Part shown: positions 1 to 64,000 of the stretch, piece by piece
How the letters are laid out: each line of letters begins with the position of its first letter
How positions within the stretch are numbered: position 1 is the first letter of the stretch
From: Magnetovibrio sp.
Lineage (GTDB): Bacteria > Pseudomonadota > Alphaproteobacteria > Rhodospirillales > Casp-alpha2
Length of the DNA stretch: 64,000 nucleotides
Reading direction: 5' to 3'
Assembly (NCBI GenBank): GCA_002722175.1
Contig: PBKU01000039.1
Span: 1-64,000, forward strand
Program-made: the position numbers and the translations under genes
Notes under the pieces: model-generated
What the model was told of the DNA's origin: nothing
The model's input: the letters and a program-made list of their open reading frames with translations, nothing else
Databases searched by the model: none

Positions 1-480
<480 letters not shown>

Positions 481-578
481 AGAGCCCCATGCATATGGAT
501 AAAATAGAAAATATCTACAAGAAAGATAAACAAGTGAATTTAGATTTTTGCGCTGTTTTGGCCGAAGCTTTATTTTGA

Positions 579-697
579 TGACCTGGTAGTTATGGCGGGG
601 GTGTCCCACCCGATCCCATCCCGAACTCGGCCGTAAAAACCCCCAGCGCCCATGGTACTGCGTCTTAAGGCGTGGGAGAGTAGGTCGCTGCCAGGTC
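579..697 (+). rRNA. rrf: 5S ribosomal RNA
   Basis: This is a complete 5S rRNA. The terminal stem is visible as ACCTGG at 581-586 pairing with CCAGGT at 691-696. The conserved CCCGAACTCGG segment lies in the middle, and GGGAGAGTAGGTCG lies near the 3' end. It follows 23S and precedes tRNA-fMet, the usual tail of an alphaproteobacterial rrn operon. The boundaries are good to about two bases. Confidence 0.96.
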
Positions 698-746
698 TTC
701 TAAGTAAAGTGAAAAATAGCATAGGGCGGCGACCCAAATGGTTAGG

Positions 747-824
<78 letters not shown>

Positions 825-833
825 CATTACTTG

Positions 834-870
834 CACCCCCGGGTCTTTGGCCCGGGGGTGTTGGTTTTTG
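834..870 (+). terminator. Rho-independent terminator of the rrn operon
   Basis: A perfect 10-bp GC-rich stem (834-843 with 851-860) has a 7-base loop and is followed by a T-rich tract. It starts 11 bases after the tRNA-fMet CCA and should end the rRNA operon transcript. Confidence 0.9.
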
Positions 871-977
871 GAACTTTTCTTGCCCTCGGCTGCAGATTAT
901 AAGACCGCTTGACCCAACTCAGACATTTCTAGAATCGCTGGATATTGGAGGTTCGGCCAAGGGGTCGAATTCCAGGC

Positions 978-1370
978 TTAGTCCGATGCGAGTGTCTTGG
1001 CCGCCTCGTTCATCGCAAAGGCCGTCTGCTCCAAATCGTCATCGCTCAACGCCAACGAGGGGAAGATTTTGCCCGGTGACGTGAAGATTCCGCTTTTGCG
1101 CAACATGTCGTTGTAAAGGGCATTCTGTTTCGGATCTCGATGTTTTGCGCTTCGATAATCAAGGCAATTCGCATCGGTGAAAAACACGTCGAACAGAGTT
1201 GGGTCGCCGACGATTTGATGGGTAATTCCAGCGCTGGACAAAGTATCAGACTGGACTTTTTGCAACCGGCTTCCAAGATCGATCAATCTTTCGTAGGTTC
1301 CCTCGCGGCGCAAAATCTCCATGGTTTTCAGTCCCGCGGTGGCGGCGATGGGATTTCCCTGTCGCCCAAC
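978..1370 (-). pseudogene. C-terminal fragment of a class III (GSA-type) aminotransferase
   Basis: Read on the minus strand, this frame matches the C-terminal third of PLP-dependent class III aminotransferases of the glutamate-1-semialdehyde aminomutase type. It opens at GNPIAATAGL and continues into EILRREGTYERL. The open frame extends upstream to 1445, but those first ~25 residues look unrelated to the family. The large PLP domain, including its lysine, is absent. The fragment lies just inside the left edge of the putative island, so it is probably a relic cut by recombination. A functional short protein is unlikely. Confidence 0.75.
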
Positions 1371-1577
1371 TGCAAAATTCGTGTATTGCCAAATTAAGCA
1401 GATGCAGGGGAAATGGTCAGAGATGTAAAGCAACACACGATTCACAAACCAAATATTGCTGGAAGAAATTAGAATAATTTTCTATATTGTCAATATTATA
1501 AGAAATGCTAATCCTTGAGTTTAGAATGAGATACCCTCCTCAATTCCTCCTTTCGCAAATAACTCAGTGAACGTCAA

Positions 1578-2711
1578 ATGAAGACTACATGTGAATTTTG
1601 TCATTCAAATAACTGCGACTTTTATGAAGTTCCGTTTCGTTTTTATGATCATGTCAAGTTTAAAGAGTTTACGGCTTCAAATGGCAGATTGGCCGTCTGC
1701 AGTGATTGTGGGGCCGTTGGAAACGTGTGTGACGAATCTCTTCACCAAAGCATTGCAAGGCTTTATCGAGGAAGTGAATATTCTGCGACGAAGAAAACGG
1801 TTTTCCACCTGAGCGTTCCCGAGTTTGACGGTATGGTTACGCCATATTTTTTACTTGCTCAGGCGATAAGCCAAGCCTTGGGTAAATTGCGGGCAAGGGT
1901 TCTGGATATTGGGTGTTTCGATGGCAAGCTTCTGCGTGAGCTGGAGAGCGCGATGCCGGGGGAGGGATCTTACGTTGGCTTTGATGTGTCAGATCATGGT
2001 ACCAAAATATTTCCGAAATCTGACAATTTTCAGTTAATCTTGAGAGAGTTTCCTGGAAATATTGGCAAATTCGACCTAATTATTTTTAACAATTCAATTC
2101 AGTACATCCATGAACTGCGAGGGTTCATGGATTTCGTTGCTGGAATTCTCTCCGAGAACGGTGCTATTGTCATTAGAGTTCCAGACATGCAACTGAATCC
2201 TCTGACGATGGCTTTTGGGGACCAGTACTGGAATTTCAACTGGGATAACATTGAAACGATGCTGAGTTATTCCGGTCTCTCGTTTTCGGCGTTTCCAGAT
2301 CACTACAGCCACTGGTTCTCCCGCAGCATTGTCGGATATGCGAAGTTTCGCACCAACCAGGGTGCAAAGCGTGACGCGGCCAATGCACATGTTCTGGACG
2401 CACTAGATTATTTGCGATCGTTTCCGGAAAGGCTAAAAGCCGCTGAATTGGAGGTCGGGACGTGCAAAAACTTGTATGTCCTGGGAACCAGCCTGAATGC
2501 TGCCATGACCAATAGCCTGCTTGAACGCGGCGCCGATGGGTTTGTTGACGAAAACCCAGACAAGCTCTCCGGCCCGTTTCTGGGCAAGCCAGTAATTCAT
2601 CCGAAAGACATGACTGCCAACGATGTTGTATTGCTTCCTTACGGCAATGGAAATGCGATTATAGCCGAAAAATTCCGATCAGCCTATTCAGCACGCGTGA
2701 TTGACTACTGA
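1578..2711 (+). CDS. SAM-dependent methyltransferase, sugar C-methyltransferase type
   Basis: This is a 377-residue protein starting at an ATG. The N-terminus carries two CxxC pairs (CEFC near residue 5, CSDC near 41), typical of the zinc-binding domain of sugar C-methyltransferases. A class I SAM-binding motif follows (LDIGCFDGKLL, about residues 110-120). The C-terminal ~100 residues (LYVLGTSLNAA, FVDENPDK) resemble the second Rossmann-like domain found in this family. Known relatives methylate nucleotide-linked keto-sugars. The neighbouring glycosyltransferases support a role in making a modified surface sugar, but the substrate cannot be read from the sequence. Confidence 0.78.
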   Translation: MKTTCEFCHSNNCDFYEVPFRFYDHVKFKEFTASNGRLAVCSDCGAVGNVCDESLHQSIARLYRGSEYSATKKTVFHLSVPEFDGMVTPYFLLAQAISQALGKLRARVLDIGCFDGKLLRELESAMPGEGSYVGFDVSDHGTKIFPKSDNFQLILREFPGNIGKFDLIIFNNSIQYIHELRGFMDFVAGILSENGAIVIRVPDMQLNPLTMAFGDQYWNFNWDNIETMLSYSGLSFSAFPDHYSHWFSRSIVGYAKFRTNQGAKRDAANAHVLDALDYLRSFPERLKAAELEVGTCKNLYVLGTSLNAAMTNSLLERGADGFVDENPDKLSGPFLGKPVIHPKDMTANDVVLLPYGNGNAIIAEKFRSAYSARVIDY

Positions 2712-2928
2712 TGCTGGAAAGCGGTCTTAACTTTGCACGGATGATTAAGATTTCTGACAGATCGCTTGGTTTAGGGGTCGGAAAACCGTTAACTCGCAGA
2801 CCGCTCAATACTTCGGCACCAATTTCCGGCGGGCATAATAAATACGAGATGATCCAAAATGGCCGTAGCGCTGAAATCGGCATATCCAAGCGCGTCCGCG
2901 AGGCTAACCTAGTTTGGTGGCCAGTGGC

Positions 2929-4224
2929 ATGAGCACAAGAAAGGAACGCATTTGGCGGCGACAGGCGGAGAACACAGGCGGCGAGAATCACTCTGTTTCT
3001 GACCGCGCCCTTTGGGTTCTTATAAGTCTATTGCGTTTCGTCGTGCAGCCGGTTGCCCAGCTTCGGATTGCACTCGTGCATTGTCGGAACACGGGCCGTT
3101 TTCTCAGCACTACGGAGTTTCATCTTCGTCAGCGTGCTTATCGGGGCGATTCAAGCGCGACGTTGGACATATTTGTTTCAGGCACTCCGATTAACAAGTA
3201 CATCCTTTCTATGCTTTCCGCGCGAGAGCATGTCATCCGGTCCGACCGACTATGGCGACTACTCAACCGGTTAAAACGACGCTATCCGAACCATCCTATT
3301 TGGGTCGACCTAACCCATACCGGCTGGATGCAGGGTCCCGTCTGGGAAACCCCGGGACCACAGCTCGTGTTGACCGAAGGCATGCATGAGAGAGGTGCCG
3401 CTTTGCGACGAGAACTTGGCATTCCGGAAGGCGCGCGGCACGTCTGTATTTTCGCGCGCGACGCCGACTACAGAGAGTCGCTCGATAACGTCCTCGACCC
3501 CACCGACTATTGGGCCACGGATGATTTCAGGAACTGTGACATCGCCAATTACATGAAAGCCGCTGAATACTTGGCCGAGGACGGCTATTGGGTGGTACGG
3601 ATGGGATTTCACAGCCCCAGGGTGCGACTTCCGAAAAAACGTCATTCCCAAATTCTCGATTATGCCTCCGACATTCGACCGGGCCTGGCCGACCCCGAGT
3701 TTGCGGACATGTATCTTCCGGCGACGGCGCGGTTCTTTCTTGGCTGCACCTCGGGGCTCTATTTATATGCGTCGATCTTCGGCGTTCCGATCGCCTATGC
3801 CAACATGGTCCCGTTTTTGGAATGCGGCCGCACGAACAACGACGTATTCATTTGGAAGAAGTGCTTCGACCAAAACTCCGGCCGCTACCTAGAATATGCC
3901 CATGCCATTGCGGCAGGTATGGACTCCGATTGGTTGTCCGTCGAAGAACTTCAGGCCTATAAAAGGCGCGGCCTTGAAATCCATGAAAACAGTGCCGAAG
4001 AAATATTGGACTTGACCTGCGAGATTCTCATGCGTCTTGACGGTAAATGGCAGCAAGGCCTGGAAGAAAATCAACTGAGAGAAGACTTCGGAAGGGTGTT
4101 TCCACGTCACGGCAGTCACGAGACCACTTATCGCGGTCATATGTGCACGGCGTTTTTAAGACGACATCGTAGGTTGTTTGTAAAGCCGGTCAACGACTTG
4201 CTTGTTTCAGAGGCCCCCAATTGA
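2929..4224 (+). CDS. TIGR04372-type putative glycosyltransferase (copy 1)
   Basis: This protein of about 431 residues resembles the TIGR04372 family of putative glycosyltransferases found in surface-polysaccharide loci. Visible family-like blocks are VCIFARDADY, the region around YWVVRMG, and FFLGCTSGLYLYASIFGVP, which resembles a sugar-nucleotide-binding end of a GT-B fold. The ATG at 2929 was chosen because GGTGG lies 8 bases upstream; a TTG at 2914 would add five residues. The stop overlaps the start of the next, related gene by 4 bases, so the two are probably translated together. The DNA is much richer in GC than the rest of the window, which fits acquisition from elsewhere. Confidence 0.75.
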   Translation: MSTRKERIWRRQAENTGGENHSVSDRALWVLISLLRFVVQPVAQLRIALVHCRNTGRFLSTTEFHLRQRAYRGDSSATLDIFVSGTPINKYILSMLSAREHVIRSDRLWRLLNRLKRRYPNHPIWVDLTHTGWMQGPVWETPGPQLVLTEGMHERGAALRRELGIPEGARHVCIFARDADYRESLDNVLDPTDYWATDDFRNCDIANYMKAAEYLAEDGYWVVRMGFHSPRVRLPKKRHSQILDYASDIRPGLADPEFADMYLPATARFFLGCTSGLYLYASIFGVPIAYANMVPFLECGRTNNDVFIWKKCFDQNSGRYLEYAHAIAAGMDSDWLSVEELQAYKRRGLEIHENSAEEILDLTCEILMRLDGKWQQGLEENQLREDFGRVFPRHGSHETTYRGHMCTAFLRRHRRLFVKPVNDLLVSEAPN

Positions 4225-5429
4225 AACAGTTTGTGAAATTTTTCCTACGTGTAGTCACCAGAGTCGGTGTAATTCCATGTTTGTACATTCTCTCGCCATT
4301 CGTGATTTTAAAACTGGGAATCTTGTACAATCAGCGAATCGGCCATATTGCTATTAACACGGAAATGGTCATGCGGCGGCTCCGGTTAATTCCGCCAGCG
4401 CGACGCACAATCATTCTTGCCGGCGTATTTGACCCTGCGAATGAAACACTTGTTCGGATGTATTCCAGGGTATTTCGGATTTTCGTTTCGCGTCAATACG
4501 TCCGGTATCTATTTGCCGTTTCGGACATATTCGAGAACACACCGTTTTGGGAGACGTTTCCATGGCGTCCTGAACAGCATACTCGAGAAAACTTTACAAT
4601 ACTTAATACATCCGAGCCGATACTCTCGTTTACTGCTGATGAAATGCGGCGGGGCGCCGAACTTTTGAGGCAAATGGACATTGGAAAAGACGACTGGTAT
4701 GCCTGTATTCATGCCCGTGAGCAAAGTTATTTCAGTAAATGGCGACCAGAACTTGCCGAACATTGGGGGAAAGTGAAATTCAGGAACATTGAAATTGATG
4801 CCTTCGAAAAAGCCGCACACCGAATCACAGAAAGCGGCGGCAACGCAATTCGGGTCGGAGCCCTGACCGATAGAGTTCTTGGTGGACGGGACGAGACGCG
4901 CATGATTGATTATGCCGGAAAGTTCAGATCGGATTTTGGCGATGTGTATTTGCTTTCCCATTGTCGATTTTTTCTCTGTTCGAATAGCGGATTGAATATG
5001 GTTTCGACCATATTCAATCGGCCCATTGGGATCGCCAACGCGATACCGCTTAACAGCTATCCTTTTCACACGTATGACCTATTCATCCCGGGGTTTGTCG
5101 TTTCAAAAGAGAATGGAGAACCGGTTCCGTTTCCCGTTCTACAGGATATGGGCTTCTTTGCAGGGGGGGCCAACTTGCTGACTTACTCCGAACGGCTTCA
5201 TGCGGAAGGCCTGAAACCTGTTGGCAACTCTGCAGAGGATATTGACGATTTGTGTGCTGACTTGCTGGAAATCGCCAATGGCAACTCGTTCTGCGTAAAC
5301 GCAGTTGAAGAGCAAGATGCCTATCACGCAAAATACTTCGACTTTCTCGAACCTGGAACGCAGGTCGGTAAGATCAGCCCCCGATTTTTATACAAATACC
5401 GTCATTTGATTTTTCCGGATACCTGCTGA
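4221..5429 (+). CDS. TIGR04372-type putative glycosyltransferase (copy 2)
   Basis: This 402-residue protein shares its plan with the preceding gene: YACIHAREQSY matches VCIFARDADY, and FFLCSNSGLNMVSTIFNRP matches FFLGCTSGLYLYASIFGVP. The two look like diverged paralogues. It opens with a hydrophobic stretch (about residues 15-32), so it may be membrane-associated. The start is a TTG at 4221 that overlaps the upstream TGA, which suggests translational coupling. Its base composition is lower in GC than copy 1, so the pair may not be a recent tandem duplication. The acceptor and donor sugars are unknown. Confidence 0.75.
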   Translation: MKQFVKFFLRVVTRVGVIPCLYILSPFVILKLGILYNQRIGHIAINTEMVMRRLRLIPPARRTIILAGVFDPANETLVRMYSRVFRIFVSRQYVRYLFAVSDIFENTPFWETFPWRPEQHTRENFTILNTSEPILSFTADEMRRGAELLRQMDIGKDDWYACIHAREQSYFSKWRPELAEHWGKVKFRNIEIDAFEKAAHRITESGGNAIRVGALTDRVLGGRDETRMIDYAGKFRSDFGDVYLLSHCRFFLCSNSGLNMVSTIFNRPIGIANAIPLNSYPFHTYDLFIPGFVVSKENGEPVPFPVLQDMGFFAGGANLLTYSERLHAEGLKPVGNSAEDIDDLCADLLEIANGNSFCVNAVEEQDAYHAKYFDFLEPGTQVGKISPRFLYKYRHLIFPDTC

Positions 5430-5513
5430 GCTGCTACTAGAGGGCTTGGTTGAATAGTTGATGGATGAGTCGTTGAAGTTTTGACATTACTCAAACATAG
5501 AGAATACACGAAA

Positions 5514-5921
5514 ATGGTAGCAGTTAATCCCGGCAGCGTTTGGATCATGGGCCTTTCGGCTGCTGGCAAGTCGACCCTTTCCAGCCTGCTAGTCAACCGC
5601 CTGCGTGAAAACAGGTACCCCTGTATCTTGATTGATGGGGATCAGATCCGGTCGATCTTTCCCGAACGGCTCGGTTATGATCCCGAATCGCGTCGCAAGC
5701 AGACGCAGCGTGTTCGTGCCGTCGCGCAGTGGATTTCAAGTCAGGGCGTCCTGCCCATTGTCGCGATCATTCACCCATTCGAGGATGATCGCCGAGCCTG
5801 CCGCGAGTCCATTCACAATTACTTCGAAGTCTACCTGAAATGCCTCACGCCTACATGTTCAATATGGTTTTCTTCTGGATATGATTTTCCTTTTGGTAAA
5901 ATCCAACGGGTAGGGGTCTGA
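5514..5921 (+). pseudogene. Adenylylsulfate kinase, N-terminal fragment
   Basis: The first ~108 residues match APS kinase (CysC): a P-loop GLSAAGKST, the LIDGDQIR substrate-binding block, and the NYFEVYLKC strand. After that strand, at about base 5840, the frame loses all similarity and runs into unrelated sequence to a stop at 5921. The C-terminal third of the enzyme is missing. The ATG at 5514 is taken as the original start. Kinases of this kind appear in glycan loci, where they provide PAPS or phosphorylate sugars. The break is close to the right edge of the putative island. Confidence 0.72.
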
Positions 5922-6407
5922 GATGTTACAAATAATATCGCGATAATGTTTCCACGTGTTTCAAAGGGTATCACCCCTATCCTATGGGAGTTTATTTGAA
6001 GGCTCACGGTATAGATGATACACCTTAACCTTAACTAGGGCGATAATTAATTCTGTCACCCATATTTCACCCATCCCCCCCAATGTTCGCTTTCTAGAAT
6101 GCAGCGGACGCAGTATTTTTAGTTAAAACTTTTGTACGGTGCACCAAGGGGAACATGGAATGAATATTTCCGATAGGTAAAAGCGTTAATTTTCATTTTC
6201 GTAACCTGAAGGCCGTAGGTTAAATCCTACCCCCGCAACCAATCATCCGACTAAAAAGAGCCAAAACCCCATGAAAGCGCCCAGGTATTTAGGTCGTTTT
6301 TGTGAAGTTCCAGGTCAATTCTCATTGAAATGGCTCTATCTTTTTGGGAGGTAATTAGATATAAATGACCATGCGCTTTGGCAGCCGTCTTAAGGATATT
6401 TGAACTT
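5922..6407. other. Gene-free stretch holding the right island boundary
   Basis: No coding sequence could be supported here. It contains the tRNA-fMet 3' remnant (6202-6242) and, at its right end, the leader of the flavoprotein gene that starts at 6408. No further part of the broken APS kinase was recognised. Confidence 0.6.
6202..6242 (+). repeat. Right direct repeat: decayed copy of the tRNA-fMet 3' part
   Basis: Forty-one bases repeat the anticodon-loop-to-CCA part of tRNA-fMet (783-824), with one substitution and one missing base. No 5' half of a tRNA precedes it, so it cannot make a functional tRNA. This is the pattern left when an element integrates into a tRNA gene and restores it on one side only. 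Confidence 0.8.
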
Positions 6408-8843
6408 ATGCAGTCCCATGCGAAAGTAGCAGTGATTGGTGGTGGGGTTGTCGGGTGTAGCGTTCTCTATCACCTTACTAAGTTGGGTTGGCGGGATGTT
6501 ATCCTGATTGAACGTGATGAGCTTACATCAGGGTCGTCCTGGCATGCTGCTGGTGGGTTCCACAGATTAAATAGCGACCCAAACGTCGCAAAACTTCAGT
6601 CGTACACCATTGGTTTATATAAAGAAATAGAAGAGATCTCAGGGCAATCCTGTGGTTTGCATTTATCGGGAGGAGTTCTTCTGGCCGGGACCTCTGAGCG
6701 AATGGATTATCTCAAGGTGGAACACGCCAAGGGACGTCACCTGGGCATGGAAACCGAATTAATATCGGCAAATGAAGCAAGGGAAGTATTTCCTTTTATT
6801 GATCCGGCTCAATTCCAGGGTGCCTTGTTTGATCCGCTTGATGGGCACCTTGATCCTGCCGGAACGACACACGCTTATGCTAAAGCCGCTAGGGAAAATG
6901 GGGCGGAAATCTATTTGCGAAACCGCGTTGTTGAATTAGTAAAACGACCGACTATTGGTTGGGACGTTGTAACAGAGAAAGGAACAGTGCAGGTCGAGCA
7001 TGTTGTGAATGCCGGAGGGCTGTGGGCTCGAGAGGTGGGACATATGGTTGGCTTGGAATTACCGGTTCTTGCTATGGAACATATGTACCTCCTTACGGAA
7101 GATCTACCAGAAGTCGTATCATTTAATGAGGAAATGGGAAAAGAAGTATGTCATGCCATAGACTTTGAAGCTGAAATCTATATGCGGCAGGAACGTCGAG
7201 GAATGCTCATTGGAATTTATGAAAAGGCTTGTGTCCCCTGGTCCACTGAAACGACCCCGTGGGACTTTGGAAAGGAGCTTTTACAGCCTGATTTAGAGCG
7301 CGTTAGTGACTCGCTTGCTCTGGGGTTTAGGCATTGTCCAACTCTTCGAGATGCTGGGATAAGACAAATAATAAACGGTCCTTTTACATTTTCACCAGAT
7401 GGAAATCCCTTGATCGGCCCAGTACTAGGCACGCCTAATTTCTGGGTCGCATGTGGAGTCATGGCGGGTTTTAGCCAGGGTGGCGGAGTTGGGTTGGCAT
7501 TAGCTAATTGGATAGTTTTTGGAGAACCTGGGTTCGACGTTTGGGGAATGGACGTTTCACGTTTTGGTGACTGGGCTACGAAGTCTTATACTAATGCGAA
7601 AGTTCGTGAAAATTATGCTCGACGGTTTCAGATAACCTTTCCAAATGAAGAACTTTTAGCCGCACGTCCTTTAATGACTACTCCTATTTATTCTCTTCTA
7701 AAAGATAGTGGTGCTGTTTTCGGAGTATCTTACGGTTTGGAGCATCCTCTTTGGTTCGCCCCAAAAGGGGAGCCGGCTATCGAAGATGTTACGTTTAGGA
7801 GATCCAACGCGTTTAACCACATATCTTCTGAATGTTGTGCTGTTCGGAAAAGTGTAGGGATAAGTGAAATCTCGGGTTTTGCAAAATATATGGTTAGTGG
7901 AGAGCAGGCTCGCGACTGGATCAGTAAGGTTTTTGCAAATGATCCCCCCCCCCCTGGTCGAATAAAATTATCACCCTTGTTAAATCCTGATGGGAAAATA
8001 ATTGGGGATTTTACAATTTCTTCATTGGGGAAAGAGGAATACTACATATTTGGCTCAGGAGTTGCCGAAAATTACCACATGCGATGGTTCAATAAATGTC
8101 TTCCACCTGGGGAGGGGGCAAAAATAAAGGCTCTGGGTTTAAATCTGGTAGGGTTTTCCCTGGCCGGACCTAATTCAAGGAAATTACTGGACACTTTAAC
8201 TACGATCGAGATGTCAAATGAGCAATTCCCTCATATGAGTATTAGAAAAACAGATATCGGGATGATTCCCGTATTGATTGGAAGGATCAGTTTTACGGGT
8301 GAGCTTGGTTATGAGGTCTGGTGTGCTCCAGAATACCAGAATACTCTATTCGATTTGTTAATGAGGCAGGGAAAGGATCTTGGCATTAAGCTTTTTGGCT
8401 CCAGGGCTCTCCGTTCGCTTAGTCTAGAAAAAGGATATGGCACTTGGGCTTATGAGTATCGCCCAACGTTTAGCCCGATTGAAGCTGGGTTGGAAAAATT
8501 CGTAGCTTTTGATAAGGGAGACTTTATCGGTCGGGATGCATTAATCAAAGAAAGAGACAAAGGTACGGAAAAAAGGTTGGTGCTTTTGCGAGTTGATGCA
8601 GTAGATGCAGATGTTATTAATGATGAACCGATATGGCATAATAATCGGGTGGTAAGTTACGTAACATCTGGTGGATACGGCCATTTTATTAAACAGTCTC
8701 TGGCATTGTCTTATTTACCGATAGCTCTAGCAGATGATCCGTCTTTAAATGCGTTTGAGATAGAAATAATGGGTCATCGGTGCCCAGCAAAAATCCATTA
8801 CGAAATCCCATTTGATCCGAAAGGGGAACGGATGCGAAGCTAA
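6408..8843 (+). CDS. FAD-dependent oxidoreductase, dimethylglycine/sarcosine dehydrogenase family
   Basis: This is an 811-residue flavoprotein. The N-terminal DAO-type FAD domain shows VAVIGGGVVG at residues 7-16 and LTSGSSWHAAG near 43, the segment around the covalent flavin site in this family. The C-terminal half carries the FAO_M linker and aminomethyltransferase (GcvT) folate-binding domains, with FTGELGYEVW near residue 630. Family members oxidatively demethylate N-methyl amino acids and pass the one-carbon unit to tetrahydrofolate. The exact substrate is open. The ATG at 6408 was chosen over a TTG at 6378 because AAGGAT lies upstream. A run of 11 C (7944-7954) lies inside the gene. It starts just right of the island boundary. 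Confidence 0.85.
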   Translation: MQSHAKVAVIGGGVVGCSVLYHLTKLGWRDVILIERDELTSGSSWHAAGGFHRLNSDPNVAKLQSYTIGLYKEIEEISGQSCGLHLSGGVLLAGTSERMDYLKVEHAKGRHLGMETELISANEAREVFPFIDPAQFQGALFDPLDGHLDPAGTTHAYAKAARENGAEIYLRNRVVELVKRPTIGWDVVTEKGTVQVEHVVNAGGLWAREVGHMVGLELPVLAMEHMYLLTEDLPEVVSFNEEMGKEVCHAIDFEAEIYMRQERRGMLIGIYEKACVPWSTETTPWDFGKELLQPDLERVSDSLALGFRHCPTLRDAGIRQIINGPFTFSPDGNPLIGPVLGTPNFWVACGVMAGFSQGGGVGLALANWIVFGEPGFDVWGMDVSRFGDWATKSYTNAKVRENYARRFQITFPNEELLAARPLMTTPIYSLLKDSGAVFGVSYGLEHPLWFAPKGEPAIEDVTFRRSNAFNHISSECCAVRKSVGISEISGFAKYMVSGEQARDWISKVFANDPPPPGRIKLSPLLNPDGKIIGDFTISSLGKEEYYIFGSGVAENYHMRWFNKCLPPGEGAKIKALGLNLVGFSLAGPNSRKLLDTLTTIEMSNEQFPHMSIRKTDIGMIPVLIGRISFTGELGYEVWCAPEYQNTLFDLLMRQGKDLGIKLFGSRALRSLSLEKGYGTWAYEYRPTFSPIEAGLEKFVAFDKGDFIGRDALIKERDKGTEKRLVLLRVDAVDADVINDEPIWHNNRVVSYVTSGGYGHFIKQSLALSYLPIALADDPSLNAFEIEIMGHRCPAKIHYEIPFDPKGERMRS

Positions 8844-8864
8844 ATTCCTGTAAAGGATATTTTA

Positions 8865-8975
8865 ATGGATATCGAACGTTACATTACAGTGCTCTGTATT
8901 GCCTTCACCTCATTACAAGAGAAGAGTTGTCGCCTTCTAAGTTTTCCAGGGCGTTATAGGAATTCAATTGCTTGA
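8865..8975 (+). CDS. Possible small ORF (36 aa) after the flavoprotein gene
   Basis: An ATG at 8865 follows AAGGAT by 8 bases and opens a 36-codon frame that runs into the 3' end of the opposite MORN gene. No family was recognised. It may be chance, or the start of a gene whose remainder was lost. The ribosome-binding site is the only positive evidence. Confidence 0.15.
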   Translation: MDIERYITVLCIAFTSLQEKSCRLLSFPGRYRNSIA

Positions 8976-9512
8976 TAATGGCAGTATCATGTCTTGCTCT
9001 GATACAAGTTGACCATTAGCCCATAAACCATCTTTCACTTTGCCATCTGTGAAAGTTTCAGTCCCAGAGCCATGCTTTACCCCATCCTTAAAGCCTCCAA
9101 CATATTTTTCCTTGTTAGCTTTTATCCAAACACCCCATCCGTGGAATTTATCATCCTTCCACTCACCGGTATATTTGTCGCCAAACCAGAACTGGAAAGT
9201 ACCAAATCCATTTAATTGGTCCTTCTTCCAAGTGCCAACATACCTGCTTCCTTTGTCAGAGGTATAAATACCCTTGCCATGTTTTTTCCCATTAACAAAT
9301 TCACCTATATATTTGCTTCGTTTATTAAATGCTATGATGCTGCCAACACAATTTGACCATTCTTTGACAGGTGAACCGGAGGAGCATAGCGGTAGTTTGC
9401 TATTTACTTCAGCAAGATTCTGAGTTGTTATCAAACCAATCTTAGCCGTAGTAGCTTGACATCCACTGACAAGAAAAACCATCAGAGCAAAAAAATTTAA
9501 CGACTTTAGCAA
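8964..9512 (-). CDS. MORN-repeat lipoprotein
   Basis: This 182-residue protein opens with a lipoprotein signal: a hydrophobic stretch ending LVSGC, with the cysteine at about residue 18. At least four MORN repeats follow, seen as YIGEFVNGKKHGKG, YVGTWKKDQLNGFG, YTGEWKDDKFHGWG and YVGGFKDGVKHGSG. Bacterial MORN lipoproteins are usually periplasmic or outer-membrane anchored, with roles in envelope or protein scaffolding that vary and are mostly unproven. The start is a TTG with no clear Shine-Dalgarno sequence, so the first residues are uncertain, but the signal peptide needs roughly this start. Confidence 0.82.
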   Translation of the reverse strand: MLKSLNFFALMVFLVSGCQATTAKIGLITTQNLAEVNSKLPLCSSGSPVKEWSNCVGSIIAFNKRSKYIGEFVNGKKHGKGIYTSDKGSRYVGTWKKDQLNGFGTFQFWFGDKYTGEWKDDKFHGWGVWIKANKEKYVGGFKDGVKHGSGTETFTDGKVKDGLWANGQLVSEQDMILPLSSN

Positions 9513-10536
9513 GGTTTTGTTTAACCGTTAGGTTGGTTGTCTAGAAGTATTCTTTCAGAAAATACAGTATTTTTTTAATTTTGGCTAATGTAAAAATGCT
9601 GGGGAGAGAAAGGCTCGCAGCTTTTCAAGCGTCAATCTTATTACTCAATCTTAATCGCCCATGACAACTAGTAGAATATGCTTCCAAGCGACTATAGGAA
9701 TTTTTGGAAACCATCGGGAGGAGTTTGAAAAACTTAAATGAACAAACGGTTGTTTTTGAAAGATACGTCTCTATTGGTTAGATTATCCCTAATTATAACT
9801 TTGAGCGCATTGGAAAACTTAATTAATGACTTCTGGTAAAGTTGCGTCAATCCTCGTGGTGCCGGAAAAATTGTCAATTCTATTAATTTTAGTTGGCATC
9901 GTGTTTATATATTTTGGAACACGGCACGAATATCTGCCTTCATAAATAAATCTTACTGGATATCAAACTACATTGAGCTATACATTACGAGTAAACCAGT
10001 ATACAGGCAGCAGTTGTTTATTTGACGGAGGGACTCAATAGGTTGAAGATGAATTATTACATGAGTACATCCCACAGATTTCTTGTGAGGATGTGAAGTG
10101 GTTTAACCTGTATTGCTAATTTTTATTGATAAATATACAAGAGAAGCGGGAATATTTTTTTTTACTTATACCTGAAGGCTTGCCGCAGAAGATGCTAGAA
10201 AAATATTTTGTTGGTTTCTTCATGTAGTTTTCTACTAGTGTTTATTTCAGGATTAAAGAAATTCATGAAAAGATGCTGGGGTTAACAACCTTTTTGGATT
10301 TACGTAACTGTAAAAATTTCTATTATGCTCGTGTTTACCAATTTCTAGATAATAAAGGATATAACAGAAACGCGTCTATTGATTAAGATCGAAAATAGGC
10401 GTTAAACTATTAAGGATAGATCATTCAATAGTGGATAATAACAAAATATTTATACATGCGTTATTTAGTTGTTAACCTTTTATAGAATAGTATACGCTAT
10501 CGTGACTCAGCGCCGAGGACTACGGAGAGCAAAATA
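9513..10536. other. 1-kb AT-rich region without a supported gene
   Basis: No intact gene was found. On the plus strand one frame from 9826 to 10386 has fewer stops than expected for such AT-rich DNA (at 9943, 10039, 10117, 10225 and 10384). It begins with a 39-codon ORF (9826-9945) that encodes one hydrophobic, membrane-like segment. This could be a decayed gene or chance. The right end carries the promoter region and a GGAG site ahead of the DUF1538 gene. Confidence 0.4.
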
Positions 10537-12261
10537 ATGAGATATTCGCAATTCCTTACTCAAACAGCATTAAAGCATCAAACGGTTAGTTATAATCTGC
10601 TAACACCCAAACCTGCTGAAGGTGATCCAACAGCACTTATACCAAAGAAAATTAAGGTTACCCCGATGAGAGCCGCTGAATTAGTGGGCCCTTATACTTA
10701 TGTTCGATTGATGGATCAAATAAAGGCCGTTGTTCCTCTGGCTGCATATTTGATGCTTTTTCAGATATTAGTTTTACGACAACCGATTGACTCGGTGGTG
10801 TCTTTATGTGTCGGACTGGTTGCAGTGATTGTCGGATTGGCTGTTTTTATGGAAGGCCTTAATGTCGGTTTGATGCCATTTGGCACAATCATCGGCGATA
10901 ATTTACCAAAAAAAGCTTCAATGCCGGTTGTATTGATTATTATTGGGATATTAGGCGTGGGGGTTACATTTGCTGAACCGGCGATAGGAGCTCTCCAAGC
11001 ATTTGGTGCTTCGGTTGATGTTAATAAGGCACCCTACCTATGGGTGCTATTAAACGTTTATCCATTACCGCTCGTGCTTATGGTTGGTGCAGGGGTTGGT
11101 CTTGCAGCAATTCTAGGGACAATTCGTTTTGTGCGAGGATGGTCCCTTAAGCCAATGATTTATCTGGCGTTAATTCCTGTTGTTGCTTTGACTCTTTATT
11201 GTTGGCCGGACCCAACCTTAAGAAGTATTCTTGGGTTAGCGTGGGATTGTGGCGCAGTAACAACAGGCCCCGTTACGGTACCTTTGGTTTTGTCATTGGG
11301 CATCGGCATAGCGAGCGCAGCCGGGAAAGGGGATTCCTCACTTTCCGGGTTTGGCGTGGTAACTATGGCTTCTCTTTTTCCTATTTTGGCAGTACTTATT
11401 CTAGGCATTTTTGTGTCGCTGACATTGACGCCGGAGCAGGTAGTTGCCATTGCAGCCAATGCAGCGTCGGCAGGTGCTACAGTAGAGACTACGGTTTGGG
11501 ACGAAACCCCATTGGCTGAAATCGTTCTAGGCGTGAGAGCTATTCTACCTCTGGTTCTCTTTTTAATGTTTGTATTGTTTATTGTTTTGAAATCCTCGCT
11601 TCCAAATAGAATGGTAACCATCTATGGATTGACCCTTTCCATCCTTGGAATGTGCATATTCAATGTAGGTTTATCGTACGGACTAGGTGCTATCGGGGCA
11701 CAAGCAGGCAGCACGCTACCAGCTGCTTTTATGGAAATACCGATTAGTAAATACTCTCCGATTTACCCTGAAATCATAGGGTTCGTAATAGTAATTGGAT
11801 TTGCCTGGTTGCTCGGATTTGGCGCCACATTAGCTGAACCGGCCCTAAATGCACTTGGTTTAACGGTACAAAAACTTACAAACGGTGCATTTAAGAAATC
11901 CATGCTGATGTATAGTGTTGCGGGTGGCGTTTCCGTGGGGATTGCACTTGGGGTTGCTAAACTAGTTTTTTCTCTAGACTTGATGACACTGCTTCTACCA
12001 CTTTATGGCGTTGGCGTCTTAATGACCGTATTTTCAACCGAAGAGTTTGTCAATGTTGCTTGGGATAGTGCAGGAGTGACCACGGGGCCCGTTACAGTTC
12101 CTTTGGTTTTAGCGATGGGATTAGGGTTGGGCAATGCCGTTTCAGCAATTGAAGGTTTCGGCATTTTATCTCTTGCTAGCATTTGCCCAATTGTAGCAGT
12201 TCTTACAATGGGCCTATTTATTCAGTTTCGACAAAAAAGTGCAGTATCTACCCCAGCGTGA
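10537..12261 (+). CDS. DUF1538 membrane protein with two internal repeats
   Basis: This is a 574-residue polytopic membrane protein of the DUF1538 family, probably a transporter of unknown substrate. It consists of two homologous halves. AEP motifs occur at residues 146-148 and 433-435, and the block WDxxxVTTGPVTVPLVL occurs at 236 and again at 509. The first ~60 residues are polar and probably cytosolic. Two P-II-like genes follow after 38 and 11 bases, and this gene order suggests that the P-II proteins control the membrane protein. A repeat offset of about 275-285 residues fits an inverted or parallel duplicated transporter fold, but topology was not computed. Confidence 0.85.
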   Translation: MRYSQFLTQTALKHQTVSYNLLTPKPAEGDPTALIPKKIKVTPMRAAELVGPYTYVRLMDQIKAVVPLAAYLMLFQILVLRQPIDSVVSLCVGLVAVIVGLAVFMEGLNVGLMPFGTIIGDNLPKKASMPVVLIIIGILGVGVTFAEPAIGALQAFGASVDVNKAPYLWVLLNVYPLPLVLMVGAGVGLAAILGTIRFVRGWSLKPMIYLALIPVVALTLYCWPDPTLRSILGLAWDCGAVTTGPVTVPLVLSLGIGIASAAGKGDSSLSGFGVVTMASLFPILAVLILGIFVSLTLTPEQVVAIAANAASAGATVETTVWDETPLAEIVLGVRAILPLVLFLMFVLFIVLKSSLPNRMVTIYGLTLSILGMCIFNVGLSYGLGAIGAQAGSTLPAAFMEIPISKYSPIYPEIIGFVIVIGFAWLLGFGATLAEPALNALGLTVQKLTNGAFKKSMLMYSVAGGVSVGIALGVAKLVFSLDLMTLLLPLYGVGVLMTVFSTEEFVNVAWDSAGVTTGPVTVPLVLAMGLGLGNAVSAIEGFGILSLASICPIVAVLTMGLFIQFRQKSAVSTPA

Positions 12262-12299
12262 CAATGACTGTCAGGAAAAACAGATAAAGGTATTTTGAA

Positions 12300-12656
12300 A
12301 TGGCTGAAAGAAATATAACATACTTATCAGAAGCGTCTATGATAACTTGTGTTTTGCAAACCGGTTTAGCGGAGGCTGTCCTTGATGCGGCACATAACTG
12401 TGGAGCGCAGGGCGCAACCATAAGTTATGGCCGAGGTACCGGTATTCGAGAAAGAATGGGCTTAATGGGGGTCACTATAGATGAGCAAAAAGAGGTCATC
12501 CGAATCATAGTTTCCGAAGAACAGGCCGATCGCGTTTTTGAAGCAATGTATCTGGCAGGGAAACTTGATACTCCAGGAAAAGGGATAATGTTTATGACCA
12601 AACTGGACCGGGTTGCCACTTTTATTCCTGAAGACGTCTTGCAAAAGATAGCATAA
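12300..12656 (+). CDS. P-II-like signalling protein (first of pair)
   Basis: This 118-residue protein has the P-II/GlnB-like ferredoxin fold pattern: an N-terminal beta strand (SMITCVLQTG), a helix, then a T-loop-like segment with GRGTGIRERMG, and IIVSEEQADRVFEAM for the second half. The classic YKGxEY uridylylation segment of GlnB is absent. Regulation is therefore probably by ligand binding rather than uridylylation. It is encoded between the DUF1538 membrane protein and a second P-II-like protein, so membrane transport control is the likely role. Confidence 0.75.
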   Translation: MAERNITYLSEASMITCVLQTGLAEAVLDAAHNCGAQGATISYGRGTGIRERMGLMGVTIDEQKEVIRIIVSEEQADRVFEAMYLAGKLDTPGKGIMFMTKLDRVATFIPEDVLQKIA

Positions 12657-12667
12657 GGGGAAATTAA

Positions 12668-12961
12668 ATGTTTGTAGAGATAGGCGCTCTGGTCCAAAAG
12701 GATATTGGTCAACAAGCTGTTGACGGGTTAAAAGATGAAGAGGGAATTAGGGTCATTGCACTAGAAACTGGGCGGTCAAGTGATCTTTTTGACAAGAAGG
12801 ATTTTGGTGATTTTGGTGAGGCGGCAATTGTAACAATTATTGCGGACAATGATTTAAAAGATTCAGTCTTTGATAAACTTTTTAGTATATGTGAATTAGG
12901 CGACAAGAGGCAGGGGCTTATCTTTATGTCACCAGTAATTACTAAAACGACAGTTTCCTAG
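12668..12961 (+). CDS. P-II-like signalling protein (second of pair)
   Basis: This 97-residue protein has a spacing and hydrophobic pattern similar to P-II proteins (AAIVTIIADNDLKDSVFDKL, then GLIFMSPV near the end). It is shorter than GlnB and diverged from its neighbour. It starts 11 bases after the first P-II-like gene, with AAGGGG ahead of its ATG. The T-loop region is short and acidic. It probably forms a regulatory pair or hetero-oligomer with the preceding protein and acts on the DUF1538 carrier; this is inferred from gene order. Confidence 0.65.
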   Translation: MFVEIGALVQKDIGQQAVDGLKDEEGIRVIALETGRSSDLFDKKDFGDFGEAAIVTIIADNDLKDSVFDKLFSICELGDKRQGLIFMSPVITKTTVS

Positions 12962-13306
12962 TTTGACAGTAACTTAGATTCTCTTTTAGATTGTGTTTTT
13001 TCTTGGGGTAGTTTCCTTTCATTAGGGTGTAGGCGTGTTGCATTAAAATCAAAGTGGTACTCGGATAGGGTGGAAGCGTAAAGTTCTTATATTAGTTCTA
13101 TCGTAAGATGCTCAGAACAGCCAATACGCACAATTCCTGAAAATTATACATAATAAGCATTAAGTACGTGGAGTTAGAGTGAGCGGAAAGCTTTCTGACT
13201 GCCACCAAAGGTGGTATATAGCCTATCGACAGCAGATCGAGTAAAGAGTTTTCAGGTGATTCATGAAGCGCCCTGAAAACTCAAATAATAAAAGGAAATT
13301 CGCCTT
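12962..13306. other. 345-base leader region of the nitroreductase gene
   Basis: No coding sequence was found. The right half appears structured: a short hairpin CCACC/GGTGG with an AAA loop near 13202-13214, then an 11-bp hairpin at 13246-13282 just ahead of the next gene. No known riboswitch class was recognised. Confidence 0.5.
13246..13282 (+). promoter_or_regulatory. Perfect 11-bp hairpin in the nitroreductase leader
   Basis: GAGTTTTCAGG (13246-13256) and CCTGAAAACTC (13272-13282) are perfect inverted repeats around a 15-base loop. The hairpin ends 24 bases before the ATG at 13307 and is followed by AAATAATAAAAGG, not a T tract. A transcript-level regulatory hairpin or an operator dyad is therefore more likely than a terminator. 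Confidence 0.45.
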
Positions 13307-14047
13307 ATGGGTGCTAGAAATTTAAATGAACTTAGTAAGAAAAACACACCAGGTAACGCGTCTGGCGAAAGCGAGGGGTTTCGATACGTAGATTCAGCAA
13401 TCACCAGCCGTCGAGCTATTCGCTCATTTACATCTGATTTAGTCCCCAGAGGGACAATTGAGGAGATACTTAGTGTTTCCAGTCGGGCGCCCAGTGGTTC
13501 GAATATGCAGCCCTGGCGAGTCTATGTGGTGAGTGGAAAAATCAAGCTTCGTTTAACCAAGAGCATTGTTGAAAGTCAAACTGGGGGAACAAAACCATGC
13601 AGCCAACCTTGGAAATATTATCCGGATGTTTTCCCTCCAGAATATAATGAAAGGCGACGGAAAATTGGATGGGATTTGTATGATTTAGCAGGGATTAAAA
13701 AAGGAGATCGTGAAGGATCAAAGAGGTTTCGCAACAGGAATTTTGACTTTTTTGGTGCACCAGTTGGTTTCATTTTTACTATTGCAGAAGAACTAGAAGT
13801 AGGAAGCTGGCTTGATTATGGATGTTTTCTTCAAAATATCATGATCGCTGCGCGTGGACGGGGACTACATACGTGCCCGCAAGCCATCTTTTCAGAGGTT
13901 CCAGATCCAATTCGCAAGACATTATCTATCCCAAAAGGGGAAATTATAGTTTGTGGCATGTCATTAGGCTATATCGATGAGGCTGCTAACGTAAACAAGT
14001 TAGAAACAGAACGTTCAACTATAGATGAGTTTACCAAGTTTATTTAA
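13307..14047 (+). CDS. Nitroreductase family protein
   Basis: This 246-residue FMN-dependent nitroreductase-like protein has AITSRRAIRSFTSD (about residues 26-39) for phosphate and FMN contacts and ILSVSSRAPSGSNMQPW (about 54-70), both typical of the family. GRGLHTCPQA appears in the second half. Such enzymes use NAD(P)H to reduce nitro groups, quinones or flavins, and the natural substrate is not evident. The gene stands alone, with AAAGGAAA ahead of its ATG and a hairpin in its leader, and faces a convergent phosphatase gene only 5 bases away. Confidence 0.85.
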   Translation: MGARNLNELSKKNTPGNASGESEGFRYVDSAITSRRAIRSFTSDLVPRGTIEEILSVSSRAPSGSNMQPWRVYVVSGKIKLRLTKSIVESQTGGTKPCSQPWKYYPDVFPPEYNERRRKIGWDLYDLAGIKKGDREGSKRFRNRNFDFFGAPVGFIFTIAEELEVGSWLDYGCFLQNIMIAARGRGLHTCPQAIFSEVPDPIRKTLSIPKGEIIVCGMSLGYIDEAANVNKLETERSTIDEFTKFI

Positions 14048-14052
14048 TAAAG

Positions 14053-14661
14053 TTAATTGGGGTCTTGTGTTAGTATTTTAGGGAGAAGCGGTGGGGAGGT
14101 CTTAACAAATTGTTCTTGTAGTGGTGTTTCAATTGACCCTGGCCTTGTCTTGCGAACTAATTTTATAGCCTCGGTTGCTTTGTGTCCGTAATCAGTCAGC
14201 AGCTTGGCAACGAGCGTTCCAGTTCTGCCAAGCCCGCTTGCACAATGGATAATTATTTTCTTGCCCGGATAGAATTCTGTGAACAAACCTTCTTTTTTTT
14301 CTTCCCAGCGCTTTTTGAAATCTCTTCCCGGTGGGTGCATGTCAGGGATTGGAAGGTGAAACCAATTATAATTCATTGCAGTTAAGTTCATTTCAAAGTT
14401 CGGTACCCCTAGAGTTGCAAACTCCTTTTCTTCTGCAAGAGTTATCAGGCTCGTGGCGCCCCAGTTTCTAATATCTTTCAGATCGGCTTGTATATTGCGT
14501 GCCCATACATTTCCTGATGAATCTATATGGTTTCGACCTGGAAAATGTATCATTCCAATAGTTACGTTTGATGATATGTGCAAAGAGTCTATCTTGAGCT
14601 TGCTCGAAAATTGCAAGTGATTTTTTAGTTTATACAAATCTAGCTGTTCACTTTTTTTCAT
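14053..14661 (-). CDS. Dual-specificity-type protein phosphatase
   Basis: This 202-residue protein has the cysteine-phosphatase signature HCxxxxxRT: HCASGLGRTG with the nucleophile C140 and R146. A probable general-acid aspartate lies in PIPDMHPPG. The arrangement resembles CDKN3/KAP-like phosphatases found sporadically in bacteria. The target could be a phosphoprotein or a phosphorylated sugar or lipid. It lies downstream of pckA on the same strand, 77 bases from it, and may be co-transcribed. Confidence 0.82.
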   Translation of the reverse strand: MKKSEQLDLYKLKNHLQFSSKLKIDSLHISSNVTIGMIHFPGRNHIDSSGNVWARNIQADLKDIRNWGATSLITLAEEKEFATLGVPNFEMNLTAMNYNWFHLPIPDMHPPGRDFKKRWEEKKEGLFTEFYPGKKIIIHCASGLGRTGTLVAKLLTDYGHKATEAIKLVRKTRPGSIETPLQEQFVKTSPPLLPKILTQDPN

Positions 14662-14738
14662 TTAGGCAAAAATTGACCAAGAGAGTTTGTTGTACCGGAT
14701 TTATTAATCAGTGATTGATGCAGCCGAGTATGAAGGGT

Positions 14739-16346
14739 TTATGCTATTCCCTGAATTGCAGCCTTTCTAATGTTTTCATCAACCTGTTGTTCAAATTGTT
14801 GAAAATTAATTTCAAAACGTCGGGTTAATTCATGTGCTTGGTCATCATATGCACTGGTGTTGCTCCAGGTATTCCGTGGATTCAAGATTTCTGAAGGTAC
14901 GTCTGGGCAATTCTTGGGCACCTGAACACCAAATATGGGGTCGGGTTGGAACCCGGATTCATCTAATTTTCCGCTAAGGGCTGCATTTAACATTTGGCGG
15001 GTGTAGGAGATTTTTATCCGGGAGCCTTCGCCATAGCCGCCTCCTGACCAGCCGGTGTTTACGAGCCAGCACTTTACGTTGTGTTGAGCCATCTTTTTTC
15101 CTAGCAGGTTAGCATAAGTTGTGGGGTGGCGAGGCATAAACGGGGCGCCAAAACAAGTAGAAAATGTTGCTGTAGGTTCTTTGAGACCCCTTTCAGTTCC
15201 TGCAACTTTTGCTGTGTAACCACTTAGAAAATGATACATTGCCTGGTCAGGAGTCAATTGACTAATTGGTGGTAGAACACCAAATGCGTCGCAGGTGAGC
15301 ATCACAATATTTTCCGGATGTCCCCCAGTGCCAGTACTTGATGCATTTGGAACGCGAGACAAGTCATAAGACACTCTTCCATTTTCGGTGAGAGTAGAAT
15401 TTGAGAAATCAAAATCTCGGGTTTTTTCATCCAGCCATACATTTTCGACAAGTGAGCCAAAGTCGTAGCACAAATTAAATATTTCCGGTTCCGTTTCGTA
15501 GGTTAAATTTATCGTTTTTGCGTAGCAGCCACCTTCAAAATTAAAAATACCATCCTTACCCCAGCCGTGCTCATCATCGCCGATTAAGGTGCGGCCGCTA
15601 TCGGCTGACAGTGTCGTTTTTCCAGTTCCAGACAGCCCAAAAAATATTGCTGTATCATTATTTTGACCAAAATTTGCCGAACAGTGCATTGGGAGGACAT
15701 CTTTTGGCGGCAACAAATAATTCATTACCGAAAAGATAGATTTTTTGATCTCACCCGCATACGCCGAGCCTCCGATAAGCATTAATCCACGGGCGAAATT
15801 CAGGACGACAAACGTTCCGGAGTTAAGCTGGTCTGTTTTCGCATCGCCTTCCAGGCTTGGGGCCTGGAGAACCGTAAATTTTGGAATAAAATCCGATAGC
15901 TCATCGTATTTAGGTTGTATGAACATATTTCTTGCAAAGAGGTTATGCCAAGCAGTCTCTGTCACTATACGTATCGGTAATTGGTGATTCTTATTAGCCC
16001 CGCAGTAGCAATCCTGTACAAAGACATCGCGGTCTTGCAAATGACTAATCATCTTTCCCAAGAGACGATCAAAAGCTGCCTCTGAAATTGGTCGGTTAAT
16101 GTCACCCCACCAAATGTCTTCTTTAGAACCAGGTTCTTCTACGATAAACCTGTCATTTGGGGACCGACCGGTATGTTGGCCAGTTAAGGTGAGAAAGCCA
16201 CCCCCAGAAGTCAGTTTTCCCTCCCTCCTGATAACAGCATTTTCTAACAAAACAGCAGTTGGTAGGTTCCAGAAAGCAGTCCTTACATTTGCGAGGCCAT
16301 GATTTTCAATCCCAAAACTGCTAACAATGTCGCCGGTATTATTCAC
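14739..16346 (-). CDS. pckA: Phosphoenolpyruvate carboxykinase (ATP)
   Basis: This 535-residue, full-length ATP-type PEP carboxykinase converts oxaloacetate and ATP to PEP, CO2 and ADP for gluconeogenesis. Visible features are GQHTGRSPNDRF near the N-terminus and the kinase P-loop GLSGTGKT at 237-244. Further motifs are IGDDEHGWG for metal binding and NTGWSGGGYG in the C-terminal half. The start is GTG at 16346, with GAGGGA upstream. In alphaproteobacteria pckA commonly lies near the ChvI/ChvG and HPr kinase genes. Here the HPr kinase block lies about 1.3 kb away on the other strand, but no two-component genes lie between. Confidence 0.95.
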   Translation of the reverse strand: MNNTGDIVSSFGIENHGLANVRTAFWNLPTAVLLENAVIRREGKLTSGGGFLTLTGQHTGRSPNDRFIVEEPGSKEDIWWGDINRPISEAAFDRLLGKMISHLQDRDVFVQDCYCGANKNHQLPIRIVTETAWHNLFARNMFIQPKYDELSDFIPKFTVLQAPSLEGDAKTDQLNSGTFVVLNFARGLMLIGGSAYAGEIKKSIFSVMNYLLPPKDVLPMHCSANFGQNNDTAIFFGLSGTGKTTLSADSGRTLIGDDEHGWGKDGIFNFEGGCYAKTINLTYETEPEIFNLCYDFGSLVENVWLDEKTRDFDFSNSTLTENGRVSYDLSRVPNASSTGTGGHPENIVMLTCDAFGVLPPISQLTPDQAMYHFLSGYTAKVAGTERGLKEPTATFSTCFGAPFMPRHPTTYANLLGKKMAQHNVKCWLVNTGWSGGGYGEGSRIKISYTRQMLNAALSGKLDESGFQPDPIFGVQVPKNCPDVPSEILNPRNTWSNTSAYDDQAHELTRRFEINFQQFEQQVDENIRKAAIQGIA

Positions 16347-16471
16347 TGTCCATCCCTCTCTTTTTTCTGCAGCCTATTTATTCTATCGTTCTTAGAGCGA
16401 AGGTAATTAAACACCAGCTACAACCTTACATAAGCACCGTCAGACTCTCAATACCTAGAAAGTGCGGGAGT

Positions 16472-17203
16472 TCACTTTTTATTTTGAGAGGTTGCTTTTT
16501 TTCTTGCTTTTGCAGCCATTTTCATTAATTGCTCGCGACATTTCTGAGGACTATTAACGGGTTCTGTAAAGCTCAAACGAGCAAAGTAATCCTTTCGGCG
16601 CAAGTCACAGCCATCTGGATCAACACCGGTCATTATCCAGTTTGATCCGGCACGGCGCAATAATACATTTGCAAAAAGATCAATCGAGCTAAAGTGCTCC
16701 CTATTCATGTGTTCAATTAGATCCTGTTCTGCGCAAGCAATATTTTTGGCAGCTTTCTGATCTGACAATATCTCACTGCTTTTTAACCAAGAAGACAGCG
16801 CAAAGCCGCCCACAAAATGTGCTTTATTAATGGCCATGGCAAAAAAGCTGAAATCTTTAAAAGTAGCATAAAGGCAAGCTTGGGGATGTCGGTGCAGAAA
16901 TCGGTCCCTATAACTTTCACTGTTTTTCTTCTTTACGGATCCCATGAGAGTTACGCGAGGGGCAGTTTGAGGATTCCGGTGGCGCGCTGGCGAAGAAATT
17001 AATAGTGAGCATCTAGGGTCTTTATCTAAATTTCTTGTGTGAACGGAGAGTCTCGAAAAAAGAAAAATTGGTGATCCATCAAAATCCAGGCCATATGTGA
17101 CAAGCGAAGAATAGGGGAATCCACTTGGAGAAATTTCTACGGTAGCAAGACTTCCAAAAAGAGTTTTCCGGATTAGTGTACGTGCCTGATCGCTATCTTT
17201 CAT
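16472..17203 (-). CDS. HugZ-like / pyridoxamine 5'-phosphate oxidase-fold protein
   Basis: This 243-residue protein has an N-terminal FMN-binding split barrel (residues ~8-150; LFGSLATVEISPSGFPYSS) and a C-terminal DUF2470-like domain (EQDLIEHMNREH, VDPDGCDLRR). This architecture is shared with HugZ-type haem-degrading proteins and plant haem-oxygenase regulators. A role in haem binding or haem degradation is possible but not shown by the sequence. It is encoded upstream of pckA on the same strand, 125 bases away, and diverges from hprK. Confidence 0.75.
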   Translation of the reverse strand: MKDSDQARTLIRKTLFGSLATVEISPSGFPYSSLVTYGLDFDGSPIFLFSRLSVHTRNLDKDPRCSLLISSPARHRNPQTAPRVTLMGSVKKKNSESYRDRFLHRHPQACLYATFKDFSFFAMAINKAHFVGGFALSSWLKSSEILSDQKAAKNIACAEQDLIEHMNREHFSSIDLFANVLLRRAGSNWIMTGVDPDGCDLRRKDYFARLSFTEPVNSPQKCREQLMKMAAKARKKATSQNKK

Positions 17204-17617
17204 TAAGTTTAAACTTCTTTTAGGTTAGACATTTAGATGTTTATTGCGCAAGACTGCCCTTTGCGGGTTTGTCAATGAGCTTTGAATGAAGGTTAATTCA
17301 GAGTGTAACATATAATATCAACATAAGGTGTAGAAGGGTGCCAAAGCAGTTATAAAGTTCCTGAAATAGTGGTGCAATTAGAATGAAAAGTTTTTTTATA
17401 AAGAGGCCAATACTATTTATATTGCATATTACGGATTTTATGAACAGAACGTATATTAAACTTAGTTATTTTTTTGGCGAGAAGAAGAGAAAAGGTTTTG
17501 AATGTTTCAATTTTCTTACCTGCATTGTAATTTTCAAATTTAAGCAACGGGTGTCCCACTTTAGTCATTAATTGCTCTGGTTGGTTGGGAGAGTTGTTTA
17601 TAAGATGGACTTTTAGA
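17204..17617. other. Divergent intergenic region, HugZ-like gene / hprK
   Basis: About 410 AT-rich bases must hold the divergent promoters. The plus-strand frame 17383-17571 has no recognisable features. In many alphaproteobacteria the ChvG/ChvI two-component genes sit near here, but they are absent. Confidence 0.5.
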
Positions 17618-18049
17618 ATGAAGCATATTCACGGTACATGTCTTTCCATTGATGGCTGTGGTGTAATTCTTCGAGGACCGCCATCTAGTGGAAAATCAGA
17701 TCTTGCCCTAAGGCTAATTAAAGAGGGAGCTCAATTAGTCGCAGATGATCAGATTGTTTTGAGCTCTTCCTGTGAAGGACTTTTTGCTTCAGCGCCGAAA
17801 AAATTGGCAGGATTAATAGAAGTACGTGGTGTTGGAATCATAAAACTTGAATCCGTAGAAAATGTTAGGGTTGACGTTGTAGTTGATTTGGTAAAAAGAA
17901 ATCAAATTTCTCGCGTTCCAGACTTTTTGACGGTTGAGGTTTTTGGGGTGTCAGTTCCTAGTATATTACTTTTTCCGTTTGATGTCTCTGCAAGTACCAA
18001 GCTAACAATTGCGTTAAAGGTGGTTAAAGGGAAGAGCGTTTTTATATGA
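17618..18049 (+). CDS. hprK: HPr kinase/phosphorylase, short alphaproteobacterial form
   Basis: This 143-residue protein consists only of the C-terminal kinase core of HprK. It shows the P-loop GPPSSGKS at 20-27, the acidic ADDQ segment and the LIEVRGVGI signature. Alphaproteobacteria carry this short form. It phosphorylates HPr on the regulatory serine. The ATG at 17618 is preferred to a TTG at 17585, because the conserved region starts at once. Its stop overlaps the rapZ start by 4 bases (ATGA), so hprK, rapZ and the PTS genes form one operon. Confidence 0.9.
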   Translation: MKHIHGTCLSIDGCGVILRGPPSSGKSDLALRLIKEGAQLVADDQIVLSSSCEGLFASAPKKLAGLIEVRGVGIIKLESVENVRVDVVVDLVKRNQISRVPDFLTVEVFGVSVPSILLFPFDVSASTKLTIALKVVKGKSVFI

Positions 18050-18939
18050 CAAAAGAAATTGCTATTTCAGACAAAAAGAGAACACCTATCATTTTTGTAT
18101 CTGGTCTTTCAGGTGCAGGGAAGAGTTCAGCATTAAAAGTGCTTGAAGATATAGGGTATGAAGCTGTTGACAACCTTCCATTGTCCCTCGTTGAACGGAT
18201 AATTCCGAGAAGTCCATTAAAGTCAGTCCCTTTAGCCCTTGGTATTGACAGTAGAACTCGAGACTTTTCTGCAGAAAAAGTAGTTCATCTTATTAAGAAA
18301 CTCCGGAGGCGTTCGTCCCTGATAAGCTCATTCTTGTTTTTAGATTGTGATGATTACGTGCTAATTCGTCGTTTTGAAGAAACCCGTCGGCGACATCCAA
18401 TGGCCATCGATCGGTCGGTAACAGATGGCATCTATTTTGAGCGGGAGCTTTTAAAGGAGCTGCGTCAATATGCTGATATATGCATAGATACGTCAGAGTT
18501 TAATATAGGGGCTCTCAAACGACTTCTATCTGGCCATTTTGGCTTGACGAAGGGAGCAAGCCTGTCAATTTTCGTGATCTCCTTTTCATTTAAAATAGGA
18601 ATACCTAGAAATTCAGATATAGTTTTAGATGTGAGGTTTTTATCTAACCCATATTACAATCGAACATTACGAAAATTAAATGGGCGTGATGAACAGGTTC
18701 GTAAATTCTTGGAAAATGATGAGGGTTACAAAAGTTTTGTTTCTAGCTTAAAGGAATTACTTGAAATTTTACTGCCACGTTATCGTGATGAAGGGAAAAG
18801 TTATCTAACAATCGCGCTTGGTTGTTCTGGGGGGCGCCATCGGTCTGTTGCAATAGCAGAGTTTTTGGCCGATTGGCTAGAAACTTCAGGATGGCCAAGG
18901 TCATTAGAGCATAGAGATCTGGAAAAGTTTAATAGCTAG
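18046..18939 (+). CDS. rapZ: RapZ family nucleotide-binding protein
   Basis: This 297-residue protein has the RapZ/YvcJ N-terminal P-loop GLSGAGKS at 20-27, followed by EDIGYEAVDNLPL. The C-terminal domain has the phosphosugar-binding signature GCSGGRHRSVAIAEFL. In enterobacteria RapZ binds RNA and controls glucosamine-6-phosphate synthase. In alphaproteobacteria its position next to hprK and the PTS genes is conserved, but its target is less clear. It overlaps hprK by 4 bases and is followed after 48 bases by the EIIA gene. Confidence 0.93.
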   Translation: MTKEIAISDKKRTPIIFVSGLSGAGKSSALKVLEDIGYEAVDNLPLSLVERIIPRSPLKSVPLALGIDSRTRDFSAEKVVHLIKKLRRRSSLISSFLFLDCDDYVLIRRFEETRRRHPMAIDRSVTDGIYFERELLKELRQYADICIDTSEFNIGALKRLLSGHFGLTKGASLSIFVISFSFKIGIPRNSDIVLDVRFLSNPYYNRTLRKLNGRDEQVRKFLENDEGYKSFVSSLKELLEILLPRYRDEGKSYLTIALGCSGGRHRSVAIAEFLADWLETSGWPRSLEHRDLEKFNS

Positions 18940-18987
18940 AGACTTATATTAGCAATAGGTATAGATAAACAGGAATGGAGTACAATT

Positions 18988-19395
18988 ATGATTGGCGTAG
19001 TGCTTGTCACACATAGCCGTTTAGCTATTGAATTAATTGCGGCATTGGAACACATAGTTGGTCCCCAAGAAAACATAGCTGGAGTGTGCATAAAACCAAA
19101 AGATAATGTGGATGAACGTCGGAAGGAAATTTTGAAGTGCACTAGCGATGTCGATCAAGGAAAGGGGGTTATTATATTAACGGATATGTTTGGAGGCACA
19201 CCGTCGAACTTAGCGATATCTATTCTAAGCAAAGGGCGCATTGAAGTGGTTGCCGGGGTAAATCTCCCAATGCTTGTCAGGTTATCCAGTGTTAGGGGCC
19301 ATTTGACACTAAGTGAGGCTGTTGAGAGCATTCAGGATGCAGGCCGAAAATATATTAATATAGCTTCACAAATTCTTGATACCCAACAAGCTTAG
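18988..19395 (+). CDS. PTS EIIA component, mannose (ManX-like) family
   Basis: This 135-residue single-domain EIIA of the mannose family has the phosphoacceptor H9 in VLVTHSRLA and the conserved DMFGGTPSNLA segment near residue 65. No EIIB, EIIC or EIID genes occur nearby, so it probably acts in regulation rather than sugar transport. This is typical of the alphaproteobacterial incomplete PTS. It is the third gene of the hprK-rapZ-EIIA-ptsH-ptsI operon. Confidence 0.92.
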   Translation: MIGVVLVTHSRLAIELIAALEHIVGPQENIAGVCIKPKDNVDERRKEILKCTSDVDQGKGVIILTDMFGGTPSNLAISILSKGRIEVVAGVNLPMLVRLSSVRGHLTLSEAVESIQDAGRKYINIASQILDTQQA

Positions 19396-19406
19396 GTAAT
19401 AAATCA

Positions 19407-19700
19407 ATGGGGTCAAATAAGTTGCCAACGCTTATAGAAAAACGGAGGCTGACTATTCGCAATGAGCGTGGTTTACATGCACGCGCAGCTGCGCAATTTG
19501 TTTCTATTGTTTCAGCTCATAATGCAACAGTCACTGTATGCAAGGGAGGACAGGCAGTCTCAGGTGAGTCGATCATGGGTTTGATGATGCTCGCGGCCAC
19601 TGCAGGAAGCAAGATTGATGTACATGTAGAAGGTCCGGCCGCTAAGGTGGTGGCGGGTAAACTTGAAAAATTAGTGGAGAAAAAATTTGGCGAAGGATAG
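19407..19700 (+). CDS. ptsH: Phosphocarrier protein HPr
   Basis: This 97-residue HPr has the phosphoacceptor H24 in RGLHARAAA and the regulatory serine S55 in GESIMGLMML, exactly 31 residues later as in classical HPr (15 and 46). It carries a ~9-residue N-terminal extension. It accepts phosphate from EI and passes it to EIIA; HprK can modify S55. It lies 11 bases after the EIIA gene, and ptsI starts inside its 3' end. Confidence 0.94.
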   Translation: MGSNKLPTLIEKRRLTIRNERGLHARAAAQFVSIVSAHNATVTVCKGGQAVSGESIMGLMMLAATAGSKIDVHVEGPAAKVVAGKLEKLVEKKFGEG

Positions 19701-21471
19701 AAAAAACCCAAAACCTGTAAAGGTAAAGGAGTCTTGTTTTGATGGTTTTGGTGTATCTGCAGGGATTGCTTTTGGAAAAGTTTACCCCCGAGAAGGTGGG
19801 GTAAAAAACGTTTCAGAGTATCATATAGCTAAATCTAAAATAGGTGATGAACAAAAACGGCTTTCCGCGGCAGTAGAATCTTCAAAACGACAGCTTAGAA
19901 AATTGTCTGCCAGGATAAAAAAATTCTCAGGTGCGGCTGGAGAGGAAATATCAATTCTTTTTGATGCTTATCACACAATGTTAAAAGGGTCTCGTCTGGT
20001 TCGAGGGGCAGAGGAACGTATTTTAAAATGCCAGATCAACGCGGAGGCCGCTGTGCAGGCAGAAATAATTGAAATTTCTAGTTATTTTGAAAATATGGAA
20101 GACAGCTATATCGCTGCGCGAATTGACGATGTTCGCGAGGTGGGTTACCGCATTATACATAATTTAACAGATGTTCCTGACCATACCCAAAAACAATTGC
20201 CACGTGGAGCTATCGTGGTAGCAAGAAGTTTGTCCCCGCCGGATATTGCTCAAATTGATCCAAATAATGTCCGTGCAATTGTGGCGGAATTTGGTGGTGC
20301 AGATGGACATACTGCAATAATGGCACGGGCTCTTGGAATCCCTACTGTGTTAGGTGCAAGCGAAGTGGCGAGGAATCTGAAAAGTGGGAGCAATATTATA
20401 GTTGATGGCACGCGTGGTAGGGTCGTAATAAATCCAGAACGTTCTACCGTAGTTCGCTATGAATCACGACGCCATAATTTACGCAGGGAAGTCCGGAGAC
20501 TCGATCGGTTGCGCAATCTTGACTGCTGCACTCGTGATGGGGTTGACATTACGTTGCAAGCAAACCTGGAGCTACCAATTGAAATGAAAATGGTAAATCA
20601 ATCAGGCGCATCAGGCATTGGTCTTCTTCGGTCCGAGTTCTTATTTATGAACCGTGAGAACCTTCCAAGTGAAGAGGAACAGTTTTTTGCTTTAAAAGAC
20701 CTAGTTCAACAGATGAATGGTCGTCCTATTACTATTCGTACCTTTGATGCCGGTGGTGAGAAATCGACACCAATACTTACAACTGGGATTAATGAAGAAG
20801 CGATGTCTGCATTGGGTCTTCGCGGGATCCGCCTTTCACTTGAAAAAACAGAGGTGCTAGAAACTCAGTTTAGAGCAATCTTGCGGGTCGCGCGTTATGG
20901 ACATATTCGCATTTTACTGCCAATGGTGACAACTCCATCAGAAGTTATAAGAACGCAAGAGATTATGGTAAAGCAAGCGAGAAGGCTTAGGCGGAGAGGT
21001 GAAAAAATTCCTGACAAATTGCCGCCAATAGGAGTGATGATTGAGGTTCCGGGTGCAGCGTTGGCAGCAGATGGGCTATCACGGGTAAGCGATTTTTTTG
21101 CAATTGGCTCTAATGATTTAACCATGTATACACTAGCTATCGACCGGGCAAATAGATATGTAGCGCACATGTTTGATAGCCTTCATCCAGCTGTTTTGAG
21201 GTTGATACAGTTTTCAGCTGAAGCTGCCTTTAGAGCACGAATACCAGTATCTATCTGTGGTGAAATGGCAGGCGACCCGCGTTTTACGGCTCTTTTAGTT
21301 GGCATGGGATTTCGAGACCTATCTATGGCTCCGTCGAACATTCTTCGTGTTAAGAATCGAGTCCGTGGGATGGATTCTTTAGCTGCAAGCCATCGAGCGC
21401 ATCTGATTATGGACCAGACCGATAAAGGCCGGATCACGATGTTGTTGGACGACTTCAATGCATTAGCATAG
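19687..21471 (+). CDS. ptsI: PTS enzyme I
   Basis: This 594-residue enzyme I transfers phosphate from PEP to HPr. The active-site histidine is H208 in GGADGHTAIMARALGIPTV. The PEP-binding domain shows GLLRSEFLFM and RTFDAGGEK, and the cysteine loop SICGEMAGDP lies near the C-terminus. It lacks the N-terminal GAF domain of EI-Ntr (PtsP), so it is a PtsI-type enzyme. The start is TTG at 19687, overlapping ptsH by 14 bases, with GGAG 7 bases upstream. A basic ~16-residue leader precedes the conserved FDGFGVSAG. Confidence 0.93.
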   Translation: MAKDRKNPKPVKVKESCFDGFGVSAGIAFGKVYPREGGVKNVSEYHIAKSKIGDEQKRLSAAVESSKRQLRKLSARIKKFSGAAGEEISILFDAYHTMLKGSRLVRGAEERILKCQINAEAAVQAEIIEISSYFENMEDSYIAARIDDVREVGYRIIHNLTDVPDHTQKQLPRGAIVVARSLSPPDIAQIDPNNVRAIVAEFGGADGHTAIMARALGIPTVLGASEVARNLKSGSNIIVDGTRGRVVINPERSTVVRYESRRHNLRREVRRLDRLRNLDCCTRDGVDITLQANLELPIEMKMVNQSGASGIGLLRSEFLFMNRENLPSEEEQFFALKDLVQQMNGRPITIRTFDAGGEKSTPILTTGINEEAMSALGLRGIRLSLEKTEVLETQFRAILRVARYGHIRILLPMVTTPSEVIRTQEIMVKQARRLRRRGEKIPDKLPPIGVMIEVPGAALAADGLSRVSDFFAIGSNDLTMYTLAIDRANRYVAHMFDSLHPAVLRLIQFSAEAAFRARIPVSICGEMAGDPRFTALLVGMGFRDLSMAPSNILRVKNRVRGMDSLAASHRAHLIMDQTDKGRITMLLDDFNALA

Positions 21472-22080
21472 TTTGTTGCTAGTTCTCTATAATATTTTTA
21501 ATTCTATTGCCAAAAATTTTTAAGCAAGCCAAGTTAGCTGCTCTCCCACTTTATGACTAGGGTTTGTTGACCTAAGCCTGTCGTTTGATACTTTAAAGTC
21601 ACGTAAACTAGTTTAGCGTGTCAATTAAGCTTTCTAGCTGCCCCAGAATTGATAGTCTCCAGTGAAACCAAGAAAGCGGCTTATTTTTGACCATTACTGA
21701 CTAGCACAAAAGTAGGAGTGAAAAACTATTCCATTAGTAAGTTTCAAATCAGTTGGCATGGGAATATCAATATATACCCGGCGCAAAGGGGTGCGCCTTT
21801 CCAGATCATTCTTGTTATAGTTCCCTCCTATTTCTTTGTGCCATTCATAATGTCAATCACAGCGTTTGGCTTCAAACATGAGAAGTGTCAGAGGTTCTGC
21901 GGAAATACTCGTTGAAACTAGAACAATTAGTGAGGTTATTATTTGTAAAAGTTTTTGCATCATCCAAATAGCTTGGCAGGAAACATTGTCAAATAGGTAA
22001 ACTGTGAATTTCAAACAATGATGTTAATAGATTTTGCGGGTTTAATTGATTGTCTAAGAGTTAATTTCAATGTTATATAA
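21472..22080. other. Gene-free region between ptsI and the soxX remnant
   Basis: About 600 AT-rich bases have no supported gene. A 65-codon frame at 21718-21915 has no recognisable motif. The stretch might contain relics of further sox genes, but nothing could be identified. Confidence 0.4.
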
Positions 22081-22514
22081 GAGTTATTCGGTATTATCGT
22101 TTTCGGACTTGGGCATAATGAATGTGCGATTGCAGATGTTAATGTCCCTTTTTCCATTGAGAATAATGGGATAGCGGAGTCCCTTACTGAAAAATCAGGG
22201 GGGCCACAGGTTGGTCGGGCGGCAGCTATCAATTGGAAAAAAGGTAATTGCCTTGCGTGTCATACAATGCTGATCCCAGAACAGTTTTTTCATTGGGAGA
22301 TTGGTCCCAATCTTTCTGCTGTTGGGAGCTAGCTACCCGAAGCCGAGCTCCGGCTTCTTTTAGTAAATGCAAAGTTGGTTCAGGAGGGTGCAATTATGCC
22401 TTCTTTCTATTGGAAAACAGAACATGGCGTATACTTAAGAAATTTAAAAGAAAAACCATCCTTTCAGCAGAACAGGTTGAAGACATTATAGCGCACCTGA
22501 TGACTTTGAAATAA
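22081..22514 (+). pseudogene. soxX: soxX pseudogene (sulfur-oxidation cytochrome c)
   Basis: The plus-strand frame through 22141-22329 reads like SoxX. It has ESLTEKSGG, then KKGNCLACHTM with the CxxCH haem motif at 22249-22263, then IPEQFFHWEIGPNLSAVGS. A TAG at 22330-22332 interrupts it. The same frame goes on with LPEAELRLLLVNAKLVQ and GAIMPSFYW, then a one-base shift near 22440-22448 moves the SoxX C-terminus (KTILSAEQVEDIIAHLMTLK) into another frame, ending at 22514. No start codon with signal peptide is recognisable. The intact soxY follows after 58 bases. Two lesions make function unlikely. Confidence 0.85.
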
Positions 22515-22572
22515 CCGTGAACTCAACTAATGGCAGGCTAAAGTATTATTCAACGCAAGGAGAAAAAATGCA

Positions 22573-23046
22573 ATGAAAGACTATTTGAAAACCAAGCTCT
22601 CTAGACGCTTCGTTTTAAAAAGTGGCTTCGCAAGTGCGTCAGTGCTAGCCGGAATGACGTTGGCATCAGAAAATGCATTAGCAGATGCCAAGTTGGCAGC
22701 TGAAGCAGTGAAGAAGATAGCCGGCAACAAAACTCCTACCCAAGGGAAAATCGAAATTACTGCTCCGCAAATAGCAGACAATGGCAATACGGTTCCATTT
22801 TCTGTGGCAATTGATAGTCCAATGACGGCAGGCAATCATGTAAAGTCAGTTCATATATTTGCTGATGGAAATCCACGCCCGGAAGTTGCCTCATTTCATT
22901 TTAAGCCTGGAAGTATCGCAAAAGTATCTACCCGTATGCGGATGAGTAAGACACAGAATATTATAGCGGTGGCTGAGCTAAATAATGGGGAGATTTATTC
23001 AAATAAAGTAAAAGTAAAGGTTACTATCGGCGGTTGTGGCGGATGA
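22573..23046 (+). CDS. soxY: Sulfur-carrier protein SoxY
   Basis: This 157-residue SoxY has a Tat signal (SRRFVLKSG at residues 10-18) and a C-terminal GGCGG ending, whose cysteine carries sulfur intermediates in the periplasm. The ATG at 22573 overlaps a two-codon frame ATG-CAA-TGA at 22568-22576, and AAGGAG lies just upstream. soxZ follows after 25 bases. The upstream soxX is broken and soxA, soxB and soxCD are absent from the window. The gene itself shows no damage. Confidence 0.93.
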   Translation: MKDYLKTKLSRRFVLKSGFASASVLAGMTLASENALADAKLAAEAVKKIAGNKTPTQGKIEITAPQIADNGNTVPFSVAIDSPMTAGNHVKSVHIFADGNPRPEVASFHFKPGSIAKVSTRMRMSKTQNIIAVAELNNGEIYSNKVKVKVTIGGCGG

Positions 23047-23071
23047 TCTTGGAATAAAGGAGAATTAGAAA

Positions 23072-23404
23072 ATGGCAAAAAAAGCGAGAGCACGGGTTAA
23101 AGTTCCAAAATCGATTAAATCAGGAACACCATTTCTGGTTAAGACTTTAATTTCCCACAAGATGGAGACTGGTTTTCGCACGGATAAAAAAACAGGTAAG
23201 AAGATTCCACGGCATATACTTAACAAATTTGTAGCCAGGATGGATGGTAAAGAGGTTTTTTCGGCAAATTGGCATCCGGCTGTTTCTGCTAATCCCTACA
23301 CCGCTTTTTATACAGTGGCAGATAAGAGCGGTCAGTTGGAATTATCTTGGATTGATGACAAGGGTGACGTCTTCATTAAAAATGTTGGCGTAAAAGTGGA
23401 ATGA
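23072..23404 (+). CDS. soxZ: Sulfur-carrier partner SoxZ
   Basis: This 110-residue SoxZ pairs with SoxY to form the SoxYZ carrier. Typical features are the absence of a signal peptide, the KTLISHKMETGFRTDKKTGK segment near residue 30, and AFYTVADKSGQLELSW near the C-terminus. It is expected to travel to the periplasm with SoxY. The start has GGAG upstream. After its stop a 17-codon frame (from 23408) with a hydrophobic start might be the relic of a following gene such as soxA, but this is weak. Confidence 0.92.
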   Translation: MAKKARARVKVPKSIKSGTPFLVKTLISHKMETGFRTDKKTGKKIPRHILNKFVARMDGKEVFSANWHPAVSANPYTAFYTVADKSGQLELSWIDDKGDVFIKNVGVKVE

Positions 23405-23628
23405 ATTATGAGGGAGCTATTGGTTGTTACAGGCATTTTATTCCTGACCGGAGGAATACAGGACACAGGTTTCTAGATTCAGGAAACGCTGCCTATTTCC
23501 TGGGGCTGATCGTACACAGTCGCAGATGCTCAAGAAAACAGAGCGGGGCGCATGCAATTCAAATCCTTGAGGGGCATTGAAATTTTAGACCGTTCTATAG
23601 GTGAAAAATTGCAAATAGTCGGGTGTAT

Positions 23629-24510
23629 TTAACGAGTCGGAACCGGTTTCTCCCCCGAGTAATCATAAAACCCCCGACCAGTTTTGCGGCCAAGCCAACT
23701 TGCTTCAACATATTTTACAAGTAGCGGACAAGGTCGGTATTTAGTGTCAGCAAGACCTTCATGGAGGACATGCATTACCGCGAGGCAGGTATCGAGCCCA
23801 ATGAAGTCGGCTAGCTCTAGAGGCCCCATAGGATGGCGTGTTCCAAGCTTCATAGCTGTATCAATTGATTCAACAGACCCAACCCCTTCATACAGCGTGT
23901 AAACTGCTTCATTAATCATTGGGAGTAATATTCGGTTCACAATAAAAGCTGGAAAGTCTTCAGCGCTGACCGGCTTCTTGCCAAGGCGGATGGTTAACTT
24001 TTTGATAGCATCAAAAGTTTGCTCATCAGTTGCAATTCCGCGAATAAGCTCGACTAATTCCATCCTGGGCACCGGGTTCATAAAGTGCATTCCTACAAAT
24101 TTTTCAGGCCGATCAGTTTTTGCACCAAGTCGGGTAATAGAGATGGACGAAGTGTTGGATGCAATAAGTGTATTTGGTTTCAAAAATGGACAAAGCTTTT
24201 GAAGTATTTCTTTCTTTATGATTTCATCTTCAGTTGCCGCCTCTATCACTAGATCGCATGCACTAAAGCCTTCATATTGGTCTCCAGGCGAGATTAGGCT
24301 AATTGCCGATTTTTTTTCGTCTTCTGATATATCACCTCTTTTCACTCGTCTGGAAAGGCTAGATTCAATATTTTTCATGCCGGTTGCAGTAAGTTCAGTT
24401 GAAATATCCAAAAGATATACATTAATGCCCTTTAAAGCACAGACATGGGTAATCCCCGTTCCCATTTGCCCTGCACCTATAATACCAATTTTCGTTATTT
24501 CTTCAGTCAT
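23629..24510 (-). CDS. 3-hydroxybutyryl-CoA (3-hydroxyacyl-CoA) dehydrogenase
   Basis: This 293-residue NAD-dependent enzyme oxidises 3-hydroxyacyl-CoA to 3-ketoacyl-CoA. The N-terminal Rossmann motif is IGIIGAGQMGTGITH. The family segment GMHFMNPVPRMELVELIRG contains the catalytic histidine, and FIVNRILLPMINEA and PLELADFIGLD lie in the C-terminal domain. It is the last gene of etfB-etfA-hbd, 26 bases after etfA. This order is common in bacteria that use ETF-linked acyl-CoA oxidation or butyrate and PHB metabolism. Confidence 0.93.
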   Translation of the reverse strand: MTEEITKIGIIGAGQMGTGITHVCALKGINVYLLDISTELTATGMKNIESSLSRRVKRGDISEDEKKSAISLISPGDQYEGFSACDLVIEAATEDEIIKKEILQKLCPFLKPNTLIASNTSSISITRLGAKTDRPEKFVGMHFMNPVPRMELVELIRGIATDEQTFDAIKKLTIRLGKKPVSAEDFPAFIVNRILLPMINEAVYTLYEGVGSVESIDTAMKLGTRHPMGPLELADFIGLDTCLAVMHVLHEGLADTKYRPCPLLVKYVEASWLGRKTGRGFYDYSGEKPVPTR

Positions 24511-24536
24511 TTTTCCTCAACAATGTTCATTTAGAT

Positions 24537-25469
24537 TTAGTTTTCGAGTTCAGCTGACAAAGATGGGACTGCTTCAAAAAGGTCGGCAACCAATCCATAA
24601 TCTGCAACCTGGAAAATAGGTGCCTCCTCATCTTTGTTAATGGCAACGATAACCTTGCTGTCTTTCATCCCAGCTAGATGTTGAATCGCACCTGAAATTC
24701 CGACCGCTATATATAGATCCGGGGCTACCACCTTCCCTGTTTGTCCTACTTGATATTCATTTGGAACAAAACCCGAGTCAACGGCTGCCCGACTTGCCCC
24801 TACGGCGCCCCCTAGTTTATCTGCAATTTCTTCAAGCATAGCAAAATTCTCGCCAGATTGCATTCCGCGTCCCCCTGAAATGACAATGCGGGCACTAGTG
24901 AGTTCAGGACGCTCGGATTTAGTAACTTCTTGGTCAATGAAAGCGCTTACGCCAACATTTTCAGTTGGTGATACAAGCTGAATCCCAGAAGTGTCGTCGT
25001 GGCCAGATATAGGCTCAAATGCCGTTGCTCGCACTGTCAGAACTTTTATCTGATCCAATGACTGGACAGTAGCCATAGCATTCCCAGCGTATATTGGCCG
25101 AACGAAGGTTTCATTATCTTGGATTTGTGTAATATCTGAAATTTGAGCCACATCTAATTTTGCGGCAACACGGGGCATTATATTTTTTCCAACAGTAGTA
25201 GCCGTCATAATCAAGTGGGTGTAATTTTTGGCTATACTGCTGATTAGCAGAGCAAGATTTTCAGCTAACCAATTTTCGTAAACGGGGGCATCTGCTAACA
25301 ATACTTGGGATACGCCTCTAAGTTTACTAGCTTTTTCAGCTGCAGGCCGGCAATTATGTCCTGCAATAAGCACGTTAACCTTTCCTAACTCAGTTCCAGC
25401 GGAAACGGCAGAGAGGGATAGGTCCTTTATCTCTCCATTCTCATGTTCTGCTATGACCAAGACATTCAT
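24537..25469 (-). CDS. etfA: Electron transfer flavoprotein, alpha subunit
   Basis: This 310-residue EtfA is the FAD-binding subunit of ETF, which accepts electrons from acyl-CoA and dimethylglycine/sarcosine-type dehydrogenases. The C-terminal FAD domain shows [37 protein letters not shown] and [14 protein letters not shown]. The start overlaps the etfB stop by 4 bases (ATGA), so expression is coupled. The flavoprotein at 6408 in this window could be one electron donor; that link is inference. Confidence 0.96.
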
Positions 25470-26218
25470 GAGATTACTTTCGCCTCATTACGGAGTTTTT
25501 CCAACAATTCTTTTACATTTTCAACAATCACTCCCGCCTCCCTTTTTGGTGGTTCGCTAACTTTAATCACCTTTACGCGCGGTGCAATATCAATATTTAA
25601 TTCGGTTATTGGTATTATATCTATAGGCTTCTTTTTAGCTTTCATGATATTTGGCAATGAAGCGTAACGGGGCTCATTTAAACGTAGGTCAGTGGAAATC
25701 ACCGCAGGCAGATTAATTTCGATCGTTTCCAATCCTACGTCCACCTCCCGAGTGACCTGAGCTTTAGTATTTTCGATATTTATTCTTGATGCAAAGGTCC
25801 CTTGCGGCCAATCTAACAGTGCAGCCAGCATTTGCCCTGTCTGATTTGCATCATCATCGATTGCTTGCTTTCCAACTATGACAATATCAGGTTTTTCACG
25901 ACTACAGATAACCTTTAACAATTTAGCAACGCCCAATGGCTCTATCGGGTCATCGGTTTCTACAAGAATTCCTCGATCAGCGCCCATAGCGAGTGCAGTT
26001 CGAATTGTTTCTTGTGAAGAAGATGTGCCGATAGAGACAGCAACAAGTTCATCACATTTTCCTGATTCCTTTAGCCGAACCCCCTCTTCTACCGCTATTT
26101 CATCAAACGGGTTCATTGACATCTTAACATTATTAGTTTCTACAGCTGTACCTTCCAAGTTAACGCGTACTTTAACGTTATAGTCGACGACGCGTTTTAC
26201 AGCGACAAGTATTTTCAC
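25466..26218 (-). CDS. etfB: Electron transfer flavoprotein, beta subunit
   Basis: This EtfB of about 250 residues has the N-terminal [18 protein letters not shown] and the conserved [18 protein letters not shown] block, with the ETF signature [27 protein letters not shown] in the second half. The GTG at 26218 is taken as the start because GGAGGG lies 6 bases upstream and family members begin MKIL. A TTG at 26230 would add four residues. It is the first gene of the etfB-etfA-hbd operon. Confidence 0.95.
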
Positions 26219-26365
26219 AAAACCCTCCAATATTTAAAGCAGCCTATCCTTAAGACTCTAAACAACTTGAATTATCATTTTTTATTTTGTTGTGCAAACT
26301 AGGAGGAGCCCTTAATGAGGTCAAGAGGCGTTTATAGTCTCTGGTGTGTTTTACAAAAAATGAAA

Positions 26366-26929
26366 TTAACGGTTCTTTCCTGGAGACCACAGGACATCAT
26401 CAATTCCGTTGTTATTATTGATGCGTGCTAGAACAAAGAGATGGTCAGAAAGTCGATTAAGATACTTTACCACTTGTATGTTGATTTTTTCCTCCTCAGC
26501 TAGCTTAGTTAGGAGTCGTTCGCATCGACGGACAATAGTGCGTCCCAGATGTAAATAGGAAGATATTGGTGAGCCGCCCGGTAATACAAAAGATTTCAAA
26601 GGCTCTAACTTGGTGTTCATCGCGTCTATTTCAGTTTCTAACCGGGCAACCTGGGTTTCGGTTACCCGGAGAGGAGTTGCTTCAGAGACACCTTCCTCTG
26701 GTCGGCACAAGTCAGCTCCAACGTCAAAAAGGTCATTTTGAATTCGTGATAGCATTGAATCTGTTTCGTTATCTGCATCTAGTCTAGCAATCCCAATAAT
26801 TGCATTTGCTTCATCAACCGTACCGTAGACGTTCACTCGAAGAGAAAACTTTTTCACACGCAATCCGGAACCAAGCGAAGTCTCTCCCTGGTCTCCAGTT
26901 TTTGTATAAATTTTTGAAAGTGTAACCAT
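26366..26929 (-). CDS. Cob(I)alamin adenosyltransferase, PduO type
   Basis: This 187-residue ATP:cob(I)alamin adenosyltransferase makes adenosylcobalamin. Family hallmarks are KIYTKTGDQGETSLGSG at the N-terminus (ATP binding), VYGTVDEANAIIG, and RRCERLL with YLNRLSDHLFVLAR in the C-terminal half. The adenosylcobalamin can serve the methylmalonyl-CoA mutase at 44477-46627. It lies upstream of the etf operon on the same strand, with 147 bases between. Confidence 0.93.
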   Translation of the reverse strand: MVTLSKIYTKTGDQGETSLGSGLRVKKFSLRVNVYGTVDEANAIIGIARLDADNETDSMLSRIQNDLFDVGADLCRPEEGVSEATPLRVTETQVARLETEIDAMNTKLEPLKSFVLPGGSPISSYLHLGRTIVRRCERLLTKLAEEEKINIQVVKYLNRLSDHLFVLARINNNNGIDDVLWSPGKNR

Positions 26930-27257
26930 AATGTCGACTTAACTTAATTTAGAAAAAGAAAACAAGTGAAATTTATCTAAAGTTAGAGGTATATGTAAAT
27001 TTATTGACTTGGATCATTGCAAATTCTGAAAGGCAAGATTGCCACTATACAGTGTTTCTTTTCAAGGAAAAACTGTTACGAAAGGTGACGAACTAGCTTA
27101 TATAATTCCTAGGAAAATCAGCTTTTTTTAAACCTGTTAATTTAGACTGGCCGTTCGCACATGCTGTGCCATTGTATTTTCTTGATTTGGCGATTAATTC
27201 TTAATATTGAATTATTAGTGTTTTCAGTTACTTTGTTGGACACAGGACGAGTTAAGA
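26930..27257. other. Divergent intergenic region
   Basis: This stretch of 328 AT-rich bases lies between the adenosyltransferase gene (minus) and the SDR gene (plus). It should hold both promoters. No gene, repeat or clear operator was seen. Confidence 0.5.
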
Positions 27258-27962
27258 ATGTATTTAGTCGACAAAATAGTAGTTGTTACAGGGGCTGGGG
27301 GTGGCCTGGGCAAGCCCCTTGCGGAGGCGTTTGCATACAAAGGCGCTCAGGTTATAGCTGTTGATTCGAGCCGCACAAAACTTGACAAGTCTTTTGACAG
27401 TTCAAATCCGCTGATAAAGACCGTGGAACTAGACCTTTTGGATGAAATGATGACGATTAATATTCTTTTGCAAATAGAGAAAGAGTTCGAAAAAATTGAT
27501 ATCCTTTGTGCTGTCGCTGGTGGTTTTGATATGGGATATAAAGTCCATGAAACCCCAACTGAATCTTGGGAGTCAATGCTTGACGTGAATATTCGAACAC
27601 TACTGAACACTATTAAAGCAATTACTCCTGGGATGGTTAAAAGAGGTGCAGGGAAAATAATAACAATTGGTGCTAATGCAGCAAAGGCGGGTATGCCTGA
27701 TATGGGAGCTTATTGTGCTGCAAAGAGCGCCGTGATGCGTCTCACAGAAAGTATGGCGTTAGAGTTGCGGCCAAGAGGAATAAATGTAAATTGTTTATTA
27801 CCAAGCGTTATAGACACAAAAGCAAATCGTGATGCTATGCCGAATTTAGACCCAAAAAAATGGGTGGATCCGAACGATTTGTCAGCAGTTGCAATATTTC
27901 TTGCATCGCCTGAGGCTAGTGCTATTCATGGAGCTTTGATACCAGTAGTTGGTCTTTCATAG
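27258..27962 (+). CDS. SDR family oxidoreductase-like protein lacking the catalytic serine
   Basis: This 234-residue short-chain dehydrogenase/reductase has the nucleotide-binding GAGGGLGKPL near residues 12-21 and the active-site pair Y152-x-x-x-K156 (YCAAK). The position of the catalytic serine, 13 residues before Y152, is alanine (A139 in TIGANAAKAG). Several relatives have GSNAA at this point. Either the enzyme works without it or has lost normal dehydrogenase activity. The substrate is unknown. It stands alone and converges on the tctA gene. Confidence 0.82.
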   Translation: MYLVDKIVVVTGAGGGLGKPLAEAFAYKGAQVIAVDSSRTKLDKSFDSSNPLIKTVELDLLDEMMTINILLQIEKEFEKIDILCAVAGGFDMGYKVHETPTESWESMLDVNIRTLLNTIKAITPGMVKRGAGKIITIGANAAKAGMPDMGAYCAAKSAVMRLTESMALELRPRGINVNCLLPSVIDTKANRDAMPNLDPKKWVDPNDLSAVAIFLASPEASAIHGALIPVVGLS

Positions 27963-28055
27963 GTAAATGTTTAGGGACAGAATTTTCAGGCAATCGACGT
28001 TTTTCTTTATAAAAAGGCTTCTAAAAATAGAATAATGCTTTTTGAACAAGGTTTT

Positions 28056-28080
28056 CCCTGAATATGTGCCGTATTCAGGG
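28056..28080. terminator. Hairpin between convergent SDR and tctA genes
   Basis: CCCTGAATA (28056-28064) and TATTCAGGG (28072-28080) form a perfect 9-bp stem with a 7-base loop, directly after the tctA stop codon on the minus strand. There is no good T tract on either side, so termination efficiency is uncertain. Confidence 0.45.
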
Positions 28081-28082
28081 AG

Positions 28083-29591
28083 TTATGTCGCATTCGGAAC
28101 AAGTTTTTTCTTAAGTAACTTGAATAAAGGAAGTAATAGAAGAATTATAGCTATGACAGTAATTGGCCCAGAAATTGGGCGGGTAAAAAAGACCGTTATA
28201 TCGCCATTAGAGATCAAAAGTGATTGTCGTAATGCTGGCTCAGCAATGGGACCAAGGACGATAGCAAGAACTGCGGGTGCTAATGGATAATCTAGTTTTC
28301 TAAGTAAGTACCCCCCCACCCCAAATAACAACATTAGCCATACGTCGTGCATGTCTTGTGTGGGAGCAAATCCCCCTACCAAACTAAGAACAAAAATTAT
28401 TGCTGCAAGAATCGTAAAAGGCATCTTAAGCATCCATAAAAAGAGCGGAATAAAAGAAATGTTAATTATGACAGCGAATAGATTTGCAGCATATAGGCTA
28501 GCGATTAAACCCCAAACGAAAGCCGTCTCATCAACAAATAGTCTGGGTCCAGGCACCAATCCCCAGATTACCATGCCGCCCAGAAGGATAGCTGTGGTAG
28601 GAGAACCAGGAATGCCTAGGGTCAGCATTGGAAGCATGGCACCAGTTGATGCAGCATTATTGGCAGCTTCGGGAGCAACGACACCTCCGACCTCCCCCTT
28701 TCCATATTTTTCAGGATTTTTTGTTGTCATTTTAGCTATTCCGTATGACATAAGTGCTCCAGGTGTAGCGCCGGCTGCGGGTAAGATACCAACGAAAAAA
28801 CCTACAAATGAACTGGAAACTGCAATTTTCCACGTTTGTAGCAACTCTTTGAGGTTGTTTATGATCCGCTCCAGATTAATAACCACTTTAGACATTAACA
28901 TTTCTCCGCGACTAACTTCGATTGTCCACATCATTTCTCCTATGCCATAAATTCCAATAGCTAAAACGAGAAAATTAATGCCATGCATAAAGCCGATGAT
29001 ATCAAAAAATATCAAACGTGGTTCACCAGACATAATATCTAACCCAACTGACGAGAAAACCATGCCTATGCAAATAGAAAAAATAGTTTTTGGTATGTCA
29101 TCACCGCTTAGTCCAACAAAAGTAGCAAAGGCAAGAAGCATCAAGGCAAAGATTTCCTGATCGCCAAAATCAAGAGCAATTGAGGCTAAGGGAGGAGCAA
29201 AACCAGTAAACAAAACAATTGATATAGTTCCTCCAAAAAATGAAGCCAGGGCAGCTGCAATCAAGGCTTTATCCGCGTCTCCTTTTAACGCTAGAGGACG
29301 ACCGTCAAACGTTGTTGCAACTGCCGTCGAGGCGCCAGGTATACCGAGTGTTATAGAGCTTATCGCCCCTCCATACATTGCGCCATAATACAAAGCGGCG
29401 AGAAAAATGATAGCTGAAGTGGGGGGCACTAGAAATGTCATTGGCAAAAGAATGGCCACGCCATTAACCGACCCTAGTCCGGGCATTGCACCAATGAAGA
29501 GCCCAACCACCACTCCTAGCAAGATAAGGGCAAGATTAAGTGGTTCAAATGCTATAAAAAACCCGTCTGATAGATGTTGAATAATTTCCAT
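28083..29591 (-). CDS. tctA: Tripartite tricarboxylate transporter, large membrane subunit TctA
   Basis: This 502-residue TctA has about 12 membrane segments. Family marks are GVVVGLFIGAMPGLGSVNGVAI near residue 25, ALYYGAMYGGAISSITLGIPG, and GIPGSPTTAILLGGMVIWGL in the second half. With TctB and TctC it forms a secondary transporter for carboxylates driven by ion gradients and fed by a periplasmic binding protein. The ligand is not known. It is the last gene of tctC-tctB-tctA on the minus strand, 90 bases after tctB. Confidence 0.94.
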   Translation of the reverse strand: MEIIQHLSDGFFIAFEPLNLALILLGVVVGLFIGAMPGLGSVNGVAILLPMTFLVPPTSAIIFLAALYYGAMYGGAISSITLGIPGASTAVATTFDGRPLALKGDADKALIAAALASFFGGTISIVLFTGFAPPLASIALDFGDQEIFALMLLAFATFVGLSGDDIPKTIFSICIGMVFSSVGLDIMSGEPRLIFFDIIGFMHGINFLVLAIGIYGIGEMMWTIEVSRGEMLMSKVVINLERIINNLKELLQTWKIAVSSSFVGFFVGILPAAGATPGALMSYGIAKMTTKNPEKYGKGEVGGVVAPEAANNAASTGAMLPMLTLGIPGSPTTAILLGGMVIWGLVPGPRLFVDETAFVWGLIASLYAANLFAVIINISFIPLFLWMLKMPFTILAAIIFVLSLVGGFAPTQDMHDVWLMLLFGVGGYLLRKLDYPLAPAVLAIVLGPIAEPALRQSLLISNGDITVFFTRPISGPITVIAIILLLLPLFKLLKKKLVPNAT

Positions 29592-29681
29592 GTCTTTTGT
29601 TTTCTTTAGCCTGGGCTTCTCATTCGTCTAATTATGATATGGTAGCAATCTAAAGACCTACTGTATGCTTAGTCATTATGT

Positions 29682-30179
29682 TCAAAGGAAGATATCGTAT
29701 AGAGGGTAGAAAAGCGGTTCAAGATAACCTTTTGGCAGCACTACTCGAAGGGCTATATCAAAAAAGAAAAAGATTACTATTGGCGATCCAAGTGAGATCA
29801 AAAGAGTCGTTAACCAGGAATGCTGCCCCAAATATCGAATATAAAAAATGAGGAATACCGGTATAGCTCCGTACATTCCGATAAAATGAACTAATCCTAT
29901 CATTGCTGTTACACTACCGCCCACTAGCAGGAACATTCGCACTGCGTAACTATCCATAAAAGGTTTATCTGATTTCGAGGGAGGACTGGACCGACGGAAC
30001 CAATTAATTGCTATCCATATGCAGCATAAAAGCATTATGGCGGCTAGCCAAAATGGCCACGCTCCGCCTCCAGGACCTTCTTCTGGGATCCAACCTACTT
30101 CTAACTCCGCGCTTTTCCACATGAAGTATATGGATAGAGCCGCCATTAATATTGCCGTGATAATTTCTGCGCGTTTCAT
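29682..30179 (-). CDS. tctB: Tripartite tricarboxylate transporter, small membrane subunit TctB
   Basis: This 165-residue protein has four hydrophobic segments, the usual plan of TctB: an N-terminal segment, two in the middle around LLVGGSVTAMIGLVHFIG, and a C-terminal VIFFFFDIAL segment followed by RVVLPKG. TctB proteins are poorly conserved, so the call rests on size, topology and position between tctC and tctA. Confidence 0.88.
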   Translation of the reverse strand: MKRAEIITAILMAALSIYFMWKSAELEVGWIPEEGPGGGAWPFWLAAIMLLCCIWIAINWFRRSSPPSKSDKPFMDSYAVRMFLLVGGSVTAMIGLVHFIGMYGAIPVFLIFYIRYLGQHSWLTTLLISLGSPIVIFFFFDIALRVVLPKGYLEPLFYPLYDIFL

Positions 30180-30221
30180 GACGGCGGCTCTATTAAGTGT
30201 TATCCAGAAAAAAGGGCTAGT

Positions 30222-31205
30222 TTATAGAGCGCCCATTTTCTTGAGCATCGAACGGTGTATTTCGCGTTCTTTCTTCCAATAGTCTTTAAGTGCTGATCCG
30301 GATAGAAAGTCACCCATTAGACTCTTCTTTTTACGGTATTTTTGCCAATCGTCCGATTTATAAACTTTTTCAAAGAGACCTTGGTAAAAAGCGGCTGCCT
30401 CACTGCTCATACCTGGTGCACCAACCACACTTCTTTGCATAAAGTATACACGGTCTTGCCCAAGCTCACGAAACGTAGGAGCGTTTGGAAACATTTCCAA
30501 ACGTGATGGCGTAAAGGCAGCTAAGGGAACAGTAGTTCCAGCTTTATAAAAGCCTTCTTGTTCAGATGGATTGTTAACAGTGGAGTTGGCATGTTTCCCC
30601 GCCAATTGCTTGGCAACCTTTCCGCCGCCTTTATATGGAACGTACTTCATGCTAAGTCCATAATCTGCGTTAAGAAAGTCCGTCAGCAATTGATCTTCTT
30701 GAAGGCTTCCCGTGCCAGCCATGATCCAGTTTTTACCCTTTGCTTTTGCAGCCTTGATAAATGCATCAACCGTTTTAATTCCTGAATCTTTGTGTACCCA
30801 TAGCAAGAAGGTATCTTCAGCCATTCGTGCTACCGGCGTAAAGGTTGCAATATCTACCCCTAATGCCGGTTGGCGAAGCGGAGTTGTATAGAAACTGTTA
30901 AGTGTAACCATAATGGTGTGATTTGGATCTTTGGCCTGTTTTAGATGAACTAGGGCCTCCGCACCAGAGCCTCCGGGTTTGTTAATTGGTGTTAGTGGTT
31001 TTGGAGACCATTTGTTTTTTTCTATTACTGTCTGCATAAGTCTTGCCATCTTATCAGCGCCGCCACCTTTGCCGGCCATAATGATAAATTGAACTGGTTT
31101 TTTCGGGCTCCAGCCAGCAACTGCTTCTCCAAAAATAGATATTCCTATAAATGAGACAGCAATTGCAAACCCAGTTAGAATTAGCTTTGTAGTTAGAATT
31201 CTCAT
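30222..31205 (-). CDS. tctC: Tripartite tricarboxylate transporter substrate-binding protein (TctC/Bug family)
   Basis: This 327-residue periplasmic binding protein has an N-terminal signal peptide (hydrophobic residues ~8-29, cleavage probably after EAVAG). The mature part starts WSPKKPVQFIIMAGKGGGADKMAR, the Bug-family N-terminal block, and later shows YVPYKGGGKVAKQLAGKHA. Bug proteins bind carboxylates or aromatic acids; the ligand here is unknown. The ATG is preceded by GGGGAG. It is the first gene of tctCBA. Confidence 0.92.
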   Translation of the reverse strand: MRILTTKLILTGFAIAVSFIGISIFGEAVAGWSPKKPVQFIIMAGKGGGADKMARLMQTVIEKNKWSPKPLTPINKPGGSGAEALVHLKQAKDPNHTIMVTLNSFYTTPLRQPALGVDIATFTPVARMAEDTFLLWVHKDSGIKTVDAFIKAAKAKGKNWIMAGTGSLQEDQLLTDFLNADYGLSMKYVPYKGGGKVAKQLAGKHANSTVNNPSEQEGFYKAGTTVPLAAFTPSRLEMFPNAPTFRELGQDRVYFMQRSVVGAPGMSSEAAAFYQGLFEKVYKSDDWQKYRKKKSLMGDFLSGSALKDYWKKEREIHRSMLKKMGAL

Positions 31206-31788
31206 ATTAATTTTCTCCCCTTTTTTTTATTTAAATATTTCTATCGTTTAGATGTCTCTATCTTATTTGCTAGATGATCCAAAGGCTCTCCTGTTAATAT
31301 AGGGATTATAACCCTGATTAATAACATTTTGAAAGCAGGTTCTTTACTTGATTTATATCGTATCGCACTCTGAATTGGCAAAGCAATAACACCACTTAAG
31401 CAAAATTTATAAAGTGATGTTTTTCTGGGGCTTAAGCATTGATCAAAAATAATATAATTTTCTGTAATTTGCTTATTGCAACAACCTTATTTACATTTAT
31501 TCTAGATCTAGAAGTTTCCAAGATTTCTGTTTGTTAATTGGATTGGTTGTTAGAAAACGAAACAGAAGCGATTTAAAGCCATCGTTTTTTCCTTGCAGGA
31601 AAATTGAGGCTATTTTTCAAAAGGTCGACTTTAAAATAGTAAAAAGAGTATGGCGTTTTTTCTGTCCTTTGAAAGTTTATTGATTCGTTTGCGAAAAGTA
31701 CTAAATCTGTGTCATGCTAAAATAGATAAAAGTATATATAAGAAAGAGATGAAGTTAAATTTAAATACTAAGTGACACTGGAATTAGC
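31206..31788. other. 583-base region, tctC / MBL-CNB divergent spacer
   Basis: No gene with start and ribosome-binding site was found. On the minus strand an 81-codon frame without stops runs from 31486 down to 31241, with protein-like composition (IRYKSSKEPAFKMLL, LTGEPLDHLANKIE) but no plausible start. It may be the relic of a gene. The rest is AT-rich and must contain the divergent promoters. Confidence 0.45.
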
Positions 31789-34005
31789 ATGTCCTCGACT
31801 GAAAAAATCCGAAAACTTGAAATCGCGGCCGGCATAAATTGGATTGAAGTGCCGGAAGTTGATTTAAGGGTGCTATGTGGGTGCCCTGCAGATTGTGTCA
31901 AGCACCTCATGAAACGAGGGTTGATTGCTAACACTGAAAGTCATGGAAAAACCTTTCAAACCGGGCCAAACGCTATCTTGCTTTCTGACGTAGGCCTCCA
32001 AAATGGCCAATTTTCCAATCTTTCCGAATTTCCAGTTTTGCAGATGTTGTATAACCAGGGAATGATTATTCCTGGCCACCCGGGCAATAACGGGCATAAG
32101 CCTTTATTGATTGGGCATGTTGACCAGGTGGCTGCCCAGTTGGAATATATCTTTCGCGGGAACTACGGGCTGTCTTCGGTAAATGAGTTGAAGCAAGCAG
32201 GCATGTCAAATAAAGAAGCCGCAGAAATGATGGACATAAAGCTAAAATTTGCTTTTGGATCAATTCGGGGGTCTAGAGAGCTTGTTGAAACGCGGATTCT
32301 TAATGATTCCCCTATCGACATTAAGCAAGGTGTCACGCTGCGCCGGCGAGACATCAATATATTTGAGTTTTCATTTGGAAATGATAAGAAAGTAGTAGAT
32401 TTAAACCTCCCGGCGACAGTTACCTATGAGGCTCCGTATCCTCTCGGGTTCCATAACCTGCCAAGAGAGTATTTTGCAGTTGTTCATTCAGGTAATGGGG
32501 ATGGATGGGATGTTAACCGTCCTAGCATGGCAAGCATTCTTATGTTTCAGGGCCGAATTTATTTAATTGACTGTGGACCGAATATTAATTCAGGACTTCA
32601 GGCCCTTGGCATTGGGATTCATGAAATTGAAGGAGTATTTCATACCCATTGCCACGATGATCACTTTGCTGGTTTAACGTCATTAGTGCGTTCAGACCGT
32701 CGAATAAAATATTATGCTACGAAACCGGTGCAAATGTCAGTGGCAAAAAAATTAGCGGCATTAATGACTATATCAGAGAGAGATTTTAGTCACTATTTTG
32801 ACGTGGAAATTTTAAAGGGCGGCGAGTGGAACAGCATAGACGGTTTACAGGTAAAACCGGTTTTTTCTCCACACCCGGTTGAAACAAACATCTTGTTCTT
32901 TAGGGCTATGGGTGTGGACGGGTACCGTTCTTACGCACATCTAGCCGACATTGCAAGTCGGGCGGTTCTTAACAAAATGCTGACGAAAGCTAAACGTGGT
33001 CCTGGTATAAAAAAAGAGCGCCTGAAGGATGTCGTTGATAATTATATGACCCCAGTTGATATCAAAAAACTGGATATTGGGGGAGGAATGATTCATGGGA
33101 ATGCTGAAGATTTTAGAACTGACAAATCGAAAAAAATAATTCTTGCCCATACGGCAAAACCATTAACTGAAAGCCAAAAAGAAATTGGCTCGGGAGCCAC
33201 TTTTGGTGCAATGGATGTTTTAATACCAACCTACCAGGACTATTTACGGCGCTATGCTGCAAACTTTCTTTTTAAGTATTTAGTGGATGTTCCAGATCAC
33301 CTGGTTCGAATGCTTTTAAATCAGCCAGTAGAAACGTTTAACCCAGAAACGATTATGCTAAGGGAAGGGGAGAAAGTTAGTAAGATTTATTTGTTATTAG
33401 CTGGGACTGCTGAAATGCTTGATAGTCGTGCTGATTTTCAGGGAATGGTGTCTGCAGGCGCAATGATTGGTGAACTGGATGTTTTGTTGAATAAAATCCC
33501 CACTGAAACCTATAGAACAACTAGTTTTGTCACGACGTTGACGATACAGAGTGCCCTCTATCAATCAATGGTGGAAAAATTAGGCATAGTAAAAAAAATA
33601 AGCAGGTATGCGACGCTGCAAGACTTCTTATTACGTTCGTGGTTGTTTGGCGAAAATCTTTCTCCAGAATTGCAAACTGAAATTGCAGCTTCAATGAAGC
33701 TTGAAAAATGGGGGAAGGGTCTCAAGTCACGGGGTATAAAGAAAAATACACTGTACATTATGAAAAAAGGCAGAGTAGAAACAGTGTTTGCAGGAAAAGC
33801 AGTAGAGTTTTTGCAAAGTGGTAATTTTTTTGGGGAGGATACAGTATTGTTTGGGAGCAAGCCAAAGAAAAAGCTTAAGGTGCTGAGCAATTCCGAAGTA
33901 TATACTGTTCCAGGGTCTGTTATATCGGAAATTCCTGTTGTGCGCTGGAAACTAATGGAAACATATCAACGTCGTCTTCAGTTCGATCCTACAGAAAGAG
34001 CCTGA
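31789..34005 (+). CDS. Metallo-beta-lactamase fold protein with C-terminal cyclic-nucleotide-binding-like domains
   Basis: This is a 738-residue protein in three parts. The N-terminal ~190 residues contain no recognised catalytic motif (CGCPADCVKHLMKRG). A metallo-beta-lactamase domain (~230-440) follows, with the metal site HTHCHDDHFAG at H285-H292. Two cyclic-nucleotide-binding-like beta rolls complete it (~500-600: EGEKVSKIYLLLAGTAEM and GAMIGELDVLLN; ~630-730: KNTLYIMKKGRVE and GNFFGEDTVLFG). A hydrolase gated by a nucleotide is suggested; the substrate is unknown. The key contacts of a true cAMP site (RTA motif) were not clearly seen, so ligand binding is uncertain. It is monocistronic. 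Confidence 0.8.
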   Translation: MSSTEKIRKLEIAAGINWIEVPEVDLRVLCGCPADCVKHLMKRGLIANTESHGKTFQTGPNAILLSDVGLQNGQFSNLSEFPVLQMLYNQGMIIPGHPGNNGHKPLLIGHVDQVAAQLEYIFRGNYGLSSVNELKQAGMSNKEAAEMMDIKLKFAFGSIRGSRELVETRILNDSPIDIKQGVTLRRRDINIFEFSFGNDKKVVDLNLPATVTYEAPYPLGFHNLPREYFAVVHSGNGDGWDVNRPSMASILMFQGRIYLIDCGPNINSGLQALGIGIHEIEGVFHTHCHDDHFAGLTSLVRSDRRIKYYATKPVQMSVAKKLAALMTISERDFSHYFDVEILKGGEWNSIDGLQVKPVFSPHPVETNILFFRAMGVDGYRSYAHLADIASRAVLNKMLTKAKRGPGIKKERLKDVVDNYMTPVDIKKLDIGGGMIHGNAEDFRTDKSKKIILAHTAKPLTESQKEIGSGATFGAMDVLIPTYQDYLRRYAANFLFKYLVDVPDHLVRMLLNQPVETFNPETIMLREGEKVSKIYLLLAGTAEMLDSRADFQGMVSAGAMIGELDVLLNKIPTETYRTTSFVTTLTIQSALYQSMVEKLGIVKKISRYATLQDFLLRSWLFGENLSPELQTEIAASMKLEKWGKGLKSRGIKKNTLYIMKKGRVETVFAGKAVEFLQSGNFFGEDTVLFGSKPKKKLKVLSNSEVYTVPGSVISEIPVVRWKLMETYQRRLQFDPTERA

Positions 34006-34198
34006 GAAATTTTAAAACTATTTTAATTTTCACGCTTAAGTTAACGGCAAAGGGTTTTGGATTGGATCTAAGTGAAATGTTCCAAAAAGTTTTTAGCATT
34101 TTGAATATAAAAGAATTAGAGGTAATTGTTGGAATTTGCATGTTTAGGAATATTGTGTTGTTCGACATTGATTCACAAAGCCAGCTGCAATGGATTTG

Positions 34199-35425
34199 TC
34201 AAGTGGCCCCAGGCTGGAATAATCGTGGCAAGGGGTCTTCGTCAATTAATAAGTGCAGCAACGTTGCAATAAGCCCAAGAGCGATACAAAGCCACCAAAC
34301 CATGTCGTAAGAGTTTGTAGTATCGAAAATATACCCACCAAGCCAGACGCCAAGAAAGCTTCCGAGTTGGTGGGAAAGGAACACCAAGCCAAATAGTGTA
34401 GCGATATATTTCACCCCAAAAACTTGCGTTATCAGGCCTGTAGTAAGCGGTACAGTGGCAAGCCAAAGTAATCCCATTAGACCTGAGAAGATGTAAAGGT
34501 TAAGTTCAGTGTTTGGCAGCAGGATAAGACCTATAACAAGAATCGCACGAGCAAAATATAAAGATGCCAGGCTAAGTTTTTTGCTCCATTTCTGACCGGC
34601 AATCCCTGCTAAAAACGATCCGGCAATGTTAAATAATCCAACTAACGAAATACAGAACGCACCCACATGGCCTGGTAGACCAAGGTCAGAAATGTAAGAC
34701 GGAAAATGTACAGTGATAAAAGCAATTTGAAACCCACATACAAAGAAACCAAGTCCTAACAGTAGAAAACCATGGTGGTGGACTGCTTCAACAATTGCTT
34801 CATGGAGTTTCTGATCGGTTTCAGCTTCACCTTTAACATTTGCATCAGTTGGTAGAAAACTGGCGCAGCCGACCATTAGCATTACCACCATGGAGAGCAT
34901 TAACAATGCAGAATGCCAGCCAAAAGCGGAGATGAAACCAAAACCTAGTGGTGAAAAAAATACTTGCCCCGCAGAGCCAGCAGCTGTCCCCAATCCTAGG
35001 ACAAGTGAACGTTTTTCTGGGCCAACAACTTTAGCCATTGCAGCCATTGCTAGAGAAAAAGCGGTAAACGCAATGCCAATACCCATAAGAATTCCCGCAG
35101 TTAATTGCAAGGCAAGGCCAGTAGTGGAAAAGGCCATTCCAACGAGACCTAAGGCATAGGCAAAAGTTCCTCCGGCAATCACCCAACGTGGTCCATAACG
35201 ATCTGCAAAGGCACCTGCGACAGGTAACATGCAGCCCCACAATAAATTCTGAATTGCTAGGGCGAGAGCAAAGGTTTGCCTATCTAAACCTAGCTCGAGT
35301 GTCATGGGATTAAGAAATAAGCCGAGCGATGCGCGAACTCCAAAGCCAATCGATGCAATTATACATCCAGCAATAAGAACGAATAATGTTTTGGAATGCC
35401 TGCTATGCAAAATAAAATAGGTCAT
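34199..35425 (-). CDS. Major facilitator superfamily transporter
   Basis: This 408-residue protein has about 12 hydrophobic segments. The MFS loop motif appears as GAFADRYGPRWV (residues ~67-78), and a central polar loop (~190-215, TDANVKGEAETDQKLHEA) separates the two six-helix halves. The substrate is unknown. It lies 64 bases after the glutamate-synthase-like gene on the same strand and probably belongs to that operon. It could import or export the compound that the operon handles. Confidence 0.88.
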   Translation of the reverse strand: MTYFILHSRHSKTLFVLIAGCIIASIGFGVRASLGLFLNPMTLELGLDRQTFALALAIQNLLWGCMLPVAGAFADRYGPRWVIAGGTFAYALGLVGMAFSTTGLALQLTAGILMGIGIAFTAFSLAMAAMAKVVGPEKRSLVLGLGTAAGSAGQVFFSPLGFGFISAFGWHSALLMLSMVVMLMVGCASFLPTDANVKGEAETDQKLHEAIVEAVHHHGFLLLGLGFFVCGFQIAFITVHFPSYISDLGLPGHVGAFCISLVGLFNIAGSFLAGIAGQKWSKKLSLASLYFARAILVIGLILLPNTELNLYIFSGLMGLLWLATVPLTTGLITQVFGVKYIATLFGLVFLSHQLGSFLGVWLGGYIFDTTNSYDMVWWLCIALGLIATLLHLLIDEDPLPRLFQPGAT

Positions 35426-35489
35426 AATAGTTTTTGCGCGTCCAAATAAAAATTTTAAATTAAGGCTATTCTATATAAATGTTTTGACG

Positions 35490-38039
35490 CTACGAATTAC
35501 GTGTATTCATTGACTTCCAGTCAGTCCCGGCAACTGGTATACCGGTGGCCTTTGAGGTGTCGATGGTTATGGAGCGCATGTCTTCTGGCTCAATATTTTG
35601 CAAAACCGTTTTTCCGGTGCACCTTGCCATCATCGAGGATTCGCCAATGTTTGCATTTATAATACTTACGACAGCATCGCGACGCTCTTTAGCAGTTCGG
35701 TTAGCTGAAAATTTGATGGTTGAATTTTCAGTGATCTCTCCCCCTACTGCTATTCCAACTTGGGCACTAAAAATTACTGCCTTACATCCAAGTCCGATTA
35801 ATTTTGCAGCGTCAGTTCCGGATCGCATGCCACCGAACCAAACGAGGTCAATCTGTTCCTCTTTGCGTATTTTTCTTAGATATTGAATGGTTTCCCGCAT
35901 GATACTTAGATTTGGGGTCCCCCGTAACTCAGGCCAACTACCACCGATGTCGCTGGAACCGTCCAAAAGCAAGAAATCCATTTTTTTGTCTAATGCAAGC
36001 TTAATAATCTCTTCGAGACAAAGGTGTTCATTGATGTATAGTCCTGCCAATTGATTTGAATTTACCCGTTTGGCAAATTTGGGGTGAATGTGGCTTTTTA
36101 GCACGTGCACTACCCCTAAGGCATCGCTATGCACCGGGTCCCCATCAAAAACGAGTTGGATCCATGCGGTGTTTTGGCCGAGAGGATTCCTTCCCACGTA
36201 AACACACTTGGTGTCCGCTAACCCTAAGGCAACGGAGTCCCTAATCTCTGCGGGAGCATCATCGAAGCCGGCAACAAAAAATGGCAGGTCTAGCATAATT
36301 TTTTGCGCTATGTCGCTAGAAACTTTGCAAGATTCGCGATAAGGATCAATCACTAGACGCGAAAGGTTAGCCGGCAAAAATACCAAGTCATCAATCGTAG
36401 GTTCTCTTTGTTTAGGAAAAGGATTTTTCCTGATTTTAAGTCTTTTCTTTAACATAGCTTTATGTTTTGTAACATCGAGTGGATTAGTCCTAGCCATAGA
36501 AAACAAATCTTCTCGATGAACAACAGAATAGTCGTTTGATCCGGTTTCTGCATCACAGCGATAACATCTCGCAGCTTCATTTCTTGCAGTTTTTTCATCG
36601 TAGGTTGATTCGATCTCTGGGAACTCGACAGGGTTTTCTCCCAAGCCGTGGAAAATCGGTTCTTGCACAGGGAAACGCTCCCACATCATGTCTTGTGCAA
36701 CAGGCACTCGCCTAGAGCGGTAAGGTGTCCGGTATGGAAGGGGGGCTTTGCGGCCTTCTAGAAAGGCGTTTACATAATAAGCTGCTCGTTGGCCATGATT
36801 CATGGCCACTACAATTGTCGAGCCTCCAAATGCACCATCCCCGGCGGCAAAAACCTTTTTGTCGTCGGTCAACATACCATCAAAGGTAGTCTTGATTCGG
36901 TCATTATGTATTAGCCCAAGGTTATCTAACTCGCTGCAAACTGTTTTTTGACCCACTGCTGCTATAACCATTCCACAGATGATTTCATGCTCTGTGCCAG
37001 GGATAGAAAGCGCGATTTTCCGGCCGTCAGTGCCAGTATCCCCGGGCCTTGTTTTGGTGCATCGAATAGCAATATTGTTTCCGCGTTCAATAATCTCTAT
37101 TTGCTGAGTATTATATAGAATTTCGACACCTTCTTTTATGGCACCTTCAAGTTCGATTTTTCGTGCTGGGATTTCGTTGGGGCCGCGCCGATAAATTACC
37201 TTTACGTGTTTACAGCCTGGCAGCCGTAATGCAGCGCGACATGCATCCATGGACACATCCCCCCCTCCTACAACAACTACCGTATCGGGCATTTCTGGGC
37301 GCTCCCCATTATTTACTTGTCGCAGAAAAGAGACACCATCAACGACCCGGGGGTCATGCTCTCCTGAAATATGCATTGCCTTTCCCCACCACGCGCCAAT
37401 AGTGAGGAGAACGGCGTCGTAGCGGCCTTTTAGCTGATTTAAAGTAATATCTTTTCCCAATTCAGAATTCAGATGGATTTTAAGGCTTTTGCAGCGTTGG
37501 ACCAGTCGTTGTATATCTTCTTCAATGATTTGTGCTGGCAACCGAAACGCTGGTATTCCCCAAATCATCATTCCCCCGATGCGATCAGACATCTCATAAA
37601 CATGGACCTCATAGCCTGCTACGCACAAATCGTGGGCAGCAGTAAGGCCGGCCGGCCCGGCGCCTACAATGGCAACTTTTTTTTCCTTAGTAGCGAATAT
37701 TGGCGTTGGTTTGTATTCATGGGCTATACGATCCATTACATATCGTTTTAGGTTTCGGATCATTAATGGGCCATCGCTATCAGTGCGACGGCAAGCGGGT
37801 TCGCAGGGGGCGTCACAGACTCTACCACATATCGATGAAAATGGGTTAGTCGAGGTAATCGCCTCAAAGGCCTTTTCCCATTTCTGTTCCCAGATATATG
37901 CTATGTAAGATGGCGCATCGGTACCGACTGGGCAGGCAACTTGGCAGGGCGCCGGGACAAAGTGGGGTTCATTTGTGTGATCTTCATATTCAGACGGCGC
38001 ATCAGGCATGTCTATCCGGTCAAGATTATATACAGCCAT
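35490..38039 (-). CDS. GltD-like FAD/NAD(P)H oxidoreductase fused to an FMN-domain-like tail
   Basis: This is an 849-residue protein. Residues ~30-90 carry the cysteine-rich 4Fe-4S domain of GltD (CQVACPVGTDAPSY, CGRVCDAPCEPACRR). An FAD fold follows (VAIVGAGPAGLTAAHDL, ~125-141), then an NAD(P)H fold (VVVVGGGDVSMDACRAAL). This is the plan of the glutamate synthase small subunit. From ~540 onward there is a second region resembling the FMN barrel of the large subunit (LVWFGGMRSGTDAAKLIGLG, VGIAVGGEI), but without the 3Fe-4S cysteines. The start shares one base with the upstream stop (TAATG), so translation is coupled. The fusion is not the standard GltD form. Confidence 0.82.
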   Translation of the reverse strand: MAVYNLDRIDMPDAPSEYEDHTNEPHFVPAPCQVACPVGTDAPSYIAYIWEQKWEKAFEAITSTNPFSSICGRVCDAPCEPACRRTDSDGPLMIRNLKRYVMDRIAHEYKPTPIFATKEKKVAIVGAGPAGLTAAHDLCVAGYEVHVYEMSDRIGGMMIWGIPAFRLPAQIIEEDIQRLVQRCKSLKIHLNSELGKDITLNQLKGRYDAVLLTIGAWWGKAMHISGEHDPRVVDGVSFLRQVNNGERPEMPDTVVVVGGGDVSMDACRAALRLPGCKHVKVIYRRGPNEIPARKIELEGAIKEGVEILYNTQQIEIIERGNNIAIRCTKTRPGDTGTDGRKIALSIPGTEHEIICGMVIAAVGQKTVCSELDNLGLIHNDRIKTTFDGMLTDDKKVFAAGDGAFGGSTIVVAMNHGQRAAYYVNAFLEGRKAPLPYRTPYRSRRVPVAQDMMWERFPVQEPIFHGLGENPVEFPEIESTYDEKTARNEAARCYRCDAETGSNDYSVVHREDLFSMARTNPLDVTKHKAMLKKRLKIRKNPFPKQREPTIDDLVFLPANLSRLVIDPYRESCKVSSDIAQKIMLDLPFFVAGFDDAPAEIRDSVALGLADTKCVYVGRNPLGQNTAWIQLVFDGDPVHSDALGVVHVLKSHIHPKFAKRVNSNQLAGLYINEHLCLEEIIKLALDKKMDFLLLDGSSDIGGSWPELRGTPNLSIMRETIQYLRKIRKEEQIDLVWFGGMRSGTDAAKLIGLGCKAVIFSAQVGIAVGGEITENSTIKFSANRTAKERRDAVVSIINANIGESSMMARCTGKTVLQNIEPEDMRSITIDTSKATGIPVAGTDWKSMNTRNS

Positions 38040-40006
38040 TACCTATTACCTATACGCATTTGCAATTTATCTGGTAAATCTTTTTTCCGTGACGGGACTA
38101 GTTCCAAACCCGTTATTTCGGCTGCTTCGGGAGTTAGGGCCACCAGGTCATCGCGGTTAAGTTTGTGAGTGTTTTTGTAGCCCAATCCTAGTGTAATTGC
38201 TGCGATCTGCCAACGGACACTTTCCAAAAAGCGGTGAATATTTCTCGCTTCTATCTCTGGATTATAACGTTTCTCATGCTCGGGATCCTGTGTTGCTATT
38301 CCGGTTACGCATTGACCTACATGGCACTGCATGCAGGCTATACATCCACCAGCAATGATAGTTGAGGTGCCAAATGCAACGGCATCAGCGCCTAAGCATA
38401 GGGCTTTTACTGCATCGACGCCATCTCGAAGTCCCCCCATTAGAACAATTTCAATATTTTTACGTCGCCCAATCTCTTCTAGTGCATCGACGGCTTCTAT
38501 AATCGCAGGTAATGTTGGAATTCCAACATATTCAAGCACTTCTGCGCTACCAGCGCCGGTAGAACCCTGCATTCCATCCAATTCGATAAAATCAAAGCCA
38601 TCTTTTGCTGCAATTTTAATGTCATCCCGAACTCTTCCTGCACCTAACTTAACTGAAACTGGAAGTTGATAATTTGTTGCTTCACGGAACTCCTCAATCT
38701 TGATGACAAGGTCGTCTGCACCTAGGACGTCAGGGTGTCGAGATGGTGACCGCAAATCAATACCGGCTGGAATTCCTCGAATTTTAGCTAGTTCTTTTGT
38801 CACTTTTTTTGCCATTAGTTGTCCACCTAAACCTGGCTTGGCACCTTGTGAAATGTAGATTTCAAGGCCGTCTGCTCTTTTCATGTCATGGATATTCCAT
38901 CCTAGTCGTCCCCCTAAACACTGGAAAATAAGCTGTGACGCCGCATCTCGTTGCGCGTCGCTCATGCCCCCTTCACCCGTATTTTCAGCAATATTTGACA
39001 TTGAAGATGCCATTCCTATCGCCATTTTTGTCGAACGGCTTAGGGCCCCATAACTCATTGGTGCAATCATTACTGGCATGCTTAGATCCAAAGGCTTTGC
39101 TCCATTTAATCCACCAATTTTGGTATGCATATTAACTTTTGAAACAGGGTTGCTTTCTTCAATGGAATTAGAGAGATCTCTCCTAAACCCTAAGTCAGAA
39201 AGGTGTGGTAATGTCCTTGCGCCACCGTATCCGCGAATGCGATAACGACCTATCTGGGATTTTACAAAAATATCTTCCTGAATTTTTTGATTCCAGTATT
39301 GCGAAGCACCGGAGAATGTGAAAAAGGGTATGGACCGAATTTGCTGTTCGGTAGAAGCATACCGCAATCGTTTTCCAGCATTGACGATCTTTTGAAATTT
39401 TTTTGGAGCTGAAATTTTATAACGTTCAAGAAAATCCTGAATGCTATCTAATTCTTTAGAATCGTAATCTGTGATTGTAGCGTCAGACCCTAGGCTTTCG
39501 ATCTTCCCGGCAACATATATTGTCCCACCGGTCATATCTTCACCAACCCGTTCCCCTGAATTTCCCAGAATGATTAGGCGTCCACCATACATCATGTATC
39601 CGGCCATAAAATTAGCATTGCCAGCGCACAGAAGTGTTCCTTCTTTCATCACCTGGCCGGCACGCGAGCCCATGTTTCCATGAATGACAACCTCAGCTCC
39701 CCGAATGGCAACGCCAGCAATCGCGCCGGCGTTTCCGTTCACGACAATTGAACCCTCGAGCATGTTATCTCCAAGGCCCCAGCCAACATTATTGTCAATT
39801 TCAAAATTTGGGCCATCTGTTAGCCCGCCACAAAAGTAACCCGCTGAACCTTTAATATGAACCTGGATTTCAGCTGTTAGCCCAACCCCTATATGATGCT
39901 TAGCATCGGGGTTAAGGATCTGAACGTTCTCTCCTGCAGCACCCGCCTGCCGAATCTGTTCATTTGCTGCGCGGACAGCAGTAGTATTTAAGTCGATTTT
40001 TGCCAT
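38039..40006 (-). CDS. Glutamate synthase-like subunit: GXGXG domain fused to FMN domain
   Basis: This is a 655-residue protein. The N-terminal ~200 residues are a GXGXG beta-helix domain (GDNMLEGSIVVNGNAGAIAG, GGTIYVAGK), as in GlxC/MgsB. Residues ~260-600 are the FMN-binding glutamate synthase barrel, as in GlxD/MgsC, with MAPMSYGALS, GEGGMSD and VLMGGLRDGVDAVKAL. The 3Fe-4S cysteines C555, C558, C561 and C566 are all present. In rhizobial glxBCD and methylotroph mgsABC these two parts are separate genes. The product should form the catalytic core of a glutamate synthase or N-methylglutamate synthase-like enzyme. It overlaps the amidotransferase gene by 19 bases. Confidence 0.87.
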   Translation of the reverse strand: MAKIDLNTTAVRAANEQIRQAGAAGENVQILNPDAKHHIGVGLTAEIQVHIKGSAGYFCGGLTDGPNFEIDNNVGWGLGDNMLEGSIVVNGNAGAIAGVAIRGAEVVIHGNMGSRAGQVMKEGTLLCAGNANFMAGYMMYGGRLIILGNSGERVGEDMTGGTIYVAGKIESLGSDATITDYDSKELDSIQDFLERYKISAPKKFQKIVNAGKRLRYASTEQQIRSIPFFTFSGASQYWNQKIQEDIFVKSQIGRYRIRGYGGARTLPHLSDLGFRRDLSNSIEESNPVSKVNMHTKIGGLNGAKPLDLSMPVMIAPMSYGALSRSTKMAIGMASSMSNIAENTGEGGMSDAQRDAASQLIFQCLGGRLGWNIHDMKRADGLEIYISQGAKPGLGGQLMAKKVTKELAKIRGIPAGIDLRSPSRHPDVLGADDLVIKIEEFREATNYQLPVSVKLGAGRVRDDIKIAAKDGFDFIELDGMQGSTGAGSAEVLEYVGIPTLPAIIEAVDALEEIGRRKNIEIVLMGGLRDGVDAVKALCLGADAVAFGTSTIIAGGCIACMQCHVGQCVTGIATQDPEHEKRYNPEIEARNIHRFLESVRWQIAAITLGLGYKNTHKLNRDDLVALTPEAAEITGLELVPSRKKDLPDKLQMRIGNR

Positions 40007-40899
40007 GTGTCAAAAGTACCAGGTGGTGGCTCCATAGTATTTAATGCCTGCCCTGGAAATAAGCGATTTAATGACACTTCCTCGGATGCTATGGCAATGA
40101 GCTCTTCATTTTCAAATTTTACCATAGGTTTTGCGGCCAATCGATCTTTCGCGTAACCTATTTCGTCTTTAGTAGAAACCAGGAATGAAAATGTTCCATC
40201 CATGTCTTCGATGGAGGTTTCAAGGGCTGCCATAAGAGACTGTCCTTTAGACAACATATCAGCTAAGTAAACAGCTATTAGCTCACTGTCATTGTCTGTA
40301 TTAAATTTAAAATTACGTTGTTCAAGACGCCGTCGCATTTTCCAATAATTTGTAATTTGTCCGTTATGGACAATTGCAATATCTGCAAAACCCGTCGCCC
40401 AAAAGGGGTGGGCAGCTTCTAATTTAACATCGGATTCTGTTGCAAGTCGCACATGACCAATCCCATGGGAACCCTTAAATTCTTCTACTCCGTACTCTGA
40501 ATCAACGTCGTGAGCACCACCCATATCTTTTATAATATCTAGGCTATTCCCAATAGAAATCACTTTTGCTGTCTTTTCAATTGCATATGCAAATTTCTGG
40601 ATATCACCAGAGAATTTCACAGTAACTCTAAGAGTGCGGCCTATAAATTCTTTGTCAAGAACTTTTGCTTGGAATTTAGCCAGTTGGTTCTCGATATCTT
40701 CAATAGAAGAAAGTGCTGAATCTCCCGTCCCAACAAAAAAACGAAGCCGTAACTGGTCAGGTTTTTGGCGATGGTAAAGAGCAAATCCAGTTGAATCAGG
40801 GCCACGATGTTGGCACCCATCTAACATGTCTATCAGGTTCTTGCCGATAGCGACGTCGCTTCTTTGTTGCTTGTACAGAATTCCCGCAATACCACACAT
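39988..40899 (-). CDS. Class II glutamine amidotransferase subunit (GlxB/MgsA-like)
   Basis: This 303-residue protein starts MCGIAGILYK, so C2 becomes the N-terminal nucleophile after methionine removal. The ATG at 40899 is therefore chosen rather than one at 40929. Further marks are CQHRGPDSTGF, GIGHVRLATES and AHPFWATGFADIAIVHNGQITNYW, matching the glutaminase domain of glutamate synthase and PurF. It would release ammonia, or accept an amine, for the partner FMN subunit. It is the first gene of a four-gene operon with the GXGXG-FMN, GltD-like and MFS genes, and diverges from a glutamine synthetase gene. Confidence 0.88.
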   Translation of the reverse strand: MCGIAGILYKQQRSDVAIGKNLIDMLDGCQHRGPDSTGFALYHRQKPDQLRLRFFVGTGDSALSSIEDIENQLAKFQAKVLDKEFIGRTLRVTVKFSGDIQKFAYAIEKTAKVISIGNSLDIIKDMGGAHDVDSEYGVEEFKGSHGIGHVRLATESDVKLEAAHPFWATGFADIAIVHNGQITNYWKMRRRLEQRNFKFNTDNDSELIAVYLADMLSKGQSLMAALETSIEDMDGTFSFLVSTKDEIGYAKDRLAAKPMVKFENEELIAIASEEVSLNRLFPGQALNTMEPPPGTFDTWQKST

Positions 40900-41016
40900 A
40901 ATTAAAATCCGTTCCGCCTTTTGAAACAATGAATTAACTTGTTAGATCGATTTACTCCTGTGTACTCTGAATACGTCTTTTATATCTAACGCTAAGATAT
41001 GGTAGTTACAATACCA

Positions 41017-41036
41017 ACAAAGAAAATTTTCTTTGT
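41017..41036. promoter_or_regulatory. Perfect 20-base palindrome between glxB-like and glnT-like genes
   Basis: ACAAAGAAAA and TTTTCTTTGT form a perfect 10+10 palindrome without a spacer. It lies in the 241-base divergent intergenic region, 117 bases from one start codon and 104 from the other. That central position fits an operator shared by both operons. No regulator gene lies next to it. Confidence 0.5.
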
Positions 41037-41140
41037 AAAAAAGGATTTTTACGCTGTACCCTTTAGTTTCTCTTGATAGACTGTGTACAAAATATAAACT
41101 TGATAAGTGATTAGTCTTCATGTTAGGAGGAGTTACTGAT

Positions 41141-42448
41141 ATGCCCAAAAATTTAGCCGTAATCGCTAAGCAGAAAAAAATAAAATATTTCTTGATTAGC
41201 TTCGTCGATCTTTTTGGCGTTCTAAGGGCGAAATTAGTACCATCAGCAGCCATTGGTGATATGCAAAAGAGCGGGGCAGGGTTTGCTGGTTTTGCTGCAT
41301 GGTTAGATATGACGCCGGCACACCCTGATATGTTCGCAGTGCCAGATCCGAGTAGCATTATTCAATTGCCGTGGAAGCCAGACGTTGCGTGGGTTGCCGG
41401 GGATCTCTGGATGGATGGTCAATTAGTTCAAGCTTCACCTCGAGTTATGCTTAAACGACAATTGGAGAGAGCTCGGAAAAAAGGACTCAGAATGAAGACA
41501 GGGGTTGAATGTGAATATTTTCTAATTAATTCAGATGGCACTGCGATCGCCGATAACCGCGATATTCAGACAAAGCCGTGCTATGATCAAAGTGCATTGA
41601 TGCGACAATATGATGTGATTTCAGAAATATGCGATAACATGCTTAGCCTAGGTTGGGGGCCTTACCAGAATGACCATGAAGACGCAAATGGGCAATTTGA
41701 AATGAATTGGGAATATGATGATGCTTTGGTTACGGCAGATCGCCACACATTTTTCAAGTTCATGGTGAAATCCATTGCAGAAAAGCACAATCTTAGAGCT
41801 ACGTTTATGCCAAAACCATTTGTCAACCTTACCGGAAACGGTTGCCATGCTCACGTCTCTCTCTGGGATAAGACCGGAAAAAAGAACCTATTTTTTGATC
41901 GTAAAGATGAGATGGGCCTAAGCAAAAAAGCATACTCCTTTTTAGGTGGCATCATACATAGCGCAGAGGCTTTATGTTCAATTTTCAACCCAACGATTAA
42001 TAGCTATAAACGTATTAATGCTCCGCGCACAATTTCTGGAGCTACGTGGTCACCGAATACTGTGACCTTTGGCGGAAACAATCGAACTCATATGATACGC
42101 ATCCCTGACCCTGGTAGATTTGAACTGAGGCTGATGGATGGAGCGGCTAATCCATATATGATTCAAGCTTCTGTCCTTGCTGCTGGTTTAGATGGCATTG
42201 AGAATTCAAGGGACCCGGGAGCCCGACACGACATAGACATGTATGCAGAAGGACACACAGTGCGGAACGCGAAAAAACTTCCCTTAAACCTGCTCGATTC
42301 TATTCGTGCACTTCAAAAAAGCAAGGTGCTCAATCAAGCATTTGGTGACGCAGTAATCGAAAGTTATGCAAAACTGAAATTGCAGGAGTGGGATTCATAT
42401 TCTCAGCACCTGACAAAATGGGAGATGGACCAAACACTTGATTGCTAA
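41141..42448 (+). CDS. glnT: GlnT-type glutamine synthetase (possible gamma-glutamylamide synthetase)
   Basis: This 435-residue member of the glutamine synthetase family has GVECEYFLI for metal binding, NGCHAHVSLWD and NSYKRINAP in the catalytic core, and NRTHMIRIPDPGRFELRLMDGAANPY near the C-terminus. It resembles GlnT/GmaS enzymes more than housekeeping GlnA. Family members make glutamine or gamma-glutamylmethylamide from glutamate and ammonia or an amine with ATP. The ATG at 41141 has AGGAGGA upstream and was chosen over 41120. The divergent glutamate-synthase-like operon suggests that both act on the same nitrogen source. Confidence 0.85.
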   Translation: MPKNLAVIAKQKKIKYFLISFVDLFGVLRAKLVPSAAIGDMQKSGAGFAGFAAWLDMTPAHPDMFAVPDPSSIIQLPWKPDVAWVAGDLWMDGQLVQASPRVMLKRQLERARKKGLRMKTGVECEYFLINSDGTAIADNRDIQTKPCYDQSALMRQYDVISEICDNMLSLGWGPYQNDHEDANGQFEMNWEYDDALVTADRHTFFKFMVKSIAEKHNLRATFMPKPFVNLTGNGCHAHVSLWDKTGKKNLFFDRKDEMGLSKKAYSFLGGIIHSAEALCSIFNPTINSYKRINAPRTISGATWSPNTVTFGGNNRTHMIRIPDPGRFELRLMDGAANPYMIQASVLAAGLDGIENSRDPGARHDIDMYAEGHTVRNAKKLPLNLLDSIRALQKSKVLNQAFGDAVIESYAKLKLQEWDSYSQHLTKWEMDQTLDC

Positions 42449-42563
42449 ATAGCTAGCCTGTTAGTGGACCTTTTTTAGGAATATAGTTGGGAGGAGTGTT
42501 TCGTTCTAGGGCACTAGTTAGCCCCTAAATTTTTTGCATAGGTTAGGGAGCAATAGCCTGGTC

Positions 42564-44345
42564 TTAAGAGGTGCCACTTGTCATCGATTGGATAAGGGCA
42601 CTTTTGACTTCGTCAGCTATTGAATTTTCAACATAGCAGCTTCCAACATCGCTATGGCCACCTCCACCATAGGTAAGCATCAATTCGCCAATATTAGTAT
42701 TTAAGGTGCGGTCGAAAATTGATTTGCCACATGAAAAAACAGTTTTTTGTTTTCCTAAACCCCACATGACATGAATTGAAACATTGCATTCAGGGTACAA
42801 GGCATAAACCATAAAGCGGTTTCCCACATGAATAGTATCTTCATCCTTTAGATCTATAACAACGACATTTTCATATGTTGTTGAGCAGCGTTTAATTTGA
42901 TTCTTGAAAAGAGATTCTTGTTCAAAATAAAAATCGATACGTTCTTTTACATCTGGATGTTCCAGCACATCCACAATGGAATTTTCTCGGCATAAATCGA
43001 TTAGATTCATCATTAGTTCATAGTTAGGAATCCGGAAGCCCTGGAAGCGCCCAAGCCCTGTTCTGGGGTCCATAACAAAGTTAAGCAGAGTCCATTTATT
43101 TGGGGACAGGACGTCTTCCATGGCATATTTCGCGGAATCAGCCTGATCAACTGCTGCTAGCATTTCATCTGCAATGTTTGGTAGATTTTTTTTTCCGCCA
43201 AAAAAATTAAATAGAACACGGGACGCCGAAGGCGCAGCGGGGTCTATTATATGGTTATGCCGTAAAGCCCCTAGTCGATTTATTTCACTAATATGATGGT
43301 CAAAGACGGCAAAAACGCCTGGTACATAAGGCAAGTTCGTTGAAATATCATTTTCTGAAACGGGTACCTCGCCCTCTTGCATTTGATTTGGATGGGCAAA
43401 CAAGATATCGTCAATAAGGCCAAGCTCTTCAAGGATAATGGCACAAACTAGCCCATCAAAATCACTTCTGGTAATGAGCCGGTAATGTTGATTTAACATA
43501 TCTTCTGGCTTCAGTCTGGCAAGTGAGTTTTGTGTGTCATTATTACCAATAGAAGCCGTCTTTTTTGTGGGGCCAGGTGATTTGGCAGTGGAAATAGATG
43601 GGGCAGCTGCGGTGTATTTTTCTTTCATCGTTCCAAAGACCTCTAAAAACTGATGGGCTTCTTTTTGGCGAAAACAACCTCCCGTTAAAGGTGCGATAAA
43701 ATCAATCTTACGTGTTTTGACAAGCTCTACCCATTGTTTTCGGTCTGACCTTTTTGGAAACCAAAAATCGTGAAATTCCACCATAGAAGGAAGGGTTTCA
43801 TTTAAATCGGAAAGAAAAGGCGTATCATGAAATGATATTTCAAATGAATTTTGGCCGATCATCCCAGAATAAAGAACGCGAGAATAAGTATCATAGATTG
43901 ATATGGATAAAGGGCTTTGCAAATGGTTTGTTGGAATGAAGTTTAACTTGCTTCCACTTTCGATTTCGAGTTCTTCTCCGGCATCAGCAATATTCTTTAG
44001 ATTTTCCTCAAAATCGAGGTGGGAAAGCCTACCAACTGCGCCATTTGGAACGAGGATTTTCACATTCTTAGGTAACACTTGAAGCCACAAGGATAAGCTG
44101 GAAGTTGCTGCAGCATCCAGGGACGTAAGAATAATACGATTAACGCGCTCAAGTGAAATCTGTTGGGAAAAGTTAGATAGGTAAACTGGGAAATCACTAA
44201 CGCCACCTGGATCGATTAATGTTACAGATGATCCCGCGCATATAACGTGATGATTTAGCGATAATCGATCACTTGATTTTTCAACGTGATTGGAAAAGAC
44301 TAGCCAAACATGGTTATTTTTTTTAAATAGTGTATGACAACTCAT
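42564..44345 (-). CDS. DHH-family phosphoesterase fused to a degenerate metallo-beta-lactamase-like domain
   Basis: This is a 593-residue protein. The N-terminal ~250 residues follow the plan of the metallo-beta-lactamase domain of diiron flavoproteins, but where the HxExDHSG metal ligands belong the sequence reads TSLDAAATSSL (residues 74-84), so the site is lost. A linker rich in S, T, P and A (~250-285) follows. The C-terminal half is a DHH phosphoesterase: RSDFDGLVCAII, VFDHHIS, and the DHHA1 glycine motif GGGGHSDVGS. DHH enzymes cleave small phosphodiesters, nanoRNA or polyphosphate; which one applies here is unknown. The ATG has GAGAGGGA upstream. It converges on glnT. Confidence 0.8.
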   Translation of the reverse strand: MSCHTLFKKNNHVWLVFSNHVEKSSDRLSLNHHVICAGSSVTLIDPGGVSDFPVYLSNFSQQISLERVNRIILTSLDAAATSSLSLWLQVLPKNVKILVPNGAVGRLSHLDFEENLKNIADAGEELEIESGSKLNFIPTNHLQSPLSISIYDTYSRVLYSGMIGQNSFEISFHDTPFLSDLNETLPSMVEFHDFWFPKRSDRKQWVELVKTRKIDFIAPLTGGCFRQKEAHQFLEVFGTMKEKYTAAAPSISTAKSPGPTKKTASIGNNDTQNSLARLKPEDMLNQHYRLITRSDFDGLVCAIILEELGLIDDILFAHPNQMQEGEVPVSENDISTNLPYVPGVFAVFDHHISEINRLGALRHNHIIDPAAPSASRVLFNFFGGKKNLPNIADEMLAAVDQADSAKYAMEDVLSPNKWTLLNFVMDPRTGLGRFQGFRIPNYELMMNLIDLCRENSIVDVLEHPDVKERIDFYFEQESLFKNQIKRCSTTYENVVVIDLKDEDTIHVGNRFMVYALYPECNVSIHVMWGLGKQKTVFSCGKSIFDRTLNTNIGELMLTYGGGGHSDVGSCYVENSIADEVKSALIQSMTSGTS

Positions 44346-44476
44346 TGATCCCTCTCACGAGCAACACATATTGCTAGTAGTAAAAAATAGTACCGTGAAT
44401 GTTGGACCACGTTCCGTTCGAAAAATTTTTGTTTCCTTTCTATGCAAATATTAACTTTTTAGATTGCTAAGGTATA

Positions 44477-46627
44477 CTAACTTAAATTGCGTTGGGTTAT
44501 AAGCAGATTTATTATATTTGAAGCTGCAGCCGGTATATTTGTACCTGGGCCGTAGATTGCTGCTACTCCTTTGGAAGATAGAAAATCATAGTCTTGAGTG
44601 GGGATTACCCCGCCGCATACCACTAAAATATTTTCCGCGTGAAGTCTTTTTAATTCGTCTATTAAGGATGGAACTAATGTCTTGTGGGCGCCTGCTTGCG
44701 AGGAAACACCGATTAGATGGACATCGTTTTCTACAGCCTCTTTTGCTGCTTCACTAGGAGTTTGAAATAAAGGACCGAGGTCTACATCGAACCCGATATC
44801 AGCAAACGCTGTTGCTATTATTTTAGCACCCCGGTCATGGCCATCTTGCCCAAGTTTACACACAAGAATTCTAGGCCGTCGACCTTCAAGAGATGCAAAG
44901 TTTTCTGTTTCGGCTTGGATCTTCTTAAAGCCCTTGTCGCCCCTGTAAGCAGCACCATAGATGCCTGAGATTGATTGCGGTATAGCTTTATATCTGGAAA
45001 AAACTTTTTCTAAGGCATCAGTAATTTCGCCAACACTTGCTCTCTTTTTCACCGCTATGCAACAAAGGTCTAAAAGATTTTTTTCGCCGGTTTGTGCCCC
45101 AATGGTTAAATTTTTCAATGAATTCTCGCAGGCATTCTGATCACGTTCCGTCCTTATTTTTTTCAAGAGTTCTATTTGTGTTTTGCGAACGACTTTGTTA
45201 TCAATATCAAGTATATCGATTTCCTCTTCCGACGGGAGTTGGAATTTGTTTACTCCAACAACAATTTCTTCACCGCGGTCGATTCGCGCCTGCTTTCGAG
45301 CAGCGGATTCTTCAATCCGTTGTTTTGGAAGACCATTGATAATAGCTTTCGTCATGCCGCCAAGTCTTTCAACCTCATCAATAAGCTTTTCGGCTTCGGC
45401 TACCAAGGATTCTGTGAGACTCTCTACGTAAAAGCTTCCGCCAAGTGGGTCAATTACACGCTTAATTTCGGTTTCATGTTGGAGCACTAGCTGAGTGTTA
45501 CGGGCAATATGGGAGGAAAGCTGGGTTGGCAACGTTATAGCCTCATCGAATGCATTTGTGTGAAGTGATTGTGTTCCACCAAGAATAGCAGCCATTGCTT
45601 CAACTGTTGTGCGAATTATATTATTGTGAGGGTCTTTCTCGGTGAGGGAAACGCCAGAGGTTTGGCAATGTGTTCTAAGAATAGCTGAGCGGGGGTTTTT
45701 AGGGTTAAATTGCTGAATAAGTTTGTACCAGATAACGCGAGCCGCCCTCAACTTTGCAATTTCCAAAAAGAAATTCATTCCTATTCCAAAAAAGAAGGAT
45801 AAACGCGGGGCAAAGCTATCAATATCAAGCCCTGCAGATAAAGCAGCCCTGACGTATTCGAGGCCATCAGCTAGCGTATATGCTAATTCCTGGACACCTG
45901 TAGCTCCTGCTTCCTGCATATGGTAACCGGAGATGGAAATGGAATTGAATTTTGGCATATGTTTGGCCGAATATTCTATGACGTCAGCTACAATTCGCAT
46001 GGATGGCTCAGGTGGAAAAATATAGGTATTACGAACCATAAATTCTTTTAGTATATCATTTTGGATGGTCCCAGATAACTTTTCAGGAGGCACTCCCTGT
46101 TCTTTGGCTGCTATAATATACATTGCCATGATGGGAAGTACGGAACCGTTCATAGTCATTGATACAGACATGTTATCGAGCGGAATGTTTTCGAAAAGAA
46201 CTTTCATATCTTCTACAGTGTCAATAGCGACCCCTGCTTTCCCTACATCGCCAACCACGCGAGGGTGATCGGAATCGTAACCCCGGTGTGTGGCAAGATC
46301 AAATGCAACAGATAGTCCTTTTTGTCCTGAGGCTAGACTTTTGCGAAAAAATTCGTTTGTCGCGTGCGCAGTTGAGAACCCTGCGTATTGACGGATAGTC
46401 CACGGTCGCCCAGCATACATAGTAGCTTTTGGGCCACGTATATACGGTTCCATCCCAGGTAGGCTGTTTATGTTGTCAAGCTTTTCAAGATCTTTGGATG
46501 TGTATAACGGCTTAATTTGTATTCCTTCTGGCGTCTTCCAATGAAGGTCATCAGGTGGCCGTCCTGCTAATTCCACTCTCGCCTGATCAGCCCAGCGTTT
46601 AAAGTCCTTTTGTTTTTTGATAACCAT
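44477..46627 (-). CDS. Methylmalonyl-CoA mutase, full-length catalytic chain
   Basis: This 716-residue adenosylcobalamin enzyme interconverts (R)-methylmalonyl-CoA and succinyl-CoA. The N-terminal TIM barrel shows [31 protein letters not shown] and [17 protein letters not shown]-like blocks. The C-terminal B12-binding domain has the cobalt-ligand motif DGHDRG with H597, and [15 protein letters not shown]. Both domains are on one chain, as in the large subunit. No small subunit or MeaB-like chaperone gene is in the window. The adenosyltransferase at 26366 can supply the cofactor. Confidence 0.95.
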
Positions 46628-46901
46628 TTCAAGTCTCTTTAAGATTAAAATACTTTAATTGCATTATAACTTCAGTATTAAATTTCGGAAGTCACTTTGA
46701 TAGCCTGGGGTCTGGTGTAAGTTTACCGGTCCGGAAGCACCCTCTATTTTGCTGATCTATATTTAGTATTAATTATTATATGTTGTATATTTTTAGTATT
46801 TATGCACAATATATAGCTATATTAATGTCAACAACCGAACAATACCACGCTAACATATTCAACAAAAAAACAAATCTAATTTTTGTACAAAAGGAAACTT
46901 A

Positions 46902-47288
46902 ATGACATACGAATGGACGCCAGAGAGAATAAGTGCTCTCATGGTCTTTTGGAAGGAAGGGCATAGCACTAGCGTAATTGGAAGTAAATTAGGGGTAACA
47001 AAAAATTCAGTTGTTGGAAAGGTCCATCGATTGGGGCTTCCTAAACGCGGATCACCGATCAAGCAAAAAATAAAAAAACCTGCCGAAATAATTGACTTGG
47101 AAAAGTTGCGGTCAAATATGTGCGTTTGGCCATATGGGGAACCAGGTGCATCTGATTTTCGGTTTTGTGGTGAAAAGGTAGTGCCAGATAAGCCGTATTG
47201 TGATGTGCATTGTAAAACGGCTTATGTGCGGCCCGGAAGAGATGAGAAAGCAAAGGGCATCCGAGGCAGGCAGCCGGCGATTGCGTAG
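46902..47288 (+). CDS. gcrA: GcrA family cell-cycle regulator
   Basis: This 128-residue protein has the GcrA N-terminal helix-turn-helix domain (YEWTPERISALMVFWKEGHS, then KNSVVGKVHRLGLPKR). The C-terminal cysteine-rich segment (CVWPYGEPG, FCGEKVVPDKPYCDVHC) is seen in many GcrA proteins. GcrA binds RNA polymerase sigma-70 and GANTC-methylated promoters and drives S-phase gene expression in alphaproteobacteria. This makes the phylum and class of the host nearly certain. It is shorter than Caulobacter GcrA (173 residues). The gene is monocistronic, with a 274-base AT-rich upstream region. Confidence 0.95.
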   Translation: MTYEWTPERISALMVFWKEGHSTSVIGSKLGVTKNSVVGKVHRLGLPKRGSPIKQKIKKPAEIIDLEKLRSNMCVWPYGEPGASDFRFCGEKVVPDKPYCDVHCKTAYVRPGRDEKAKGIRGRQPAIA

Positions 47289-47514
47289 TCAGTGTTTAAA
47301 TTGAAATTTGGTGTTCGGTGGATTTTCAAGGAAGCTTGGCAATTCTTATTTTACCAAAAAAATATTTAGTTGTTAAGTTTATTATTGTTTGATTGGCAAC
47401 AGAAAAGTTAAGTCGGCGCAAAAGCACTGTAGAAGTCCATCGAGAGCTAAATAGTTAGGCGGCCCAGTTAAAACAAATGAAAAAAAGTTTGTTGGATTTT
47501 TTTTGAGATTAAAA

Positions 47515-48369
47515 ATGGGACTCTTGGATAGGATTGCCGAATGTTCACTATTTAATCCGGACCGCTATGTTCATTTTTTTGTTGCCAACCAGCATGTCGG
47601 TTATACAGAAAAGAAGTTCGCATCTAGGTTGATCGATAGTTCGTTTTCGCCCACTTTCTTATCCGAAAACGGCAAGCTACACGTAAACCCGCGTCTAAAA
47701 ACACCTGATGAGCGGACAAAAGCTGTGGAAAAGGTTTTGCTGAAGCTTCGTGAAATGGGATTTGTCCCAGGTTGGCGAAACGAACAATATCCAGTTGTGC
47801 GGCGATTTGGGGGGAAGCCATTGCTCTCGGTAGAGCGTGCAGCTGTTTCTTTGTTGGGAGTTCGAGGGAGTGGGGTACACTTGAACGGTTATGTCAAAAG
47901 AAAAAAACAAACCCTGATGTGGGTAGGAAAGCGTTCCCATTTGAAGCCTACAGGGCCTGGAAAATTTGATCAAATAGTTGCAGGCGGAATGCCAATTGGT
48001 ATATCCGTTAAGGATAATCTTATTAAGGAGTGTTGGGAAGAAGCGTCAATTCCGCGCGAAATTGCAAAAAATGCGCAATCAGTCGGTGTCGTCACCTACC
48101 TGACAGAACGCCCTGATGGACTCCGCCACGATATGGAATTCGTTTTTGACCTCAAGCTTCCTGATAATTTTGTTCCCATGAATGTCGATGGCGAAGTTAG
48201 TGATTTTTTCCTCTGGCCATTGAGTAAAGTAAAAAAAAGCCTTGCAGAAGGAAGCGACTTTAAATTTAACTCGGGTTTAGTGGCTATAGATTTTTTGGTT
48301 CGACACGGTTATATTAAGCCCGAAGATCCGGAGTTTGTAGGAGCTGCTTTAGGTACTAATGCTTTTTAA
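47515..48369 (+). CDS. Nudix hydrolase with DUF4743-type N-terminus
   Basis: This protein of about 284 residues has an N-terminal ~120-residue domain typical of DUF4743 (CSLFNPDRYVHFFVANQHVGY, LREMGFVPGWRNE), then a Nudix domain (VSLLGVRGSGVHLNGYV). Its Nudix box is GGMPIGISVKDNLIKECWEEASI. The first conserved glutamate of the box and the arginine are replaced, which is usual in the thiamine-diphosphate-related (Tnr3/Nudix 20/24) subgroup. The likely role is hydrolysis of an oxidised thiamine diphosphate or a related compound; this comes from the family, not the sequence. The ATG at 47515 was preferred to a TTG at 47503. Confidence 0.85.
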   Translation: MGLLDRIAECSLFNPDRYVHFFVANQHVGYTEKKFASRLIDSSFSPTFLSENGKLHVNPRLKTPDERTKAVEKVLLKLREMGFVPGWRNEQYPVVRRFGGKPLLSVERAAVSLLGVRGSGVHLNGYVKRKKQTLMWVGKRSHLKPTGPGKFDQIVAGGMPIGISVKDNLIKECWEEASIPREIAKNAQSVGVVTYLTERPDGLRHDMEFVFDLKLPDNFVPMNVDGEVSDFFLWPLSKVKKSLAEGSDFKFNSGLVAIDFLVRHGYIKPEDPEFVGAALGTNAF

Positions 48370-48437
48370 GCATTTGATTTTGTTAGCCCCCATGATGTGG
48401 GCAGCATTTTTCCTGCGAAAAACACAACTTGCTAATC

Positions 48438-49403
48438 ATGTGCTCAGCACATCCTGAGGAGAAAAAATTGTTCCCTCCTGTAGAACCTTATCGGAGAGGT
48501 GTGCTGCCGATTGGAGAAGGCCATAAAATGTATTGGGAACAAACGGGAAATCCAGAAGGTTTTCCCGCATTGTTTTTACATGGTGGTCCGGGAGCAGGCT
48601 CGGCGCCGCGTGACAGACAGTTTTTTGACCCAAAGCATTATAGGATTATTCTTTTTGATCAACGTGGAGCTGGTAACTCTATACCCTATGCATCTATTTT
48701 TGCTAATACAACAAAGCACCTTATTCGCGACATTGAAACACTTCGCCAGCATTTGGAGATTGACCGTTGGCTTCTTTTTGGAGGTTCCTGGGGCGCAACC
48801 CTAGCATTAGCCTACGGAGTTCAATATCCTGAAAGATGTGCTGGGTTAGTGCTTCGAGGCATTTTTTTAGGCTCCAAAAGCGAAATAAAGTGGTTTCTTT
48901 CTAAAATGGGATATATTTTTCCAGAGGCTGCTAGAAAGTTTTACGAATTTCTCCCAAAAAATGAGAGAAAAGACCTTCTAGAAAACTACTATGAGAAATT
49001 GGTAAGTTCCAATGAACAGATTTACGGGCCGGCCGCTACTGCATGGGCGGCTTATGAAAATGCATGTTCGCGCTTGGTGCTGACAAAAAAAACAAGTAAC
49101 GCGCACAAAAAAATGGTAAATGAACTGGCTCTTTCAAGGATAGAAGCACACTATTTTATGGCGAATTGCTTTTTCCCTGATAATTATTTGTTGGATTCAA
49201 TTTGCAATTTGCGACACGTGCCATCAATTATTGTACATGGTCGCTATGATATTATTTGTCCAATTCAGATTGCATTTAATCTTAGTGAGCGTTGGCCAGA
49301 AGCAAAATTAGTAGTTATTCCCGATGCTGGACATTCGGCAATGGAACCGGCAACAAGGGCAGCATTAGTAAACGCCACCGAAAAAATGAAGGATTATGTT
49401 TAA
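48438..49403 (+). CDS. pip: Prolyl aminopeptidase (proline iminopeptidase)
   Basis: This 321-residue alpha/beta hydrolase removes N-terminal proline from peptides. Visible are the oxyanion segment FLHGGPGAGS, ILFDQRGAGNS, the nucleophile elbow GGSWGATLALAYG, and late in the protein IVHGRYDIICP (acid) and PDAGHSA (histidine). Length and motif order match the family. The ATG at 48438 was taken over a TTG at 48429. It is probably cytoplasmic, as no signal peptide is seen. It follows the Nudix gene with 68 bases between. Confidence 0.93.
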   Translation: MCSAHPEEKKLFPPVEPYRRGVLPIGEGHKMYWEQTGNPEGFPALFLHGGPGAGSAPRDRQFFDPKHYRIILFDQRGAGNSIPYASIFANTTKHLIRDIETLRQHLEIDRWLLFGGSWGATLALAYGVQYPERCAGLVLRGIFLGSKSEIKWFLSKMGYIFPEAARKFYEFLPKNERKDLLENYYEKLVSSNEQIYGPAATAWAAYENACSRLVLTKKTSNAHKKMVNELALSRIEAHYFMANCFFPDNYLLDSICNLRHVPSIIVHGRYDIICPIQIAFNLSERWPEAKLVVIPDAGHSAMEPATRAALVNATEKMKDYV

Positions 49404-49486
49404 GTGTAAAAGGGAGGCCCTTGCTTAGAAAGTATAAAAAAGTATTATGCGCACTTAGTGCGATGATTGAAGATCAAGGAGTAAAA

Positions 49487-50020
49487 GTGCGAATAATTCG
49501 TTTTTTCTCGAATACGTGGATTAGCAATCTATTACTGTGCGTTTTACTTTTAAGCGTTGTCGTGCCTATTAGCTCAAAAGCAGAGGACCCCAATTTTTTG
49601 ACGATTTCAGCTGGTTGGTTCGACTTTAACAGGCAAAAGGATCCTGGAGCGGAGTTTCGAGTGGAGTACAGATCAGCTCAGAAATTCTGGCAATTCAAGC
49701 CATTTCTTACTTTAGCCGGAGTCAGCAATGCGATGACTTTTATAGGGGCCGGTGTGCTTCTAGATATATACTGGGGTCCACGTTGGGTTACCACGCCAAG
49801 CTTTGCACCAACTCTTTGGCGCGGAGCTACTGATGACTTAGATTTAGGACACGTTATTGAGTTTCGTTCCCAGTTAGAAGTAGCGTACCGTTTTGATGAC
49901 AGATCTCGTTTAGGCTTGTCAATATCGCATTATTCGAATGCTAGTTTAGGTGATGATAATCCTGGCACTGAATCGTTCATGATTAATTATTCGATCCCAT
50001 TTGAAAAATTATTTAACTAA
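49487..50020 (+). CDS. PagL-like lipid A 3-O-deacylase (acyloxyacyl hydrolase)
   Basis: This outer-membrane protein of 177 residues has an N-terminal signal peptide (hydrophobic ~13-27, cleavage near SSKAE). The mature part shows alternating beta-barrel strands. The PagL catalytic motif is present as ISHYSNASLG, with H148 and S150, and the protein ends in an aromatic-polar strand. PagL removes a 3-O-linked fatty acid from lipid A and so tunes the outer membrane. The start is GTG at 49487 with AAGGAG 5 bases upstream. An ATG at 49463 and a longer frame from 49292 overlapping pip are less likely. Confidence 0.82.
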   Translation: MRIIRFFSNTWISNLLLCVLLLSVVVPISSKAEDPNFLTISAGWFDFNRQKDPGAEFRVEYRSAQKFWQFKPFLTLAGVSNAMTFIGAGVLLDIYWGPRWVTTPSFAPTLWRGATDDLDLGHVIEFRSQLEVAYRFDDRSRLGLSISHYSNASLGDDNPGTESFMINYSIPFEKLFN

Positions 50021-50373
50021 ATGGTATAAATGAATTATTTGAATGTGAGACGTCAAGAAATCGGAAAATATTAAATTAGTTGTTTTGCCAGAACAGCCAA
50101 AATGGCGACATTTTTTGTTCTCGGGTTGGGGCAGATCTAATCTTGTTTGGCCCTATTGAGGGTTGTAAAGTAGTCCAGTAATTTGGTTGGATAGAGTGGA
50201 ATCGATATCATATACACCCTCCTATTTTAGGGGCTAACATTGGTAATAAAGGCAATATGTTGTGACGCGTTTGCGGTCACGAATTTTTTACACGAATTGT
50301 TTATGAAAATAGAATAGATGACTAGTTGGTGGTTATTTTTGGAAATATCGAATTGCATGGCCCAGAGCAAGGA
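50021..50373. other. Gene-free region upstream of tRNA-Arg
   Basis: About 350 AT-rich bases hold no supported gene. They contain the promoter region of tRNA-Arg. A GGGCT-rich stretch near 50221 was not assigned. Confidence 0.5.
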
Positions 50374-50450
50374 CTCCCAGTAGCTCAGTCGGATAGAGCG
50401 TTGGATTCCTAATCCAAAGGTCAGAGGTTCAAATCCTCTCTGGGAGGCCA
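50374..50450 (+). tRNA. tRNA-Arg (CCU)
   Basis: This 77-base tRNA has acceptor strands 50374-50380 (CTCCCAG) and 50440-50446 (CTGGGAG) fully paired, followed by discriminator G and an encoded CCA at 50448-50450. The anticodon stem is TTGGA/TCCAA around the loop TTCCTAA, giving anticodon CCT at 50408-50410. It reads AGG arginine codons. Both flanks were searched for repeats of its 3' part and none was seen. Confidence 0.96.
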
Positions 50451-50817
50451 TATTCTTGCGAGAGGGACAAACTTGTGAATTTTTTACGCGTTGAATGGGC
50501 AGTCAGTTTTACGTGAGTAATAAATATTGTGCCACTGAACGCCTTATTTGTAGATCAAAGTTTGTTTGTAAATTGACGGGGCTCTCAGGCAAAATTTTAA
50601 ATAACTAGATCCTCAGAATTATGCGACGCATAAAGTTTTCAGGTAGTTTGGGATGGAACATCAAGCACGTTCGATAGATGAGATAGGAAAGGACAAGAAC
50701 AAGAGACAGGAAGCAGGTGTGGCATCGACAAGAAACCTGGGTTCTTGGTTCAGGCAAATCAACGAAGGCGTGCTCTGAAGAGAGATTTGTTGGTTTTCTA
50801 TTGGTGGGGGTCTTGAT
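50451..50817. other. Region between tRNA-Arg and the protease gene
   Basis: No supported gene. A 41-codon frame (50653-50778) starts at ATG and is rich in charged residues, but has no clear ribosome-binding site or known relatives. The 3' end contains the GGTGGGGG site used by the protease gene. Confidence 0.4.
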
Positions 50818-51762
50818 TTGAAAGCTCTAATTAGGTTAATGCGTGGTTGTTTTTTAATACCTCTTTTTTTCATGCTTCTGGCAGGAAGTGCGTCTGCTTT
50901 TAAGATCAATGTTCTTCCTTCCGTTGTGGTTTTGCTACCGGAATGGCCTAAGAATCGGAAAAACTATGATGAGCCAGAAGCAACTGCAGTTGCTATACGG
51001 CCAGGTGGATACCTGGTGACCAATAATCATGCAATCGGTTTGGCTCAGTCAGCGCAGATACGACTTGCCGACGGGCGCGAGATCTCTATTGAAATAGTTG
51101 CACGTGACCCATCAACTGACATAGCTCTTTTAAAAGCGCCAATTGATTTTCCAGTTTTGAAAGTTTCGTCGATCCCAGTCTTGGGCACCAAGGTTTGTGC
51201 TGTAGGCAACCAGTTTGGCCTTGGGCTATCAGTAACTTGTGGGGTAGTGTCTGGGGTCCACAGAACAGGGACCGGCTTTAATTTGATTGAAGATTTCATC
51301 CAAACAGATGCAACGGTCAATCCTGGGGGCTCAGGAGGAGCTCTTGTTAACTTAAGGGGCGAATTAGTTGGTTTAGTTTCTGCTATTTTTACAAAATCTA
51401 GTGATGCGAATATTGGTGTCAATTTTGCTATTTCTATGCCCTTAGTAACTCGTGTTGTGGATGATTTAAAGAGATATGGAAAAGTCATGAGGAGAGACCC
51501 GGGTATTAGCTTAACAGCGTTGCCCAAGAAAAGGCGGGCAGGCGAGTCCGGAGTGTTGGTTCAGGCTATTAAGTCTGAAAGCGCAGGCGAAGCGGCCGGA
51601 CTGGAAGTAGGAGATGTTATTACTTTCATAGATAGCAAAAAAATAAATAGCCCAAGTCACTTTTTTTCAATATTTCATCTATACCGTCCTGGAAATATGA
51701 TAAGTCTTACGTATCAGAGGGGAAATAAGAATCACAAAACAACTTTGACCTATCCCAAGTAA
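50818..51762 (+). CDS. Secreted trypsin-like serine protease with PDZ domain
   Basis: This 314-residue protein resembles the DegP/HtrA group. It has an N-terminal signal peptide (hydrophobic ~11-26, cleavage after SASA). The catalytic triad is visible as H71 in NNHAIGL, D101 in STDIALLK and S172 in NPGGSGGAL. A PDZ domain occupies ~225-305 (GVLVQAIKSESAGEAAGLEVGD). It is expected to work in the periplasm on misfolded proteins. The start is TTG at 50818 with GGTGGGGG upstream; an ATG at 50839 is also possible. It has one PDZ domain, so it resembles DegS-type more than DegP, though it lacks a clear membrane anchor. Confidence 0.87.
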   Translation: MKALIRLMRGCFLIPLFFMLLAGSASAFKINVLPSVVVLLPEWPKNRKNYDEPEATAVAIRPGGYLVTNNHAIGLAQSAQIRLADGREISIEIVARDPSTDIALLKAPIDFPVLKVSSIPVLGTKVCAVGNQFGLGLSVTCGVVSGVHRTGTGFNLIEDFIQTDATVNPGGSGGALVNLRGELVGLVSAIFTKSSDANIGVNFAISMPLVTRVVDDLKRYGKVMRRDPGISLTALPKKRRAGESGVLVQAIKSESAGEAAGLEVGDVITFIDSKKINSPSHFFSIFHLYRPGNMISLTYQRGNKNHKTTLTYPK

Positions 51763-51871
51763 AAAAAGATGTTGGTGTTATATTGAGATTAAATATGTTA
51801 GCAATGTTAAATTCTTGAAGACGATAAAGTAAGCCGGCAATCGGTATTAGAGTGGGAGGGCTTAGAAAATC

Positions 51872-53965
51872 ATGAAATTAAATGGTAAGGAACTCCTAAT
51901 ATGTAATTGCGAAAATACAATGACTATCGATGGGAAAAAAATTGGTGAATCGTTGGGAGGTAAGGGCGATTTATCAATTGCGAGTCACCTGTGCCGCAAA
52001 CAGTTAGAGAAATTTGAGATTGCTGCAAGTCACGGTGCGCCGTTAATGGTTGGTTGTACTCAGGAAGCCCCATTATTTTTGGATTGTGTATCGGAGGCAG
52101 ATACAGAGTCTTTGAACATCGATTTTTTTAACATACGTGAAACTGCTGGATGGTCTGAAGACGGCAGAAAACAAAAGCCTTCACGTAATCTATCTGCAAA
52201 AATAGCGGCGCTTATTTCGGAAGCAGCCTTGGATATCTCTCCTTCAAGATCAGTAACCATGAAATCAGAAGGCAGATTGATCATTTTAGGGAACGATGAA
52301 AAGGCTATAGAGGCTGCAAAAAATCTCTCGGGAAGGCTAGAGCCCACTGTATTACTGGAACCTAACTCTACTGCTGTAGCACCTAATGTTTCGCAATTCC
52401 CAATATTTTCGGGTGAAATCATCACAGCATCAGGTTATTTAGGTGCCTTCAATTTAGAAATAATAAATTTCCAAGTTGCTAGCCCATCGTCTCAGACCCA
52501 ATTGATATTTGATGGGGAGTCTGATAAGGCAGTGTTGGACTGTGATCTGATTTTGGATCTTAGAGAAAAAAAACCATTGTTTGGCACATCTGTGCACCGT
52601 GATGGTTATTACAACCCTGATCCCAAGAATAGAGCGCTTGTTGCAGAAACTCTTCTAGAACTTTACGATATGGTTGGGGAGTTCCAAAAGCCTCAATATA
52701 TAAATTATGACCCTTCTATTTGCGCCCATGCTTCAAGTCAAATTATTGGCTGTTCTAAATGTTTAGACAGTTGCCCCACAAACGCTATTAGCTCTCAAGA
52801 TGATAAGGTATCCTTTGACCCTTATATTTGTGGAGGATGCGGGAATTGTGCATCGTCCTGCCCCACGGGGGCTGCTCGGTATTCTTTGCCAGAAGATAAT
52901 GGTTTAATGATAAGGTTACGTGCCCTTGTTGACACATATAAAAAGGCGGGTGGCGAAAATCCACAGATTTTAGTTTATGATGGGGAGTGGGGCAATCAGA
53001 TGGTTGCGGCTATGGCTCGGTTTGGGCGCGGCTTACCAGCCAATGTTATTCCTTTTGTTGTAAATGAATCAAGCATGGTGGGATTAGATTTTATGTTAAC
53101 TGCATCAGCGCTTGGATTTGAGCGCGTGATAATTTTAGTTCCCCCCACGAAAAAGCACGAGTTGCCATTATTTGAAACTGAACTTTCCGTTGCAGATATC
53201 GTTCTACAAAGTTTAGGGTATGGAGACGGTCGGTCATTAATTTTATGTGAGGAAGACCCCCAAACCATAGAAAATTTTTTGCATGTGCTTGAACCATTTC
53301 CAGGTCTTCCAAGTGGCCAGTTTATACCTACCGGCCGTAAACGCTCGCTCTTGCGCCAGTCGTTAAATGAGCTGCATTCGAACGCGCCAAATCGAGTTGA
53401 TAAAGTTAAGCTGCCAACTGGAGCTCCCTTTGGCAGTATTGAGGTGGAGTCAGATAACTGTACATTGTGCCTCGCATGTGTTGGAGCGTGCCCTGTTGGC
53501 GCACTTAAAGATGACCCGAATAAACCTAGTTTAAGTTTTATGGAAGATGCGTGTGTACAGTGCGGGCTTTGCAAAAGAACTTGTCCGGAAAACGTGATAA
53601 CGCTAAACCCTCGTTTAAATTTTTTGCCAACCGCACAAGCCTATCAATTGATAAAAGAAGAGGACCCTTTTGAATGTATTCGCTGTGGAAAGCCATTTGC
53701 TACAAAAGCAACTATTAAAAAGATGACAGAAAAATTGACTAATCATCCAATGTTTTCCAAAGCAGGGGCACTTGACCGACTCTCGATGTGTGACGATTGT
53801 AGGATCATTGACATGGCGGAAAATGATGCTAACCCCTTGGCGTCGGGGGCTGTTCCAATACCAAAAACAACTGACGATTATCTAAGAGAACGAGAAGAAT
53901 TAAGAAGAACAGCGGAACTTGATCTAGTGAAAAAGGGTTCGCCAAGGGATAAAAAGTCAGAATAA
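51872..53965 (+). CDS. Multi-cluster 4Fe-4S ferredoxin-domain protein
   Basis: This 697-residue iron-sulfur protein has an N-terminal ~280 residues without recognised cofactor site. A first pair of 4Fe-4S motifs follows (CSKCLDSCP at C294-C301; CGGCGNCASSCP at C320-C330). A central flavodoxin-like or HdrA-like part (~350-500) comes next, then a second pair (CTLCLACVGACP, ~530; CVQCGLCKRTCP, ~560). Four further cysteines occur near the C-terminus (CIRCGKP, CDDC). Similar proteins often stand beside formate dehydrogenase genes, but none is present here. An electron-transfer role is likely; the partner is unknown. Confidence 0.82.
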   Translation: MKLNGKELLICNCENTMTIDGKKIGESLGGKGDLSIASHLCRKQLEKFEIAASHGAPLMVGCTQEAPLFLDCVSEADTESLNIDFFNIRETAGWSEDGRKQKPSRNLSAKIAALISEAALDISPSRSVTMKSEGRLIILGNDEKAIEAAKNLSGRLEPTVLLEPNSTAVAPNVSQFPIFSGEIITASGYLGAFNLEIINFQVASPSSQTQLIFDGESDKAVLDCDLILDLREKKPLFGTSVHRDGYYNPDPKNRALVAETLLELYDMVGEFQKPQYINYDPSICAHASSQIIGCSKCLDSCPTNAISSQDDKVSFDPYICGGCGNCASSCPTGAARYSLPEDNGLMIRLRALVDTYKKAGGENPQILVYDGEWGNQMVAAMARFGRGLPANVIPFVVNESSMVGLDFMLTASALGFERVIILVPPTKKHELPLFETELSVADIVLQSLGYGDGRSLILCEEDPQTIENFLHVLEPFPGLPSGQFIPTGRKRSLLRQSLNELHSNAPNRVDKVKLPTGAPFGSIEVESDNCTLCLACVGACPVGALKDDPNKPSLSFMEDACVQCGLCKRTCPENVITLNPRLNFLPTAQAYQLIKEEDPFECIRCGKPFATKATIKKMTEKLTNHPMFSKAGALDRLSMCDDCRIIDMAENDANPLASGAVPIPKTTDDYLREREELRRTAELDLVKKGSPRDKKSE

Positions 53966-54098
53966 ATTGCAAATATGTGGCCTATTCAAAGGAGCTTTTT
54001 AGGAGTTTAAGGTCGGATCAAGTTAGCAAATAACGAAGTTATGCGCGAGCAAAAGGGAATTGCCACATTTTTCGAAAGTCCGATTTCTGTTTCTAGCG

Positions 54099-55310
54099 TC
54101 AGCAGGCAATTACGACGCCAACGTCAATTAAATCAGCAATTTCCTTTTCGGAATAATTGTATTCCCTTAGAACCTCCCGGGTGTGTTCACCATATAGAGG
54201 TGCGCCCGATGTTATTTCACCGGGGTTATTTGTAAATTTAATGGGGAGGCCAATTGTGGGTAGAGATCCAATTTTTGAATGATTAATATCAATGACCATT
54301 TCGCGTGCCTTTACTTGAGGGTCTGAATGCATTTGGCAGATGTCCAATACGGGACCCGCTGGGACCCCCCCTCTTTCTAGCTTTTCAAGCCAAAAAGAAG
54401 AAGTTTGTTGACGGAAAAGATCACTAAGAATGATTTCAAGTTTCTTTCGATGTTTCATCCGCATAGAGTTATCATGAAACCGCGCATCAGCAGCTAATTC
54501 TGGAACTTCGAGAACCATCAACAAACGTTTCCAATTAGCTTGGTTGGCAGCACCTACGGTAATCCAGCCGTCAGCAGTTGGAAAAGCTTGGTAGGGACCA
54601 TTCAGTGGATGTGCCGATCCCATGGGTTGGGGCGACTCACCTGTTGCTAGTGCGATGGCTGATTGCCAGTAGGTGTGTATGATCCCAGCTTCGAAGAGTG
54701 AGGTGTCCACTCTATCTCCTACTCCTGTTTTCAGTCGATTAGTGTAAGCTGCAACTATTCCTAGTGCACCCAGGATTCCAGCCGTAATATCTGTCACAGG
54801 GGCGCCCACTTTACACGGGGCTTTTCCCGGAGCTTCTCCTGTAATTGCCATCAGGCCCGACATTCCTTGAGCAATTAGATCAAAACCTGGGCGGTCTCGA
54901 TAAGGGCCAGTCCGTCCAAATCCTGAAATTTCACAATAGATTAGGCCAGGGTTAGACTTTCGCAGCGCATCGTACTTAAGTCCGAGTTTTTCCATTGTTC
55001 CTCGTCTATAATTTTCGGTTACAACATCGGCAGTTTTTAAAAGGGTTTTAAGCACCTCTACGCCAGCTTCAGATTTAAGATCAATGGCAATTCCTCGTTT
55101 GTTTCGGTTCATCATCATAAAAGCAGCGGATTCCCCATCTATTTCGGGAGGGGTAAAAAACCTGGAATCGTCGCCACTAGGAACACGCTCAACCTTAATC
55201 ACGTCTGCCCCCATATCCGCCAACATCAAACCGCAAACAGGACCAGCCATTATGTGGGCGAGTTCAATTACTTTTAAACCTTGTAGTGGACCGGCCTTTT
55301 TTTCGTTCAT
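54099..55310 (-). CDS. CaiB/BaiF (family III) CoA transferase
   Basis: This 403-residue family III CoA transferase has the N-terminal GLKVIELAHIMAGP, the ADMGADVIKVE block, and NRNKRGIAIDLKSEAG. The region with the catalytic aspartate is RPGFDLIAQGMSG. It moves CoA between carboxylic acids such as succinate, oxalate or 2-hydroxyacids. The ATG at 55310 has GGAG upstream and is preferred to a TTG at 55322. It lies 135 bases downstream of an aminotransferase gene on the same strand, within a 2-hydroxyacid/glyoxylate-like cluster, so a C2-C5 hydroxyacid substrate is plausible but unproven. Confidence 0.9.
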   Translation of the reverse strand: MNEKKAGPLQGLKVIELAHIMAGPVCGLMLADMGADVIKVERVPSGDDSRFFTPPEIDGESAAFMMMNRNKRGIAIDLKSEAGVEVLKTLLKTADVVTENYRRGTMEKLGLKYDALRKSNPGLIYCEISGFGRTGPYRDRPGFDLIAQGMSGLMAITGEAPGKAPCKVGAPVTDITAGILGALGIVAAYTNRLKTGVGDRVDTSLFEAGIIHTYWQSAIALATGESPQPMGSAHPLNGPYQAFPTADGWITVGAANQANWKRLLMVLEVPELAADARFHDNSMRMKHRKKLEIILSDLFRQQTSSFWLEKLERGGVPAGPVLDICQMHSDPQVKAREMVIDINHSKIGSLPTIGLPIKFTNNPGEITSGAPLYGEHTREVLREYNYSEKEIADLIDVGVVIAC

Positions 55311-55445
55311 GTTTGTCTCCAAATAGAGTCAATGTGACGGGTCAGTTATTTATCTATGGCGAGAGAACGCAATTGGCGTTGAAGTATTCAGGAGATATGA
55401 CCCCTTTATAAGGACCACTAGGAGCAAAACTTCAAAACAGTGAAT

Positions 55446-56654
55446 TTATTGTGTGGCAGTAGATATAAGATAGTTCATTGCTCGAGAAACCCCGCCTTTT
55501 TGATGCGGTATATCCGCTAATTCAAATCCCATTTCCACTCCTCCGAGCGAGCCAATTAACATTAGATCATTGAAGTGACCTAAATGGCCTATTCGAAAAA
55601 CTTTTCCTTTTAATTTTCCTAAGCCAGTACCTAACGACATGTTAAATCGCTCGAGAATAATTTTTCGTACGTGATCAGCATCGTGATTTTCAGGCACAAA
55701 TACGCCAGTTAAAACATTAGAGTGTTGAGAGGGCTCCATGCATACTGTTTCAAGTCCCCAAGCCTGAACTGCCTGACGTGTTGCTTCACCAAATCGGGCG
55801 TGTCTTATAAAAACGCTATCTAAACCTTCTGATAACAGCATATCGCATGCTACATCAAGACCAAATAATAAATTTGTTGCAGGTGTATAAGGGAAAAAAC
55901 CTTCAATGTTATTTTTTAGCATAGGTTCCCAGTCCCAATAAGAACGAGCTGATTTAGCTTTTTTAGAAGCTAAAAGGGCCTTTTCACTAATGGCATTGAA
56001 ACTTAAACCAGGGGGAAGCATTAAACCTTTTTGGGAACATGCGATTGTCACATCAACGCCCCAGTCTTGATGTCGGTAGTCAATAGACCCTAACGAAGAA
56101 ATGGTGTCAACAAGTAGAAGAGCGGGGTGATTTTCAGAATCAATTGCCTTTCGGATGTCTTCAATATTAGAAACTATCCCAGTGGATGTTTCATTGTGGA
56201 TACAACAAACAGCTTTAATTTCTTTTTTGCGATCGGCTGAGAGACGTTCTTGCAATTTATCGCTAGAAATTCCATGACGCCAGTCCCCCTCAATAAACTC
56301 TGTTTTAATGCCTAATTTGATTGCAAGGTCATTCCAAAGAGATGCGAAATGTCCAGTTTCGAACATTAGTGTTTTATCACCAGGTGAAAGTGTATTGACC
56401 AACGCAGCTTCCCAAGCCCCCGTACCGCTAGCAGGGAAAATTATTATAGGGCTATCAGTTTGGAAGATTTTTTTTGTTTTTTCTAAAAGTTCTCTCGTAA
56501 ACATCCCAAAATCGGTACCACGGTGGTCGATTGTTGGCTTTTCTATAGCGCGAAGTACTTCGCCAGGAATGTTTGAAGGTCCAGGTATTTGCAGAAAATG
56601 GAAACCATCATTATATGTCATAGTTTTTTGACTCATTATATAGTTTGCATTCAT
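55446..56654 (-). CDS. Alanine/serine-glyoxylate-type aminotransferase (class V)
   Basis: This 402-residue PLP enzyme of the alanine-glyoxylate/serine-glyoxylate family has the N-terminal IPGPSNIPGEVLRAI and FPASGTGAWEAAL for PLP phosphate binding. The PLP lysine lies in ACSQKGLMLPPGLSF. LVDTISSLGSIDYRHQDWGVD lies just before. The substrate may be glyoxylate with serine or alanine. The start ATG at 56654 lacks a clear ribosome-binding site; an ATG at 56636 is an alternative. It diverges from the GlcD-GlcF-like dehydrogenase gene. Confidence 0.9.
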   Translation of the reverse strand: MNANYIMSQKTMTYNDGFHFLQIPGPSNIPGEVLRAIEKPTIDHRGTDFGMFTRELLEKTKKIFQTDSPIIIFPASGTGAWEAALVNTLSPGDKTLMFETGHFASLWNDLAIKLGIKTEFIEGDWRHGISSDKLQERLSADRKKEIKAVCCIHNETSTGIVSNIEDIRKAIDSENHPALLLVDTISSLGSIDYRHQDWGVDVTIACSQKGLMLPPGLSFNAISEKALLASKKAKSARSYWDWEPMLKNNIEGFFPYTPATNLLFGLDVACDMLLSEGLDSVFIRHARFGEATRQAVQAWGLETVCMEPSQHSNVLTGVFVPENHDADHVRKIILERFNMSLGTGLGKLKGKVFRIGHLGHFNDLMLIGSLGGVEMGFELADIPHQKGGVSRAMNYLISTATQ

Positions 56655-56795
56655 TTTATAAAATGTAAGTAACTAAATAAAAAGGGAAAATATATATTTT
56701 TCTTTTTTGAATGCAATTTATAGGATAGCATTGTGTTATTAAAAAAGTTTCTGAGGGTTTGAAAGACATAAATTGATTTTTTTGTAACGGTTAAA

Positions 56796-59753
56796 ATGAT
56801 TCGTAATTTAAAAGGGTGTTTTAAGTCCAAGGTTCAAGGTGATGTCTACTTTGATAAGTTTACGCGCGGAATGTATGCTACTGATGCGTCAATCTATCAG
56901 ATTGATCCTATAGGAGTCATTGTCCCAAGATCAATAGCCGATGTTGCTGCAGCTATGAAAATAGCTGAAGAGGAGGGATTATCGATACTGGCTAGAGGCG
57001 GTGGTACATCGCAATGTGGCCAGACCGTCGGGGAAAGCATAGTAATTGATTCTTCAAAATATTTAGACAAAATACTAGAGTTTAACCTGGAAAAACAGAC
57101 ATGCTTAGTGGAACCAGGCTTGGTTCTTGATCATCTAAATGCGCACCTAAAGTCTTATGGACTCTGGTTTCCTGTCGATGTTTCAACCAGTGCTCAAGCG
57201 ACAATAGGTGGGATGGTAGGTAACAACTCATGTGGTTCTCGATCAATCATTTATGGAACCATGCGCGACAATGTGAAAAGAGTAAATGCTATACTTGCCA
57301 ATGGCACCAAAATGTGGTTTGGCGAAGAAAACGAGGGGAGTTCGGAGGAATCCGAAAAATTTAACTTTGAGGCGGAACTCAAGTCTACCCTTCAAACAAT
57401 AGGTCGAGAGGAAAGAGAAGAAGTTTTAAAACGCTTTCCGGATTTAATGCGGAGAGTTGGCGGTTACAATATTGATGCACTGATACCTGGGGGGCCAGTT
57501 AGAGGAGAGTGGAGTAGCCCTTTAGTGCACTCAGAGCTTAATAGGCAAAATTTTGCACATCTTCTTGTTGGTTCAGAAGGGACACTCGCATACTTTGCTG
57601 CCATAGAGTTGAAACTTCAGCCGATTCCTAGAAACAAAGCACTTGGAATCTGCCATTTCTCAACGTTCAATCAGGCAATGGCAGCGACGAAGTCTATTGT
57701 TAAACTTGGCCCTAGCGCGGTTGAGCTAGTTGATAGTAACATGATCTCATTAGCGTATAGTATTCCCTTATTTAAGAAAACGATTGAAACTTTTGTCAAA
57801 GGAAAACCCGAAGCACTGTTATTAGTTGAGTTTTCCGAAGAGATCCAGTCTGAGAATATTTCCCGTCTTAATAATCTTGACCAGCTTATAAGTGACTTAG
57901 GCTTTTCACGGTCAGTTGTGAAAGTGACAAGAACAAAAGAACAGAAAGCCGTTTGGAGTGTGCGAAAAGCCGCACTGAATATAATGATGTCTATGCGTGG
58001 AGATGGAAAACCGATTTCATTTATTGAAGATTGTGCAGTGCGACTTGAAGATCTTCCTGATTACACGTCCCGTCTTACAGAAATTTTTCATAAATACAAC
58101 ACTCATGGGACCTGGTATGCACATGCCTCTGTTGGTTGCTTGCACGTTCGACCGATTCTCAACCTTAAGCAAGAGCTAGATATTAAAAAGATGCGTAATA
58201 TTGCAGAAGAGGCCTTTGATTTAATCTGTGGATACAAAGGCTCCCATTCAGGTGAACATGGAGACGGATTGGTTCGTTCCGAATTTCATGAAAGAATGTT
58301 TGGCTCCAAATTGGTTCGCTCATTTGAAAAAATTAAGGATACTTTTGATCCGGAAAACCGGATGAACCCAGGGAAAATAGTTCGTTCACCTAGAATGGAT
58401 GACCGTTCCCTATTTAGATTTAAATCGGACTACATGATTGAAAATTCTGGTGCCGCACTTGATTGGAGTTTTTGGGGTGATTTTGGAAAAGCGGTAGAGA
58501 TGTGCAATAATAATGGGGCATGCAGAAAATTTGATTCTGGTGTAATGTGCCCGTCTTATAGAATCACCAAAAATGAACGAGATTTGACCCGAGGACGATC
58601 AAATGCCTTACGGTTGGCACTTTCTGGTCAGTTAGGCGCAAATGCCCTTATTTCTGACGGGATGTTAGATGTAATGAAGCTTTGCGTTAGCTGTAAAGGG
58701 TGCAAGCGTGAATGTCCCACCGGTGTTGATATGTCTCGCATGAAAATCGAGTTCTTATATCGGTATAATCAGGATAAGGGAATAAAACTTCGGGATAGGC
58801 TGATAGGTTACTTGCCCAGGTATGCCCCCTTCGCTCAGAAATTACGATGGATGCTAAACTCTTTTGATTTAGTCCCTGGGTCGAAGACTGTAATTGAAAA
58901 AAATTTAGGAATTAGTCGCTTCAGGCAATTACCAAGGTGGCAAAAAGCTCCTTATCGGTTATTGCCACAGCAAAATTTATCTAGTCCATCTGATGATGGA
59001 AAAACAGCATTATTATTTGCTGATACCTTTAGTTATTATTTCGAACCGGAAAACATATTGGCTGCCATGAATGTTTTTTCTTCTATTGGCTATAATCTAA
59101 GAATTTTGCAACCGGTCGATAACAAGCGACCTTTATGTTGTGGACGGACATTTCTTTCGGTCGGGCTAGTAGACGAGGCTAGGTTTGAAATGAAACGGCT
59201 TTTAACGGCCTTATTGCCCTACGTAAAAAAGAATATCCCTGTTATTGGTCTAGAGCCATCTTGCTTATTAACATTGCGAGACGAGCTAATGGCAGTGATC
59301 CCCGGTGAAAACTCGCAAATAATTGCCCAGCACGTAAAGTTATTTGAAGAGTTTATTTTAGACCAATTGGGTAGAGGTAACGCAAATTTTAAATTAAGAC
59401 CGTTAAATGAGACAAAAGCATTGGTGCACGGACATTGCCATCAAAAAGCTTTATCTGACATAAATGATGTCAAAAAAGTTTTAAAATTAATCCCTGATCT
59501 AGACGTGGATATTTTAGACGTTAGCTGTTGCGGTATGGCGGGTGGTTTTGGCTACCAAGTGGAAACCTATGATGAATCGATGAAAATGGGGGAAATTAAA
59601 CTTTTCCCTTCTATACGCTCTGCTGATGTGGGGACAATTATTGTCGCAGATGGTACCAGCTGCCGTCACCAGATTCTTCATGGGACGAACAGACAAGCAG
59701 TGCATGTTGCGCGAATCTTAGAACGCTCGATTGAGCCTGTTGCGACATGGTAG
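56796..59753 (+). CDS. GlcD-GlcF fusion: FAD and Fe-S 2-hydroxyacid dehydrogenase (D-2-hydroxyglutarate type)
   Basis: This 985-residue protein fuses an FAD-linked oxidase domain (PCMH fold; ILARGGGTSQCGQTVG ~ residue 66, TIGGMVGNNSCGSRSI ~140, and a GEHGDGLVRSEF end near 490) to a C-terminal part with two ferredoxin-type cysteine motifs (LCVSCKGCKRECPTG ~630). Two CCG motifs follow (CCGRTFLSVG, HGHCHQKAL with CCGMAGGFGY). This is the YdiJ/D-2-hydroxyglutarate dehydrogenase plan, oxidising a D-2-hydroxyacid and feeding electrons to quinone. The GntR gene overlaps its 3' end by 7 bases, so it may be controlled by that regulator. Confidence 0.88.
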   Translation: MIRNLKGCFKSKVQGDVYFDKFTRGMYATDASIYQIDPIGVIVPRSIADVAAAMKIAEEEGLSILARGGGTSQCGQTVGESIVIDSSKYLDKILEFNLEKQTCLVEPGLVLDHLNAHLKSYGLWFPVDVSTSAQATIGGMVGNNSCGSRSIIYGTMRDNVKRVNAILANGTKMWFGEENEGSSEESEKFNFEAELKSTLQTIGREEREEVLKRFPDLMRRVGGYNIDALIPGGPVRGEWSSPLVHSELNRQNFAHLLVGSEGTLAYFAAIELKLQPIPRNKALGICHFSTFNQAMAATKSIVKLGPSAVELVDSNMISLAYSIPLFKKTIETFVKGKPEALLLVEFSEEIQSENISRLNNLDQLISDLGFSRSVVKVTRTKEQKAVWSVRKAALNIMMSMRGDGKPISFIEDCAVRLEDLPDYTSRLTEIFHKYNTHGTWYAHASVGCLHVRPILNLKQELDIKKMRNIAEEAFDLICGYKGSHSGEHGDGLVRSEFHERMFGSKLVRSFEKIKDTFDPENRMNPGKIVRSPRMDDRSLFRFKSDYMIENSGAALDWSFWGDFGKAVEMCNNNGACRKFDSGVMCPSYRITKNERDLTRGRSNALRLALSGQLGANALISDGMLDVMKLCVSCKGCKRECPTGVDMSRMKIEFLYRYNQDKGIKLRDRLIGYLPRYAPFAQKLRWMLNSFDLVPGSKTVIEKNLGISRFRQLPRWQKAPYRLLPQQNLSSPSDDGKTALLFADTFSYYFEPENILAAMNVFSSIGYNLRILQPVDNKRPLCCGRTFLSVGLVDEARFEMKRLLTALLPYVKKNIPVIGLEPSCLLTLRDELMAVIPGENSQIIAQHVKLFEEFILDQLGRGNANFKLRPLNETKALVHGHCHQKALSDINDVKKVLKLIPDLDVDILDVSCCGMAGGFGYQVETYDESMKMGEIKLFPSIRSADVGTIIVADGTSCRHQILHGTNRQAVHVARILERSIEPVATW

Positions 59754-60427
59754 ACAAGACGCCTTTCCGTCACGCTACGTTGTCGAAAGAAGCGGCAAAG
59801 GGGGTTCGCAAACTAATTTTTAACGGCTATCTGGCACCAGGAGAACGTATTAATGAAAAAGAACTTTGCCAGGAATTTGGGCTGTCCAGGACCCCTCTTC
59901 GTGAAGCACTAAAAGTTTTAGAGTCTGAAGGTCTTATCGAATTACTTCCTAACCGGGGGTCAAGGGTTGTACTTATTGAGCCCCGTGCCATTGATGAAAT
60001 TTTTTCAGTAATGAGTGTTCTTGAATCATTAGCTGGAGAAATTGCTGTAGAAAACCTTAGCGATGAGAGACTCGCTGAGATCCGTGCTGAACACTTTCAA
60101 ATGGCGATGTACTATACTCGAGCTGACTTAACTGGATATTTTCACCACAACCAGCGAATTCATGATCTTATTGTTTTGACGTCTGGCAATGAAACTCTAG
60201 CGGCTCTTTATCAGAACCTAGCAGGAAAAATTCGACTGGCTCGTCATCATGCAAATATATCGCGTGAACGTTGGACCTGTGCAATGAGCGAACATGAAAT
60301 TATACTTGAGGCCCTCGAGTCGAGGGACGGTGAGCGATTAGCCAGATTATTGCGAGAACATCTATTAAAAACATGTGATTCCCTCAAGAGCAGCTTTCAA
60401 ACTGACAGTGGCAAAATGATCGACTGA
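59747..60427 (+). CDS. GntR family regulator (FadR/FCD type)
   Basis: This 226-residue protein has the GntR winged-helix domain (LFLAP-type GYLAPGERINEKELCQEFGLSRTPLREALKVLE, residues ~28-60) and a C-terminal all-helical FCD ligand domain with the metal-binding histidines (HHNQRIHD, HEIILEALESRD). FCD regulators sense carboxylic acids. It is translationally coupled to the upstream dehydrogenase (ATG inside the stop region), so it is probably a local regulator of the 2-hydroxyacid/glyoxylate genes. A short TAACGGTTA dyad (56785-56793) directly before the dehydrogenase ATG could be its site, but this is weak. Confidence 0.9.
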   Translation: MVDKTPFRHATLSKEAAKGVRKLIFNGYLAPGERINEKELCQEFGLSRTPLREALKVLESEGLIELLPNRGSRVVLIEPRAIDEIFSVMSVLESLAGEIAVENLSDERLAEIRAEHFQMAMYYTRADLTGYFHHNQRIHDLIVLTSGNETLAALYQNLAGKIRLARHHANISRERWTCAMSEHEIILEALESRDGERLARLLREHLLKTCDSLKSSFQTDSGKMID

Positions 60428-60453
60428 ATCTTTAAAAATCTTATATGTGAAGT

Positions 60454-60472
60454 TTCTACCGTAAGGGTAGAA
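60454..60472. terminator. Hairpin between convergent gntR and atpC
   Basis: TTCTACC (60454-60460) and GGTAGAA (60466-60472) form a perfect 7-bp stem with a 5-base loop, in the 142-base gap between the two convergent genes. No T tract follows, so it is at most a weak bidirectional terminator. Confidence 0.35.
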
Positions 60473-60569
60473 CATCTATTCTTGCCGGACAACAATTTGT
60501 AACACATTATACATAAAAATAGACAACCGGTCTTCCGCAAAACATAAAGCCAATAAGAACTTGAGAACA

Positions 60570-61001
60570 TTAACTGCCTTTTTCAATCTTTTCTGCGATA
60601 CTCATTAACTCCTTTGCTATCGCCAATCTTTTCTGTGCATCGTTTACTTCTCTAAAATTTTTAGCATGTGCTATAGTTTCTTCCAGGGTCTTTTTTGCCT
60701 TAACTAGTCGTTTTTCTGCACTTGCTCGTGTAATCTCATTTTCGGTCAAAACCTCATCTGCTAAAATTGTGCATCCTTCAGGTTGCACCTCGCAAACCCC
60801 ACCGCTAACAAATATTCTTTGCATGCTTTTCCCGCCTTCGTAGATATCTAGTATTCCTGGGCGGAGCGTGGCGATTAGAGGGCTATGGTTTGGTAAAATA
60901 CCAAGATCCCCTTCTGCGCCCGGGATAACAACCATTTCAGCCGCTTCTGACATGACAAGCGCAGAAGGAGTAACTAACTCAAATTCAATATTTTCGGCCA
61001 T
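60570..61001 (-). CDS. atpC: ATP synthase F1 epsilon subunit
   Basis: This 143-residue epsilon subunit has an N-terminal beta sandwich (FELVTPSALVMSEAAEMVVIPGAEGDLGILPNHSP) and a C-terminal helical hairpin (TRASAEKRLVKAKKTLEETIA and KRLAIAKELM). It links the rotating gamma stalk to the c-ring and can inhibit hydrolysis. It is the last gene of the atp operon, 26 bases after atpD. Confidence 0.96.
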   Translation of the reverse strand: MAENIEFELVTPSALVMSEAAEMVVIPGAEGDLGILPNHSPLIATLRPGILDIYEGGKSMQRIFVSGGVCEVQPEGCTILADEVLTENEITRASAEKRLVKAKKTLEETIAHAKNFREVNDAQKRLAIAKELMSIAEKIEKGS

Positions 61002-61027
61002 TAATTTTATCCTATTTTGATCAAATC

Positions 61028-62464
<1,437 letters not shown>

Positions 62465-62495
62465 CTATTAAACGTGAGTTAAGCAGGCCATATAT

Positions 62496-63389
62496 CTAAA
62501 GCGCCTCTGCACCAGAAATTATTTCTATTAATTCTTTTGTAATAGCTGCTTGACGTGTTCGATTATAAGTAAGGGTTAGCCCATCAATCATATCATTCGC
62601 GTTGCGACTCGCATTATCCATAGCTGTCATGCGTGCTCCATGTTCCGATGCAGAGCTCTCTAATAAGGCTTGAAAAATTTGTACAGAAAGATTGCGCGGT
62701 AAGAGATCTGCTAAAATTTCTTCTTCGTCTGGCTCAAATATGTAGACAGCGTCTGACCCGCTATTATCAGGTTTCTCAGGGGCAGTCGTTTGAGGGTTAT
62801 TAAACGGAATAATCTGCTGAGGGGTGGTAGTTTGAGTCATTGCAGATTGAAATTTATTAAATAGAATTGTACAAACATCAAACTCTCCCGCTTCGAACAT
62901 ATCAGCTACACGGCTAGCAATATCTATAGCTTCTTCAAAGCTGACCCCTTGCTTTCCAATGCCCTCATAGGTGTCAATAATATCACTGGCGAACGTACGC
63001 TTAAGATTATCGCGGCCTTTGCGCCCAACGCAAAGGAGTTTTGCAGTTTTTTTTCGAGAAGTTAAATCTTCAACTATTCGTCGAGCCTCTCGGACAATTG
63101 AGCTATTAAAACCACCGCAAAGACCTCGGTCGGCTGTACAAACAATTAGAAGGTAAACCTTGTTACTCTTTTTTCCAACAAGCATGTCAGGGGCGCCTTC
63201 TATACCAAAAAAACTTGTTGCGATAGCTGCAGTAATTTGATTCATCTTTTCAGCATAAGGGCGAGCAGCCTCAGCATTTTCTTGTGCTCGGCGGAGCTTC
63301 GCGGCAGCAACCATTTTCATTGCTGCCGTAATTTTTTGAGTTGATTTAACACTGCTAATCCGAGTTTTGAGATCTTTAAGACTTGGCAT
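62496..63389 (-). CDS. atpG: ATP synthase F1 gamma subunit
   Basis: This 297-residue gamma subunit of the central stalk has the N-terminal [32 protein letters not shown] coil, the conserved [11 protein letters not shown] segment near residue 85, and the C-terminal [34 protein letters not shown] coil. The stretch ~190-220 ([25 protein letters not shown]) is a T/P/Q-rich insertion, as seen in some alphaproteobacterial gamma subunits. It lies 43 bases after atpA. Confidence 0.97.
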
Positions 63390-63432
63390 TGATTTGTTCT
63401 ACTATTGCTCTATAGAAAAATAGACTTAATGA

Positions 63433-64000
63433 TTAAACGAAGGATTTAACAAAATTGCTGAGAAAAGCAGATAATTTTTCCTCGGTTGCTTCGGAGAGCG
63501 TTTTTTCATTCTTGATTATCTCCAGAATATCACTGCCCTTGTCACGAATTTCCTCGAGTAACCGTTGTTCGAAGCGGGTCACGTCTGAAACGTTAATATC
63601 ATCTAAATAGCCTTTTACTCCGGTGAATATACATATTACCTGTTCTTCCATTGGTAATGGGGAGTATTGTGATTGCTTGAGGAGCTCTGTTAAGCGAGCT
63701 CCCCTTGCCAGTAGTTTTTGTGTTGAAGCGTCTAAATCGGATGCAAATTGCGCAAAAGCGGCCATTTCCCGATATTGTGCAAGTTCAAGCTTTATTGAAC
63801 CTGCAACTTGTTTCATTGCTTTTACATGGGCTGCAGACCCGACACGGCTCACAGAAAGCCCAACATTTACCGCCGGACGTATACCTTTGAAAAACAGTTC
63901 TGTTTCAAGAAAAATCTGTCCGTCTGTAATGGAAATTACATTCGTGGGAATATAGGCGGAAACATCGCCCGCCTGAGTTTCAATCACTGGGAGCGCTGTC
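63433..64000 (-). CDS. atpA: ATP synthase F1 alpha subunit, C-terminal part
   Basis: This is the last ~188 codons of the alpha subunit, cut by the right window end; the frame is open to base 64000. The sequence includes [24 protein letters not shown] and [19 protein letters not shown] with the catalytic-interface arginine. The C-terminal helices are [18 protein letters not shown] and the ERL-like [11 protein letters not shown]. The P-loop lies outside the window. Confidence 0.97.

Follow-up and report, generated by a model that had tools for sequence, protein, structure and literature searches.

What has left a second, partial copy of the initiator tRNA gene some 5.4 kb downstream of the intact gene at the end of a ribosomal RNA operon? 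The stretch analysed here (64,000 nucleotides, hereafter the window) belongs to an 81-kb contig, C39, of a 2.79 Mb alphaproteobacterial genome (G000) that is assembled in 63 contigs and has an alpha-type tmRNA. It opens within the 23S rRNA, continues with the 5S rRNA and then reaches tRNA-fMet (Table 1). A preliminary description of this DNA had proposed that the partial copy marks an old integration boundary. Our analysis agrees: the repeat is very probably a distal attachment site, left by an integrative element that long ago entered the rRNA-linked tRNA-fMet and has since lost its integrase.

A displaced 3′ half of tRNA-fMet

Forty-six bases of the tRNA-fMet region (779-824) recur as 45 bases at 6198-6242; one base is deleted and three are substituted. 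The earlier count for 783-824 against 6202-6242, a single substitution and a single deletion, was exact (T794C and loss of C803), and the four bases upstream of these, from 779 and 6198 respectively, also belong to the repeat and add C779T and A782G. The earlier outline of the repeat, from the anticodon loop to just after CCA, is likewise accurate, as it begins at the first base of the loop (CTCATAA) and ends at CCA plus one A. Because a search of the whole genome returns the fragment at E = 5.8e-12, a chance match is excluded. ARAGORN calls no other tRNA here than the one at 747-823, and the fragment is not a full tRNA; with its anticodon changed from CAT to CGT and its T loop short by one base, it is not a functional one either. 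Elsewhere in the window, a tRNA-Arg (CCT) lies at 50374-50450, of which no fragment occurs elsewhere on the contig.

Since fMet genes come after rRNA operons, and related genomes hold two or three of them, the fragment might instead be the relic of another fMet gene, left as debris when a second rRNA operon was duplicated or lost. We consider this highly improbable: the homology ends exactly at the anticodon loop, at the same base as in relatives, no 5S or 23S sequence lies ahead of the fragment, the assembly holds a single 5S, and the fragments of relatives adjoin integrases (see below).

Table 1. Features of the tRNA-fMet locus and of the interval between the two copies (window coordinates).
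Feature	Position	Strand	Basis
23S rRNA, end	1-485		Rfam RF02541
5S rRNA, end of the assembly's only rRNA operon	582-696	+	Rfam RF00001; single 5S in genome
Intact tRNA-fMet (CAT), probable regenerated target	747-823	+	ARAGORN; only full fMet in genome
Attachment core in intact gene, anticodon loop to CCA + A	779-824	+	Boundary common to relatives
Strong intrinsic terminator after fMet	833-861	+	13-pair stem, -31.6 kcal/mol, z -4.1
hemL-like (glutamate-1-semialdehyde aminotransferase-like) C-terminal remnant	978-1445	-	TIGR00713 E 8.7e-17, covering only 297-421 of the 423 profile positions
SAM methyltransferase, 377 aa	1578-2711	+	PF13489 E 1.3e-12; similar to contig C17 gene
TIGR04372 glycosyltransferase, 436 aa	2914-4224	+	NCBIfam TIGR04372 E 3e-48
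TIGR04372 glycosyltransferase, 402 aa	4221-5429	+	TIGR04372 E 8.6e-35; 38% protein identity to C17 paralogue
Adenylylsulfate kinase gene (apsK), 3′ third missing	5514-5921	+	PF01583 E 4.6e-25
Non-coding stretch; in relatives, integrase and attachment arm	5843-6197	.	No integrase trace
Displaced, decayed tRNA-fMet 3′ half (probable distal attachment site, attR)	6198-6242	+	Genome search, alignment
DAO/GCV_T flavoprotein, first gene past island	6408-8843	+	PF01266, PF01571

Contents of the interval and the missing integrase

The genes between the copies had been described as foreign-looking, a view that stands with a caveat, namely that the cargo resembles a cluster in the genome itself. On contig C17, an intact apsK, a TIGR04372 gene and a methyltransferase form part of a colinear sulfation/glycan cluster; the homology of the window apsK to the intact copy stops near 5842, with 78% nucleotide identity over 318 bases. 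The base composition of the island (GC 0.488, vs 0.422 for the rest of the window) is by itself weak evidence of foreign origin because the native-looking C17 stretch is also high (0.519). The attachment scar could be real and its glycan genes nonetheless be those of the host's own cluster, or derived from it, as the colinear paralogues would suggest. We think this unlikely, as identity to the C17 genes is only 29-43% for the methyltransferase and 38% for the glycosyltransferase, which is too distant for a recent internal copy. Being colinear with diverged C17 genes, the cargo has instead the look of one portion of a surface-polysaccharide cluster with a divergent origin. The C17 cluster (C17:24000-42000) includes two apsK genes, one of them reversed, and sulfate adenylyltransferase-like and asparagine synthetase-like genes beside TIGR04372. 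Past the island, the flavoprotein gene contains a run of C at 7943-7955, a possible slippage site.

That no integrase is left was noted from the outset, and profile and sequence comparisons bear this out. Pfam and NCBIfam profiles detect neither integrase nor excisionase in the 5.4 kb, the integrases of 11 relatives give no significant tblastn match in the window, and the stretch at 5843-6197 yields no integrase remnant by tblastn and no nucleotide match. The arm-type repeats formed by pairs of GTCAAC, present beside fMet in several relatives, were not found near either end of the island, and the two occurrences of TCACCCAT just before the fragment are within chance. Having lost its integrase, the island would be expected to stay in place unless helped in trans.

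fMet 3′ halves across the order

Whether similar islands occupy other fMet sites had been suggested as a check, and they do. We searched 297 genomes of the same order with the pattern HCTCATAACCTGAAGGTC, which demands any base but G before CTCATAACCTGAAGGTC and cannot match intact fMet genes. Displaced halves were found in 60 of the 297 genomes (47 of the 210 good ones); reversing the pattern gave zero matches in the same set. Thirty of the pattern loci were read, none of which held a full tRNA. Where the inner flank was 1.5 kb or longer (25 loci), a tyrosine integrase lay on that side of the fragment in 19 cases, 16 of these 19 in one fixed orientation with the gene start near the fragment, and the same integrase profile had no match in 1.53 Mb of control loci, a comparison in which the independent evidence is confined to core positions 18-46 and the flanks, given that the pattern fixes core bases 1-17. 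BLAST matches in 41 related genomes are free of this 17-base bias; they include many partial fMet matches, most with the identical start base.

The integrases of the relatives carry Arm-DNA-bind_3 and Phage_integrase domains and begin some 40-260 bases inward from the distal core. Thirteen fragments, read by hand in ten genomes (G006, G038, G040, G053, G085, G093, G104, G155, G176 and G203, with two each in G053, G104 and G155), lie within 100 kb of an intact fMet on the same contig, and all are on its 3′ side and on the same strand, 10-98 kb off. The pair in the window has the same order and orientation, with a spacing of 5.4 kb. The proposed integration boundary thus draws its support from most relatives, in which the same half with the same boundary adjoins an Arm-DNA-bind_3/Phage_integrase gene 3′ of an intact fMet. 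The exceptions are a few fragments without an integrase or without a close intact fMet, including one in G251 with no intact copy nearby. Four loci (L179, L188, L191 and L193) have pairs of GTCAACAC-like repeats some 80 bases 3′ of the intact fMet; these have the appearance of integrase arm sites at loci that are occupied.

The same half is carried outside cellular genomes. With the same start, it is present in 113 IMG/VR contigs, all but two of them (111) without a full tRNA, and a related integrase lies within about 3 kb in 59 of the 113. One such integrase has no more than distant relatives among the named phages of INPHARED (at best 38%), and in the plasmid set alphaproteobacterial replicons match at up to 59%. 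The preliminary description had considered the initiator tRNA unusual as a target, which these data contradict, as displaced halves occur in some 20% of the genomes of the order and in at least 111 viral contigs. It seems reasonably likely that, throughout the order, fMet at rRNA operon ends serves alphaproteobacterial elements and temperate phages as an integration hot spot, used by a dedicated integrase family, that leaves old scars and may also seed secondary sites.

A second scar in the same genome

The idea of secondary sites comes from two places, on contig C12 of G000 and contig C16 of G008, where a 3′ end of fMet and an element-like flank lie together beside core genes. In the former (C12:7203-7317) the final 25 bases of fMet are followed by a flank, together 79% identical to the rRNA-linked fMet and its flank in G008, and the scar adjoins a core gene region with fabH, ihfA-like and merR-like genes and a tRNA-Pro. 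This type of flank was found only in G000 and G008 among the 41 relatives. Two other identities for the C12 stretch were rejected: C12:7203-7227 is not part of a tRNA-Pro island, since its 25 bases match fMet and not the nearby tRNA-Pro, nor is it a tmRNA, as that of the genome is at C14:164448 and Rfam finds none at C12.

In G008 the flank of the intact fMet is homologous to that of a second, decayed fragment on C16; the shared stretch is 454 bases long and its start falls exactly on the first base of the anticodon loop. This decayed 3′ half with its 400-base flank (C16:4507-4957) follows pst/phoU/phoB-like genes and is possibly an integration at a secondary site. A further partial copy is present at C16:17623. 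The flank shared by C12 and G008 is perhaps an arm belonging to one type of element, or else a displaced native flank; either reading implies further events at fMet.

Such events raise the question of whether the 5.4 kb entered next to an older island. Under tandem accretion it would be a second element inserted before the older one, whose left end would be the sequence past 6242; on that reading, too, the fragment is an attachment site, yet its neighbour would originally have been something other than the flavoprotein gene. Two fragments on one contig in G104, a right flank (6243-6420) unlike any fMet flank compared, and the resemblance of the C12 flank to the fMet flank of G008 all speak for such a history, which we hold possible though rather doubtful, considering that the rest of the 81-kb contig has no other fMet fragment and that GC to the right of the island equals that of the remainder of the window. 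What weighs against an old element at fMet, besides the missing integrase and the exceptions above, is that no empty site was found: 80 loci homologous to the flavoprotein gene (at most 65% identical) and the family members that have an intact fMet share no neighbour, and in none of the relatives compared does the flavoprotein gene adjoin fMet.

A proposed history of the locus

Because relatives show the same architecture and viral contigs carry the same half, we read the regenerated tRNA, cargo and displaced fragment of the window as the usual hallmark of an island that targets a tRNA gene. On the preferred reading of an old element at fMet, a tyrosine recombinase of the Arm-DNA-bind_3/Phage_integrase type, its gene now gone, would have exchanged strands in the anticodon loop, as the repeat boundary suggests. 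The element's own fMet 3′ half would have rebuilt a working tRNA at 747-823, with the original half displaced to 6198-6242. The 5′ half of the present gene would then be that of the host and its 3′ half, from 779, that of the element, which probably also brought the terminator behind it. Released from selection, the displaced half would have acquired its three substitutions and one deletion, and later deletions would have taken the integrase, the 3′ third of apsK and most of the hemL-like gene, so that 5.4 kb remain, holding part of a surface-glycan/sulfation gene set. It is toward the expected integrase end that the truncated apsK points, which is consistent with one deletion having removed both. 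Which side is the host's, the order of the deletions and the loss of mobility we infer.

Comparison with known systems

The principle behind Islander is that a tRNA gene is split by integration and rebuilt by the element, the far end being marked by a displaced fragment; tRNA plus displaced fragment is the signature, and anticodon-centred crossovers are reported in 2083 islands (PMC4383910). Like those islands, the window has an intact tRNA, cargo and a 3′ fragment downstream, with a probable crossover in the anticodon loop (class A). The full gene and the fragment of the same gene lie on one replicon, the fragment reaches the tRNA 3′ end in the same orientation, and it sits between 5921 and 6408, outside conserved coding domains; the 5.4 kb is within the Islander size range of 2-200 kb. 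Unlike those islands, the interval is without an integrase, so that the Islander filter would reject it, and the fragment has four mutations. Given the missing integrase, the locus is a degenerate remnant and not a mappable active island.

In kind it is ordinary, a routine decayed tRNA-site island. What is worth keeping is the likely order-wide hot spot, with displaced halves in about one-fifth of the genomes, most of them adjoining one integrase type. The rRNA-linked fMet is therefore a useful landmark for islands and prophages that are split by automatic tools or go unnoticed, since assemblies break at the rRNA operons there; the integrase requirement of island finders also conceals old scars like the one at 6198-6242.

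The closest counterparts are the fMet-site islands and prophage-like elements of the same order (in G005, G006, G007, G009, G017, G024 and others), whose attachment core and boundary are identical. In contrast to the window, they retain an integrase of about 390-440 aa at the distal site, and most are larger (10-98 kb). Farther afield, a Sinorhizobium meliloti survey names tRNA genes 010, 030 (Asn) and 039 (Lys) as hot spots (PMC11476347). The ICEs and IMEs of Mesorhizobium (IntM; PMC9973854, PMC8627217) are similar in being alphaproteobacterial, in using a tyrosine recombinase and in integrating beside a methionine tRNA, whereas they differ from the window island in being conjugative, in reaching up to hundreds of kb and in having their integrase present.
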